Assembly (NCBI GenBank): GCA_903959855.1
Contig: CAJBYR010000106.1
Coordinates: 1 to 54,050 of the forward strand
Direction of reading: 5' to 3'
Length of the DNA stretch: 54,050 nucleotides
Source of the DNA: an uncultured beta proteobacterium
GTDB taxonomy: Bacteria > Pseudomonadota > Gammaproteobacteria > Burkholderiales > Rhodocyclaceae
Shown here in pieces: positions 1-54,050 of the stretch (the stretch's first letter is position 1; every line of letters begins with the position of its first letter). The notes below the pieces were generated by a model, which worked only from the letters and a program-made list of their open reading frames with translations, was not told where the DNA came from and searched no databases. Both the position numbers and the translations under genes were made by a program.

Positions 1-2089
1 CGGCGAATACATTGGCTGTCATGGCGATTATCGACGTCCGGGTGTGCCCGGGAATCTCCCGAATCAACTGCGTGGCGGCCAGCCCGTCGAGATTGTCCAT
101 CTGCAGGTCCATCAGGATCACGCTGTAGTCCGTCGCCCGTGCCCGTGCGACGGCCTGCAGTCCGTCCTCGGCCGTGTCTACCACCAGACCCGCGGCTTCG
201 AGGAGCATCGTGGCGATTTCCCGGTTGATCGGTTCGTCGTCGACGATCAGAATCCGCTTCCCCGCATGATCTCGCAGGATGGCCTTTTCGGCGTCCACAT
301 TTGCGGCCGGTGGCTGCAGGGAAGCCGTGCTGCGCCTCTTTAGTGTCGCGGTAAACCAGAAGGTGCTGCCGACCCCGGGAGTGCTTTCGACTCCCACCTG
401 GCCCCCCATGAGTTCCGCCAGGCGGCGGGTAATCGCCAGGCCGAGGCCGGTACCACCATACCGGCGCGTCATCGAATTGTCTGCCTGCTCAAAGACGCTG
501 AAGAGCCGAGGCAGTATCGGAGGTTCAATGCCTATGCCGGTGTCGTGCACCTCAAATCGTATCAGGGCCGAGTCCGTGGCTTCACGCTGGGTGACGATGC
601 GCAATGTAACCGCACCCGTTTCAGTGAATTTGACGGCGTTGGTCGCGTAGTTGAGCAATGCCTGTTGCAGGCGGGTGGGGTCGCCAAAAAGATCGGGGAG
701 TGCCTGCCCCGCTTCAGCAAAAAGACAGATTCCCTTTTTCTTTGCGGGTACTGCCAGGATTGAACATACATTGCCCAGCAGGTCGGTGATGCTCACCGGC
801 ACGTCCTCGAGGACTATTTTTCCCGCCTCGATCTTGGAGATGTCGAGGACGTCGTTGATGATCCCCAGCAAGTGGTCGGCTGAGACCCGTATCTGGTTCA
901 GACGTCCCGCCTGAAGGGGGCTGACGTCGCCTCGCTGCAGGAGGTGTGTCATGCCGAGTATTCCATTCATCGGCGTGCGGATTTCGTGGCTCATGTTGGC
1001 CAGGAAAGCGCTCTTGGCCCTGTTCGCCGATTCGGCGGCGTCCCTCGCATCGATCAGTTCTGCAGTGCGCGCGGTCACGATCTCTTCCAGGTGATGCCTG
1101 TGCCTCTCGAGCTCTGCCTCAGCGGCCTTGCGCGCCGTAATGTCGATCCGGTTGCCGACGATGAAGCCGCTGGGTGTGCGATATTCGATGATCAGCAGCC
1201 AGCGGCCATCGTCGAGCAACTGCTCCAGCTGGCTTCCATCAGCTTCGTGATGCTTTTGCACGCGTTCGCGCACCCACTCGTCGATGCGACCTTCGGCTTC
1301 CCTGTATTGCCCGCGCTCGGCGCCTTTGCGGACAATCTCCTCGAAGCTGGCGCCCGGAACGATCAAATCCCGGCTGGTACTGTAGAAGCTCAGATAGGCC
1401 TCATTGCAGATTACAAGGCGGTCATCAGCATCGAAGATCGTAAAGCCTTCCGGGAGTCCGTTAACCGCTTCCTGCAGGAGCTTGCTGGACTGCCGGGCCG
1501 CAAACTCAGCTTCCTTGCGCGCAACTTCGACGCTCTGGTCAATCAGAACCAGGAGCGTTCTGCCATCCTGCTCGAACTCCTCGTGCAGATGAATCACATG
1601 CACATCGCAGGGAATCGTCTGGTCGCCGCCTACCTTGAGCTTCAGCAGTTCTATTGTGTGCGGTGCCGGATCGCTCCGGTCGCGCAATACCTTATGCACC
1701 TGAGCGCGGCTGTCCATGTCGAACAGCAGGAGGGCCGAGCGCCTCTGCAGCGCGGCATTGCGGCTCAGTCCGAGAAACTCGCAGGCCTGATGGTTGGCGT
1801 CGACTACGAATCCGTTGCCATCAACAACCAGTCCGGGCAGGGGCAGAAAATCGAACAGGGAACGGTATTTTTCCAGAGTCAGCGCAACTTCGCTCTGGGC
1901 GTTGGCAAGTTCCTGGTTCTGGATCTCGAGCTCGGTTTGATAAATACGCAACTCTTCGACCAGATGGCGGATGTCCACGTTTTCCGCAGTGTGCGGGTGA
2001 TCGTCTACGAAAGTAGCCTGAGTAAGTTCCAGCGCCTTTCTTGCACGCTCCCGAAGCTCCGTGAGGTTGTTTGCGTACCGATTGCTCAT
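1..2089 (-). CDS. Hybrid sensor histidine kinase, 3' part cut by window edge
   Basis: About 696 codons are visible before the left edge. Order: N-terminal coiled segment, two PAS-like regions (roughly residues 50-150 and 170-280), HisKA with [11 protein letters not shown] (His368), HATPase with DTGIGI and GGTGLGL boxes, then a receiver starting near residue 611 (ILIVDDE) with phospho-acceptor Asp661 in LMDLQM. The receiver's C-terminal end, including the expected Lys-Pro, lies outside the window, so further domains are possible. The ATG at 2089-2087 overlaps the stop of the upstream CheB-CheR gene as ATGA, so the two are translationally coupled. No transmembrane segment is seen, which suggests a cytoplasmic sensor. 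The kinase may receive input from the CheB-CheR-PAS protein, because related proteins elsewhere carry both parts in one chain (inference). Confidence 0.93.
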   Translation of the reverse strand, partial: MSNRYANNLTELRERARKALELTQATFVDDHPHTAENVDIRHLVEELRIYQTELEIQNQELANAQSEVALTLEKYRSLFDFLPLPGLVVDGNGFVVDANHQACEFLGLSRNAALQRRSALLLFDMDSRAQVHKVLRDRSDPAPHTIELLKLKVGGDQTIPCDVHVIHLHEEFEQDGRTLLVLIDQSVEVARKEAEFAARQSSKLLQEAVNGLPEGFTIFDADDRLVICNEAYLSFYSTSRDLIVPGASFEEIVRKGAERGQYREAEGRIDEWVRERVQKHHEADGSQLEQLLDDGRWLLIIEYRTPSGFIVGNRIDITARKAAEAELERHRHHLEEIVTARTAELIDARDAAESANRAKSAFLANMSHEIRTPMNGILGMTHLLQRGDVSPLQAGRLNQIRVSADHLLGIINDVLDISKIEAGKIVLEDVPVSITDLLGNVCSILAVPAKKKGICLFAEAGQALPDLFGDPTRLQQALLNYATNAVKFTETGAVTLRIVTQREATDSALIRFEVHDTGIGIEPPILPRLFSVFEQADNSMTRRYGGTGLGLAITRRLAELMGGQVGVESTPGVGSTFWFTATLKRRSTASLQPPAANVDAEKAILRDHAGKRILIVDDEPINREIATMLLEAAGLVVDTAEDGLQAVARARATDYSVILMDLQMDNLDGLAATQLIREIPGHTRTSIIAMTANVFA

Positions 2090-5022
2090 GATGCCTTGCG
2101 CTGATACCAGCTTGAAATGTTGACGTGACTGACGACGGCCCCGAATTCGGTGCCGGTCACTGGCGCCACGTTCATGACGAACCAGCGCTGCTCGGTTGGC
2201 GAGTGGCAGGGGTATTGCAGCGAGAACATGGGTAGCGTTCCTTCGAGCACCTTGCGCAGGCCTCTGGCAGCTTCTGCCGCGATGAGGCCGTCCTCATGGC
2301 TGCCGGCGCGACAGACATCGAGATAGTTGATGCCGATGCCCGAGTGCAACAGGTCCTTGTCACCGTTGGCACGGGCAAAGCGGCGCCAGGCGGCATTGAC
2401 AAGGGTGATGGTTCCGGCGGGATCGACAACTGCGACATGTTCAGGCAAGGCATCGATGATGGCCTGCAGGCGCCTGGCGTCGTAATGTGCGGTGATGTCT
2501 ACAAAGGTGGCCACGGCGCCGCGGACCGTGGTCGAGGGTATCAGGTAGGGCAGGATGCGCACCAGGAAGGTCTGCTTTCCATCGACGCTTTCGATTTCCC
2601 GCTCGATCATGCGCTCCGTCCTCAGCGTTGTTTCGAGGTCCTTCATCAGGTCCGGATAGGCGAGCAGGTTGGAAATCTCGTCCAGCGGCCGCCCCACGTC
2701 CGATTCCCGCAGCTTGAATATCTGCGTGGCATCGGGGCTGAAGCGGGTGATCACCAACTGGGCATCGACGAACACGGTCGCCACGCCGGCGGCCTTGGCC
2801 ATGCCGTCGAGATCGGCATTGGCCGAGTTGAGAGCCAGCATCTTCTCCTGGAATTCGGAGTTGACCGTACTCATCTCTTCGTTGACCGACTGCAGTTCCT
2901 CGTTCGAGCTTTGCAACTCCTCGTTGGAAGCCATCAGTTCTTCGTTGGTGGCCTGCAGTTCCTCATTGGACGTTTCCAGTTCCTCGATCGTGGCCTGCAG
3001 GCTTTCACGCGTTGCGCCCAGTTCCCGCTCAAGAATGCTGACCCGGGCCATGGTTTCGGCATCGACGTTGACCGACTCCATCTTGGGAGCCATGCGCGTC
3101 GCCTCTACCTCGAAGCAGAGCAGGGTCAGGCGCTCTTCGCTTTCGGAAGCGATCGGATGCACGGAGAGCCGCAGGCTGCGCAACTCGCCATTTTGCAGGG
3201 TTACCTCTACCCGGTCGGAGACGATCGAACAGTGGTCCCGGGCGGACTTGTAGAGCAGAGCGGCGGCAACGGGCGTCAGCGCTTCGGGCAACAGGCGGTT
3301 GATCTCCAGGCTCGCCGCGCCTTCGCGGGCGCGCAGGTAGGCATTGACGTCGCCGTAGAGGTGCACCGCCTCATGGCTGGCGTTGACGATGATCGCGGGC
3401 GGCGTGTAGCGGGCCAGCAGCGCGGCGGTGCCGGCATCGGCGACGCTGTTGTCGTTCGCTCGCCGCCGGCCTCTTTCGCCATGCGGTCCTTTGCTCCCGA
3501 GAGTCGGCAGATAGGCCGAGCGGCCCTTGCGATCCATCAGCGGCAGCGACATCACACCCTTGCGCCGGAACAGCTTGTGCTTGGCGTTGATGGTCTGCAG
3601 GCCTTCCGTGACGGCCGCCAGAGACTCGCTGGGGCCAAGCAGCAGCGCGCCACCCTGATTGATCGCGTACTGCAGGGTGCGCAAGGCGCGCTCCTGGGCG
3701 GCAGACTTGAAATAGATCAGCGTGTTGCGGCAGGCCACCAGGTCCATCTTGGTGAAAGGAGGATCTGCGAGCAGGTTGTGGCGGGCGAACACGATGCACT
3801 GGCGCAGGTCGTTCTTGATGACGAAGTTGTCGCCCTTCTTGACGAAGAAGCGCTCCAGCCGTTCGGGGGAAAGCTCCGCCGCCGCCGATTCCGGATACTG
3901 CCCGACCCCCGCTGTTTCGACGCATTGCTGGTCGACGTCGGTGGCGAAGATCTTCAGGTTGGGCCAGCGCTGCTCACGCTCGAAAGCCTCGATGAACAAC
4001 ATTCCAATGGTATAGGCCTCTTCACCGGTTGCGGTGCCCGCGACCCACACCCGGATCGTGTCGTTGCCCTGCTTTTCCGCCACCATCGGTGCGATCACCT
4101 TCTCCGCGAGCAGGGCGAAGGTCTCCGGATCGCGGAAGAAGCTGGTCACCGAGATCAACATTTCCCGGCGCAGTGTGATCACTTCGCCGCGGTCGTTCTC
4201 CAGGCGGTCGAGGTATTGGTAGAGCTCCGGCGTGTGGCGCACCTGCATGCGTCGCTCAATGCGGCGCATCACGGTGGCCGGCTTGTAATCCGAGAAGTCG
4301 ATGCCGCCGATCTGGTGCAGCAGTTGCAGGATGACGGACAGCACCTCGTCATTGGTCATCGTCGCATAGGGAATGACCTTGACCGTCGGCTCGACTTCCT
4401 TGTAGGGCACATTGTTGATGTGCGCGATCAGGCGTAGCGGCAGCTCCTCGGCCGGCAGGATCGCATCGACGATGCCCGTCGCGATCACGCTGCGCGGCAT
4501 GCCGTCGAACTTGGCGGACTCCGGTTCCTGGGACAGCAGGAAACCGCCTGCCGCATTGATGGCGACCGCGCCGCGCGTGCCGTCGGTGCCCGTGCCGGAC
4601 AGGATCACGCCGACCGCGTGGCGGCCGTAGGTTTCCGCCAGCGACGCGAGAAATATGTCGATCGGCAATGTCAGGCCACGCGGATTCTTCGGTGTCAGGC
4701 GCAGGCGTCCTGTCGTGACGTGCATCAATGCGGCGGGCGGGATCAGGTAGACGTGGTCGGCCTCGATCGGCATGTCATCCTCGACCACGGTCACGGGCAT
4801 CTCCGTGTGGCGGGCCAGCAGGTTGCTCATCATGCTCTTGTGGTCCGGAGACAAGTGCTGAACCACCACATACGCCGCTCCACTATCTACCGGGCAGGCC
4901 TTGAAGAATTTTTCCAGCGCATCCAGACCGCCGGCAGACGCCCCGACGCAAACCACGTAGCCGTCGAAGCCCGTATCGCCGGCCGCTCGATGCCGGGCTT
5001 TTTCTGAGGTGAGCGCTTTCAT
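2086..5022 (-). CDS. CheB methylesterase-CheR methyltransferase-PAS fusion protein
   Basis: 978 aa. The N-terminus is a CheB methylesterase without a receiver: GASAGG with Ser29, His56 in QHLSPDH and Asp147 in GTGTDG form the expected triad. A CheR methyltransferase follows (about 245-490), with an arginine-rich N-subdomain (MRRIERRM) and a SAM loop reading AGTATGEEAY where CheR usually has AGCSTGEEPY. Residues about 660-727 are a long coiled coil of repeated NEELQ-type heptads, followed by two PAS regions (about 740-830 and 860-960). Such proteins join receptor-type glutamate methylation to PAS sensing. No MCP, CheA or CheW is in the window, so the methylation target is unknown. The gene is coupled by ATGA overlaps to the CarH-like regulator upstream and to the kinase downstream. 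Confidence 0.93.
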   Translation of the reverse strand: MKALTSEKARHRAAGDTGFDGYVVCVGASAGGLDALEKFFKACPVDSGAAYVVVQHLSPDHKSMMSNLLARHTEMPVTVVEDDMPIEADHVYLIPPAALMHVTTGRLRLTPKNPRGLTLPIDIFLASLAETYGRHAVGVILSGTGTDGTRGAVAINAAGGFLLSQEPESAKFDGMPRSVIATGIVDAILPAEELPLRLIAHINNVPYKEVEPTVKVIPYATMTNDEVLSVILQLLHQIGGIDFSDYKPATVMRRIERRMQVRHTPELYQYLDRLENDRGEVITLRREMLISVTSFFRDPETFALLAEKVIAPMVAEKQGNDTIRVWVAGTATGEEAYTIGMLFIEAFEREQRWPNLKIFATDVDQQCVETAGVGQYPESAAAELSPERLERFFVKKGDNFVIKNDLRQCIVFARHNLLADPPFTKMDLVACRNTLIYFKSAAQERALRTLQYAINQGGALLLGPSESLAAVTEGLQTINAKHKLFRRKGVMSLPLMDRKGRSAYLPTLGSKGPHGERGRRRANDNSVADAGTAALLARYTPPAIIVNASHEAVHLYGDVNAYLRAREGAASLEINRLLPEALTPVAAALLYKSARDHCSIVSDRVEVTLQNGELRSLRLSVHPIASESEERLTLLCFEVEATRMAPKMESVNVDAETMARVSILERELGATRESLQATIEELETSNEELQATNEELMASNEELQSSNEELQSVNEEMSTVNSEFQEKMLALNSANADLDGMAKAAGVATVFVDAQLVITRFSPDATQIFKLRESDVGRPLDEISNLLAYPDLMKDLETTLRTERMIEREIESVDGKQTFLVRILPYLIPSTTVRGAVATFVDITAHYDARRLQAIIDALPEHVAVVDPAGTITLVNAAWRRFARANGDKDLLHSGIGINYLDVCRAGSHEDGLIAAEAARGLRKVLEGTLPMFSLQYPCHSPTEQRWFVMNVAPVTGTEFGAVVSHVNISSWYQRKAS

Positions 5023-5966
5023 CCGGTGGCCTTCGTAGTGCGTTTGGAGCTTCGGTCAAGAAACATGCGTGACTGCAGTGCATCGCGAAGCTGGTTCATC
5101 GATGAGAGGTCCATTGTACCGGCGGGCAGATTGCTGATCTTCGCCATGCCTGCACCGCCAAGCCAGAGGGCGGTGTCTGCAGGCAGGGATGCACGCAATT
5201 GCCGGATCAAGGGTCCAAGCAATCTTGGGGGGTAGTGGCAACTTGCAGACAGTCCGACCGCCGCTACGCGGTAGGCTTCCGCCGCCTTGACGATTTCTCC
5301 CAGCGGCAAACTTTCAGGCAGTTGCAGGCTTGAGATGCCGGCTTCGCTGACTGCGGCATGGACCATTGCCAATCCAAGGGTATGCAGCTCTCCGGCAGGG
5401 GTTGTGAGGAGAATTGCGGGCTTTCTCATGTCACCCATCAAGCGACTGGCCTCTCGCGAAAGAAAGCTCTCGAGGACTGAGGAATAGAGGTGCTCGGCAT
5501 GAACCGGGAGTGCGCCGCGAGCCCACTCTTCGCCTACCATGTAAGTCAGAGGAGCGGCGATTTCCTCGACGAAATCGAGCATTGATCGATTCTTCCGCTC
5601 TTTCTCGAGCAAGGTGGTGAGTTTCGGAACCTGATGGGCCTGAAGCGCGGCAAGCATTGCGCGAATCCCATCGGCTACCGGACCTGAAGATGTCAACTCG
5701 AAAACTGTCGTCTCACCCGACGGCCCCGCCCGAACCAATTCGGGAATGACCTTGCCAACCCTCTCGCCTGCAGCGATTCTGCGGGAAATCTCATGCAGGG
5801 TCCGGACATCGCTGTCGCAATATTCGCGCTGGCCCGATTCCGCACGCAACGGGCGTGGAAAGCCGAAGCGTTGCTCCCATTTCCGCAAGGTGTGTATGCC
5901 TAGGCCTGTTTGCCTGGCGACTACGCCTATTGAGACCAAAATATACCGCAGTCCATGTGTGTCCAA
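5019..5966 (-). CDS. CarH/LitR-like MerR regulator with cobalamin-binding domain
   Basis: 315 aa. Residues 8-75 form a MerR winged helix (IGVVARQTGLGIHTLRKWEQRFG). A helical bundle follows with W148-x9-E158-H159, the W-x9-EH motif that caps the upper axial face of B12 in CarH photoreceptors. The C-terminal Rossmann-like domain has E193-x-H195-xx-G, then 41 residues to SAS, then 27 residues to GG (270-271). That matches the base-off cobalamin signature, with His195 as lower ligand. By family knowledge it is a DNA-binding repressor that uses adenosyl- or methylcobalamin and is often light-responsive. It is the first gene of a three-gene coupled operon. The ATG at 5966 has no clear ribosome site, so a leaderless message or a nearby start such as TTG at codon 10 is possible. 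Light sensing is inference. Confidence 0.9.
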   Translation of the reverse strand: MDTHGLRYILVSIGVVARQTGLGIHTLRKWEQRFGFPRPLRAESGQREYCDSDVRTLHEISRRIAAGERVGKVIPELVRAGPSGETTVFELTSSGPVADGIRAMLAALQAHQVPKLTTLLEKERKNRSMLDFVEEIAAPLTYMVGEEWARGALPVHAEHLYSSVLESFLSREASRLMGDMRKPAILLTTPAGELHTLGLAMVHAAVSEAGISSLQLPESLPLGEIVKAAEAYRVAAVGLSASCHYPPRLLGPLIRQLRASLPADTALWLGGAGMAKISNLPAGTMDLSSMNQLRDALQSRMFLDRSSKRTTKATG

Positions 5967-5978
5967 AGCGCCAGTTTA

Positions 5979-5997
5979 GTCTAGCCCAAACCTAGAC
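5979..5997. promoter_or_regulatory. Inverted repeat GTCTAG-N7-CTAGAC, candidate operator
   Basis: Perfect 6+6 bp dyad with a 7 bp spacer, 13-31 bp upstream of the CarH-like start codon. A possible -10 (TAAACT on the minus strand, 5977-5972) lies just downstream. The position suits autoregulation by a MerR dimer, but the binding protein is not known. Confidence 0.5.
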
Positions 5998-5998
5998 A

Positions 5999-6014
5999 TT
6001 TGATGCGGATCAAA
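5999..6014. promoter_or_regulatory. FNR/CRP-family box TTTGATGCGGATCAAA
   Basis: Perfect 16 bp palindrome that contains the FNR/ANR/DNR consensus TTGAT-N4-ATCAA at 6000-6013. Its centre at 6006.5 is about 40 bp upstream of the CarH-like start codon. A class II arrangement (centre near -41.5) would put the transcription start almost at the ATG. It suggests low-oxygen or nitric-oxide control of the sensory operon. Confidence 0.7.
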
Positions 6015-6163
6015 AGTCTGCTGCGGTACACAAAACCGAAATTGTCAAAACACTCGGGATCAGGTGCATGAATATTGCGCCATCGGCAGCCCACCCCAGC
6101 TCCAGGTGCGCGGGTACTCGGTGAGTCAGGACGATGAAGGCTCGTCGGCCTTCAGCAAGTCTT

Positions 6164-6970
6164 TTATCCGACCTGCGTCCGCAGCACGTCGCGGGTCGTC
6201 GGATCGGCGGCAAACATGTGTTCGACGCGCAGCGACGACAGGGTGATGTCCTGCGGTGCGCCAAACGTCGTAAACATGCTGAAGAACGCCAGTTCGCCGT
6301 GGGCCGTGGCGTAGCGCGGGGTCAGCATCGGCGTTGCTGGTTGCAGGCCTGCGCGATGAAGGAATCGTGCCCCGAGGCGCGCTCGCAGCAGCGCGGCAAA
6401 CGCGTCCACCCGTGGCGCCAGCGCAGGCTGCACCGACACCTCGTTCATGAGCTGTGCCAGGAACACGGGGCCGACCTCGTGCAGGTTGACCATGGACTTG
6501 GTGAATCCCTCGGGATGGGCAAGCAGGTCGAGGATGTTGATGGTCGCATCGGGCGCCAGATCGGCAACCCAGGGCATCAATGTGACAGCGAGCCATCTGG
6601 CGCCGCGATTCATCTGCAACACGTTCCATTCGGCGTCGATGACCAGCGCCGGGGTTGGGTCATGCGCGTGCAGCAGTTGCGTCAATGCCTCGTTGGCCTG
6701 CGCCAGTGCCGGGTCGCCCAGGCGGGCGGTGCCGTAGGCCGGAGCGAAGCCGGCTTGAAGCAGCGCCAGATTGCGCAGTGCCAGCGGCGTGTCCAGTTCG
6801 CCCATCCATGCCATCAGCAAGTCGCGACTTGGCCTGGCGCGGCCGCTTTCGACGAAGCTGACGTGGCGCTGCGACACCCCGATCCGCATTGACAGTTCCA
6901 GCTGGCTCAAACGGCGGGCCTTGCGTGCCCGCTGCAGGGTAATCGGCAGGCTTTGGGTCGGTTCATTCAT
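6164..6970 (-). CDS. XRE-family regulator with MmyB-like ligand domain
   Basis: 268 aa from ATG 6970, chosen because the helix-turn-helix begins about ten residues later. Residues 10-65 are an XRE helix-turn-helix (ARKARRLSQLELSMRIGVSQ, then RHVSFVESGRARPSRDLL). Residues 95-260 resemble the PAS-like MmyB ligand domain (PTPALVIDAEWNVLQMN, and a C-terminal FTTFGAPQDITLSSLRVEHMF). Actinobacterial MmyB-type proteins bind small hydrophobic ligands; the ligand here is unknown. The gene is divergent from the DUF2834-like membrane gene at 7077, which is its most likely target by position. About 150 bp separate its stop from the FNR box of the next operon. Confidence 0.87.
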   Translation of the reverse strand: MNEPTQSLPITLQRARKARRLSQLELSMRIGVSQRHVSFVESGRARPSRDLLMAWMGELDTPLALRNLALLQAGFAPAYGTARLGDPALAQANEALTQLLHAHDPTPALVIDAEWNVLQMNRGARWLAVTLMPWVADLAPDATINILDLLAHPEGFTKSMVNLHEVGPVFLAQLMNEVSVQPALAPRVDAFAALLRARLGARFLHRAGLQPATPMLTPRYATAHGELAFFSMFTTFGAPQDITLSSLRVEHMFAADPTTRDVLRTQVG

Positions 6971-7005
6971 GGCGGGATTGAACCACAACCAAGCATCGAT
7001 CCGAC

Positions 7006-7018
7006 TACCTGCAAGGTA
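7006..7018. promoter_or_regulatory. Inverted repeat TACCT-GCA-AGGTA, possible operator
   Basis: Short perfect dyad in the 106 bp divergent region between the XRE regulator and the DUF2834-like gene. The position fits an autoregulatory XRE operator, but the sequence is short and no family consensus was applied. Confidence 0.3.
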
Positions 7019-7076
7019 ATTGCGGCCATGATTTCCGTGCCGGATACTGGGCCGGAAACTTTCCGAAGGACGACAA

Positions 7077-7367
7077 ATGAAACAGGCGCTATTGATCGGA
7101 ACGCTCGCCGGATTCGGTGCCCTGACGGCGGCGGCACTTTGGCAGCATGGATTTATAGGAATACTCGCGTCTCCGCTGCAGAGCCTTGCCGCGGGCCAGA
7201 TCTTTGCCGACCTGGTCATCGCACTGGCGCTGGTTATGGTCTGGATATGGAACGATGCCAGGGCGCGCGGTCGTGTCGCCTGGCCCTGGCTTGTCGCCAC
7301 ACTGGCCTTCGGTTCGTTCGGGCCGCTGCTCTACCTGCTTTTGCGTGAGGCGAAATCCCGGTCCTGA
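7077..7367 (+). CDS. DUF2834-like small membrane protein
   Basis: 96 aa with three hydrophobic segments (about residues 4-22, 42-60 and 70-90). The pattern FADLVIALALVMVWIW, then a polar loop, then a GPLLYLLLRE ending resembles DUF2834 proteins of unknown function. A Shine-Dalgarno-like AAGGA precedes the ATG. It faces the XRE/MmyB-like regulator across a short divergent promoter region. A perfect 12 bp palindrome, CTACCGCGGTAG (7369-7380), follows the stop and lies between this gene and the convergent nifM. It has no T-tract, so it was not called a terminator. Confidence 0.75.
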   Translation: MKQALLIGTLAGFGALTAAALWQHGFIGILASPLQSLAAGQIFADLVIALALVMVWIWNDARARGRVAWPWLVATLAFGSFGPLLYLLLREAKSRS

Positions 7368-7424
7368 TCTACCGCGGTAGGCGCAGTCTGATTCTTGGCC
7401 CCGGGCGCGGGTCGTTGTTCCGGG

Positions 7425-8276
7425 TCAGGCCCCCGCTGCGGCCCGGCTTCGCAATGATTTGATCCAGGACTTCTGGCAGATGCTGCGGCGCTGTTGTTCG
7501 AGGTGCTCGCGGATGTTAGCGCGCACTTCGTCGAGTTGCGACTGGCGTTCTGGATTGATGGTCTCGCAGTGGATCAGGTGGTAACCCAGCTCGGATTCGA
7601 CGGGTTCCGACAAGCTCGCCTCGGCCAGGGCAAACGCGACCGCTTCGAGCTCGGGGTAAAGCTGGCCGCGCGGCACGGTACCGAGCAGGCCGCCATTCAT
7701 GGCCGTGGGGCACTCGGAATGTTTCAGCGCCTGCTCGGCGAAACGTTCGGGTGATTTGGCTAGCCGGGCATAGATGGCCTCGATCCTGGCCCGGGCAGCC
7801 GGGCGCTCGTTGCCGGCGAGCTGTTCGTTGATGGTGACCAGGATGTGGCGCAGCACCCGCGTCTCGGCGCGGCGAAAGCGATCCATGTGCATGAACCAGA
7901 AAATCTCGACTTCGGTATCGCTCACCACCGCCGAGGTCGTCGCAATCTTTTCCAGGACCGCCTCCACCACCATGTCGCGCTCCACCGCCTGCCGCAACAA
8001 TGGCGCGTCGAGGCCGATGCGATCGAGGTCGGCGTTGAACTCGTCGTCGCTGGCGTAACGCTCGCGAATTTCCATCAGGCTGGTTTCGATCGAAGATTCC
8101 GGCAGCATCACGCTGGCGGCTTCCGGCGTCGTCAGGATCAGGGTCTCGATTTCGTGCTGCTTTGCCGCGACGGTCTTTACCCGCCGCAGCTCGTCGGCCG
8201 CCAACACGTCGAGCGGCTTGCTGTAAAGCCTCGCCGCCAGCTTGAGTGCCAGATAGATGCCGCCCGGCTCATCCAT
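7425..8276 (-). CDS. nifM: Nitrogen fixation protein NifM, PpiC-type prolyl isomerase
   Basis: 283 aa, normal for NifM. The N-terminal helical part is followed by a parvulin/PpiC domain (about 135-235: RVLRHILVTINEQ, LGTVPRGQLYPELEAVAFAL, ELGYHLIHCE). In Azotobacter and Klebsiella NifM is required for folding and activity of NifH, the nitrogenase iron protein. No signal peptide is seen, so the protein is cytoplasmic, unlike SurA. It is the last gene of the nifV-cysE-orf-nifW-nifZ-nifM operon, and its start overlaps the nifZ stop by 8 bp. Identification rests on sequence style and on the nif context. Confidence 0.93.
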   Translation of the reverse strand: MDEPGGIYLALKLAARLYSKPLDVLAADELRRVKTVAAKQHEIETLILTTPEAASVMLPESSIETSLMEIRERYASDDEFNADLDRIGLDAPLLRQAVERDMVVEAVLEKIATTSAVVSDTEVEIFWFMHMDRFRRAETRVLRHILVTINEQLAGNERPAARARIEAIYARLAKSPERFAEQALKHSECPTAMNGGLLGTVPRGQLYPELEAVAFALAEASLSEPVESELGYHLIHCETINPERQSQLDEVRANIREHLEQQRRSICQKSWIKSLRSRAAAGA

Positions 8277-8727
8277 CGCTGCCGGCCCATTCGGTCAATG
8301 CCGCTTCTGGCACCTGCAGCGGGTTTCCCGGCAAGCAGTCGAAATGCACGTGATAGAGCACTCCCTGCGCCGCGGAGCGATCAAGATTGAGTACCTCGCC
8401 GGGGCTGCCCAGGGGTACGCGCACCTCGCCGCGGATCGCCAGCGCGCGTGCGGCACGGACCTTCTGCCGCACCTCGAAGCGGTTTTCGATCCAGGGTTCG
8501 TCAGTGTCGATAAGCTCTTCTTCGCGGCAGCCGATGACGCGGCCTTCGTCGAGGAAATGCACGGAGTAGATGATCTGGTCCTGGAGGAAGGTGCCGACGT
8601 CGCGCACGTGTCCGATGCGGCCGCGGCGCACCAGCAGGTCACCGGTTTCGACGCCGGGGAAGGTGCCGTCGTTGCGCACGTTGCGCGTCACGCGCACGGC
8701 ATCGCCCAGGGTCCAGCGCGGCCTCAC
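8269..8727 (-). CDS. nifZ: Nitrogen fixation protein NifZ
   Basis: 152 aa from a GTG start at 8727, preceded by AGGAG with a 6 nt gap. The only upstream ATG in frame would add 23 residues that do not look conserved. The NifZ domain is near the N-terminus: WTLGDAVRVTRNVRNDGTFPG, then GDLLVRRGRIGHVRDVGTFL and a VHFLDEGRVIGCREEELI stretch. NifZ acts in maturation of the second P-cluster pair of the MoFe protein. The C-terminal third contains a second beta-rich stretch. It overlaps nifM by 8 bp and is separated from nifW by 155 bp holding a strong hairpin. Confidence 0.92.
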   Translation of the reverse strand: MRPRWTLGDAVRVTRNVRNDGTFPGVETGDLLVRRGRIGHVRDVGTFLQDQIIYSVHFLDEGRVIGCREEELIDTDEPWIENRFEVRQKVRAARALAIRGEVRVPLGSPGEVLNLDRSAAQGVLYHVHFDCLPGNPLQVPEAALTEWAGSDG

Positions 8728-8805
8728 TTCACGCTCCTGGCAGCAAGCGGCCACCCGCCGAGGATGACATACGCGAAAAGCGAATTGAAGTCCCACCCCT
8801 CCCGT

Positions 8806-8823
8806 CCTCCCCTCACGGGGAGG
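8806..8823. repeat. GC hairpin between nifW and nifZ
   Basis: CCTCCCC (8806-8812), loop TCAC, GGGGAGG (8817-8823): a perfect 7 bp stem without a T-run. It sits inside the only sizeable gap of the nif operon, so it may be a processing or stabilising element or a REP-like repeat rather than a terminator. Confidence 0.6.
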
Positions 8824-8882
8824 CTTCTGATTAGATCGCTTCGCTCAACAAACACGTGCCGCTCCGAATGAGTTGTGCCACG

Positions 8883-9197
8883 TTAATCAGTCAGCGACGA
8901 CAGCGACTGGAAGGAAGAACCTTCGGCCTTCTGGAACACGGCGAAGACCTTTTCCTGCTGCGCGCTGGAGCCGACAAAATCCTCGTAGGCGCGCAGCAGC
9001 CACCCGCGCCAGGCAGTGTAGTCGGGGGCCTTGCCGGCTTCCTGCTTGGCCAGGTAGTCGTGATAGCGCTGCAGGATGTGCAGACGGTTGACCTGGACAA
9101 TCCGGGCGTCGAAGGGGATGTCGAAGTAGTCGAGGAAGTCCTCGGCGGAGACGAGGTCGGCAAGTTCTTCTGCAAAGTGGTCGGTATCTCGGTCCAT
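8883..9197 (-). CDS. nifW: Nitrogenase-stabilizing/protective protein NifW
   Basis: 104 aa, the usual NifW length. The diagnostic core is LVSAEDFLDYFDIPFDARIV followed by VNRLHILQRYHDYL. NifW associates with the MoFe protein and is linked to oxygen protection and maturation. The start has a good ribosome site (AGGAGAACATC before ATG). It lies 12 bp after the helical-repeat ORF and upstream of nifZ. Confidence 0.96.
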   Translation of the reverse strand: MDRDTDHFAEELADLVSAEDFLDYFDIPFDARIVQVNRLHILQRYHDYLAKQEAGKAPDYTAWRGWLLRAYEDFVGSSAQQEKVFAVFQKAEGSSFQSLSSLTD

Positions 9198-9209
9198 GAT
9201 GTTCTCCTG

Positions 9210-9752
9210 TCAGCGTGCAACTTCGGGTTCAACGTCTTCTTCGTGTTGCGCCTGCTGCTGCGCAATCACCGCCAGCAATGGCGCCGCGCCGAGCACGTCG
9301 CGCTCATCCACTTCCACGATCTTGGTCAGCCTGAGGCTGGCTTCTTCGAGGCGCCCCAGGCGCATCAGGATTACCGCCGAACCTTTCAGCACCTGCAGAT
9401 GGAAGCGCAGCAGGCCCATCGAGCGCATCACGGCTTCGCCCAGCGCGACACGGCCGATGCTGCTCCAGCCGCCCACCAGATGCAGGCGCCGCGCGGTCAC
9501 GTCGAGCCCGCGCTCGGCGACCAGCAGCGCATCTTCCATGCGGTGCTGGTAGAAGTAGTAGCGATACAAGGCGACCAGCACCGACAACTGTTCGGGCGCA
9601 AGGAAATAGGCGCGCAACAGGCTGGGTTCGGCTGCCGCCTGGCCGTAGTCGCGCGCCGCTTGCGCAATCAGGGCCTCCACCTCCCGCGAACAGGGCTCGT
9701 CGAAGTACAGCCCGTCGTCGCCCAGTTCCAGCAGATCAAGGCCGTCAGCCAC
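9210..9752 (-). CDS. Nif-cluster helical-repeat (TPR-like) protein of unknown function
   Basis: 180 aa from a GTG at 9752 that overlaps the cysE stop by 8 bp and has GAGG upstream. The longer frame back to 9854 only reads through cysE. The protein is almost wholly helical, with TPR-like helix pairs ([20 protein letters not shown] and [20 protein letters not shown]). An acidic, glutamine-rich tail ends it. It has no signal peptide or cysteine cluster. It is tightly packed between cysE and nifW, so it is co-expressed with nitrogenase assembly genes and could scaffold that process. I do not recognise a named family. Function is inference from context only. Confidence 0.8.
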
Positions 9753-10551
9753 GGCCGTGCACCTCGCAACAGAGTTCGCCCGCGGCACAAACCTTGCAGC
9801 TGGCGACCTTGACCGGCTCGGGCAAGCCGCGCAGATCGCGCACTTCGGACTCAAGGGTGTCGATGCGGTCGAGCAGGCACTGGATGGCCTTGCCCACCGG
9901 ATCGGGAATCAGGTGATGGTCGAGGTTGATGGCGTGAATCGCCGTACTGTCAGCGCCGACTCTTGAACCGGACTCGCCGACCAGCCGCGCCGGGATGCCG
10001 ATGGCGGTGCGTCCCGCTGGCACCTCGCGGATGACGACCGAATTGGCGCCGATGCGCGCGTCGTCGCCGACCGTGATTGCACCGAGGATCTTGGCGCCGG
10101 CGCCGACCACCACGCCGCTGCCCAGCGTCGGGTGGCGCTTGCCCTTGTTCCAGGTGGTACCGCCCAGGGTGACGCCGTGGTACAGCGTGACGTCGTCGCC
10201 GACCTCGGCGGTTTCGCCGATCACCACCCCCGCACCGTGGTCTATGAAGAAGCGGCGGCCGATGCGCGCGCCGGGATGGATGTCGACATTGGTCAGCAGG
10301 CGCGCCAGCCAGGCCAGCCAGCGTGCGGTGAAGCGCCAGCCGCGCTGCCAAAGGGCATGTGCCGGACGGTGCAGCAGGATGGCATGCAGGCCGGGGTAGG
10401 TGAGCAGCACTTCGAGGCGCGAGCGCGCCGCCGGATCGCGGGCGAAGACGCAGTCGAGGTCTTCGCGCGCCTGCGCCAGCAGGCCCGGTGGCGGTTCGCC
10501 GGCGGTCTCGGCCAGCGCCAGCTGCAATGCACTGACTAGGTCGCGGTTCAT
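9745..10551 (-). CDS. cysE: Serine O-acetyltransferase, nif-operon paralogue
   Basis: 268 aa from ATG 10551 with GGAGGG upstream; the longer frame to 10620 only translates a GC-rich repeat. It has the CysE helical N-domain and left-handed beta-helix hexapeptides ([60 protein letters not shown]). It makes O-acetylserine for cysteine synthesis, and nif-linked copies are thought to supply sulfur for Fe-S clusters. Unusually, the C-terminus carries four cysteines (C252, C255, C261, C262, as CxxC-x5-CC), where ordinary CysE has its feedback-sensitive tail. The linker near residues 197-201 is encoded by one copy of the dispersed GAGTCGGCGCT repeat. Confidence 0.93.
9952..9965 (-). repeat. Dispersed repeat copy 1, CAAGAGTCGGCGCT
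   Basis: Minus-strand CAAGAGTCGGCGCT inside the cysE linker region (residues about 196-200). The same 14-mer recurs at 36115-36128. Confidence 0.75.
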
Positions 10552-10558
10552 TGAACGA

Positions 10559-10591
10559 CCCTCCCCCCAGCCCCCTCCCCTCGGGAGTGGG
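10559..10591. repeat. C-rich intergenic repeat between nifV and cysE
   Basis: Runs of CCCTCCC and CCCCTCCCCTC followed by GGGAGTGGG. This resembles common proteobacterial extragenic C-rich repeats whose translation reads like [11 protein letters not shown]. It fills most of the 65 bp gap between nifV and cysE and provides the GGAGGG ribosome site of cysE. The 8791-8823 region is similar in composition. Confidence 0.5.
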
Positions 10592-10616
10592 TGACCACTG
10601 TTCGCCGCTGCGCGGC

Positions 10617-11747
10617 TCATTTTCCGGCTCCCAGCAAGGTCAGCAGTTCGGCTTCCGAGGGCGGATGCTTGGCGGCCAGCACGAAGGCGCGCACGCGGCC
10701 CAGCATCTCGCGCGCTGCATCATCGGAGAGCGGGTGGCCGAGGTCGGCCATCACGCGCTGCACGGCGCGCGCGCCGGAATGCTTGCCGAGCACGATGTGG
10801 TGGCGGCGACCCACCAGGCACGGATCGAAGCCCTGGTAGTTGGCCGGGTCCTTGAACAAGCCGTCGACATGGATGCCCGCTTCATGGGTGAAGGCACCCT
10901 CGCCGACCACGCTCTTCTGCCAGTGCAGCGGCCGGCCCGAGGCCAGCGCGACGCGCCGCGATATTTCGGGGAAGCCCTTGAGCTCGATGCCGGTGGCGAT
11001 GCCGTGGCAGACGTGCAGGCCGAGCACCACTTCTTCCAGCGGCGCGTTGCCGGAGCGTTCGCCCAGGCCATTGACGGTGGTGTTCAGATGCGTGGCGCCG
11101 GCCTTGGCGGCCGCCAGCGTATTGGCGGTGGCCATGCCGAGGTCGTCATGGGCATGCATTTCGATTTCGAGGTCGCATACGGCGCGCAAGGCGGCGATGC
11201 GTTCGAAGGTGGCGAAGGGGTCGAGTACGCCGAGGGTGTCGGCGAAGCGGATGCGCCGTGCCCCGGCCGCCTGCGCGGTTTCGGCGATCGCGGCCAGCAG
11301 GTCCGGGTCGCCGCGCGAAGCGTCTTCGGCGCCGACACCGACGTCAAAGCCCAGGTCGCGTGCATAGGCGACGTGCTCGGCGATGGCGCGCAGCAGCCAG
11401 GCGCGGTCCTGGCGCAATTTGGAGCGCAGGTGCTGGTCGGAGGCCGGCACCGAGATGTCGATCAGGTCGATGCCTAGCCCGGCGGCCAGCGCGATGTCCT
11501 CGCGCTGCATGCGGCTCCAGACCATCAGCCGCGCCTTGAGCCCGAGCGCGGCGACGGCGCGGATGCTCTCGCGCTCGGCTTCGCCCATGGCCGGGATGCC
11601 GATTTCGAGTTCGGGCACGCCGATGGCGTCGAGGCGGCGTGCGATGTCGAGTTTCTCGTCGAGGCTGAACGCAACCCCCGCGGACTGTTCGCCGTCGCGC
11701 AGGGTGGTGTCATTGATGACGATGTGGGCTGGCTGTGTGGTGGACAT
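10617..11747 (-). CDS. nifV: Homocitrate synthase NifV
   Basis: 376 aa from ATG 11747. The frame can be extended to a TTG at 11777, but that adds no conserved sequence. It is a TIM-barrel acyltransferase with [18 protein letters not shown], the metal-binding [26 protein letters not shown] and [15 protein letters not shown], all typical of homocitrate/isopropylmalate synthases. NifV condenses acetyl-CoA and 2-oxoglutarate to homocitrate, the organic ligand of FeMo-cofactor. It is first in the nif accessory operon, directly behind a sigma54 promoter. The nif context favours NifV over LeuA or a lysine-pathway enzyme. Confidence 0.95.
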
Positions 11748-11779
11748 GGTGGGCAAGCAACAAGTTGCAAAAGACAAAT

Positions 11780-11795
11780 AGCAAAACTGGTGCCC
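11780..11795 (-). promoter_or_regulatory. Sigma54 -24/-12 promoter of the nifV operon
   Basis: Minus-strand GGGCACC-AGTT-TTGCT against the consensus TGGCACG-N4-TTGCW. It matches at GG(-24), CAC and all of TTGCT, with correct 12 bp GG-to-GC spacing and two mismatches outside the invariant bases. The predicted transcription start near 11769 leaves a short leader before the ATG at 11747. Confidence 0.75.
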
Positions 11796-11847
11796 ATGAA
11801 TAAAACGTCATTGAATCAGTTGCATTGCTCTTCCTGTCGGCCAGATT

Positions 11848-11863
11848 GTCGGGTTTCCGACGA
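11848..11863. promoter_or_regulatory. Possible NifA upstream site, TGT-N10-ACG
   Basis: TGT-N10-ACG differs by one base from the NifA consensus TGT-N10-ACA. It is centred about 87 bp upstream of the predicted start, which is a normal distance. No perfect TGT-N10-ACA was found in the 188 bp region. Confidence 0.35.
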
Positions 11864-11935
11864 AGAATCCGCGTGCCGACCGGCGCTTTGGCGGCCATGT
11901 GTATCATTCCGCAAACGATCACCCTTGGAGCCGCC

Positions 11936-12328
11936 ATGCTGACCCTTGCCGATGCACGTCTTATCACCGCCGCCGCACAGAAAAAGGCGGTAGAAAACAA
12001 CTGGAACGTGGTGGTCGCCGTGGTCGACGACGGCGGGCACCTCATCACCCTGGAGCGCATGGACGGCACGCAGAAGGGTTCGGTGCGCGTGGCCGAACAG
12101 AAGGCGCGTACGGCGATGATGTTCCTGCGCTCGACCAAGGTGTTCGAAGATGCCGTGCTGCAGGGACGGCCGCATATGATGACCCTGCCCGACGTGATCT
12201 GCCTTGAAGGCGGGGTGCCGCTGATGCGCAATGGCGTTCAGGTCGGCGCGATCGGCGTCTCCGGGCTCAAGTCCTTCGAGGATGGCGTCGTTGCGGCGGC
12301 GGGTGTCGCCGCGCTCGACGCAGGCTGA
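11936..12328 (+). CDS. GlcG/HbpS-family protein
   Basis: 130 aa from ATG 11936 with GGAG upstream. Hallmarks of the GlcG/HbpS (DUF336) fold are VVAVVDDGGHLITLERMDG, the central PDVICLEGGVPLM and the terminal GAIGVSGLKSFEDGVVAAAG. Relatives bind heme or cob(I)alamin-like cofactors, or occur beside glycolate oxidase genes; the role here is undetermined. No signal peptide is present, so it is probably cytoplasmic. It is divergent from nifV and shares the 188 bp intergenic region. Its stop codon abuts the convergent lipocalin stop with no spacer. Confidence 0.88.
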   Translation: MLTLADARLITAAAQKKAVENNWNVVVAVVDDGGHLITLERMDGTQKGSVRVAEQKARTAMMFLRSTKVFEDAVLQGRPHMMTLPDVICLEGGVPLMRNGVQVGAIGVSGLKSFEDGVVAAAGVAALDAG

Positions 12329-12889
12329 CTATTTCGCGTCCGTCGCCGTATTACCGGCGCCGACTTTCCGGCCCTGGGCCGTGTAGCGCAACTGGCCGAG
12401 GTCGTAGCCCTGCGCGGTGGCTGCCTTCAAGGCCGCATCGAGCAGGGGCTGGGGCAGGTCCGGGGTGCGCGAGAGGATCCACAGGTACTTGCGATTCGGA
12501 TTGCCGACCACCGCCCAGCGGTAGTCGGGATCGAGGCCGATCACCCAGTAGTCGGAACGGAAAGGCCAGAAGAACGACACCTTGAGGCGCGCATTGTTCC
12601 CGGCTTCTGCAGGCCAGGCCGTGCCCTGTGCCTCGTCGAAGCCGCTTTCGGTGCGGCAGCGGTTGGTCACCGAGACCTCGCCGTCGGGCTTCAGCGCGTA
12701 TTCCGCGGTGGTGTCGCCGAGGCACTGGCGCTGGAAGTACATCGGGAAACTGCCGATCTCGAACCAGCGACCGGCGTAGCGCTGCAGGTCGACGGCAGCG
12801 ACGCTGGCAACGCTTGTTTCGGCCCTGGCCGGGCCAAGCAGGCAGGGCAGTGCCAGGGCCAGCAGGGAAAGGCGCAGAAGTGTTTTCAT
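12329..12889 (-). CDS. Outer-membrane/periplasmic lipocalin (Blc-like)
   Basis: 186 aa with a clear signal peptide (about 1-23, ending PARA). Lipocalin signature: DLQRYAGRWFEIGSFPMYFQ with the invariant GxW, then TAEYALKPDGEVSVTNRC and YWVIGLDPDYRWAVVGNPNR. Two cysteines (C56 and C78 region) could form a disulfide. There is no lipobox at the cleavage site, so unlike E. coli Blc it may be soluble in the periplasm. Bacterial lipocalins bind lysophospholipids or fatty acids and help envelope repair. The gene stands alone, convergent with the GlcG-like gene. Confidence 0.9.
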   Translation of the reverse strand: MKTLLRLSLLALALPCLLGPARAETSVASVAAVDLQRYAGRWFEIGSFPMYFQRQCLGDTTAEYALKPDGEVSVTNRCRTESGFDEAQGTAWPAEAGNNARLKVSFFWPFRSDYWVIGLDPDYRWAVVGNPNRKYLWILSRTPDLPQPLLDAALKAATAQGYDLGQLRYTAQGRKVGAGNTATDAK

Positions 12890-12981
12890 TGCAGCGACTA
12901 TAGCGCCTTGCAGCGGGGTGCACGCGAGGCGCGAGCCGGATAAAATGCGCGGGCCTCCATCCGGGGCGGGAAGGCAGGAAC

Positions 12982-13794
12982 GTGAGCGGCAAGTCGGAAA
13001 CCATCATCGAGATCGAGAACCTGCATTTCGCCTACGGCGCGAACCAGGTGCTGAAGGGCGTGCAATTCTCGGTGCCGCGCGGCAAGGTGGTCGGCATACT
13101 CGGCGTCAGCGGCGCCGGCAAGAGCACCATCCTCAGGCTGATCGGCGGGCAACTGCGGCCCGATCGCGGCAGCGTGCGCGTTGATGGCCAGGTGATCCAC
13201 GAACTCGACAATGCCGGGCTCTACAAGATGCGTCGGCACATGGGCATGATGTTCCAGGCCGGTGGCCTGTTCAGCGACATGACGGTCTACGACAACATCG
13301 CCTTCCCGATGCGCGAACTGACCGACCTGCCCGAAGACCTGATCCACGACCTGGTGCTGATGAAGCTGCACGCCGTCGGCCTGCGCGGTTCCACGGCACT
13401 GATGCCCAGCGAACTGTCGGGCGGCATGGCGCGGCGCGTGGCGCTGGCACGGGCGATCGCGCTGGACCCGATGCTGTCGATGTACGACGAGCCCTTCGCC
13501 GGCCTCGACCCGATCTCGCTCAACGTCATCGCCGAACTGATCCGCCGCCTGAGCGACGCCATCGGCTCGACCTCGATCATCGTCACCTACGACGTTTCGG
13601 AAACCCTGAAGGTGGTGGATTACGCCTACTTCGTGCATGGCGGCGTAGTAGTCGCCGAAGGCACGCCGGACGAGCTGACCAATTCGCCGAATGCCTCGGT
13701 GCATCAGTTCATCCACGCCGAGCCGGACGGCCCGGTGGCCTTCCATTACCCCCACGCCGAATTCACCAGCGACCTGGAACTCGAAGCGAAGTAG
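12982..13794 (+). CDS. MlaF-like ABC transporter ATPase, orphan, with altered H-loop
   Basis: 270 aa from GTG 12982. Walker A is GVSGAGKST (41-49), the signature LSGGMARRVALARA, and Walker B LSMYDEPFAGLDP with Glu170. The overall pattern is the MlaF/Mkl class that powers phospholipid (MCE) transport between the membranes. At the switch position the sequence reads IIVTYDVSE, with Tyr203 instead of the usual His. The C-terminal extension (HAEPDGPVAFHYPHAEF) is also typical of this class. No mlaE, mlaD, mlaC or mlaB follows; the next gene is convergent nnrS. Partners must be elsewhere. The Tyr could reduce hydrolysis or be a lineage trait. Confidence 0.88.
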   Translation: MSGKSETIIEIENLHFAYGANQVLKGVQFSVPRGKVVGILGVSGAGKSTILRLIGGQLRPDRGSVRVDGQVIHELDNAGLYKMRRHMGMMFQAGGLFSDMTVYDNIAFPMRELTDLPEDLIHDLVLMKLHAVGLRGSTALMPSELSGGMARRVALARAIALDPMLSMYDEPFAGLDPISLNVIAELIRRLSDAIGSTSIIVTYDVSETLKVVDYAYFVHGGVVVAEGTPDELTNSPNASVHQFIHAEPDGPVAFHYPHAEFTSDLELEAK

Positions 13795-13809
13795 TTTCGC
13801 GCGGGGCGT

Positions 13810-14970
13810 TCAGTGCTCCTTGCCGTCGATCCGCGGCGCCAGCAACAGCGGCGTCAGGCGCAGGGCCAGCATGCCGAAGCCGGCCAGCCAGCCGCCGGCT
13901 GCCGCCGTCAGCCACATTGCATAGTGACCGGAGTCGAGCTGCGGCGCCACGACGCGCAGCAAAACCGCAGCGATCATGATCCACAGCACGGCCTTGTCGG
14001 CGCGATCAAAGACGACCTTCCGGCCGGTGTGACCCTTGCTGATGCGGACCAGCATTGCAGGGATGATCAGGCCCATCACGCCGAGGCCGAAAACGTGGGT
14101 GGATATCGCGCCGACCCAGGCCTGCGGGGCGAACACATCCATCGCTTCGAGCGCCAGCTGCAGCACGATCGCGAGATAGCCGAGGTACATGATGCCGATG
14201 TCGATCCGGCGCAAACCGAGCTGCGGGTGCCAGAAGCAGAACCTCGCGGCCAGCAATAGCGCCAGCAGTGCGGCGCTGCCGCCGGCGATTGCTGGCGGCA
14301 GCCAGGGGGTGACTACCAGCGCCAGTCCGAGCAGCTTGATGCCGGCGTCGAGTACGCGGTGGCGCAATACCTCGACATGGAATACGCTTTTCATGAACTG
14401 TGTCAGCGTGCGCTCCAGCATCACCAGGAAGGCGACGCGGAACAGGCCGGTAGCCATCGCCGTGCCTTCGCGGAAATGATCGGCGTCGAGCATCAGCTGT
14501 TTGGCGATCAGGAAGGCCGGCAGGATCAGCAGGAAAAAGTAGTTGTCACGGTAACTGTCCTGCTTGCGGTAGCGGATCAGGGTCCACAGCAGCAGGGTCA
14601 CGATGCCGCCGAGGAAAAGCTTGTTGGAAACTTCGAACACTGCCGCCGGCCAGTCGCCCCCGAAGCCCATGCCGATGCGCTCGACGATCCAGGCGGCGGC
14701 AAGCAAGGCCAGCACCGTGCCGTGATAGCCGCGGATGCTCACCCAGTTCTTGGTGGCGGTCAGCAGGAAGCCGCCGAGCACCGCCCAGCCGAAGCCGAAG
14801 AACATCTCGTGGGCGTGCCACTGCAGCGGCGCCCGCGCCAGGTGCGGCGCTTCGATCAGGCCGAAGTAAAACATCAGCCAAAGTGCCGGCAGGCTCAGGC
14901 CGGAGAGGCAGGCGAGGATGAAGAAGGGCCGGAAGCCGGCCAGCCACAGCGGATGTGCGGCAAATGTCAC
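13810..14970 (-). CDS. nnrS: NnrS family membrane protein
   Basis: 386 aa from GTG 14970, where FAAHPLWLAGFRPFF (the usual NnrS opening) begins. The longer frame only overlaps trmB. About twelve transmembrane segments are seen, with conserved HAHEMFFGFGWAVLGGFLLT, ATKNW and the later HVFGLGVMGLIIPAMLVRIS-type helix with GHTGR. NnrS is a heme- and copper-containing membrane protein linked to nitric-oxide stress and denitrification. No FNR/NnrR-type box was seen directly upstream, since it follows trmB by 7 bp and is probably read from that operon. Confidence 0.92.
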   Translation of the reverse strand: MTFAAHPLWLAGFRPFFILACLSGLSLPALWLMFYFGLIEAPHLARAPLQWHAHEMFFGFGWAVLGGFLLTATKNWVSIRGYHGTVLALLAAAWIVERIGMGFGGDWPAAVFEVSNKLFLGGIVTLLLWTLIRYRKQDSYRDNYFFLLILPAFLIAKQLMLDADHFREGTAMATGLFRVAFLVMLERTLTQFMKSVFHVEVLRHRVLDAGIKLLGLALVVTPWLPPAIAGGSAALLALLLAARFCFWHPQLGLRRIDIGIMYLGYLAIVLQLALEAMDVFAPQAWVGAISTHVFGLGVMGLIIPAMLVRISKGHTGRKVVFDRADKAVLWIMIAAVLLRVVAPQLDSGHYAMWLTAAAGGWLAGFGMLALRLTPLLLAPRIDGKEH

Positions 14971-14977
14971 GCCGGCG

Positions 14978-15679
14978 TCAGCCGGCGCGGCGGAACACCA
15001 GGTCCCAGACACCGTGGCCCAGGCGCAGGCCGCGGTTCTCGAATTTGGTATGTGGCCGGTAAGGCGGGCGCGGGGCAAAGCCGGCCGCCATGTTTTTCAG
15101 GTGCGGCTCCGCGGAAAGCACCGCCAACATCTGATTGGCATAGTCTTCCCAGTCCGTGGCGCAGTGCAGATAGCCGTTCGGGGTCAGGCGGCTGGCCAGC
15201 AGTTCGACAAAGGCGGGCTGGATCAGGCGCCGCTTCTGCTGGCGTTTTTTGGGCCAGGGGTCGGGAAAGAAGATGTGGATGCCGGAAAGGGAGCCCGGCG
15301 CCAGCATGTCGCGCACCACTTCAACGGCGTCGTGCTGGATCACGCGCAGGTTGCCGAGTTCGCGTGTGGCGATTTCCTTGAGCAGGCTGCCGACGCCCGG
15401 CGTATGTACCTCGATGCCGAGGTAGTCATTTTGCGGATGTTGCGCGGCGATGATCGCTGTGGTCTCGCCCATGCCGCAACCGATTTCGAGGATGTGCGGC
15501 GCATGGCGGCCGAAGGCGGCATCAAGGTCAAGCGTCCCGGTGCTGTAGGGGATGCCCCAGCGCGGCATGCCTTGCTCGTGAAAGCGGCTCTGCGCTTCGG
15601 AAACGCGCCCCTGGCGCAGCACGAAGCTGCGGATGTGGTCGTTGCGGCGGGCGCCGTCCTCGTTGTCGGGTTTGTTCAT
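14978..15679 (-). CDS. trmB: tRNA (guanine-N7-)-methyltransferase TrmB
   Basis: 233 aa. SAM-binding motif [32 protein letters not shown], and the TrmB signature [20 protein letters not shown], ending with [17 protein letters not shown]. It methylates G46 in the tRNA variable loop. Its ATG overlaps the preceding periplasmic-protein gene as ATGA, and it is coupled to nnrS downstream. Confidence 0.96.
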
Positions 15680-16260
15680 TCGATGGCTCGCGGAGGGTCG
15701 GCAGCTGCCGGGTCGGAAGTCGGCGCGGGTGGCACGGCGACGGCCGGGTTGGTGTCAGCTGCAATGGCCCTGCTTTCCGCCAGCAGCTTGTCGAATTCGT
15801 AGCGCGGCCGCACGATCGCCGTCGGCAGCGTGGCGCAGGCCTCTTCGAGGCGCACGTCGCCGAGTGCCTCGCGGATGTCTTCCTTGAGCGCCAGCGCACG
15901 CGAAATATCGGTCCATACGGCGTCGCCGGCGCGACCGCCAAAGTAATAGCGCGCCAGATCGTTCACCACCGTCGTTATCGTTTCTGCCTGCTTCACATGC
16001 CAGGCGGCGTAGGCTTCCTGGGTCGCCCCTGATTGTTCTGCAACGTCAAGGCAGGCCGCGGCGAGCAGGGAGAGTCCGTGGGCCAGGCCGAACAGGCGCT
16101 GGCGGACCAGGATCTCCGGCTGGTCGAACGCGTAGCCCTTGTGCAGCGGCTTTAATGCCGCCGCTGCCATTGCGCCGGTCTCCGTGGCGGCCGCCGCATC
16201 CTGGGCCGCGGCGGGCGCGACCAGCGACGCCAGCAGCAGCCAGACGGCGGCGCGTTTCAC
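15676..16260 (-). CDS. Periplasmic protein of unknown function
   Basis: 194 aa from a GTG at 16260 that overlaps the thiG stop (GTGA). A signal peptide is clear (about 1-20, [19 protein letters not shown]). The mature part is mostly helical, with [20 protein letters not shown] and [19 protein letters not shown], and ends in an Ala/Pro-rich tail. Two cysteines could pair. It sits coupled between thiG and trmB, but nothing links it to thiamine or tRNA. I do not recognise the family. Confidence 0.8.
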
Positions 16261-17048
16261 TTGGCGCCGATCATTCCGCCGGTGGGGGAACTCGGCGTCG
16301 CGGCGTAGGTTTTCCTCGGCATGCGCCCGGCGCGGAAGGCCTCGCGCCCGGCCTCGACCGCTTTCCGCATGGCACCGGCCATCAGTACCGGATCCTGCGC
16401 CGCGGCAATCGCGGTATTCATCAGCACGCCGTCGCAGCCCAGTTCCATGGCGATCGCGGCGTCGGACGCGGTGCCGACGCCGGCATCGACCAGCACCGGA
16501 ACCTTCGACTGCTCGATGATCAGCTTCAGGTTCCACGGATTCAGGATGCCCATGCCGGAACCGATCAGCGATGCCAGGGGCATCACGGCGACACAGCCGA
16601 TGTCTTCCAGCATGCGCGCCTGGATCGGGTCGTCGGAGCAATACACCATGACCTGGAAGCCGTCCTTGACCAGGGTGGCCGCGGCCCTCAGGGTTTCCGG
16701 CATGTTGGGGAACAGCGTTTGTGGATCGCCCAGCACTTCAAGCTTGCACAGGGCGTGGCCGTCGAGCAGCTCGCGGCCCAGGCGCAGGGTGCGCACCGCG
16801 TCGTCCGCCGTGTAGCAGCCGGCAGTGTTGGGCAGGATGGTGAATTGCGACGGCGGCAGCGCTTCGAGGATCGAGGGCTGGCCCGGTTCCTGGCCGATGT
16901 TGGTGCGGCGGATGGCGACGGTAATGATCTCGGCGCCGGAGGCATCGATGGCTTCGCGGGTCTGGGCAAAGTCCTTGTACTTGCCGGTGCCGACCAGCAG
17001 GCGCGATTGGTAGCTCTTGCCGGCGATGACGAGGGGGTCTGCGTGCAT
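16257..17048 (-). CDS. thiG: Thiazole synthase ThiG
   Basis: 263 aa from ATG 17048, which has AGGAAG six bases upstream. An in-frame ATG at 17066, which overlaps the thiS stop, would add six residues and is the alternative. Family motifs: [13 protein letters not shown], the catalytic-lysine region [30 protein letters not shown], and [20 protein letters not shown]. ThiG forms the thiazole phosphate of thiamine from deoxyxylulose phosphate, dehydroglycine and ThiS-thiocarboxylate. No TPP riboswitch was recognised upstream of thiS. Confidence 0.96.
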
Positions 17049-17062
17049 ATCGTCTTCCTGTT

Positions 17063-17263
17063 TCATCCGCCGCCGACGGCGACGACGATTTCGATCTGGT
17101 CGCCGCCGGCCAGCAGGGTGTCGGCATGGCGGCTTTTGGGCACGATCTCGCCATTGCGCTCGACAGCGAGGCGCTTGCCGGCCAGGCCGCGGGCTTCCAG
17201 CAAGGTGGTTACGGTGAGGGCTTCGGCAAGCGGCAGCGGCTCGCCGTTAACGGTGATTTCCAT
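17063..17263 (-). CDS. thiS: Sulfur carrier protein ThiS
   Basis: 66 aa ubiquitin-like protein ([34 protein letters not shown]) ending in Gly-Gly-Gly, so the C-terminal Gly-Gly needed for adenylation and thiocarboxylation is present. It lies immediately upstream of thiG. Confidence 0.96.
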
Positions 17264-17272
17264 CGCTGAATT

Positions 17273-18052
17273 TTACTTCAGCAGACGGCGCCGGATCAGT
17301 ACCGAAGCAATACAGAAGGCGACTACTGCCACCGCCAGCAACGCGGTGATGTGCAGCGCGATGCTGGCAGGAACTTCGCCGAACAACAGCGGCCGGACCA
17401 GCGCTACGGCGTGGGTGAGCGGCAGCCAGGCGGCGATCGCCTGCACCAGCGGCGGCAACTGGTCGGCCGGAAAGAACACGCCGCAGACCAGCACCATCGG
17501 GGTGATGAAGAGCGTGAAGTAGTACATGAAAAAGTCATAGGACGGGGCCAGCGCGGTGACGATCAGGCCGAGCGCGGCGAAGGCCAGGCCGGTCAGGAAG
17601 ATCACCGGGATCGCCCACAGTGCCAGCGGCGAGGCTATGAAGCCGAGTGCCGCGATCACCACCAGTATCGCCGCGCCGGAGAGCGTGGCTTTGGCTGCGG
17701 CCCAGAGCAGTTCGCCGGCCAGAACGTCGTCCAGTGTTACCGGGGCATTCATGATCGCCTCCCAGGTGCGCTGCACGTGCATGCGCGAGAAGGCCGAATA
17801 GAGCGCTTCGAACGAGGCGGCGTTCATGGTCGAGGCGCACACCGTGCCGGCGGCGAGGAAGGCGATGTAGGGCACGCCGCCCACCTGCGGCAGCATGCCC
17901 CCCAGGCCGTAGCCGAGGCCGAAGAGGTAGATCATCGGGTCGGCCAGATTGCCCAGCATCGAGGGAATGGCGAGTTTCTTCCAGACCAGGAAGTTGCGCC
18001 GCCAGACGGCGAAAGCGCGCAACGACAGGCGCGGGATCAGGGGTGTGTTCAT
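17273..18052 (-). CDS. ABC-2 type transporter permease (NodJ-like)
   Basis: 259 aa with six predicted membrane helices and the ABC-2/NodJ pattern (KKLAIPSMLGNLADPMIYLF, FEALYSAFSRMHVQRTWEAI, and PMVLVCGVFFPADQLPPLVQ). It partners the ATPase encoded one base upstream. Such pairs export hydrophobic compounds, polysaccharide precursors or drugs. The nodulation names reflect homology only, and the substrate here is unknown. It ends 10 bp before thiS, so thiSG may be read from the same transcript. Confidence 0.9.
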   Translation of the reverse strand: MNTPLIPRLSLRAFAVWRRNFLVWKKLAIPSMLGNLADPMIYLFGLGYGLGGMLPQVGGVPYIAFLAAGTVCASTMNAASFEALYSAFSRMHVQRTWEAIMNAPVTLDDVLAGELLWAAAKATLSGAAILVVIAALGFIASPLALWAIPVIFLTGLAFAALGLIVTALAPSYDFFMYYFTLFITPMVLVCGVFFPADQLPPLVQAIAAWLPLTHAVALVRPLLFGEVPASIALHITALLAVAVVAFCIASVLIRRRLLK

Positions 18053-18053
18053 G

Positions 18054-18965
<912 letters not shown>

Positions 18966-19150
18966 GAATTTCCAGGCTGGCAGCGCACCGCGAACTCCTT
19001 CAGGCGAAGGCGAAATTCTAGCAGCCACGGCAAGTATGCCCGCGCCCGCCGGATTGCCCCGAGGCCAATGCAAACGCGAGACAATAGGCGCCCTGATGCT
19101 CCCGGCGATTTCAGGCCGCGGGCGAGACACCTCCAAGGAGATGCCTGACC

Positions 19151-20902
19151 ATGCTCGACCTGCCCGGTGACGACGACCTGGCAAGACTCCTCGACGAACT
19201 CGCCGGCGGCGGTCCGGTGTCCGCTGCGCGGGCCCTGCCACCTCTGCAGCCTTGTCCGTACAAGGAGCTTTCCTATCTGCTGGTCGAGGATTCCGAGACC
19301 ATGCGGGTATGGCTGCGCAACACCATCGTCAATGCCGGCGGCGTCAGGATCGACGTCTCGGACAGCTACAACGATGCGCTCTACCGCATCCGCAATCGCG
19401 GCGACTACGATGTGGTGCTCTGCGATTACATTCTGTCCGACACCCGCGACGGCCAGCAGCTGCTGGAGGAAGTGCGGCGCCAGAAACTGCTGCCGCAGTC
19501 GACGCTGTGGATCATGATCACCGGCGAACGCAAGTACGAGCAGGTGTTTTCCGCCGTCGAGCTGGCACCCGACGACTACCTGATCAAGCCGATTTCGCCC
19601 GACATGCTGCATGAGCGCATCGGCAGGGCCTGGGACCGGCGCCAGGCCTTGAAAGGTGCCACCGACCTGTTCGATGACGAGCGTTATGAAGACGCCCTGG
19701 CGCTGTGCCGCAAGGAGTCGGGCCGCAATCCGCGCCATGCCGCCGGTTTCCTGCGCATCGCCGGTGAATGCCTGCTGCAGCTCGAGCACCACCAGGAGGC
19801 CTACGACCATTACGAGTCCCTCCTCGAGGCGCGCCCGACTCTGCCTTGGGCCAAGCTGGGCAAGGCGCGCGCTTTTTTCCATCTCGATCGCTACGACGAA
19901 ACGGCGGCGATCATCCAGGAACTGATCCTGGAGAATCCGGACTACCTGCATGCCCACGATCTGCTGGCCAGGGTGCATGAGCGCAAGGGCGACCTCGAGG
20001 CCACCAAGTCGCTGTTGAAACTCGTGCTGCAGAAGAATCCGAAATCCTTGACACGCCAGCGTGAGATCGCGCGTATCGCGGTGGCCACCAATGACATGCA
20101 GACCGCAATCGACGCCTATGCCCTGATGCATTTGCACGGACGAGGCTCGAGTTTCGTCCGCCCCGGGGACTTCTGCACCTACGCGGCGATGCTGGCGAAA
20201 AGTGGCAGCAAGGTGGCGCTGGAACGTCTGGATGCGCTGAACAGCAATCTGGCGGATTTTCACAAGAAGGATCCCGCATATGATCTTGCCGCCCGCACCG
20301 TCACATATTCGGTTGCGGCAACCAGGGGCGATGCCCCGGCGCTGGCGGCGGCCTACGCCGAGATGCAGAAGACCCACGCTGCGGCGGTAGCTGCCGGACA
20401 CGAGCTGGATCGGGAGCAGTCGATGTTCATGCTCGAAGCAGCGGTTAAGAGGGGCGACGAAAAGACGGCCTGCGCCATGGCCGGTGCGCTTTACGACGAT
20501 CACATCGGCAACCAGTCGGTCGAGGATCGCGTCCAGGAGATCATGGCCGGCGGTGGCTGGAAACAGCAGGCGATGCGCATTGCCGAAGGCGCCAGCGAGA
20601 ACCTGCGGCGCATGAACTCCGCCGCCGCGGACATGGCCAGAAATGGCCGCCTGCTGGAGGCCGTCGAGGAGTTTGCGCGGCTGGCGGAAGCCAATCGCAA
20701 CGTCGCCGTGTATCTCAACGCCGCAACCTGCGTCGTCAAGTGTTTCGAGGACAAGGCGGCCGGACATCTGGTGATGGACGAGGTCACGCGCCGGCGGCTC
20801 AACAACCGCATGCAGGGCTACATCAATTTTGTCAGCCAGCGTGATGCCGGCAACCACCGGCTGGAACAGATACGCAAGGCCTGGGACGCCATCCCGCACT
20901 GA
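19151..20902 (+). CDS. Response regulator with C-terminal TPR array
   Basis: 583 aa. After a 38-residue leader, residues 40-165 form a receiver: acidic Glu46/Asp47, phospho-acceptor Asp92 in [10 protein letters not shown], Thr124 and Lys147 in LIKP. The rest (about 175-570) is tandem TPR/helical repeats (for example [20 protein letters not shown] and [11 protein letters not shown]-like pairs). There is no DNA-binding or enzyme output, so it probably signals through protein contacts. AAGGAG lies 9-14 nt upstream of the ATG. It is a single gene facing the ABC operon across 185 bp. No cognate kinase is adjacent. Confidence 0.92.
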
Positions 20903-20922
20903 TCGCGGGAGGCCGCGCCAGC

Positions 20923-21579
20923 TTAGTGCCAGGCGCGGTGGATGATGTCGCGGATGAGGTGCAGGCGGCGGTGGAAGAAATGATCGGCACCGGGCACCAC
21001 CACCACCGGCACGTCCAGCGGCTGGGCCCAGGCCAGCACATTGGCCAGGCGCACGGTTTCGTCTTCCGAACCGTGGATTACCAGCGTGTCGGGCGCCACG
21101 GCCTCGGTTTCATACTGCCGCATGCCCTCGACGAAGCCGGCGGCGGTGCCCACCAGCACCAGCCAGCGCGCCGGATCGCCGGCCGCGGCGAGGCGCTTCG
21201 CCAGGCGCGTGGTGACATAGGCACCGAAGGAAAACCCGGCGAGGTAGAGCGGCAGCGGCGCACCGGCGGGGGTCCGCAGGCCGGCAAAGCGCTGGCGCGC
21301 CCAGTCGTGCACCGCCAGCACATCGTCGGTCTCGGCATCGCCGTGGTCGTGTTCGCCCTCGCTGCCACCGACGCCGCGAAAGCTCGGTCGCAGGGTGATG
21401 CAGCCGCGTTCGCGGAAGGCGCGTGCCAGGGTCGTCACCACCTTGTTGTCTGCCGTGCCGCCGAACAGCGGATGCGGATGGGCGATCAGGGTGATGCCCA
21501 GCGGATTCTCGTGATTCTCGACGAAGACTTCGATCTTGCCGTCGGGGCCATCCACCAGCACGCGTTCATGGCGCGACAT
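20923..21579 (-). CDS. Alpha/beta hydrolase
   Basis: 218 aa. Nucleophile elbow GFSFGAY, acid in HGSEDETV and a terminal His in PGADHFFH complete a serine-hydrolase triad. LIAHPHPLFGGTADNKVV and LRPSFRGVGGSEGEHDHG match the short dienelactone-hydrolase-like family often annotated as alpha/beta superfamily hydrolase. No signal peptide is present. The substrate is unknown. It lies 2 bp after the ferredoxin gene. Confidence 0.9.
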   Translation of the reverse strand: MSRHERVLVDGPDGKIEVFVENHENPLGITLIAHPHPLFGGTADNKVVTTLARAFRERGCITLRPSFRGVGGSEGEHDHGDAETDDVLAVHDWARQRFAGLRTPAGAPLPLYLAGFSFGAYVTTRLAKRLAAAGDPARWLVLVGTAAGFVEGMRQYETEAVAPDTLVIHGSEDETVRLANVLAWAQPLDVPVVVVPGADHFFHRRLHLIRDIIHRAWH

Positions 21580-21581
21580 GT

Positions 21582-21893
21582 TCAGTCCACCTTGAGGCGC
21601 TCGACCACGCGGCCATTGACCAGGTGTTGGTCGATGATCTCGTCGATGTCTTCCTGGTCGACGTAGGTGTACCAGACGCCCTCGGGATACACCACCATCA
21701 CCGGGCCCTTTTCGCAACGATCGAGGCAACCGGCGGCGTTGATGCGCACCTTGCCCGGCACCTTCTTGCCCAATGCCTTGACCTTGTCCTTGGCATAGGC
21801 CCGCATGTCGCTGGCGCCGTGGTTGTTGCAGCAGGCGTCGCCGGCTGCGCGCTGGTTGGTGCAGAAGAAGACGTGGTGGGTGTAGTGGCTCAT
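21582..21893 (-). CDS. Thioredoxin-like [2Fe-2S] ferredoxin
   Basis: 103 aa from ATG 21893; a GTG at 21902 is the alternative. Cluster ligands fit the Aquifex-Fd/NuoE type: FFCTNQR, GDACC, and a CxxxC in AAGCLDRCEKGP followed by VMVVYPEGVWYTYV. It is a small electron carrier; in related bacteria such genes sit near nif or hydrogenase genes. Here it is grouped with an alpha/beta hydrolase and a MazG-like gene. Confidence 0.92.
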   Translation of the reverse strand: MSHYTHHVFFCTNQRAAGDACCNNHGASDMRAYAKDKVKALGKKVPGKVRINAAGCLDRCEKGPVMVVYPEGVWYTYVDQEDIDEIIDQHLVNGRVVERLKVD

Positions 21894-21926
21894 GGGTGGC
21901 ACAAGGCGGGGATGGGGTTGCGGATT

Positions 21927-22253
21927 CTACCGGTTGGGTGCGGGGTACTTGAGCGCGTTCTTGACGATCTTGGCGCGCGCGGCGGCGATCGGATCGATCT
22001 CCAGCACGTCGGCCAGTTCGGTGAGGTAGATCAGCACGTCGGCGATTTCGTCGGCGACGTCGGCGCGCTTGGCGGCGGCGAGGTTCAGGCTTTCCTCGGG
22101 CGTCGCCCATTGAAAATGCTCTACCAGTTCCGCGGCCTCGACGCTGAGCGCCATGACCAGGTTCTTGGGCGTGTGGTAGCGGTGCCAGTCGCGCGCGGCG
22201 CAAAACTCGCGCAGCGCATCACGCAGCGACGTCAGGTCAGAAATGTCGGTCAT
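21927..22253 (-). CDS. MazG-like nucleotide pyrophosphohydrolase
   Basis: 108 aa of the all-alpha NTP pyrophosphatase superfamily (RS21-C6/dCTPase type). Metal ligands appear in SVEAAELVEHFQW and in DEIADVLIYLTELAD. It probably cleans noncanonical or excess dNTPs such as dCTP analogues. It overlaps the VanZ gene by 17 bp. Confidence 0.9.
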   Translation of the reverse strand: MTDISDLTSLRDALREFCAARDWHRYHTPKNLVMALSVEAAELVEHFQWATPEESLNLAAAKRADVADEIADVLIYLTELADVLEIDPIAAARAKIVKNALKYPAPNR

Positions 22254-23307
22254 GCGCGTTCTCCGGACGGTAGATCATCAGCCAGGGCAGGGCGAGGAAG
22301 GGCCACAGCGAGCAGATCAGTCGCGTCAGGCCGTTGAAGTTGAGGAACTGGCCGGAGTGCCACAGCTGCGCCATGTTGTTCAGGTAGGGGTTCTCGGGTG
22401 CGGCATTGACCATGACGGTGGCAAACAGCAGGGCCAGCGCGGCGATCGCCCGTTGCAGCGCCGGCGCGAGAAAGCTGGCGCCGAGCCAGAGCGCCAGGCC
22501 GATGCCGATGCCCTGGCTGTTGCCCGGCGTCAGCCAGTTCAGCGCCGCCGCCGGGCCGGCGATCAGCGCATACGCCAGGGCCTTGGTCATCAGCGCCAGC
22601 AGCAGCAACAGCAGCGGCAGCAGACGCCGGCGCCGATGCAGCAGCAGGCTGGCGATCAGCGTTGCTGCCAGCAGGCCCGAGGCTGCCACCGCCGTCTCCA
22701 TGCCGACGAAGCGCTCCGGTTCGAAGCTTTGCACCGGTGGCAGTTCCAGCATCTGCCGCAGATCGCCGACGCCGAACAGGAGGGTGTCGGGCGAAAGCTG
22801 GGTCATCAGCCAGGCTGCCATCAGCAGCACGCCAAGGTCGGCGCCGTAGGCCTGCGTGATGACATGGCCCTGCCACAGCGCGAGATGTCGTTCGCCGAGG
22901 ACCAGGCGACCCCAGCCGGCGCCGATCATTGCGCCCAGCAGGGCGCCGGCGCCATTGCAGGCGAAATCGAGGTTGGAGGGCACGCGGCTGGGCAGGTAGT
23001 TTTGCGTCAGCTCCAGGGCAAGGCTGAGGCCGGCGCCCAGCGTTGCCGCGATCAGGCTGGCCGTGAGCGGCGTGAGGCGGCCCCGCAGGGCGGCGGCGCA
23101 AAGAAAGCCGAAGGGCAGGTAGGCCAGCACATTGCTCGCCAGGTCAAAGGCGGTGAAATAGCGCGGCCATGGCGCGGTGACGAAACTCAGCGGATCGCCG
23201 CCGCTGTCGTGCCAGCCGGTGAGTGGATACAGGCTGGCGTAGACGATCAGCAGCGCATAGCCGAGGTTGAGGTACAGCAGCAGGTGGTTGCGCACGCCGT
23301 TCGCCAC
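22237..23307 (-). CDS. VanZ family membrane protein
   Basis: 356 aa from GTG 23307. The N-terminal half is VanZ-like (LYPLTGW, FDLASNVLAYLPFGFLCAA, ELTQNYLPSRVPSNLDFACN). The second half adds further membrane helices, making it longer than plain VanZ. VanZ proteins have been linked to teicoplanin resistance and surface traits, but in Proteobacteria the role is unclear. It overlaps the MazG-like gene downstream. Confidence 0.9.
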   Translation of the reverse strand: MANGVRNHLLLYLNLGYALLIVYASLYPLTGWHDSGGDPLSFVTAPWPRYFTAFDLASNVLAYLPFGFLCAAALRGRLTPLTASLIAATLGAGLSLALELTQNYLPSRVPSNLDFACNGAGALLGAMIGAGWGRLVLGERHLALWQGHVITQAYGADLGVLLMAAWLMTQLSPDTLLFGVGDLRQMLELPPVQSFEPERFVGMETAVAASGLLAATLIASLLLHRRRRLLPLLLLLLALMTKALAYALIAGPAAALNWLTPGNSQGIGIGLALWLGASFLAPALQRAIAALALLFATVMVNAAPENPYLNNMAQLWHSGQFLNFNGLTRLICSLWPFLALPWLMIYRPENAHDRHF

Positions 23308-23358
23308 GGCCCGATTCTGCCGCCTTCGACGCAGCGCGACAAGCCTTGCGCCGGAGTG

Positions 23359-24525
23359 CTACCAGCGACGGCGCAAGTTGGTCAGGTAATCGGTGGGAAA
23401 GCCGTCGATCACGATCAGCGTCTGGTCGAGCACGCGGCGCGCGGTTTCGGCGGTGAGCGAGGCGCAGTATTTCTTGTCGCGGGTGCCACCCGAGGTCAGC
23501 CCGATCAGGTGGCCGTTGGCGTCGACCAGGGGGCCGCCGGAAACGCCGAAGTCGCAATGGTTGGTGGACACCAGGTAGTCCTGTCCGCTGCGATTGATGA
23601 CGCCGAGCAGCGTGCCGGCTGAAAAGATGGGCCGGCCCAGGGCGAAACCCAGGCTGTAGATGGTGGCGCCGGGCGCCAGCCGGGAAGAGCTGCCCCAGAC
23701 GATCGGTTTGGCATTGAGGCCGGGGGCGTGAGCGACGCAGGCGTCCTCGCGCACCAGGAAGGCGGCATGGGTGATCGTGGTCGGCTTGCCGGTCGGGGCA
23801 TGGATCGCCAGCAGCGGGCCCTTGTGGATATTGGGCGCTAAGACATGGCAATTGGTGAGCAGCTTGTCGCGGTCGATGGCGATGCCGGTGCCTTGTCCGC
23901 CGCCGCCGACCACGGCATAGGTCGACTCGGCGATCGAATTGATGGCCGCCGCCTGCAGCAGTTCGGCCAGCGAGCGTTGCGGCTGGGCTGCGGGTGCCGG
24001 TTGTGGATTTGCTGCCGCAGCGGCGGGCGCAGCGGCCAGCGCTGGCGGTGGCGCAGGCAGCAGCGCGGCGATTTCGGCGGCAAGCTTGTCCGGCTGCGCG
24101 TCGTCCGCGCCTGCCGGCGCGCCAGGCGTGCTCGCGGCGATCGGGGCGGGCGCCGGGGCCTGGGCGTCGGGCGGGGGCGCCGGCGTCGATGCCGGGATCA
24201 TGTAACGTCCGGCGCCGTAGGCGATGCATCCCACCAGTAACGACGCCAGCGCGGGCTTCAGCCAGCCGCGCCCCGGGGCCGTTTCCCCGGCACGGCGCCC
24301 GTCACCGCGCCGGTCGCGCTGGCGGCGGTCATAGCCGGCACGCTGGCGACGATCGAGCAACAGGTCGCGGGTGTCGTTGAGGATCGCGATGCGGTTGTGC
24401 TTGTCTTCGCTGTCGGGCTGCGCATCCAGCGCCTGGCGCATTGCGGCGTGGGCGTTCTGGATGTCTTCGGGGGAGGCTTTGTCGCTAAGGCCGAGCAGTT
24501 CGTAGAGGGATTGCTTGTCGGCCAT
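23359..24525 (-). CDS. Membrane-anchored trypsin-like protease with degenerate J-domain
   Basis: 388 aa. Residues 1-68 look like a J-domain (SLYELLGLSDKASPEDIQNA, LNDTRDLLLDRRQRAGYDRR), but the HPD tripeptide needed to stimulate DnaK is absent. One membrane segment (about 88-105) and an Ala/Pro-rich linker follow. Residues about 195-388 are a trypsin-like domain with His227 (TNCHVL), probable Asp261 and Ser329 in GVSGGPL. The likely topology is a cytoplasmic J-like head and periplasmic protease (inference). It may act in envelope quality control. The combination is uncommon. It lies 8 bp after the sodium symporter gene. Confidence 0.85.
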   Translation of the reverse strand: MADKQSLYELLGLSDKASPEDIQNAHAAMRQALDAQPDSEDKHNRIAILNDTRDLLLDRRQRAGYDRRQRDRRGDGRRAGETAPGRGWLKPALASLLVGCIAYGAGRYMIPASTPAPPPDAQAPAPAPIAASTPGAPAGADDAQPDKLAAEIAALLPAPPPALAAAPAAAAANPQPAPAAQPQRSLAELLQAAAINSIAESTYAVVGGGGQGTGIAIDRDKLLTNCHVLAPNIHKGPLLAIHAPTGKPTTITHAAFLVREDACVAHAPGLNAKPIVWGSSSRLAPGATIYSLGFALGRPIFSAGTLLGVINRSGQDYLVSTNHCDFGVSGGPLVDANGHLIGLTSGGTRDKKYCASLTAETARRVLDQTLIVIDGFPTDYLTNLRRRW

Positions 24526-24533
24526 GGGGGCAG

Positions 24534-26030
24534 TCAGTGTCTATGCTCGGCTTCCGCGTGATTCGTCTGCGCGGCGGCGCGGTGGTGCAGAATCGCGTGC
24601 GGGTCATGGCCGGGCTGTTGATGGCCGACCCATTGCGGCAACAGCGAACCGGCGACCATGCCCAGGATGGACACGCCCAAGCCGATCAGTTGCGGCGGCA
24701 CCAGGCTGGCCTCGCCTATCAGCAGTTCGATCAGGATCCAGGAAATCAGGCCGCCGAAGGTCGCCGCCAGCGCCCCCTGCGTGGTGGCGCGGCGCCAGAA
24801 AATGCCGGCGGCGAGCGGCACGAAGGCGCCGGCCAGGGTCACCTTGTAGGCGTTCTCCACCATCTTGAAGATCGAGGCCTCGGATTTCAGCGCGAAGCCG
24901 AGCACGATGCAGGTGAACACCACCAGGCAGATGCGCATCACGCGCAGGAACTGGTGGTCGCCCATGCTCGGGTAGAAGCCGCGCACCACGTTCTCGGCGA
25001 AGGTCACCGAGGGCGCCAGCAGCGTCGCCGAGGAGCAGCTCATGATGGCCGACAGTACCGCGCCGAAGAACAGCACCTGGGCGAACAGTGGGGTGTGCTG
25101 CAGCACCAGGGTCGGCAGCACCAGCTGCGTGTCCTTCGTCATCAGTTCGTTGAACAGCACGGGGTCGATCAGTGTCGCCGAATAGGCGATGAACATCGGC
25201 ACGAAGGTAAAGCAGAAGTAGATCGAGGCGCCCAGTATCGAGCCCCACAGCGCGATGTTGGCGGTCTTGGCCGAGGTGATGCGCTGGAACACGTCTTGTT
25301 GCGGGATCGAGCCCAGCATCATGGTCATCCAGGTGCCGATGAAGGTCAGCCACAGCCAGGGGTCGGGCGCCGGGAAAAAGTCCAGCTTGCCGGCGGCCGC
25401 CGCGTGCTCGATCACCGCCGTGGCGCCACCGCCGACTTTTCCGCTGACCGTCCAGGCGATGAACAAGAGGCCGCCCATCGACACCGTCATTTGCACGAAG
25501 TCGAGAATGGCCACCGAGAACATGCCGCCGAACACGGTATAGGTCAGCACGATGGCGGCGCCGAGGATCATGCCGGCGTGCTGCGACACGGCGCCGTCGG
25601 TGACGACGAAGAAGATCAGGCCCAGCGCCTTGATCTGCGCCGCCACCCAGCCCAGATACGAGAGCACGATGCAGATCGTGGTGATCACCTCCACCGTGCG
25701 GTTGTAGCGCATGCGGTAGAAGTCGCCCAGGGTGATGATGTTGAGCTTGTAGAGGTAGCGCGAGAAGATGACGCCGGCGATGATCAGGCACATCGACGAG
25801 CCGAAAGGATCGGCGACCACACCGCCGAGGCCGTCCTTGACGAAGGTGGCCGAGACGCCGAACACCGCCTCGGCGCCGAACCAGGTGGCGAACACCGTGG
25901 CGGTGACGACGGGAAGCGGCAGGCTGCGGCCGGCGACGGCGAAGTCGCGCGCGTTATGGACGCGGGTGGCGGCAAAGAGGCCGATGCCGACCGAGACCAT
26001 CAGATAGAGGACGACAAACCAGAGCAGCAT
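24534..26030 (-). CDS. Sodium:solute symporter (SSS family)
   Basis: 498 aa with about 13 membrane helices. SSS features are ARDFAVAGRSLPLPVVTATV, FATWFGAEAVFGVSATFVKD, ITLGDFYRMRYNRTVEV and the SCSSATLLAPSVTFAENV helix. Its substrate is not evident. The cytoplasmic tail (last about 30 residues) is rich in His, with eight His in 28 residues, which could bind metal. It is read with the downstream J-like protease gene. Confidence 0.9.
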   Translation of the reverse strand: MLLWFVVLYLMVSVGIGLFAATRVHNARDFAVAGRSLPLPVVTATVFATWFGAEAVFGVSATFVKDGLGGVVADPFGSSMCLIIAGVIFSRYLYKLNIITLGDFYRMRYNRTVEVITTICIVLSYLGWVAAQIKALGLIFFVVTDGAVSQHAGMILGAAIVLTYTVFGGMFSVAILDFVQMTVSMGGLLFIAWTVSGKVGGGATAVIEHAAAAGKLDFFPAPDPWLWLTFIGTWMTMMLGSIPQQDVFQRITSAKTANIALWGSILGASIYFCFTFVPMFIAYSATLIDPVLFNELMTKDTQLVLPTLVLQHTPLFAQVLFFGAVLSAIMSCSSATLLAPSVTFAENVVRGFYPSMGDHQFLRVMRICLVVFTCIVLGFALKSEASIFKMVENAYKVTLAGAFVPLAAGIFWRRATTQGALAATFGGLISWILIELLIGEASLVPPQLIGLGVSILGMVAGSLLPQWVGHQQPGHDPHAILHHRAAAQTNHAEAEHRH

Positions 26031-26095
26031 GGCAGGGATCCGGTATCAGGAAACAGTGGCGGAGTATAAATCCGCCGCCGCCCGGTGGCATGCCG

Positions 26096-27634
26096 TCACT
26101 GCAGCACCGCAAAGGCCAGCGCGGCGGCGGCTATCGCCAGCGCTACCCAGAGCATCTGGCGCAGGGCGCGCACTTCGGCGGCGAGGCTTTCCAGTTCCGG
26201 CGTGGGCGCCGGCTGCGCCGTTGCCGAGAGCGCCTGATGCACCAGGCGTGGCAGCGCCGGCAGCAGGCGCGCCCAATTGGTGGCTTCGCGCCGGATGTTG
26301 TTTTCCAGCGCCAGCAGGCCCAGTTGTTCGCTCATCCAGCGTTCAAGGTAGGGAAAGGCGGTCTTCCACAGGTCGAGTTCGGGATCGAGATCGCGCCCCA
26401 GGCCTTCGACATTGAGCAGGGTCTTTTGCAGCAGCACCAGTTGCGGCTGGATCTCGACGTTGAACTGGCGCGAGGTCTGGAACAGCCGCAGCAGCACGCG
26501 GCCGAGCGAGATCTCCTTCAGCGGGCGATCGAAGAAGGGCTCACAGACGGCGCGGATCGCGGCCTCGAACTCGTCGACGCGGGTGTCCTTCGGCGCCCAG
26601 CCGGATTCGATGTGGGCCTCGGCCACGCGCTTGTAGTCGCGCTTGAAGAAGGCGAGGAAGTTCTGCGCCAGGTAGTTCTTGTCCACGTCCGAGAGCGTGC
26701 CGACGATGCCGAAGTCGAGCGCGATGTACTGCCCCTTGCGCGGGCCGTCGGTGGCGACGAAGATGTTGCCCGGATGCATGTCGGCATGGAAGAAGCCGTC
26801 GCGGAACACCTGGGTGAAAAAGATCTCGACCCCGGAGCGCGCCAGCTGCGGGATGTCGACGCCCTTCGCGCGCAGCGCATCGACCTGCGAAATCGGCAGG
26901 CCATGCATGCGCTCCATGACCATCACGCTTTCGCTGCACCAGTCCCAGTGAACTTCGGGCAGCATCAGCAGCTCGGAATCGGCGAAGTTGCGTCGCAGCT
27001 GCGAGCAGTTGGCGGCTTCCCGCATCAGGTCCAGTTCGTAATGCAGGTACTTGTCGAACTCGGCCACCACTTCGCGCGGCTTGAGGCGGCGGCCGTCGGC
27101 CCAGAGCTTCTCCAGCAGGCTGGCGGCCACCTGCAGCAGGGCGATGTCATGCTCGATGACCGGCTTGATGCCCGGCCGCAGGATCTTGACCGCGACCTCG
27201 CGGCCGTCGGGCAGTTCGGCGAAATGCACCTGCGCCACTGAGGCCGATGCCACCGGGATGCGGTCGAAGCGGGCAAAGACCTGGTCCACCGGTTTGCCGT
27301 AGGCCGCCTCAAGCTGGGCGATGGCGAGTTCCGAGGGAAAGGGCGGTACGCGATCCTGCAGCTTTGCCAGCTCGTCAGCGATATCCAGCGGCAAGAGGTC
27401 GCGGCGCGTGGACAAGACCTGGCCGAACTTGACGAAGATCGGACCCAGCGCTTCCAGCGCCTCGCGCAGGCGCACGGCGCGTGGCGCCGAGATGTCGCGC
27501 CAGAACATAAGGGCCTGGGTTGCCGCCAGCAGGCGGGCGCCGAAACCCTGCTCCAGCTCGTGGTCGAGGACCAGGCGGTCGAGGCCGTAGCGGTAGGCGA
27601 CGCGGGCAATGCGGAAGAGGCGGAAGATGCGCAC
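26096..27634 (-). CDS. ubiB: Ubiquinone biosynthesis kinase-like protein UbiB
   Basis: 512 aa from a GTG at 27634, where the UbiB N-terminus ([20 protein letters not shown]) starts. The open frame extends far upstream but there only shadows argS. Motifs of the ABC1/ADCK family: the KxGQ signature in [47 protein letters not shown] and ALDFGIVG. A membrane helix lies at the C-terminus ([17 protein letters not shown]). UbiB is needed for ubiquinone synthesis and probably extracts lipid intermediates. It is divergent from argS. Confidence 0.95.
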
Positions 27635-27723
27635 GGGCGGGGACGGGTAGGGAAGCGGTTTCGGTCTGTGGTGACGCCGGCATGACACGCGCCGGGCGCA
27701 ACGGCCGTTAGCGAAACGGCAAG

Positions 27724-27729
27724 TATAAT
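27724..27729 (+). promoter_or_regulatory. -10 element TATAAT upstream of argS
   Basis: Consensus sigma70 -10 hexamer 34 bp before the argS ATG. No good -35 was found at the standard distance. Confidence 0.5.
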
Positions 27730-27763
27730 TCAGGGCTCGACGAAACACCCCGCGAAACCCGAC

Positions 27764-29530
27764 ATGGCTGCATCCAGCGCAAAACCGGCCGTCGCCTTCG
27801 ACGCCCGCCAACACCTCACCGGGCTGCTGCGCAGCGCCCTCGCCAGCGTCGCCCCCGCCCAAGGCCTCGCCGACATCGTCCTTGAACGCCCCAAGCAGGC
27901 AAGCCACGGCGATTTCGCCAGCAACCTGGCGATGCAGCTGGCGCGCGAACTGAAGACGGCACCGCGCCAGATCGCCGAGCGCCTGGTGCGCGAACTGCCG
28001 GCCTCCCCGCATGTGACGAAGGTCGACATCGCCGGCGCCGGCTTCATCAACTTTACCCTGACGCCGGCCGCGCGCAGCGCGGTGGTGGCGACGGTGCTCA
28101 CCGCCGGCGACGATTTCGGGCGCGGCGTCGCCAGGACCGGGCGCATGACGCGCCGCCTGCAGGTCGAGTTCGTTTCCGCCAATCCCACCGGCCCGCTGCA
28201 TGTCGGCCATGGTCGCGGCGCTGCGTACGGCGCCAGCCTGGCATCGCTCCTGGCCTTCGCCGGCTACGAGGTGACGCGCGAGTATTACGTCAATGACGCC
28301 GGCCGGCAGATGGACATCCTTGCCGTCTCGACCTGGCTGCGCTACCTCGAACTTTTCGACGAGCCGATTGCGTTCCCGCCCAATGCCTACCAGGGCGGCT
28401 ATGTGCGCGAGATGGCGGAACAGATCAAGCAGGCTCACGGCGATCGCTATGTGCATCCCGCCGAGGCGGTGCTGGCCTGCGTGCCAGAGACCGATGACAT
28501 CGAGGCGCGCCTCGACGGCTTCATCCTCGCCGGCAAGGACTTGCTGGGTGAAGACTGGGCCTACGTGCACAGCCACGTTTTGTCCGAGCAACTCGCCGAC
28601 TGCCGTGCCGACCTCGAAGAGTTCGGTGTGCATTTCGACGTCTGGTTTTCCGAGCGCAGCCTCTACGATACGGGCATGGTGGCGCGTGCCGTGGCGAAAC
28701 TGGAGAAATCCGGCCACATTTACACCCAGGACGGCGCCAAGTGGTTCCAGTCCACCGCCTTCGGCGACGAGAAGGACCGCGTCGTCCAGCGCGACAACGG
28801 CATCTACACTTACTTCGCCTCCGACATCGCCTACCACCTGAACAAGTTCGAGCGCGGCTTCGACAAGGTGATCGACGTCTGGGGTGCCGATCACCACGGC
28901 TACATCCCGCGCGTCAAGGGCGCGCTGCTGGCCTCGGGGGCCGACGCGACCAAGCTCGACGTGACCCTGGTGCAGTTCGTCAGCCTGTTCCGCGACGGGC
29001 AGAAGGTGTCGATGTCCACCCGCTCCGGCGAGTACGTCACCCTGCGCCAGTTACGCCAGGAAGTCGGCAACGATGCCTGCCGCTTCTTTTACATGCTGCG
29101 CAAGTGCGACCAGGCACTGGATTTTGACCTCGACCTGGCCAAGTCGCAGAGCAACGACAACCCGGTGTATTACGTCCAGTATGCCCATGCCCGCATCTGT
29201 TCGGTGCTGGCGCAATGGGAAGGCGATGCGGCTACGCTGACCACGGCCGATCTCTCGCCCTTGCAGAACGAGAGCGAGTTCGCCTTGTGTTCGCGCCTGG
29301 CGGAATATCCCGAACTGGTTCAGGCTGCCGCGCGTGACTACGCGCCGCATTCGCTGGCCTTCTACCTCAAGGACCTGGCCGGTGATTTCCACAGCTGGTA
29401 CAACGCCGAGCGTGTGCTGGTCGACGACGTCGCGACGCGCGCGGCGCGACTGGCGCTGGCGCTGGCAACACGCCAGGTGTTGAGGAGCGGACTTTCTCTG
29501 CTGGGCGTTTCGCAACCGATGAGCATGTGA
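27764..29530 (+). CDS. argS: Arginine--tRNA ligase
   Basis: 588 aa class I synthetase. N-terminal Arg-tRNA domain with [20 protein letters not shown], the HIGH box as HVGHGRG after [10 protein letters not shown], and [15 protein letters not shown] in the KMSKS-equivalent region. The anticodon-binding helical domain ends with [17 protein letters not shown]. It is an essential housekeeping gene. A SPOR-domain gene begins 2 bp after its stop. Confidence 0.97.
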
Positions 29531-29532
29531 CC

Positions 29533-30192
29533 ATGGGCAAATTCGACAAGACCGGAAAAGGCGGGGTACGGCCGGCAACGCCGCAGAAGAAAAAGAGCGG
29601 CGGTGGCACGCTGCTCGGTGTCTTCATCGGACTCGTCATCGGCGTGCTGATCGCCTTCGGCGTGGTCTGGTACCTCAACAAGTCGCCATTGCCCTTCCAG
29701 AACAAGTACGAGGGTGCGCTGAAGACGGAAAAGCCGGTGGCGGGCAACGCCACCTCTGCCCCGGCGCCCTTGCCCGGCAAGCCGGGCGACAAGCCGGCGG
29801 AGCGCCGCTTCGACTTCTACAACATCCTCGAAGGCAAGCAGCCCCAGGCCGGCGCACCACCCGCTGGCGCGCCGGCTCCGGCACCGGCGCCGGGTGCCGC
29901 TGCCGCACCGGCTGCACCCGCCGCGCCGGCAGCCGATGCCAAGCCGCTGCTCACCGACGTATTTTTCCTTCAGGTCGGTTCCTTCCAGAAGGCCGCGGAC
30001 GCCGACAACCTCAAGGCCAAACTGGCGCTGACCGGCCTTTATGCCGGCGTGCAGGAGGTCAATATCCCCGACAAGGGCACCATGCACCGCGTCCGCGTCG
30101 GTCCTTTCCGCGATCCCGACGAGATGAACCGGGCCCGTGCCCTGCTGGCGCAAAACGGCGTCCAGGCCGCGGTGATCAAGCAGAAGGAATAG
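29533..30192 (+). CDS. SPOR domain cell-division-type membrane protein
   Basis: 219 aa from ATG 29533; a GTG at 29527 is an alternative. A short basic cytoplasmic head, one membrane helix (about 25-47), a Pro/Ala-rich periplasmic linker (about 70-140) and a C-terminal SPOR domain (VFFLQVGSFQKAADADNLKA, HRVRVGPFRDPDEMNRARAL). SPOR domains bind denuded septal peptidoglycan. The layout matches the FtsN/DedD-like proteins commonly encoded just after argS in betaproteobacteria. Confidence 0.93.
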   Translation: MGKFDKTGKGGVRPATPQKKKSGGGTLLGVFIGLVIGVLIAFGVVWYLNKSPLPFQNKYEGALKTEKPVAGNATSAPAPLPGKPGDKPAERRFDFYNILEGKQPQAGAPPAGAPAPAPAPGAAAAPAAPAAPAADAKPLLTDVFFLQVGSFQKAADADNLKAKLALTGLYAGVQEVNIPDKGTMHRVRVGPFRDPDEMNRARALLAQNGVQAAVIKQKE

Positions 30193-30240
30193 GCGGACGA
30201 TGACCCCCGGGCGCAGCGGCGTCAATCGCCGCAAGCTGTA

Positions 30241-30999
30241 GTGCGCGTCTTCATTACCGGCGCATCAAGCGGCATCGGCGAAGCGCTGGCCCGCCACTAC
30301 GCCGTCCAAGGTGCCACCCTGGGGCTGGTCGCAAGGCGTGGCGACAAGCTCGCTGCCCTGGTTTCCACGCTGCCCGGCCGCCCTACGCCCTACGTCCTCG
30401 ACGTTGCCGACGCCGCTGCGCTGCAGGCTGCCGCTGCGGATTTCAACGCCGGCGGCCTTGCCGATATCGTGATCGCCAACGCCGGCATCTCGGTCGGCAC
30501 GCTGGCGCAGGAAGCGGAAGACCTGCATGCCTTGCGCCGCGTTTTCGAGACCAATGTCATCGGCATGGCCAACACCTTCCAGCCCTTCATCGCCCCGATG
30601 AGCGCACGCGGCAGCGGTCGCCTGGCCGGCATCGCCTCGGTGGCCGGCATCCGCGGCCTGCCTGGCGCCGGCGCCTACTCGGCCTCGAAGGCGGCGAATA
30701 TCGCCTGGCTGGAAGCGCTGCGCGGCGAGTTGCGCGATAGCGGCGTCAAGGTTGTCACCATCGCGCCCGGCTACATCGCCACGCCGATGACGGCGGTGAA
30801 CTCCTATCCCATGCCCTTTCTGATGCCGGCCGAGGAAGCCGCCTGGCGCTTTGCCCGCGCCATTGCGCGTGGCACGAGCTACACCGTGATCCCCTGGCAG
30901 ATGGGCGTGGTGGCCAAGCTGCTGCGCCTCCTTCCCAACCCGCTGTTCGACGCCATTTTCGCCCGCACCGGCAGGAAGCCGCGCGGCCTCGACCTGTGA
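30241..30999 (+). CDS. Short-chain dehydrogenase/reductase
   Basis: 252 aa from GTG 30241. Rossmann motif TGASSGIGEALA, NAG in VIANAGIS, and catalytic YSASK (Tyr-x3-Lys) after a Ser. The C-terminus (WQMGVVAKLLRLLPNPLFDA) has a hydrophobic segment seen in membrane-associated SDRs. The substrate is unknown. It overlaps the next gene by GTGA. Confidence 0.92.
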   Translation: MRVFITGASSGIGEALARHYAVQGATLGLVARRGDKLAALVSTLPGRPTPYVLDVADAAALQAAAADFNAGGLADIVIANAGISVGTLAQEAEDLHALRRVFETNVIGMANTFQPFIAPMSARGSGRLAGIASVAGIRGLPGAGAYSASKAANIAWLEALRGELRDSGVKVVTIAPGYIATPMTAVNSYPMPFLMPAEEAAWRFARAIARGTSYTVIPWQMGVVAKLLRLLPNPLFDAIFARTGRKPRGLDL

Positions 31000-31793
31000 C
31001 GCCGCTGCGCGATGCGCTGGGTCGTGCGCATGCCCCCTGCGAAGGGGCGCCGCGCATCGTCAGCCTGGTGCCGAGCCTGACCGAACTGGTTTGCGATCTC
31101 GGCCTTGGCGAAAGTCTCGTCGGGCGCACCGGCTTTTGTTGTCACCCGAAAGAGCTGCTGCGCGGCGTTCCCAAGGTCGGCGGCACCAAGGACGTGAAGC
31201 TTGACGTACTGCGCCGCCTGGCGCCCAGCCACGTGATTGCCGACATCGACGAGAACCGGCGCGAAGCGGTCGAGGAGATCATGGGTTTCGTGCCGCATGT
31301 CATTGTGGTGCATCCGCGAACGGTGGACGACAACCTCGGCCTGTATGCCCTGCTGGGTGGCGTCTTTGGTCGCGATGCCGTGGCAGCCAAGCTGTCTGCG
31401 GAGTTCATTTCCGCCGGTGGCGAACTCGCCGCCCTGGCGTCGTCCTTGCCCGGCGAAAGCGTCCTCTACCCGATCTGGCGCGATCCCTGGATGACGGTGG
31501 GGCGGGATACCTACATTTCTTCAATGCTCGCTGCCGCTGGCTGGAATACCTTGCCTGCCGAGTCACCGAACCGGTTCCCCGTATTTGAATGGAATGCGCC
31601 CTGGTGCGTCGCGGTGCAGCGCATCCTGCTGCCTTCGGAACCCTATGCGTTCACCGACCGCGATGTTGCCGAGGTGGCGGCGCTGGCCGGGCGTCCGGTG
31701 CTGCGCATCGATGGCGAAATGGTCTCGTGGTACGGCAGCCGGGCGGTTGCCGGCTTGCGCTACCTGGCCGACCTGAGGCGTCGCGTGGCCTGA
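30996..31793 (+). CDS. Cytoplasmic BtuF/helical-backbone metal-receptor-like protein
   Basis: 265 aa from a GTG overlapping the SDR stop. The fold pattern of class III binding proteins is clear: RIVSLVPSLTELVCDLGLGE, LVGRTGFCCHP, VPKVGGTKDVKLDVLRRLAP and VLYPIWRDPWMTVGRDTYIS. Such proteins bind cobalamin or ferric complexes in the periplasm, but no signal peptide is visible here. A cytoplasmic form with a different job is likely. CCH near residues 48-50 could bind metal. Confidence 0.85.
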   Translation: MTPLRDALGRAHAPCEGAPRIVSLVPSLTELVCDLGLGESLVGRTGFCCHPKELLRGVPKVGGTKDVKLDVLRRLAPSHVIADIDENRREAVEEIMGFVPHVIVVHPRTVDDNLGLYALLGGVFGRDAVAAKLSAEFISAGGELAALASSLPGESVLYPIWRDPWMTVGRDTYISSMLAAAGWNTLPAESPNRFPVFEWNAPWCVAVQRILLPSEPYAFTDRDVAEVAALAGRPVLRIDGEMVSWYGSRAVAGLRYLADLRRRVA

Positions 31794-31805
31794 GCGGGAT
31801 ACGCC

Positions 31806-33440
31806 TCAGTCGGGCGCGCGCGCGATGCAGCGCTCGAATTCGTTGCCATGGTCGAGGATGCGGTACAGGGTCATCGCCTGCAACTGCTGGTCGACCATGA
31901 CTTCGATGCGACGGTCGAGGCGGAAGCTGCCCGAGCGCAGCACCAGGCTGGCGGGGATGCGCAAGGCGGGGATTTCGGGCAGCGCGAAGGCCTGTTGCCA
32001 GGCGTTTGCGGTGCCGTTGGCATCGAGTATGCGAACCGTCGCCGGACGCGGTTCGCCGGGAAGCAGCTGGATGCCGGCGGTCAGCGTGTCGTTGCCTTCG
32101 CGCAAGGCCCAGCGCACCACGGCCAGCGAGAAATGCAGGCCATCCGGTGTCCGCACCGCGATCAGCTGGCCGGCGCCGATGCGCGACCCTCTGTTCAAGG
32201 TGCGCGCAATGCGCATGCCTCCGGGCGAAGTGTTGAGCAATTGCCAGTCATCGACCACGCGCCAGCTTTCGGTGTTTGAGTATTCCGGCAGCACACCGCT
32301 TGGCGACATGTGGCGCAGGTTGCCGAAGGTTGCGAATTCCTCGCGCTCGCGACGCAGCGTCCGGGTGTCGCGGTTGGGCGGTGTGAACACCTTCCCTCCG
32401 CTCAGCAGACGATGGACCGCATCCAGGCCGGCCACGACATTGCAAGCACCGTTGGAATCGCTTCGTGCCTCGACACGCAGGGTGCCGCCCTGGCACCAGC
32501 GCTGCAAGGCGCGGCGCAACAGGTGGGAAGCCGCGGGCTGGGTCACGTCGTCGCCGAGTTGCAGTTCGGCCGGCGCATGGCCCTGCTCCAGCAGTGCGAT
32601 GCGTGATAGCAGGCTTTTTCTCAATTCCGTGGTTTCCAGCCAGCGGCCGCCGCGCGTGGCGCGCGGCAGGTAGTTCGCCGGCTGGTCCGATTCGAGGTCG
32701 ACGCAGAGTGGTTGCGCGCGATTGCGGATGTCCTCCGGCGGGGCGTTCAAGAGCGCCAGCTTGCCGCCCCAGCGCCGAGCCCAGCGAGCCACCCAGCCGA
32801 GGTGGCGGGCAGGAAGTTCATACAGGCTGGCGGTGCTCAGCAGATTGCATTCGGCATAGGCGGCGAGCGCGCTGGTCGGCGGCTTGCCGAGGCGCACCGG
32901 GTCGTCGACCGGCAGGCAGATGACGCCGAGCGACTCGGCGGCGGCGAGGATGCGGTGCAGCTTCAGCCAGTAGCCGCCATCGGGCAACTGCTCGCCGCGG
33001 CATAGATCCACCTGCCAGTCGGCGAACACCGACAGCGTGCGCTGTGCCAGTAGCGCCTGCAAGGCGGCTGCTTCTGCGCCGCGTCCGTCGGCGGCGATCG
33101 AGAAACAGCGCAGGTACCCGAGTGCCAGGAGGTTCCAGACCTCGAGCGAGGTTTCCAGTGCATGCTGTTCCGGCGGCGCCAGCGGCAACGGCCGGGCGGC
33201 AAAGCCCCTGGAGGCATCCTCCTGCAGCTTGCAGACCGAGCCGCGCAACTCTTCCAGGATCGCCAGGCGCTCGCTGACAGGAAGGTCGAAATGGTGCAGC
33301 AGGCCCAGTTGTCGCAGCACGATGGCCTGGGCCTGGGAAGGATTGGCGAGGGGAACCTTGACCAGCCAGTCGCGGCATTCCTGCGCGGCGAGAAATGCGG
33401 GGGCCTGGTCGCGGCCGGTGGCGGGCAATTCAAAGTGCAT
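31806..33440 (-). CDS. Conserved protein with C-terminal PilZ-like region
   Basis: 544 aa, soluble, with GGAGATCGCC before the ATG. The N-terminal two thirds are mostly helical and unrecognised (VRLQLGLLHHFDLPVSERLA-type helices). Residues about 385-540 resemble a PilZ barrel: a basic arginine-rich stretch (TRTLRREREEF), then WQLLNTSPGGMRIAR containing an NxSxxG motif. PilZ domains bind c-di-GMP. The match is by eye and the arginine motif is not at the canonical spacing, so this is tentative. The upstream region carries a perfect palindrome and a CRP-like site. Confidence 0.78.
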   Translation of the reverse strand: MHFELPATGRDQAPAFLAAQECRDWLVKVPLANPSQAQAIVLRQLGLLHHFDLPVSERLAILEELRGSVCKLQEDASRGFAARPLPLAPPEQHALETSLEVWNLLALGYLRCFSIAADGRGAEAAALQALLAQRTLSVFADWQVDLCRGEQLPDGGYWLKLHRILAAAESLGVICLPVDDPVRLGKPPTSALAAYAECNLLSTASLYELPARHLGWVARWARRWGGKLALLNAPPEDIRNRAQPLCVDLESDQPANYLPRATRGGRWLETTELRKSLLSRIALLEQGHAPAELQLGDDVTQPAASHLLRRALQRWCQGGTLRVEARSDSNGACNVVAGLDAVHRLLSGGKVFTPPNRDTRTLRREREEFATFGNLRHMSPSGVLPEYSNTESWRVVDDWQLLNTSPGGMRIARTLNRGSRIGAGQLIAVRTPDGLHFSLAVVRWALREGNDTLTAGIQLLPGEPRPATVRILDANGTANAWQQAFALPEIPALRIPASLVLRSGSFRLDRRIEVMVDQQLQAMTLYRILDHGNEFERCIARAPD

Positions 33441-33600
33441 GGCGATCTCCTGGAAATTCCGCTGCCATGGGATGCGCGGGATTGCGCTCCGGTAGGCCGG
33501 TGATTTTGCGTCTCCGCCTTTCGGCGGGTTTGCCTTGTTTCAGAATCGATGCTTGGTTTATATGTCAATCATTCGGTCGACGCAAAACTAAGTGGCCTGG

Positions 33601-33620
33601 CCAGTGACATTTGTCACTGG
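33601..33620. promoter_or_regulatory. Perfect 9-2-9 palindrome CCAGTGACA-TT-TGTCACTGG
   Basis: 20 bp palindrome in the 256 bp region between the PilZ-like gene (start 33440) and the convergent-side end of pirin (33697). It lies about 160 bp upstream of the PilZ-like gene and has no T-tract. It is probably a repressor or activator operator; the binding protein is unknown. Confidence 0.55.
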
Positions 33621-33632
33621 ATTCCTGCGTGA

Positions 33633-33648
33633 CGTGACTTAGATCACA
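33633..33648. promoter_or_regulatory. CRP/Vfr-like site CGTGA-N6-TCACA
   Basis: One mismatch from the CRP consensus TGTGA-N6-TCACA, 12 bp from the perfect palindrome. On the minus strand a TTGACA (33570-33575 region) lies nearer to the PilZ-like gene, so this site would be far upstream of that promoter. Confidence 0.4.
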
Positions 33649-33696
33649 CCAATCGTGTGCATTCGGTCGCCGTATCCTCGGCGCCGACTTCCGGTT

Positions 33697-34416
33697 TCAG
33701 CGGTCCGGCAGTTCCCGTGGCCGCAAGTCGAACAGCAGCACCTCGGCGTCATTGCCGCCGTCGAAGACCAGTGCCCCGGCATTTCGGATGCGCGCGCCGT
33801 CGCCTGCCGCCATTGCAATGCCGTTGATGAGCAGCGTGCCTCGCGCGACATGAAGATAGGCGTGGCGATTTGTCGGCAGCATGAACTCGGCACGCTCGGC
33901 GCCGTCAAACAGCCCGGCGTAGACGCGGGCATCCTGGTACACGCCCAGCGACCCCTCCGCCGCATCGGGCGAGATGATCAGGCGCAGGCGGCCGCGCTTT
34001 TCGGTGTCGGCGAAATGCGTCTGCTGGTAGCGCGGTGCCACGCGCTGGCGGTCGGGCAGGATCCAGATCTGCAGGAAGTGAACGCCTTCGGCGGGCGAGG
34101 GGTTGAATTCGCTGTGGGTGATGCCGCTGCCGGCGCTCATCATCTGCACGTCGCCGGGGTGGATCACCGAGCCGGTGCCCATCGAGTCCTTGTGCTCCAG
34201 CGCGCCTTCCAGCACGTAGGAAAAGATCTCCATGTCGCGGTGCGGATGGGTGCCGAAGCCCATGCCGGGTTCTACGCGATCGTCGTTGATCACCAGCAGG
34301 TCGGAAAATCCGACCTGCTTCGGATCATGGTAATGGCCGAAGGAAAACGTGTGGCGCGAATCCAGCCAGCCAAAATTGGCGACGCCGCGATCAGTGGCCT
34401 TGCGTAGGTCGAGCAT
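33697..34416 (-). CDS. Pirin family protein
   Basis: 239 aa bicupin from ATG 34416 with GGAGG upstream. Pirin metal-site motifs: FGTHPHRDMEIFSYVLEGAL and GDVQMMSAGSGITHSEFNPS. YhaK/pirin relatives act as quercetin-2,3-dioxygenases or redox sensors. It forms an operon with the flavodoxin-like quinone reductase 25 bp upstream, divergent from a LysR regulator. Confidence 0.95.
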   Translation of the reverse strand: MLDLRKATDRGVANFGWLDSRHTFSFGHYHDPKQVGFSDLLVINDDRVEPGMGFGTHPHRDMEIFSYVLEGALEHKDSMGTGSVIHPGDVQMMSAGSGITHSEFNPSPAEGVHFLQIWILPDRQRVAPRYQQTHFADTEKRGRLRLIISPDAAEGSLGVYQDARVYAGLFDGAERAEFMLPTNRHAYLHVARGTLLINGIAMAAGDGARIRNAGALVFDGGNDAEVLLFDLRPRELPDR

Positions 34417-34441
34417 GATGTTTCCTCCGGGATTTGCGGGT

Positions 34442-35017
34442 TTAGCGGTTCCAGCGTGCGGCGGTTTCGGCGACACGGGCGCCGAACAGGCGCGCGGTTT
34501 CCAGGTCGCCGGGCGGAGGGCCTTCCTCCGGGCTGGAATCGGACGGTGATTGCGCCATGGCACCGGAAAACGCGCCCAGCCAATTGACGTCGTTGCGTTG
34601 CGCGGCCTTGCTGTTGGCCGGCATCATGCCGGTGCCGACCCAGACCATGCCTTGCTGCATCGAAAGCGCAAACAGGTAGTTGAGGGTCTGCACCTTGTCG
34701 CCGTTGAGCGAAGCCGAATTGGTGAAGCCGGCGGCGATCTTGTTCTTCCACTTCGAGCTGAACCAGGCCTTGGAGCTGGCATCGGCGAAGCGCTTGAACT
34801 GCCAGGACGGCCCGCCCATGTAGGTCGGCGTGCCGAAGACGATGGCGTCGGCCTGGTCAAGTTTCTCCCAGGCGCCGTCGGCCAACTGGCCTTCGGCGTT
34901 GATCTCGACCAGCTCGGCGGTGGCGCCGCTGACGCCCGCGGCGCCCTTGCAGACGGCCTCGGCCTGCTTGCGGGTATGGCCGTAGCCACTGTGGTAAACA
35001 ACGACGGTGTGCGACAT
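34442..35017 (-). CDS. WrbA/flavodoxin-like NAD(P)H:quinone oxidoreductase
   Basis: 191 aa with GGAGG before ATG 35017. FMN-phosphate loop HSGYGHTRKQA, then AIVFGTPTYMGGPSWQFKRF and WVGTGMMPANS. The family reduces quinones by two electrons and protects from redox cycling. The pair with pirin, divergent from a LysR regulator, is a common quinone/electrophile-response layout. Confidence 0.92.
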   Translation of the reverse strand: MSHTVVVYHSGYGHTRKQAEAVCKGAAGVSGATAELVEINAEGQLADGAWEKLDQADAIVFGTPTYMGGPSWQFKRFADASSKAWFSSKWKNKIAAGFTNSASLNGDKVQTLNYLFALSMQQGMVWVGTGMMPANSKAAQRNDVNWLGAFSGAMAQSPSDSSPEEGPPPGDLETARLFGARVAETAARWNR

Positions 35018-35077
35018 GCTTGATACCTCCGGTTTGATAGCTTCGAAATTGCCGATGATGGCTTCCGATAAACTTCC

Positions 35078-35100
35078 CAACTTTGGCGGATTAAAAGTTG
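35078..35100. promoter_or_regulatory. LysR-type box CAACTTT-N9-AAAGTTG
   Basis: Perfect 7+7 bp dyad containing the T-N11-A core (T35084, A35096). It lies in the 186 bp region between the quinone reductase and lysR genes, 61 bp upstream of the reductase start and 103 bp upstream of the regulator start. Confidence 0.7.
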
Positions 35101-35203
35101 AGTAGAATTATCAGGTAAGTGCAGTATCTGCCATCACAAGGCTTGGTGCGATGAGACTTTTCCCGCTGTAACATCGAAAAATTCGAACATAACTGTCGCC
35201 AAC

Positions 35204-36100
35204 ATGCTCAAGCTGAGCCTCGACGCCATCGAAATCATCGACGCCATCGACCGTGGCGGCTCGTTTGCCGCGGCTGCCGAGGCCTTGCACAAGGTGCCGT
35301 CCACGATTTCCTACACGGTGGCCAAGCTGGAAGAGCAACTGGGATTTCCGCTCTTCGTCCGCCGCGGGCCGCGCGTCAGCCTGACGCCGGCCGGCAGCGA
35401 ACTGCTCAGCGAAGGACGCTGGCTGCTGCGCTCGGCGGCCGACCTCGAATCGCGCCTGCGCCGCATCGCCACCGGTTACGAATCCGAACTGCGCCTGGTG
35501 CATGACTCGCTGCTGCCCGCCTCTGCGCTGGTCGAGCACATACGTGCCTTCGAAGCGCTAGGCTGCGGCACGCGCCTGCGCATCGGTACCGAGGTCATGA
35601 CCGGCAACTGGGAGGCCCTGCGCGAGGGCCGCGCCGACCTGGCGCTGGCGATTGGCGATCCGCCGGCAGGATTCGCCCAGCATGCGACCCGCTTGCGCGC
35701 CATCGATTTCGTGTTCTGTGTCGCGCCCTCACATCCGCTGGCCCGTGTAACGCATCCGCTGGGCGAGGAGGATTTGCTCGAACACACCGCGATCGTGGTC
35801 GCCGACAGCGCGCGCCTGCTGCCGGCGCGCAGCATCGGTTTCGTGGCCGGGCGCTCGCGCATCACCGTGGCCAATATCGAGGCCAAGATCGAATTGCAGG
35901 TCGCCGGACTGGGCTATGGATTCCTGCCGCGTTGCCGGATCGGGATGGCCTTGAAGCAGCGCGAGCTTGTGGAATTGGAGGTTGCCGCGCCGCGCGCGGC
36001 CGAACCGCTGTGGCTGGCCTGGACCGCGGACGACGCGGGCGAGGCGCTGAAGTGGTGGCGCGCTCGCCTGCAGGCGCCGGATGCCTTGGTGGTGCCCTGA
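35204..36100 (+). CDS. LysR family transcriptional regulator
   Basis: 298 aa. N-terminal winged helix (FAAAAEALHKVPSTISYTVA, KLEEQLGFPLFVRRGPRVSL), followed by a type-2 periplasmic-binding-like effector domain. It is divergent from the quinone reductase-pirin operon, whose control region holds a LysR box, so local regulation is likely. The effector is unknown, possibly a quinone or electrophile. Confidence 0.95.
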   Translation: MLKLSLDAIEIIDAIDRGGSFAAAAEALHKVPSTISYTVAKLEEQLGFPLFVRRGPRVSLTPAGSELLSEGRWLLRSAADLESRLRRIATGYESELRLVHDSLLPASALVEHIRAFEALGCGTRLRIGTEVMTGNWEALREGRADLALAIGDPPAGFAQHATRLRAIDFVFCVAPSHPLARVTHPLGEEDLLEHTAIVVADSARLLPARSIGFVAGRSRITVANIEAKIELQVAGLGYGFLPRCRIGMALKQRELVELEVAAPRAAEPLWLAWTADDAGEALKWWRARLQAPDALVVP

Positions 36101-36114
36101 ATCGCCGTGTCGTA

Positions 36115-36128
36115 AGCGCCGACTCTTG
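36115..36128 (-). repeat. Dispersed repeat copy 2, CAAGAGTCGGCGCT
   Basis: Same minus-strand 14-mer as copy 1, here in the 38 bp gap between lysR and the MFS gene. Confidence 0.75.
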
Positions 36129-36138
36129 CCCTGAGCCC

Positions 36139-37392
36139 ATGACCACCGCCACGCCTCTCGATCCCGCCCGCGAGCGCATGCTGCTGCTGACCCTGGCCGG
36201 CATCCAGTTCGCCCACATCCTGGATTTCATGATCATGATGCCGCTGGGTCCGGTATTGATGAAGGAACTCGGCGTCGGCACCCACGAGTTCGGCCTGCTG
36301 GTCTCGTCCTATACCTTCTCGGCGGCCTTCACCGGCCTGCTGGCGGCGATGTTCGTCGATCGCTTCGAGCGCAAGCGCCTGCTGCTGACCATGTTCGGCC
36401 TGTTCGCGGTGGCCACGCTGGCCTGCGGCCTGGCGCCGGGCTACTGGACGCTGCTGGCGGCACGCGGCACGGCCGGCGCTTTCGGTGGCGTGCTGGGCTC
36501 GATGGTGCAGACCATGGTTGGCGACCTGATTCCCTTCGAGCGTCGCGGTCGCGCCAGCGGCACCATCATGTCGGCGTTTTCGATTTCCACCGTGGCCGGC
36601 GTGCCGCTTTCGCTCTATCTCGCCAACCATTTCGGCTGGCGCTTCCCCTTCTACTTCATTGCGCTGCTGTCCTGCGGCCTGCTGGCGCTGGGCTGGAAGA
36701 TGCTGCCGACATTGCGCGGCCATCTGCCCGCCGCCACCGTCAGCGAGGCCGAACGCGCCCACCCCCTGAGCGCCATGCTGGCCGTGCTGGCCGACGCCAA
36801 CCATCGCCGCGCGCTGGCCTTCATGGCCCTGATCATGCTCTCGGGCTTTTCCGTGATCCCCTACATCACCATCTACATCACATCGAACGTGAATATCCGG
36901 CTGGAGGACATCCCGCTGATCTACCTGTTCGGCGGTTGCGCCACCTTCTTCACTTCGCGCCTGATCGGGCGGATGGCGGACCTCCACGGCAAGATCAGTG
37001 TCTATCGCATTGTCGCCTTCGCCTCGCTGCTGCCTTTGCTGGTGATCACCAATCTGTGGCCGGTGCCGTTGTGGCTGATGATTGTCTGGTCCACCGTGTT
37101 CTTCATCCTGGTGCCGGGACGGATGGTGCCGGCCATGGCGATAGTCACCTCGGCCGCGCAGCCGCGGCTGCGCGGCACCTTCATGTCGATGAATGGCGCC
37201 GTGCAGCAACTGGCGTCCGGCATCGCCTCCTGGCTGGGCGGGGTGATGATCGCCGCCGATGCCGGCGGGCGCGTGGTCGGCTACAACCACGTCGGCTGGC
37301 TGGCGGTCGGCGCCACCGTCATTGCCATCGCCTTCGTTGGAAAGATCCGCATGCACACCGGAGCTACGCCCGGCGGTGACAAAAGCGGCTAA
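36139..37392 (+). CDS. MFS transporter
   Basis: 417 aa, twelve membrane helices. MFS signatures: DFMIMMPLGPVLMKELGVGT, the loop DRFERKRLLL, and GxLGxxxGDLIPFERRGRAS. It resembles drug/sugar efflux proteins of the AraJ/YdhP type. It is downstream of lysR in the same direction, so the regulator may also affect it. The substrate is unknown. Confidence 0.92.
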   Translation: MTTATPLDPARERMLLLTLAGIQFAHILDFMIMMPLGPVLMKELGVGTHEFGLLVSSYTFSAAFTGLLAAMFVDRFERKRLLLTMFGLFAVATLACGLAPGYWTLLAARGTAGAFGGVLGSMVQTMVGDLIPFERRGRASGTIMSAFSISTVAGVPLSLYLANHFGWRFPFYFIALLSCGLLALGWKMLPTLRGHLPAATVSEAERAHPLSAMLAVLADANHRRALAFMALIMLSGFSVIPYITIYITSNVNIRLEDIPLIYLFGGCATFFTSRLIGRMADLHGKISVYRIVAFASLLPLLVITNLWPVPLWLMIVWSTVFFILVPGRMVPAMAIVTSAAQPRLRGTFMSMNGAVQQLASGIASWLGGVMIAADAGGRVVGYNHVGWLAVGATVIAIAFVGKIRMHTGATPGGDKSG

Positions 37393-37425
37393 GCGGAAGG
37401 TCGCGCGGAAACGGATGGACGGTGG

Positions 37426-37719
37426 TCAGGGGCGCACGGCTCCGCGCCTTGTCTTGAAATACGCGACAAGCGCAAGCACCGAAGACAGCATGAGGAGCGG
37501 ATAGAGCAACAGCAGGTCGACGCGAATGTTGCATTCGCCGGAACAGAGTATGCGCAGCTTCATCGCCAGCTCGTATGGGAAGTAAGCGAGCCAGGCAAGC
37601 ATGGCTATCAGTATGATCGGCCGCCGGCATCGGAAGTAGAGTGCCGCGAAGACTGCGGTCGGCGCCAGGGCCAGAAACGGCCAGCCGATAAACACGCCGA
37701 GGATGATGCCGATGTCCAT
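37426..37719 (-). CDS. Small hypothetical membrane protein
   Basis: 97 aa with three membrane helices (about 3-25, 32-52, 68-88) and a CSGEC pair in the loop. No family recognised. By eye the base composition is less GC-rich than the neighbours, which may indicate recent acquisition. It is followed on the same strand by a second small membrane-protein gene upstream (37815). Confidence 0.7.
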   Translation of the reverse strand: MDIGIILGVFIGWPFLALAPTAVFAALYFRCRRPIILIAMLAWLAYFPYELAMKLRILCSGECNIRVDLLLLYPLLMLSSVLALVAYFKTRRGAVRP

Positions 37720-37814
37720 GTGCTGCCTCTATTGATGGTCTGCCCGGTTTTGGCGTGTCCGGGCCGAAGGATGGTTCAGGGCTGCTTGAATGCGCCAAAG
37801 CATTGCACCTCCGG

Positions 37815-38195
37815 CTAGCGGCGTGGATTCCGCGATACCCATATGGCAATAAGCAGCAGGACGACATATGCGGCGCCCTGGAATATCGGAACCATGAGCA
37901 TGGCGATGGCCCCCTGTGCATCCTTGTGCCAGAACATCACGTCCGCCAGAAGGAGGACGCCGCCGACGGTAACCACCGCAGCGACCAGAAGCCGATGAAA
38001 CGCGGATCTGCCTTTCGCGCTCTGGAGTATCAGCGCTGCACTCAATACGAGGTAAGGGGAGACCAGCCAGGCAGAGAAGAAAAGGAAGGCGCCAACGCTG
38101 GTCGGCTTACCGATACTGACGGACCACACGGAAAAGCCTGCTGCGAGGGCCATGAGGACGAAGGTAACCGGCTTGACGAATTTCATCGCCGGCAT
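37815..38195 (-). CDS. Small hypothetical membrane protein
   Basis: 126 aa with four membrane helices (about 5-25, 34-56, 66-86, 95-120). No family recognised. The 95 bp between it and the next small membrane-protein gene contains no clear promoter. Composition is again milder than the flanking GC-rich genes. Confidence 0.7.
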   Translation of the reverse strand: MPAMKFVKPVTFVLMALAAGFSVWSVSIGKPTSVGAFLFFSAWLVSPYLVLSAALILQSAKGRSAFHRLLVAAVVTVGGVLLLADVMFWHKDAQGAIAMLMVPIFQGAAYVVLLLIAIWVSRNPRR

Positions 38196-38248
38196 ATCCC
38201 TCGCATGGCATTGGTGGACGCGCTGGACACGGCCTGATCGTTACTTAC

Positions 38249-40894
38249 CTAAGGCGCTGCCGGGCGCAATGGCAAACGCATTTCGACCACGCCGGGCCCG
38301 GTTTTGAGTTCGAAGCCCAGCTTGCGCGCGAGATCCTGCATGCGGATGTTTTCGTTCAGGGTTTCGCCTCGCAACACGCCGATGCCACGATTGCGTGCGC
38401 ACTCGATCAGGCTCTCCATCAGACGCCGGCCGAGGCCGCCGCCCTTGACGTCGGAGGCGACCAGAATGGCGAATTCGGCCTCCGCATTGTCCGGGTCGGC
38501 GACCATGCGTGCCTCGCCGAGCGAGCGTTCGATACCGCCGGAGTTGCGTTCGATAGCCACCAAGGCGATCTCGCGGTCGTAGTCGATTTGGGTGAAGCGC
38601 GCCAGTTGCGAGCGCGGCAGTTTGCGCATGGTGCCGAAAAAGCGCATGCGCGAATCCTCGGGATCGAGCGAGGCAATCAGGTCGGCCAGCGTGGTTTCGT
38701 CTTCGGGACGAATCGGCCGGATCAGCAGCTTGCGGCCGTGCCAGTCAATGTGCTGTTCCAGTTCCTTGGGATAGGGGCGGATCGCGAAGCGGCGGAAACC
38801 GAGGCGGCGGCCACGCTTCTCGACGTGGATGCGTCGCTCGCGGACGACTACGCCGGTGGTCTCGACATGGAGGGTGTCCAGCTCGATGGCGCTGATCTCG
38901 TCGATGTCGGTCAGCATCTGGGAAACGCGCACCAACGCCGTGGCCAATGCGGTTTCGAGGGTTTCGCGTTCTTCCTCCGGCGCGTCGCGGACAAAGCCGC
39001 CGCGGGCGACGAGGTCCATCGCCAGGCGGCGGTTGAGCGGCGGCAGGGCGACGAAGTTGCGGCAATTGGCGATCCCTGCCGCGCCGAGATAGATCACCGG
39101 CCCGAACACCGTGTCGTCGGCGACGCCGAGGCGCAGCGCCGGCATGCCGCTGCGCGCTGCGCTGGGCCGCAGGCGGTAACCGCTGACGCGTACCCGCGGG
39201 AGCTCGGCGCGGGCCCGCGCACGCAGGCCGCGCGCGGCGATGCGGATATCTTCGGGTGAGCGCAGTTCGTGCGCCTCCAGGCCGAGATCAAGATCGTTGA
39301 CCAGGGCCAGCGCGAGATCGACCGGGTAGCCGATGCCGGCGGCGGTGGCGATCGCATTGTCGATGTTGGCCGCCGGAGCCTCCTCCTCCGACTCGATGCC
39401 ATACGCCAGCAGCAACTGGCGCGCGGCGCGCGGTGACAGCAAGCTGGCGCCGGCCTCCAATGACTCTCCGACGGCGGCGCGGGCGCGCTCGAGGTTGGGC
39501 ACGAAATCCTCGGCCACCGAAGGCGGCATCTGCAGCAACAGTTCGCGGTTGCGCTCGTAACTGACGATGCCGAGAAAAATGCCGATGGCCTTCTCCGGCG
39601 AGTCGTGGGCGAGCACGCCTTGGGCAGCGGCGATCTGCTGCGCCTGCTGCATGGCGTTGCCGCCAACCCAGCAGGTGAAGATGTTCTTGGCGGTGTTCTT
39701 CGCCGCTGCACCGATCGCCATCGCCACCTCGTTGCCGAAGGCGAAGGGCGAGGGCGAATACACCGTGAGCACGGCGTCGATGCCCTTGTCGGCCAGCAGT
39801 GTTTCGAGCGCGGTAGTCCAGTGGGCTGGACTGAGGTCTGGTGGCAAGGCCAGCGGATTGCCGGGCGTGGTGCCGATGCGCATCAGGCTGGCCAACTGCG
39901 TCGCCGTCTCCGGCGCGAGCCGGGCAAGCTGCCCGCCGTATCTGAGCAGGCTGCCGGCGGCGATGCGGCCCAGGCCCTGGCCGTTGCCGACGATGGCCAG
40001 GCGTTCGCCGCGCAGCGGACGCACCCGCGCCATGGCCTCGGCGGCATCGAAGAGATCTTCCAGCGTGTCGATTCGGATCCAGCCGGCGCGGCGCAGTGCG
40101 GTGTCGTAGACGTCATCGCTGCGGAACGGTTGCGGGATATCGCCGCGCCCGTCGAGGCGCTCGCCGCGCATCGCCACCACCGGCTTGTTGCGTGCCGCCG
40201 CACGTGCCGCCGACATGAATTTGCGTGCCGCCGGCGCGGTTTCAAACTGCACCAGGATGGCCTCGGTCTCGGGATCTTCCGCCAGCCAGTCGAGCACGTC
40301 GGCGAGGTCGATGTCGAGCCCGGCCGCCAGGTGCACCACGGCGGAAAAGCCGATGCCTTTGCCGGCGGCGCGATCCAGCGCCGCCGCCGCGATGGCCGCC
40401 GATTGCACTACCAGCGCGATCTTGCCGCGGCTGGCCATCACCGGCGAGACGCTGGCGTTGAGCCCGCAGGAGGGCACCACCAGGCCGCCGCTGCCGGGAC
40501 CCAGCACGCGCACCAGTTTCGGCCGCGCCGCGTCGAGCACGGCCTTGCGCGCCTGAGCCACCTGGTCCTCGCTCAGCGTCTCGTGCAGGGACGGCCCGAC
40601 CAGCACCGCGCGCGTGCCACGCTCGCCGAGCTCGGCAACAATGCCGGCCACGTCGCGCAAGGGCGCACAGATCACCGCCAGGTCAGGCACGGTCTCCAGT
40701 TCGGAAACATGCATGTGGGCGCCGAGCCCGAACAGCGACTGCTTCTTCGCCCGGGCGCGCAGGATCGGGCCCTTGAAGCCGCCGTCCTCCAGGTTGCGCA
40801 TCACGACGTCGGCATAGCATCCGGGAAGGCCACCTTCGGCGACCACGGCGATGCTGCGCGGGTGGAACAGAAAATCGAGGTTGCGGACGGTCAT
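38249..40894 (-). CDS. PatZ/Pka-type protein lysine acetyltransferase (acyl-CoA synthetase-like + GNAT)
   Basis: 881 aa from ATG 40894; the longer frame only adds intergenic sequence. The N-terminal about 700 residues resemble NDP-forming acyl-CoA synthetase: a CoA-binding domain starting FLFHPRSIAVVAEGG and ligase-like domains. The C-terminal GNAT domain (about 725-875) has FGTMRKLPRSQLARFTQIDY, AEFAILVASDVKGGGLGRRL and LMESLIECARNRGIG. Proteins of this build acetylate acetyl-CoA synthetase and other targets, with the synthetase-like part acting as a sensor that no longer catalyses ligation. No cAMP-binding domain is present. Confidence 0.93.
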   Translation of the reverse strand: MTVRNLDFLFHPRSIAVVAEGGLPGCYADVVMRNLEDGGFKGPILRARAKKQSLFGLGAHMHVSELETVPDLAVICAPLRDVAGIVAELGERGTRAVLVGPSLHETLSEDQVAQARKAVLDAARPKLVRVLGPGSGGLVVPSCGLNASVSPVMASRGKIALVVQSAAIAAAALDRAAGKGIGFSAVVHLAAGLDIDLADVLDWLAEDPETEAILVQFETAPAARKFMSAARAAARNKPVVAMRGERLDGRGDIPQPFRSDDVYDTALRRAGWIRIDTLEDLFDAAEAMARVRPLRGERLAIVGNGQGLGRIAAGSLLRYGGQLARLAPETATQLASLMRIGTTPGNPLALPPDLSPAHWTTALETLLADKGIDAVLTVYSPSPFAFGNEVAMAIGAAAKNTAKNIFTCWVGGNAMQQAQQIAAAQGVLAHDSPEKAIGIFLGIVSYERNRELLLQMPPSVAEDFVPNLERARAAVGESLEAGASLLSPRAARQLLLAYGIESEEEAPAANIDNAIATAAGIGYPVDLALALVNDLDLGLEAHELRSPEDIRIAARGLRARARAELPRVRVSGYRLRPSAARSGMPALRLGVADDTVFGPVIYLGAAGIANCRNFVALPPLNRRLAMDLVARGGFVRDAPEEERETLETALATALVRVSQMLTDIDEISAIELDTLHVETTGVVVRERRIHVEKRGRRLGFRRFAIRPYPKELEQHIDWHGRKLLIRPIRPEDETTLADLIASLDPEDSRMRFFGTMRKLPRSQLARFTQIDYDREIALVAIERNSGGIERSLGEARMVADPDNAEAEFAILVASDVKGGGLGRRLMESLIECARNRGIGVLRGETLNENIRMQDLARKLGFELKTGPGVVEMRLPLRPAAP

Positions 40895-40987
40895 GGCGGT
40901 GCCGGAAGGAGGGGGTGCGGCCGTGGGCGGCACCTGCAGATTCTGCCATAGTGGCCCGGCGCGTATAGGCGCCATGCTCTAGGCCGG

Positions 40988-40998
40988 GAGTCGGCGCT
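40988..40998 (+). repeat. Dispersed repeat copy 3, GAGTCGGCGCT
   Basis: Plus-strand core directly fused to the first unit of the 44 bp tandem repeat. Confidence 0.75.
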
Positions 40999-41084
40999 GA
41001 TAAAGCCCCTGCGCAGCAGGACGGTCGCGCAAAGTACGCTCTGATAAGGCCCCTGCGCAGCAGGACGGTCGCGCAAAGTACGCG
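40997..41084. repeat. 44 bp direct tandem repeat, two units
   Basis: Units 40997-41040 and 41041-41084 match at 42 of 44 positions (differences at unit positions 8 and 44). Each begins CTGATAA and contains CCCCTGCGCAGCAGG, a local dyad. No coding role is seen. Confidence 0.85.
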
Positions 41085-41085
41085 C

Positions 41086-41117
41086 TCCTCGTCGCTGCGG
41101 ATCCTCGTCGCTGCGGA
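41086..41117. repeat. 16 bp tandem repeat, two identical units
   Basis: TCCTCGTCGCTGCGGA at 41086-41101 and again at 41102-41117, immediately after the 44 bp repeat. Confidence 0.85.
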
Positions 41118-41184
41118 TGACGACACGGCGATCCGGTGACTGTTGCTGGCACTGGCACGCCGATCCCGCGTCGGCCGGCTCTGC

Positions 41185-41209
41185 TATGATTCGTCTTACC
41201 TAGTCTTAC
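41185..41209 (+). promoter_or_regulatory. vapB promoter: TATGAT and paired GTCTTAC repeats
   Basis: -10-like TATGAT (41185-41190), then two direct GTCTTAC repeats (41193-41199 and 41203-41209) with 10 bp pitch, one helical turn. The position fits an autoregulatory operator for the AbrB-type antitoxin. No good -35 was seen. Confidence 0.45.
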
Positions 41210-41222
41210 TTATGGAGTTGCC

Positions 41223-41489
41223 ATGACCACGGTGCGGGTGTCGAGCAAGGGCCAGATCGTGATTCCGCGCCAGTTGCGCGCGGCCTTCCACATCGAAGCC
41301 GGCAGCGAGTTGTCGATCACGGCGGAAGGTGACGAGATACGCCTGCGCCAGGCCGAACAGCGCTTTGCCCGCACCGAGATTGCGGCGGGCCTTGGCTTGC
41401 TGGCCAGGCCGGGACGCAAGGCGCCTGTGGCAGTGGATATCAAACGCGCCATCGGCGAAATGCTGAAGCGGAAGAATTCCGTCAGGTGA
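41223..41489 (+). CDS. vapB: AbrB/MazE-type antitoxin, VapB-like
   Basis: 88 aa. N-terminal SpoVT/AbrB swapped-hairpin domain (TTVRVSSKGQIVIPRQLRAA), then a C-terminal tail that would wrap the toxin. GGAG precedes the ATG. The PIN-domain toxin gene starts 7 bp after its stop. Confidence 0.92.
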   Translation: MTTVRVSSKGQIVIPRQLRAAFHIEAGSELSITAEGDEIRLRQAEQRFARTEIAAGLGLLARPGRKAPVAVDIKRAIGEMLKRKNSVR

Positions 41490-41496
41490 CGCGACC

Positions 41497-41898
41497 ATGA
41501 TTGTCCTTGATACCAATCTGTTGCTGCGCTACCTGCTCAACGATGATGTCGCGCAGGCGAAGCGCGCCGCGCGCGTCCTCGAAACCTCACCGCAGGTCAC
41601 GGTGACGCCCACCATAATTCTCGAACTGGTCTGGGTGCTGGAATGCAGCGATTGTTCCCGCGCCGAAATCGCCGTTGCACTGCGCCATGTGCTGGGCCTG
41701 CCCGCCATGCGCCTGCCGAATGAAAGCGCCTTGTATCGCGCCGTGCAATGGTTCGAGCAGGGGCTGGACTTCGCCGATGCGCTGCATCTCGCCTTGTCGC
41801 CCGCCACGGCGACCGTGATGACCTTCGACAAGGATTTCGTGAGCAAGGCGAAGCGCGCCGAGGCCTTCCCGCCGGTCGCCCTGTGCCCGACCCGATGA
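41497..41898 (+). CDS. vapC: PIN-domain ribonuclease toxin, VapC-like
   Basis: 133 aa with all four PIN acidic residues: Asp5 (VLDTN), Glu43 (ILELVWVL), Asp94 (DFADALHLA) and Asp111 (TFDKDF). It looks intact, so the vapBC pair is probably functional. Its stop overlaps the start of the methyltransferase remnant as ATGA. Confidence 0.93.
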   Translation: MIVLDTNLLLRYLLNDDVAQAKRAARVLETSPQVTVTPTIILELVWVLECSDCSRAEIAVALRHVLGLPAMRLPNESALYRAVQWFEQGLDFADALHLALSPATATVMTFDKDFVSKAKRAEAFPPVALCPTR

Positions 41899-42494
41899 TC
41901 GACTCCGTCGAATCCTTCATCGCCCGCCGGCAGGGCGTGACGGCCTCGGAACTCGCCAGCGCGCAAAGCTTCGTCATCGACCTGTGCCGCCTGCTCGGCC
42001 ATCCCGCGCGGCACCCGACGCTGGAGCAGGACTACATGTTCGAGCGGCCGGTCAGCTGCCGCCACGGCGAAGGCGGCAGCAGTCCCGGGCGCATCGACTG
42101 CTACAAGCGTGGCTGCTTAGTGCAGGAAGCGAACAAGTTGAGAGTCGGCGCTGGCGGTACGGCGCTTTCGGCCAAGGAAAGGCCATCCACGAACGCCTGG
42201 TCGCCCTCAACGTCGAACGCAGCGCCGAGGAAGCACAAGGCACGATCCGCTGGCTGCGCCCCGACTCCAGCCCAGGCACCCACGCCGGCAAGCCAGCAAC
42301 AATGGCCCGCCACCCTCCCCGAGCAACTCGCCACCCTCGCCTCCGCCCTCGGCAACGCGCCGCAGACAAAAAGCCAACTCGCCGCCCGCTTCACCGCCAA
42401 GGGCCGCTGGAAATCCCGCCTCCCCGACATCCTCGCCGCCCTCGAAGCCCTCGGCCGCGCGCGGCGTTTGGACGACGGGCGGTGGATGGGGTAA
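41895..42494 (+). pseudogene. Internally deleted, frameshifted MmeI-like DNA methyltransferase remnant
   Basis: Residues 1-75 match the start of large class I (MmeI/BREX-type) DNA methyltransferases: IDSVESFIARRQGVTASELA, then YMFERPVSCRHGEGGSSPGR and IDCYKRGCLVQEA. After about 42130 the sequence jumps to C-terminal family sequence: GQGKAIHERLVALNVERSAE and EEAQGTIRWLRPD in another frame, then back in the first frame LPEQLATLASALGNAP and KGRWKSRLPDILAALEALGR. Full-length relatives are about 1,000 aa, so the central catalytic part is gone. The junction (about 42131-42160) contains GAGAGTCGGCGCTGGCGG, a dispersed repeat copy. The open frame of 199 codons is fortuitous. Confidence 0.82.
42140..42152 (+). 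repeat. Dispersed repeat copy 4 at deletion junction
   Basis: GAGAGTCGGCGCT, extended by GGCGG-x-ACGGCG. 24 of 25 bases match the copy inside comM (48992-49016). It lies exactly where the methyltransferase remnant changes from N-terminal to C-terminal sequence. Confidence 0.8.
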
Positions 42495-42525
42495 GGTTGC
42501 AGCATCTACCGCAAGGAGTTTCGCC

Positions 42526-42750
42526 ATGAATACCGCCGATCTGATCGCCGAAGCCGCGTCGCTGCCGCTGGAGGAACGTGCCCGTCTGGTGGACTCCTTG
42601 CTGCAAACACTGAATCCGGCTGACGATTCGATCACGGCTGCATGGCTGGCCGTTGCTCGCCGCCGGCTGGACGATCTGGATTCAGGCCGGGTCGAGGCGA
42701 TCCCCGGCGATCAGGTGTTGGAGCGGGTCCGCGCTCGCCTCAAGCAATGA
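42526..42750 (+). CDS. Addiction-module antitoxin (ParE/RelE-associated)
   Basis: 74 aa. NTADLIAEAASLPLEERARL and VDSLLQTLN match the short addiction-module family that ends in an ExxxR tail around the toxin. AAGGAG precedes the ATG. Its stop overlaps the toxin start (ATGA). Confidence 0.88.
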   Translation: MNTADLIAEAASLPLEERARLVDSLLQTLNPADDSITAAWLAVARRRLDDLDSGRVEAIPGDQVLERVRARLKQ

Positions 42751-43037
42751 CGTTTCGGTTCCATCCGGAGGCGGAGGCCGAGTTCCTTGGCGCAGTCGAT
42801 TGGTACGAAGAGCGGTCCGCCGGGCTTGGTGCAGACTTCGCCGGCGAGATTCACGCGGCAATCCGGCTTGCGGAAGCGATGCCTTTCGCGTGGACGCCTC
42901 TGGATAGTGACGTTCGCCGTATCCTGGCCAATCGTTTTCCGTATGGCGTTCTGTATGCTCCGCGCTAGGGCTGGATATATATCCTCGCCGTGATGCATCT
43001 GCGTCGCGCGCAGGACTATTGGCGCGAACGGGGGTAA
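42747..43037 (+). pseudogene. ParE/RelE-type toxin interrupted by an in-frame amber codon
   Basis: The frame from ATG 42747 reads FRFHPEAEAEFLGAVDWYEE, then FPYGVLYAPR, meets TAG at 42966-42968, and continues in the same frame as GWIYILAVMHLRRAQDYWRE plus RG and TAA at 43035-43037. The post-stop stretch is the conserved C-terminal strand of ParE toxins (AVMHLRR...YW). So a single nonsense change truncates the protein from 96 to 73 residues. The toxin is probably inactive unless the amber codon is suppressed. Confidence 0.88.
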
Positions 43038-43100
43038 GCCTGAAGGAGGCGCCATGTTTGCGAAGGCAGCGTTACGCCGCCGGCCTGAGCGCAGCGCCGC

Positions 43101-44942
43101 CTACTTCGTCCACCACGCCAGCGCGATGAACAGCACGATTGCGATGAAGGCGTAGGTCTTCCACGGCCTTTCCTTTTCCGCATACGGGTCGGTCAGCGCC
43201 CGCTCGGCGCCATCGGGCAGCGTAGCCACTTGCGTCAGCGAGGTGCCGAAGGGGATGTTGATGCGGGCGCGGGCATTCACCGCCCAGCCGTTGGCATCGA
43301 GGATCGGGCCGAGGTTGCGACTGCGCAGCTTGAACCAGGCGACGATTACCGCCGGGCCGGAGATCAGCAGCAGCAGGCCGGCGATGGCCAGCGGCAGTTG
43401 CCACCATTTGAGGGCCAGCAGGCCGGTGACCACCGCGGCGGCGGCCGTGCCCAGGGCGCCGACGGCGAGGCCGATGGCGGCGAAGATGCCGGCGAACTTG
43501 CCGACGTCGAAGGCTTGCTGCGCGGGCGGCTTGGCCGGCGGCGCGTCGACTTTCTTGACGGCCGTGGCGGCGGTTTCGGCAAGCTTGCCCTCGACGGCAC
43601 TGGCTTTGCTGGCGGCAAGCTTTTGCAACTGCTCGGCCACCATGCGCGCGAGCTTTTTGTAGGGCGACCAGAAGGCCTGGCGCAGGCTGATCGGGTGGTC
43701 GACGATTTTGGTGATGGTGGCGTCCCAGTCGCGGCCCTGGCGGTCGTAAAACACGCCGTTGCGACCGGCCATGAGTTGATCCGAATCGCCGGCGGTGAAG
43801 GCGGCGGCGATGGTCTGTTTGGCGCCATTGCGTGCGCAGTCGCAATACACCAGGCAGATGCGCGAGAGTCCGGCCAGCGCCGCGTGCTTGCCGGCGTCAC
43901 TGACCGCGATGCAGAGTTCGGCGGCGCGGCCGTCGAGGTAGAGCGTGCCGATCTGGAAGGTGGCCCACTGCTGGCTGCCCGGCTGGCGCGTGTAGAAATC
44001 GCGGAAGGCGACGAAGTTGTTCGACAAGGGCAGCAGATCGCGCACGTAGCGCGCCAGGCGCTCGAGGTCACGCACGGCTTCGGCTTCCGGCGGCAGGCCT
44101 GCAGGCTTGGCCGCCTGCCAGGCGCTGAACACCGCCAGCTGATCCTGCACCGCCAGCCAGTCGGACTCGGACAGGCCGGGACGTGCGCCGAGCAGGGGCA
44201 CCACCACGGTCTCGCGGAAGGCGCCGATGCGGTTGGCCCAGGCCGGGTTGATGCCGGAGTCGATGCCGGCGCCGAGCGGCACCGTAGCGCTGGCGCCGAC
44301 TCGTGCCAGCGGCAGGGCGGCGATGTCGGCGTGGCTATTGGTCAGGGCCGCCGTGCCAAGGGCCTTGAAGCTGTCGTCGGAGGCATTCATCGCATCTTCG
44401 GCGCGCGCATCGAAGGCGGCGAGGCGGCAGCGGACGAAGAAGTCGTCGAGCTTTTCGCGAACGGCAGCGAGTGCAGCACAGGCGGCCTCGGTGGTGTCGC
44501 CCAGGGGACGGGCTGCCGCACCCGCGGCTTCCCATGCGGCGAGAGCGCGCGCGGCGTATTCGGCTTCGGCGGCGCTGGCGGCAGCCACCGTGACCAGGGC
44601 TTCGCCTTCCGGCAACAGGCCCCTGGCTGCGGCAAGCACCGCTTCATCCTTGATTGCGGCCAGCGGAACACCGCCCAGCTTCTTCTCGAAAACGCTGCTG
44701 TCGGTGAGGCGCGCTGTGGCCCAATCGATGGCGCCGAGCAGCTCCGGCGCGCGGATGTGGCCGTCGTAGTCGGTGTCGATCAGCGCCAGGGTGCGCGCGT
44801 CGAACTCGATGCCGGTGGTCGGGCAGGACAGCGCGACCCACAGCTTCTGGTCGAGATCCTTCAGGTTCAGCAGGTCCGCGGCGGTATCGATGCGCGCCTG
44901 GTCGAAGCCCCCGGCGCGAAAGAATTTGAAGGCATGTGGCAT
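43101..44942 (-). CDS. EF-hand membrane protein of unknown function
   Basis: 613 aa from ATG 44942 with GGAG upstream. The N-terminal region has one canonical EF-hand loop, D56-x-D58-x-D60-G61-x-I63-x3-E67. A long helical soluble region follows. Two membrane helices (about 465-500 and 505-530) and one near the C-terminus (about 590-610) anchor it. The post-helix segment KLRSRNLGPILDANGWAVNA is a recognisable conserved block seen in uncharacterised bacterial proteins. Calcium sensing is inferred only from the loop. It lies 1 bp after the MBL hydrolase gene. Confidence 0.82.
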   Translation of the reverse strand: MPHAFKFFRAGGFDQARIDTAADLLNLKDLDQKLWVALSCPTTGIEFDARTLALIDTDYDGHIRAPELLGAIDWATARLTDSSVFEKKLGGVPLAAIKDEAVLAAARGLLPEGEALVTVAAASAAEAEYAARALAAWEAAGAAARPLGDTTEAACAALAAVREKLDDFFVRCRLAAFDARAEDAMNASDDSFKALGTAALTNSHADIAALPLARVGASATVPLGAGIDSGINPAWANRIGAFRETVVVPLLGARPGLSESDWLAVQDQLAVFSAWQAAKPAGLPPEAEAVRDLERLARYVRDLLPLSNNFVAFRDFYTRQPGSQQWATFQIGTLYLDGRAAELCIAVSDAGKHAALAGLSRICLVYCDCARNGAKQTIAAAFTAGDSDQLMAGRNGVFYDRQGRDWDATITKIVDHPISLRQAFWSPYKKLARMVAEQLQKLAASKASAVEGKLAETAATAVKKVDAPPAKPPAQQAFDVGKFAGIFAAIGLAVGALGTAAAAVVTGLLALKWWQLPLAIAGLLLLISGPAVIVAWFKLRSRNLGPILDANGWAVNARARINIPFGTSLTQVATLPDGAERALTDPYAEKERPWKTYAFIAIVLFIALAWWTK

Positions 44943-44943
44943 G

Positions 44944-45588
44944 TCAGGCTCCGTCTGCGACAAAGGGATTGCTGCGGCGCTCATTGCCGAAGGTCGACAT
45001 CGGGCCATGGCCCGGAATGAATTCGACATCGTCACCCAGCGGCCAGAGTTTATCCCGTATGGAAGCGATCAGATCGCGGTGGTTGCCGCGCGGAAAGTCG
45101 GTGCGGCCGATCGATCCGGCGAACAGCACATCGCCGACGATGGCAAGTCTGGTCGGGGCGTGGAAGAACACCACGTGCCCCGGGGTGTGCCCTGGCGTGT
45201 GCATTACCTGCAGGGTTTCATTGCCGACCGTCACCGTGTCTCCATCCTCGAGCCAGCGGTCGGGGGTAAAGGCGGCGGCCGGCGGAAAGCCGAAGCTGCG
45301 GCTCTGCTGCGGCAACTGGTCGATCCAGAAGCTTTCCTCGCGCTGTGGCCCCTCGATGCGCACGCCGAGCAGTTTGGCGAGGCCGCCGGCGCCGCCGGCA
45401 TGGTCGATGTGGCCATGGGTCAGCAGCAGCTTTTCGATGTGCACGCCGAGGCTGGCGGCGACGGCCTGCAGGCGCTCGGTATCGCCGCCGGCATCGACCA
45501 GGGCGCCCTTCATGGTTTCGGTGCACCAGATCAGGCTGCAGTTCTGTTCAAAGGGTGTAACGGGGATGATGCGGTAGTCAAGGCTCAT
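44944..45588 (-). CDS. Metallo-beta-lactamase fold hydrolase (glyoxalase II-like)
   Basis: 214 aa. Metal motif LTHGHIDHAGG (HxHxDH), then HTPGHTPGHVVFF, GDVLFAGSIGRTDFPRG and a terminal GHGPMSTFGNER. This matches the YcbL/GloB-like small hydrolases (thioester or persulfide hydrolysis). It lies 48 bp downstream of the hybrid kinase stop and leads into the EF-hand gene. Confidence 0.93.
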   Translation of the reverse strand: MSLDYRIIPVTPFEQNCSLIWCTETMKGALVDAGGDTERLQAVAASLGVHIEKLLLTHGHIDHAGGAGGLAKLLGVRIEGPQREESFWIDQLPQQSRSFGFPPAAAFTPDRWLEDGDTVTVGNETLQVMHTPGHTPGHVVFFHAPTRLAIVGDVLFAGSIGRTDFPRGNHRDLIASIRDKLWPLGDDVEFIPGHGPMSTFGNERRSNPFVADGA

Positions 45589-45636
45589 GGTCAGGGCGAC
45601 TTTCGATCCGGGAACTGGGGTGAAACGGGCGCGGCC

Positions 45637-48030
<2,394 letters not shown>

Positions 48031-48040
48031 GAGCGTCTCC

Positions 48041-49558
48041 TCAGTGGGCGAGGCCGCGACGGTACTGCACGGCTTCCGCGATGTGAGCGGCGGCAAGCGG
48101 CACGCCGTCCTGTACATCGGCCAGGTCGGCGATGGTGCGCGCGACCTTGAGGATGCGATGATAAGCCCGCGCGCTGAGTCCAAGCTGCTGCATCGCGCGT
48201 TTCAGCAGCGCCGCGCCGTCGCAACCCGGCAGGCAGTGGGTGTCGATCTCGTCGGGCGTCAGCTTGGCGTTGGACTTGCCCTGGCGCGCCAGCTGGCGTT
48301 CGCGTGCGGCGGCGACGCGGCCGCGTACCGTCGCCGAGCTTTCGCCCTCGCCACGCGTGCTCAGTTCGGCTTCGCTGACCGAGGGTACGTCGAGCATCAG
48401 GTCGATGCGGTCGAGCAGCGGGCCGGAAAGCCTGGCGCGGTAGCGTGCCACCATGTCCGGCGTGCATCGACATTTTCCGGATGAGTGCCCCAGCCAGCCG
48501 CAGGGGCATGGATTCATCGCCGCGACCAGTTGAAAGCGGGCGGGAAACTCGGCACGACGCGCCGCCCGGGCGACATGGATGTATCCGCTTTCCAGCGGCT
48601 CGCGCAGGGCTTCGAGCACACCGCGCTGAAACTCGGGCAATTCATCGAGGAAGAGCGTGCCGTTGTGCGCCAGGGATATTTCGCCGGGGCGCGGCGTACC
48701 ACCACCGCCGACCAGGGCGGCGGCGGATGCCGAATGGTGCGGAGCGCGAAATGGTCGCTGTTTCCACTGCGCCAGGCGGAAGCTCCCGGCGAGCGAATGC
48801 ACCGAGGCACTTTCCAGCGCTTCGTCGTGGGTCATCGGCGGCAACAGGCCGGGCAGGCGTTGCGCCAGCATCGATTTGCCGGCGCCGGGCGGCCCGCTCA
48901 GCAACAGGCTGTGGGCGCCGGCGGCAGCGATTTCCAGGGCGCGCTTGGCCTGTGCCTGCCCCTTGACCTCGCTCAGGTCGGGATAGGGGCCGAGAGTCGG
49001 CGCTGGCGGCACGGCGAATCTGGGCAGCGATTCGCGGCCGGAAAGGTGAGCACATACTTGCAGCAGGTTCTGTGCCGGCAGGATGTTCATCTCTTCGATC
49101 AGGGCCGCTTCCGGAGCGCTCGCCGCGGGCAGGACGAAGGCGCGCGCGGTAGCCGTAGCGGCATCGCGATGCATTGCGGCGCACATTGCCAGGGTGCCGC
49201 GCACGGCACGCAACTCGCCGGAGAGGGCGAGTTCGCCGGCGAATTCATGCTGATCGAGCGCCGTGGCCTTGAGTTGCCCGGAGGCGATCAGGATGCCCAG
49301 TGCAATCGGCAGGTCGAAGCGTCCCGATTCCTTGGGCAGGTCGGCCGGGGCGAGATTGACGGTGATACGCCGCTGCGGAAACTCGAAGCCGCAATTCTGG
49401 ATCGCGGCACGTACCCGGTCGCGTGCTTCGCGGACTTCCGTGTCGGGCAGCCCGACCAGCGTAAACGCCGGCAGGCCGGCGGCGAGATGGACTTCGACCG
49501 TGACTTCCGGCGCCGAAAGCCCCTCCAACCCTCGCGAGCGCAGGACGGCGAGGGCCAC
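48041..49558 (-). CDS. comM: ComM/YifB-family AAA+ ATPase
   Basis: 505 aa. N-terminal Lon-like fold (LAVLRSRGLEGLSAPEVTVE), Walker A in LLSGPPGAGKSMLAQRLPGL, Walker B near GTLFLDELPEFQ, a zinc-like CPCGWLGHSSGKCRC and the Mg-chelatase C-domain. ComM is a hexameric helicase that drives branch migration during natural transformation. A dispersed repeat copy lies in the PPAPTLGPYPD linker. It is followed by the hybrid kinase. Confidence 0.95.
   Translation of the reverse strand: MALAVLRSRGLEGLSAPEVTVEVHLAAGLPAFTLVGLPDTEVREARDRVRAAIQNCGFEFPQRRITVNLAPADLPKESGRFDLPIALGILIASGQLKATALDQHEFAGELALSGELRAVRGTLAMCAAMHRDAATATARAFVLPAASAPEAALIEEMNILPAQNLLQVCAHLSGRESLPRFAVPPAPTLGPYPDLSEVKGQAQAKRALEIAAAGAHSLLLSGPPGAGKSMLAQRLPGLLPPMTHDEALESASVHSLAGSFRLAQWKQRPFRAPHHSASAAALVGGGGTPRPGEISLAHNGTLFLDELPEFQRGVLEALREPLESGYIHVARAARRAEFPARFQLVAAMNPCPCGWLGHSSGKCRCTPDMVARYRARLSGPLLDRIDLMLDVPSVSEAELSTRGEGESSATVRGRVAAARERQLARQGKSNAKLTPDEIDTHCLPGCDGAALLKRAMQQLGLSARAYHRILKVARTIADLADVQDGVPLAAAHIAEAVQYRRGLAH
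48993..49004 (+). repeat. Dispersed repeat copy 6, AGAGTCGGCGCT
   Basis: Plus-strand copy inside comM. The surrounding 25 bp (48992-49016) matches copy 4 at 24 positions. Confidence 0.8.
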
Positions 49559-49564
49559 GGATGC

Positions 49565-49819
49565 CTAGCTTTCGCTTCGGGACGGCGCCCTGGCCGCTTC
49601 CAGTTCGGCGACGCGTGCTTCCAGCGCTTGCAGTTTGGCGCGCGTGCGCGCCAGCACTTCACGTTGCACGTCGAATTCCTCGCGCGTCACCAGGTCGAGT
49701 TTGGCAAACAGGCTGCCCAGCGCCGCGCGCAGATTCTTCTCGATGTCACCGGCCGGTGTCGAGGCCAAAAGGGAGGACACGCGGGACGACATTTCGTCGA
49801 GCAGTTTGGGATTGAGCAT
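49565..49819 (-). CDS. ubiK: Ubiquinone biosynthesis accessory factor UbiK
   Basis: 84 aa BMFP/YqiC family: an amphipathic N-terminus (LNPKLLDEMSSRVSSLLAST), DIEKNLRAALGSLFAKLDLV and a trimeric coiled-coil (REEFDVQREVLARTRAKLQA). UbiK binds UbiJ in the ubiquinone synthesis complex. It lies upstream of comM on the same strand. Confidence 0.93.
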   Translation of the reverse strand: MLNPKLLDEMSSRVSSLLASTPAGDIEKNLRAALGSLFAKLDLVTREEFDVQREVLARTRAKLQALEARVAELEAARAPSRSES

Positions 49820-49893
49820 GGTCTGGAAAGGTAGGCAGGAACGGGGAAAAGTCTAGCACAGCCCCAGTGCAGCCCTGCATCGAGTGACGGCAA

Positions 49894-49908
49894 GCACCAA
49901 TTTGGTGC
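49894..49908. promoter_or_regulatory. NtrC-binding site GCACCAATTTGGTGC
   Basis: Perfect palindrome matching the NtrC consensus GCAC-x-N5-x-GTGC. It is centred about 130 bp upstream of the predicted transcription start of the porin-glnK-amtB block. Two tandem half-site-like GCTTTGGT sequences follow (49919-49940 region) and may form a second, weaker site. Confidence 0.75.
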
Positions 49909-50003
49909 CACGGGGCCGGCTTTGGTCCCGGCTTTGGTGCGCCGCAACGGGGATCAGGCAGCTAGTTGGGTTCAGTGTATTGTATTTAAACAAGAAAAAT
50001 GAT

Positions 50004-50019
50004 TGGCACGGTCTTCGCA
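50004..50019 (+). promoter_or_regulatory. Sigma54 -24/-12 promoter upstream of porin-glnK-amtB
   Basis: TGGCACG-GTCT-TCGCA. The -24 half is a perfect TGGCACG and the -12 half differs from TTGCA by one base, with correct 12 bp GG-to-GC spacing. The start is predicted near 50030, leaving a leader of about 35 nt with AGGAG before the porin ATG. Confidence 0.8.
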
Positions 50020-50064
50020 TAACAGTGCCCGTAGTTTTCCAAATTTCTTCATAGGAGCATCACG

Positions 50065-50913
50065 ATGCGTAAGACACTGATTGCCGCAGCCATCGCCGGA
50101 GCGTTCGCTCTTCCCTCCGTCGCCATGGCTCAGGCTGCCGCCGCGCCGGCCAGCCCGCATACCTTCACTGCCAACGTCGGCGTGGTATCCGACTACCTGT
50201 TCCGCGGCGTCACCCAGACCCGCGGTGGTGCTGCCCTCCAGGGCGGTGTCGATTATTCCCATTCCAGCGGCCTGTATGCCGGCGCCTGGGCCTCGAACAT
50301 CACCTGGGTCAAGGATGCCTATGGTAGCGGCACCACCGAGATCGATTACTACGGTGGTTACAAGAACAGCTTTGCCGGCGGCGACTGGACCTACGATGTG
50401 GGTGCGATTGCCTACACCTATCCCGGCAAGGGCAATGCGATTCCTGGCACCAACGTAAATCCGAATACCAATGAAATCTACGGTGCGCTTGGGTACAAGT
50501 GGGTCACGGTGAAGTACTCCCGCGTCGTCTCCGATGGCTTCATCGGCTGGCTGGGTAACAACGGCAACACCAGCACCCGGGGGTCCGACTATCTCGAACT
50601 CAACGGCGCCTACGATCTGGGCAATGGTTGGGGCTTGAGCGGCCACTATGGCCATCAGAAGGTGAAGAACGTAAATGCAACTGCCGCTACCGCCAGTCCG
50701 AGCTACAACGACTGGAACATTGGCGTGACCAAGGATGTCGGCTTCGGTGTTGTCGGTCTGACCTATTCGACGACCGATGCCAGCGGTTCCTGCGGCAACC
50801 CGCTGCCCGGCGTGAATGCCTCTGCCTATTGCTGGGGCACCAACCGCGGCACGACGGGCTTCAAGGACGTGGCAAAAGACGCTCTGGTTCTGAGCTTCAA
50901 GAAGACTTTCTAA
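50065..50913 (+). CDS. TorF-family outer-membrane porin-like protein
   Basis: 282 aa. Signal peptide of about 22 residues (ending SVAMAQ), then a TIGR02001-type beta-barrel: NVGVVSDYLFRGVTQTRGGA, LQGGVDYSHSSGLYAGAWAS, TEIDYYGGYKNSF, and a C-terminal LVLSFKKTF with terminal Phe for outer-membrane assembly. It is preceded by a sigma54 promoter and an NtrC site and followed by glnK-amtB. That suggests it admits ammonium or a small nitrogen compound under nitrogen limitation (inference). Confidence 0.93.
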   Translation: MRKTLIAAAIAGAFALPSVAMAQAAAAPASPHTFTANVGVVSDYLFRGVTQTRGGAALQGGVDYSHSSGLYAGAWASNITWVKDAYGSGTTEIDYYGGYKNSFAGGDWTYDVGAIAYTYPGKGNAIPGTNVNPNTNEIYGALGYKWVTVKYSRVVSDGFIGWLGNNGNTSTRGSDYLELNGAYDLGNGWGLSGHYGHQKVKNVNATAATASPSYNDWNIGVTKDVGFGVVGLTYSTTDASGSCGNPLPGVNASAYCWGTNRGTTGFKDVAKDALVLSFKKTF

Positions 50914-50925
50914 GCAATTGCATAA

Positions 50926-51339
<414 letters not shown>

Positions 51340-51351
51340 GGGAGAGCTGAA

Positions 51352-52875
51352 ATGAAACGCCTATTCGCAACACTGCTGACGGCTCTTGCCATCGGCATTT
51401 CTGGCGGCGCCTCGAATGCATGGGCGGCCGACGACAAGCCGGCCGCTCCGGCGGCGGCGACCCCTGCAGCGGAGGCTCCGGCCGCTGCTGCAGCCGCTGC
51501 CCCGGCAGCCACCGCTGCTGCACCTGCTGCCGCTGCGCCTGCGGCCGCTGCTGCACCACCCGCACCTACGGTCAACAAGGGCGATACCGCCTGGATGTTG
51601 ATGGCGACCGCGATGGTCACGCTGATGACCATCCCCGGTCTGGCACTGTTCTACGGCGGTCTGGTACGCACCAAGAACATGTTGTCGGTGCTGATGCAGG
51701 TGTTCATCACCTTCTCGCTGTTGGGCGTGTTGTGGGTCGTTTATGGTTACTCGCTCGCCTTCACCGAGGGGAATGCCTTCTTCGGCAGTCTCGACAAGGT
51801 GTTCCTCAAGGGCGTCACCGTGGATAGCGTGGCCGCGACCTTCAGCAAGGGTGTTGCGATTCCCGAGCTGGTCTATGTCATCTTCCAGCTTACCTTTGCC
51901 GCCATCACTCCGGCGCTGATCATCGGTGCCTTCGCCGAGCGTATCAAGTTCTCTGCCGTGTTGCTGTTCATGGTGCTGTGGTTCACCTTCAGCTACCTGC
52001 CGATGGCACACATGGTCTGGTACTGGGCGGGTCCGGACGGCTACACTTCGGCCGAAGCTGCCGAGAAGCTGGGCGCTACCGCAGGCTTCGTGTTCCAGAA
52101 GGGCGCACTTGATTTCGCCGGCGGTACCGTGGTGCATATCAACGCCGCCATGGCCGGTATTGTCGGTGCCTTCATGATCGGCAAGCGCATCGGTTACGGT
52201 AAGGAAGCCATGGCTCCCCACTCGCTGACCATGACCATGATCGGTGCCTCGATGCTGTGGTTCGGCTGGTTCGGTTTCAACGCCGGCTCCAACCTTGAAG
52301 CCAACGGTCTGACGGCTCTCGTGATGCTCAACACCATGATTGCCGCTGGTGCTGCTACCGTGTCTTGGACCTTCGCGGAATGGATGGCCAAGGGCAAGCC
52401 CTCGATGCTCGGTGCTGCTTCCGGTGCTGTGGCGGGTCTGGTGGCAATTACCCCGGCCTGCGGTTTCGTCGGTCCGCTGGGTGCCATCGCAATCGGCCTG
52501 CTGGCCGGTGTGATCTGCCTCTGGGGTGTCAATGGCCTCAAGAAGATGCTGGGCATGGACGACTCGCTCGACGTGTTCGGTGTCCATGGTGTGGGCGGCA
52601 TCCTCGGCGCCATCCTGACCGGCGTGTTTGTTTCGCCGAGCCTGGGCGGTACCGGTGTCTATGACTACGTGGCCAACAAGGTCGGCGACTTCGACATGGT
52701 GACGCAGGTGACGAGCCAGATGTGGGGTGTCGCTACCGTGGTCATCTGGTCGGGTGTTGTCTCCTTCATCTGCTACAAGATTGTCGATATCTTCATCGGT
52801 CTGCGTGTGCCGGAAGACGAAGAGCGCGAAGGTCTGGACGTCACGTCCCACGGCGAATCGGCTTACCACTCGTAA
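51352..52875 (+). CDS. amtB: Ammonium transporter AmtB
   Basis: 507 aa. Signal peptide (about 1-25, ending AWA), then an unusual Ala/Pro-rich stretch of about 48 residues before the first membrane helix. Eleven transmembrane helices follow. Conserved Asp254 and twin His262 (DFAGGTVVHINA) and His412 (FGVHGVGG) lie 150 residues apart, as in E. coli. It is paired with glnK and followed by a strong terminator. Confidence 0.96.
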   Translation: MKRLFATLLTALAIGISGGASNAWAADDKPAAPAAATPAAEAPAAAAAAAPAATAAAPAAAAPAAAAAPPAPTVNKGDTAWMLMATAMVTLMTIPGLALFYGGLVRTKNMLSVLMQVFITFSLLGVLWVVYGYSLAFTEGNAFFGSLDKVFLKGVTVDSVAATFSKGVAIPELVYVIFQLTFAAITPALIIGAFAERIKFSAVLLFMVLWFTFSYLPMAHMVWYWAGPDGYTSAEAAEKLGATAGFVFQKGALDFAGGTVVHINAAMAGIVGAFMIGKRIGYGKEAMAPHSLTMTMIGASMLWFGWFGFNAGSNLEANGLTALVMLNTMIAAGAATVSWTFAEWMAKGKPSMLGAASGAVAGLVAITPACGFVGPLGAIAIGLLAGVICLWGVNGLKKMLGMDDSLDVFGVHGVGGILGAILTGVFVSPSLGGTGVYDYVANKVGDFDMVTQVTSQMWGVATVVIWSGVVSFICYKIVDIFIGLRVPEDEEREGLDVTSHGESAYHS

Positions 52876-52944
52876 TTCAGTCCAAGTCCTCCGCCCCTGG
52901 GCGGAGGCAACCCTCCTCCTCCACAAGGTATTTCCACTGTGGTT

Positions 52945-52977
52945 CGGGCGCACCCAAGGGTAGCGCCCGTTTTTTTT
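52945..52977 (+). terminator. Rho-independent terminator of the amtB operon
   Basis: Stem CGGGCGC (52945-52951) with GCGCCCG (52963-52969), extended by ACCC/GGGT pairing inside, then eight T (52970-52977). Confidence 0.93.
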
Positions 52978-53054
52978 GGAGCGCGCAGCCCAACCAGCAA
53001 TCCAGAGCTATCGCCCCGGTTACCGCCGCCGCGGTGGCGTCGTGATGAGCGGGT

Positions 53055-53669
53055 TCAGGCGTTGTCGACGGGGGTGGGATAGACGATGGTGGCCAGAAAA
53101 CGGATCGGGCATTCGATCAGCTTTTCCGGTCCGTGCGGCACCTCGCCGCGAAAGGTGAGCGAATCGCCGGGCGTCAACAGATACGTGTGCTGTCCATGGC
53201 GGTATTCCATGCGCCCTTCGAGCATGTAAAGGAATTCCGTCCCCGGATGTTCGAACACCGGAAAGGTCGCTGATTCCGAATCGATGGTTATCAGGAAGGG
53301 CTCGAACAGCTTGGTCGGCCCCTGATCGTAGGCCAGCAGATGATAGGTGTGACCGCGCTTGGTGCCGCGGCGCACCACCTCCATGCCTTCGCCATTCCTG
53401 ACCAGTTGCGCGCTGCCGTCCGGCACGTCGTAATTGCGGAACAGGGCCGACAGCGACACGCCAAGCGCCCGCGCCAGTCGGGTCAGGGTATCGAGGCTGG
53501 TGGCGGTCTGGGCGTTTTCGATCTTCGACAGCATGCCGCGACTGATGGCGGCACGTTCGGCCACTTCGGCAATCGTCAGGCCGTGACGCTGGCGCAGGTC
53601 GCGCACGGCGTTGCCCAGATAACGTTCCAGGGCGCCAGCGGTATCGGGTAATTCCGGAGTGTCTTCCAT
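53055..53669 (-). CDS. XRE-family regulator with cupin sensor domain
   Basis: 204 aa. Helix-turn-helix about 18-75 (LRQRHGLTIAEVAERAAISR, GMLSKIENAQTATSLDTLTR), then a C-terminal cupin (about 120-200, FPVFEHPGTEFLYMLEGRME, LLTPGDSLTFRGEVPHGPEK). Such PuuR-like regulators respond to small amino or amine compounds. It is divergent from purU with three AAAGT-type repeats between them, so control of purU and itself is likely. Confidence 0.93.
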   Translation of the reverse strand: MEDTPELPDTAGALERYLGNAVRDLRQRHGLTIAEVAERAAISRGMLSKIENAQTATSLDTLTRLARALGVSLSALFRNYDVPDGSAQLVRNGEGMEVVRRGTKRGHTYHLLAYDQGPTKLFEPFLITIDSESATFPVFEHPGTEFLYMLEGRMEYRHGQHTYLLTPGDSLTFRGEVPHGPEKLIECPIRFLATIVYPTPVDNA

Positions 53670-53688
53670 GGCCGATTATGGCATGAAG

Positions 53689-53714
53689 AAAGTTGCATGA
53701 AAGTCAATAAAGTT
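53689..53714. promoter_or_regulatory. Three AAAGTT/C direct repeats, candidate operator
   Basis: AAAGTT (53689-53694), AAAGTC (53700-53705) and AAAGTT (53709-53714), spaced 11 and 9 bp, in the 108 bp divergent region between the XRE-cupin regulator and purU. Confidence 0.4.
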
Positions 53715-53777
53715 ACCCATAGCGGCGAGCTGTTGATGCATAATATTCACTATTGTTTCTTGTAGAGAATTAATTGA

Positions 53778-54050
53778 ATGCCTTCCAGTCGCCGCTTCAC
53801 GCTGTCCCTGTCGTGCCCCGATCGCGTCGGCATTGTCGCTGCCGTCAGCGGTTTCGTGGCCGGACACAAGGGCTGGATTCTTGAGGCGAACCACCACGCC
53901 GATGAACTCGCGCAGCGCTTTTTCATGCGTCAGGAAATCCAGGCGGATTCGCTGCCTTTCGACGTGGCCGGTTTCCGCGCCGCGTTTGCCCCGATTGCCG
54001 ACGAGTTCGGCATGGACTGGCGCATCAGTGATTCAGGATCGAAAAAGCGC
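53778..54050 (+). CDS. purU: Formyltetrahydrofolate deformylase, 5' part
   Basis: The 91 codons seen form an N-terminal ACT domain (RFTLSLSCPDRVGIVAAVSG, then ANHHADELAQRFFMRQEIQ) characteristic of PurU. The catalytic transferase-like domain lies past the right edge. PurU hydrolyses 10-formyl-THF to formate and THF, balancing one-carbon pools. It is divergent from the XRE-cupin regulator. Confidence 0.9.
   Translation, partial: MPSSRRFTLSLSCPDRVGIVAAVSGFVAGHKGWILEANHHADELAQRFFMRQEIQADSLPFDVAGFRAAFAPIADEFGMDWRISDSGSKKR

Follow-up and report, generated by a model that had tools for sequence, protein, structure and literature searches.

A CarH-like MerR regulator gene adjoins a CheB-CheR-PAS sensor gene in three genera

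A gene for a MerR-type regulator with a CarH-like cobalamin-binding domain lies directly upstream of a gene for a CheB-CheR-PAS fusion protein (CheBR), and this association recurs in three genera. Our best reading, to which we give an even chance, is that the regulator would repress its own CheBR sensor operon in an adenosylcobalamin (AdoCbl)-dependent manner and would probably be released by light. The stretch of DNA analysed here (the window) is an entire contig of 54,050 bases (G000:C106) within a 4.26-Mb assembly of 347 contigs, and the third gene of the operon is therefore truncated inside its receiver.

The three-gene operon

The operon comprises the following features, all on the minus strand:

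5019..5966, minus: gene 1, MerR-type regulator with a CarH-like cobalamin-binding domain; 315 amino acids, TTG start (Pfam, CarH match in the PDB, residues)
2086..5022, minus: gene 2, CheB - CheR - coiled linker - PAS - PAS, without a receiver; 978 amino acids (Pfam, site motifs)
2..2089, minus: gene 3, soluble PAS-PAS hybrid histidine kinase, 3' part beyond the contig end; 696 amino acids, open at the window end (Pfam, partner comparison)
5019..5022, minus: ATGA overlap of genes 1 and 2 (ORF coordinates)
2086..2089, minus: ATGA overlap of genes 2 and 3 (ORF coordinates)

The ATGA overlaps joining all three genes, claimed in a preliminary description made from the sequence alone, are confirmed by the ORF coordinates. 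That description had also assigned methylesterase and methyltransferase modules without a receiver to gene 2, and a cytoplasmic hybrid kinase to gene 3. Both assignments hold. In the gene 2 product Pfam detects CheB (188.3 bits), both CheR_N and the SAM-binding domain, and PAS, while Response_reg is absent; canonical CheB has an N-terminal receiver. The gene 3 product reads PAS-HisKA-HATPase-Response_reg, and no transmembrane-like segment was found in the products of the genes (highest 19-residue hydropathy 1.51 in the kinase and 1.39 in CheBR). MCP, CheA and CheW are absent among genes 1-3 and the four neighbours scanned. Additionally, translation of gene 1 may begin at TTG 5939 rather than TTG 5966, as the linked homologs described below begin about nine residues later and the homolog profile starts at 5939.

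Upstream of the operon, at 6164-6970 on the minus strand, lies a gene for an XRE-type regulator with an MmyB-type ligand-binding domain. This neighbour is adjoined at 7425-9197, minus strand, by genes for NifZ, NifW and a PPIC-type isomerase, which we take to be NifM-like; these genes suggest that the operon lies near part of a nitrogen-fixation cluster.

Recurrence and phylogeny of the linkage

Relatives of the CarH-like regulator are common, occurring at E <= 1e-8 in 135 of the 297 family genomes drawn. Close CheBR relatives were found in at least 9 of the same 297 genomes (E <= 1e-200) and in at least 4 of 399 genomes of the order; no more than two CheBR candidates were scored in each genome of these large draws, so that the counts are lower bounds. 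A MerR gene stands directly upstream of CheBR at three of the nine close CheBR loci, each in a different genus: the window, L040 (genome G204) and L060 (G108). The ATGA overlap of the two genes is found at L060 as well, and thus at two of the three linked loci. No MerR regulator was present in the fetched stretch at the other six, one of which (L062) has only about 0.6 kb of upstream sequence on its contig. Within the three genera, where nearly all candidates were scored, CheBR occurs in 1 of 31, 1 of 6 and 1 of 5 genomes, and the MerR-CheBR unit is therefore patchy.

From the regulator side, CheBR is adjacent in 2 of the best 30 family loci, the window's own included; the L060 regulator ranked below these and entered through the CheBR search. 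A profile built from the linked regulators matched 120 of 399 genomes of the order, and among the best 30 loci, which were fetched, CheBR lies within the 1.5-kb flanks at one, again the window's own. The three CheBR loci of the order besides the window have no MerR gene within 1.5 kb. With the same profile in 239 genomes of the class, none of six additional loci held a further CheBR-linked MerR gene, and a scan of genome contigs with the gene 1 regulator returned only one match, distant and from Gemmatimonadota.

To place the linked regulators, we aligned 70 proteins, consisting of the fetched best-ranking loci and Thermus thermophilus CarH (TtCarH; L150), with L012, L065, L066, L074, L076 and L146 omitted as repeats of rows present. 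After 15 of the 70 rows were dropped as near-copies, judged by eye, the resulting 55-row tree unites the three linked regulators in one clade (support 100/86; 100% of 200 bootstrap trees), which also appears in a smaller 33-row tree (95/85; 94%). Next to this clade, though weakly supported (95/62), branches L140, which comes from a different family of the class and shares 40-42% identity with the gene 1 product. Branches in the 55-row tree are long, as the tree program warns, and the end branch of the gene 1 product measures 2.17.

The linked clade is separate from the CarH-like paralog that is usual in the family and that the same genome also carries (G000:C103; L041 8719-13656). This paralog belongs to the same protein family as the gene 1 product, with 33% identity, but reads KDEEH where PxGExH is expected. 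Its neighbours are FolE2, FAD-oxidoreductase, DUF1365 and CFA-synthase genes, the last three of which also flank the MerR gene of Azoarcus plasmid pAZKH (L125). Two CarH-like regulators thus occur in this genome, each in its own gene neighbourhood. In Pseudomonas putida, FolE and UfaM are described as light-inducible under class II LitR (PMC9758184).

The preliminary description had proposed a search for co-occurrence of all three families, and had named a regulator that usually stands without the other two genes as evidence against its reading. The MerR-CheBR pair does co-occur in three genera, but the hybrid kinase is inconstant (see below). The broad CarH-like family is indeed mostly found without these genes, but those regulators sit in other branches of the tree. 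Could the neighbourhood be accidental, the regulator gene having come to rest by chance in front of an ordinary CheBR sensor pair? The low fraction of linked loci and the patchy distribution would fit, but the single regulator clade, the dyad shared by the three loci (below) and the ATGA overlap at two of them make an accident very unlikely.

The regulator and its operator-like dyad

In the gene 1 product, MerR_1 (36.3 bits, cut-off 21.6) and B12-binding_2 (26.8 bits, cut-off 23) pass their Pfam thresholds, while the Rossmann half, B12-binding, reaches 29.1 bits and stays below its cut-off of 32.1. The corresponding B12-binding_2 and B12-binding scores are 31.7 and 42.3 in the L040 regulator and 20.2 and 26.1 in that of L060. 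TtCarH is the closest solved structure (PDB search, E 1.4e-19), and the Thermus CarHs listed are 28.4-30.7% identical to the gene 1 product. The latter falls below the NCBIfam CarH equivalog cut-off of 400 (95.5 bits), which TtCarH passes with 510.2. A single-sequence structure prediction had a mean pLDDT of 39.5, too low for use.

A full cobalamin signature had been claimed for this protein, and the residues listed for it are present: W148, E158, H159, H195, G198, S240, S242, G270 and G271. The protein shares its domain order with CarH, whose Trp131, Glu141, His142 and His177 correspond to W148, E158, H159 and H195. Across the alignment the columns of G145, E158, H159, H195, G198, P221, G270 and G271 are invariant (70/70), and W148 is kept in 69 of 70 rows. 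The signature is not complete, however, as CarH His132 is replaced by Ala149 and GxxxP reads PxxxP, the sole loss of this Gly among the 70 proteins. Judged by these residues, gene 1 encodes a MerR protein of the CarH/LitR type that has diverged but retains the AdoCbl-contact residues of CarH. TtCarH adjoins photolyase and phytoene-synthase genes, which gene 1 does not.

Four elements, GxxW, EH, GxxH and GxxxP, are given as the signature of light-responsive cobalamin domains (PMC11796333). The gene 1 product has three of the four and the L040 and L060 regulators have all four; GxxH is found in 24 of 70 rows, all three linked regulators included. His at the His132 position is found in two of the 70 rows, L140 and TtCarH. 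By its description, CtMerR resembles the gene 1 product in combining MerR with a light-type cobalamin domain and a residue other than His at this position; it is a light-responsive tetramer with Arg there (PMC11796333), so A149 does not exclude a light response. The TtCarH H132A variant is reported to remain mostly tetrameric after light, whereas an earlier report had disassembly (PMC10442372). A light response of the gene 1 product is thus plausible. At L040 4479-5372 (G204), an in-frame TGA interrupts the linked regulator close to codon 257, ahead of the final portion of the B12 domain, through either a sequencing fault or decay.

Alternatively, the regulator may sense AdoCbl supply or redox (oxidation) state, with light irrelevant in the natural habitat. 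The missing counterpart of the light-state ligand His132 and the altered GxxxP speak for such a sensor, as do the ten B12-binding-domain matches in the genome, which include both MerR proteins, and the C103 paralog, which may already serve as light regulator. On the other hand, the L040 and L060 regulators carry the complete published light signature, and Trp148 is kept, whose CarH counterpart stacks on the adenosyl group (PMC10442372). We regard a sensor of this kind as possible but rather doubtful.

A further alternative is a regulator without cobalamin that is released by a partner photoreceptor or by one of the operon's own PAS proteins. The precedent is class II LitR of Pseudomonas, a CarH-like repressor whose gene stands beside that of a PAS-fold protein, the short LOV partner, and in which only the four-helix half of the B12-binding region remains (PMC9758184). 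The long end branch and the below-threshold B12-binding score of the gene 1 product are in keeping with such a protein, but traces of both B12-binding halves are present and the lower-ligand position, H195, is kept. Additionally, Pfam finds no BLUF match in the three proteins, and the LOV cysteine motif, searched as a regular expression, is absent from the nine CheBRs and nine partners. Release of a cobalamin-free regulator by a partner is accordingly unlikely, and AdoCbl-dependent repression remains the reading we prefer.

CarH-like regulators were also seen beside chemosensory genes at two other places. At L147 (G912; 1019-2644 and 2999-3886), the gene for one with the full light signature and His132 immediately follows an MCP gene. 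A Comamonas endophytica plasmid (L127 2366-8501) has an MCP gene on either side of a CarH-like MerR gene and a BLUF gene close by, which again hints at an association of light regulators with chemosensory genes.

Two features precede gene 1:

5979..5997, no strand: 19-bp dyad GTCTAG-N7-CTAGAC, candidate MerR operator; sole exact pattern match in the genome, dyad shared by both other linked loci
5973-5978, minus: TAAACT, -10-like hexamer after the dyad on the minus strand; picked by eye

The preliminary description had named 5979-5997 as a site for DNA-binding tests, and a pattern match confirms a dyad there. Dyads lie upstream of the linked regulators at all three loci (GTCTAGGTTTGGGCTAGAC, GTCCAACTTAGGGTTGGAC and GTCCAGATAATATCTGGAC), followed within one base by the -10-like hexamers TAAACT, TATACT and TACAAT (by eye). 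The common pattern, GTCYAR-N7-YTRGAC, is found at 3/3 linked loci versus 0/66 other MerR upstreams (150 bp), and occurs once per linked locus when the entire fetched stretch is scanned. It is absent from the six unlinked CheBR loci, the three order CheBR loci, the Azospirillum locus, L147 and L041, all scanned whole. Markov resampling puts the chance that a 150-bp stretch contains some 19-bp dyad with its six end bases paired at 2.8 to 4.7% per locus; some such dyad occurs in 4 of the 66 other MerR upstreams, in all cases with arms that differ from the GTCYAR type.

The dyad was rejected as a tool for finding a regulon. GTCYAR-N7-YTRGAC has exactly one match in the whole of its own genome, and its occurrence at least once in each of 148 of 297 family genomes is of the same order as the reversed control counts (unsummed). 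Because the family search stays at control level, the dyad is argued solely from its place and shared arms. The promoter scan called no promoter at the dyad and gave a weak 9-of-12 site at 5965-5938 on the minus strand, and no good -35 element precedes the dyad by eye. The class II LitR operator is given as TGTACA-N12-TGTACA (PMC9758184), and the consensus T(G/A)TACA-N12-TGTA(C/T)A was found in 0/69 regulator upstreams here. From its position and arms, the dyad at 5979-5997 is a probable MerR operator, and the MerR protein probably controls transcription of its own operon.

CheBR, its partner and the proposed mechanism

The CheB motifs GASAGG, QHLS and GTG(T/S)DG, which presumably supply the catalytic Ser, His and Asp of the gene 2 product, and the CheR motif TGEE are kept in all nine aligned CheBRs. 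Unexpectedly, the most conserved stretch of the protein lies in its linker:

2881..2985, minus: linker coil of CheBR, residues 680-714; 94% invariant in nine proteins (motif counts)

This degree of invariance compares with 30% for whole CheBR, 43% for CheB and 39% for CheR. With the methylation motif consensus taken from PMC8396549, the coil of every one of the nine CheBRs contains two exact MCP-type motifs, a number reached by 0.14 to 0.72% of 5000 shuffled coils. Two motifs are also found in L129 (Azospirillum), L137 and L139, and one in L138; the six CheBRs of other layouts (L131-L136) have one motif (3/6) or none (3/6). Known CheB-CheR fusions with PAS domains, such as that on an Azospirillum oryzae plasmid, have the same CheBR-coil-PAS layout with an ATGA-coupled PAS partner; the plasmid locus, unlike the window, has no MerR-B12 gene upstream.

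Conservation of the coil and its motifs suggests self-adaptation of CheBR, and self-methylation is a sharp hypothesis. Passages of PMC8396549 that mention CheB-CheR fusions state no substrate for them. The main rival is that the coil is conserved for docking the N-terminal coil of the partner, with CheB and CheR acting on MCPs elsewhere in the cell. Heptad coils join dimers, and the partners at all nine loci have a conserved N-terminal coil (ELRIYQTELEIQNQEL in the window and ELRLQQAELEVQNEQL in the most different, L040), with exact methylation motifs in three of the nine. Docking would leave unexplained the paired motifs in 9/9 coils and their scarcity in the CheBRs of other layouts, and we consider it a serious contender at somewhat less than an even chance.

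The partner itself varies. Hybrid or plain kinases follow CheBR at six loci (the window, L057, L058, L059, L061 and L062) and PAS-GGDEF-EAL proteins at three (L040, L060 and L063). The hybrid kinase, counted as part of the unit in the preliminary description, is therefore not a fixed member, since both other linked loci encode PAS-GGDEF-EAL in its place and, by these domains, have a predicted c-di-GMP-type output rather than a kinase. What is constant is CheBR together with a partner that has the conserved N-terminal coil.

In the AdoCbl-dependent reading, the MerR protein with AdoCbl bound would occupy the 19-bp dyad of its own promoter in the dark. On illumination the Co-C bond would break, the oligomer would fall apart or release the dyad, and the operon would be transcribed, with genes 2 and 3 produced in step through ATGA coupling. 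The gene 2 product would be a soluble PAS sensor bearing its own CheB and CheR, and its presumed PAS partner would give the output, through the hybrid kinase here and a GGDEF-EAL protein at the two other linked loci. CheB and CheR would most likely set the gain of the PAS pair by methylation and demethylation of Glu in CheBR's own linker coil.

The original proposal of a light- or cobalamin-gated signalling unit thus gains from the linkage, the clade and the shared dyad, but loses from the inconstant kinase and the incomplete light signature. The evidence points to control of operon transcription by MerR, not to signal transfer from MerR to the kinase. We put forward only tentatively, as a doubtful but possible view, a light/B12-gated cassette in which a CarH-type autorepressor would license a self-methylating cytoplasmic PAS sensor with interchangeable output, phosphorelay or c-di-GMP. 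The combination had been called unfamiliar as a described system, and no title or abstract opening among the matches listed from open-licence PMC papers contains it.

CarH-type regulators are mainly associated with carotenoid and photodamage genes. In the three genera described here, one is apparently devoted to a signalling operon and has an operator-like site of its own. From the coil of CheBR comes a clear and cheap prediction of what stand-alone CheB-CheR fusions modify. If true, the cassette would represent chemotaxis-style adaptation outside any receptor array.
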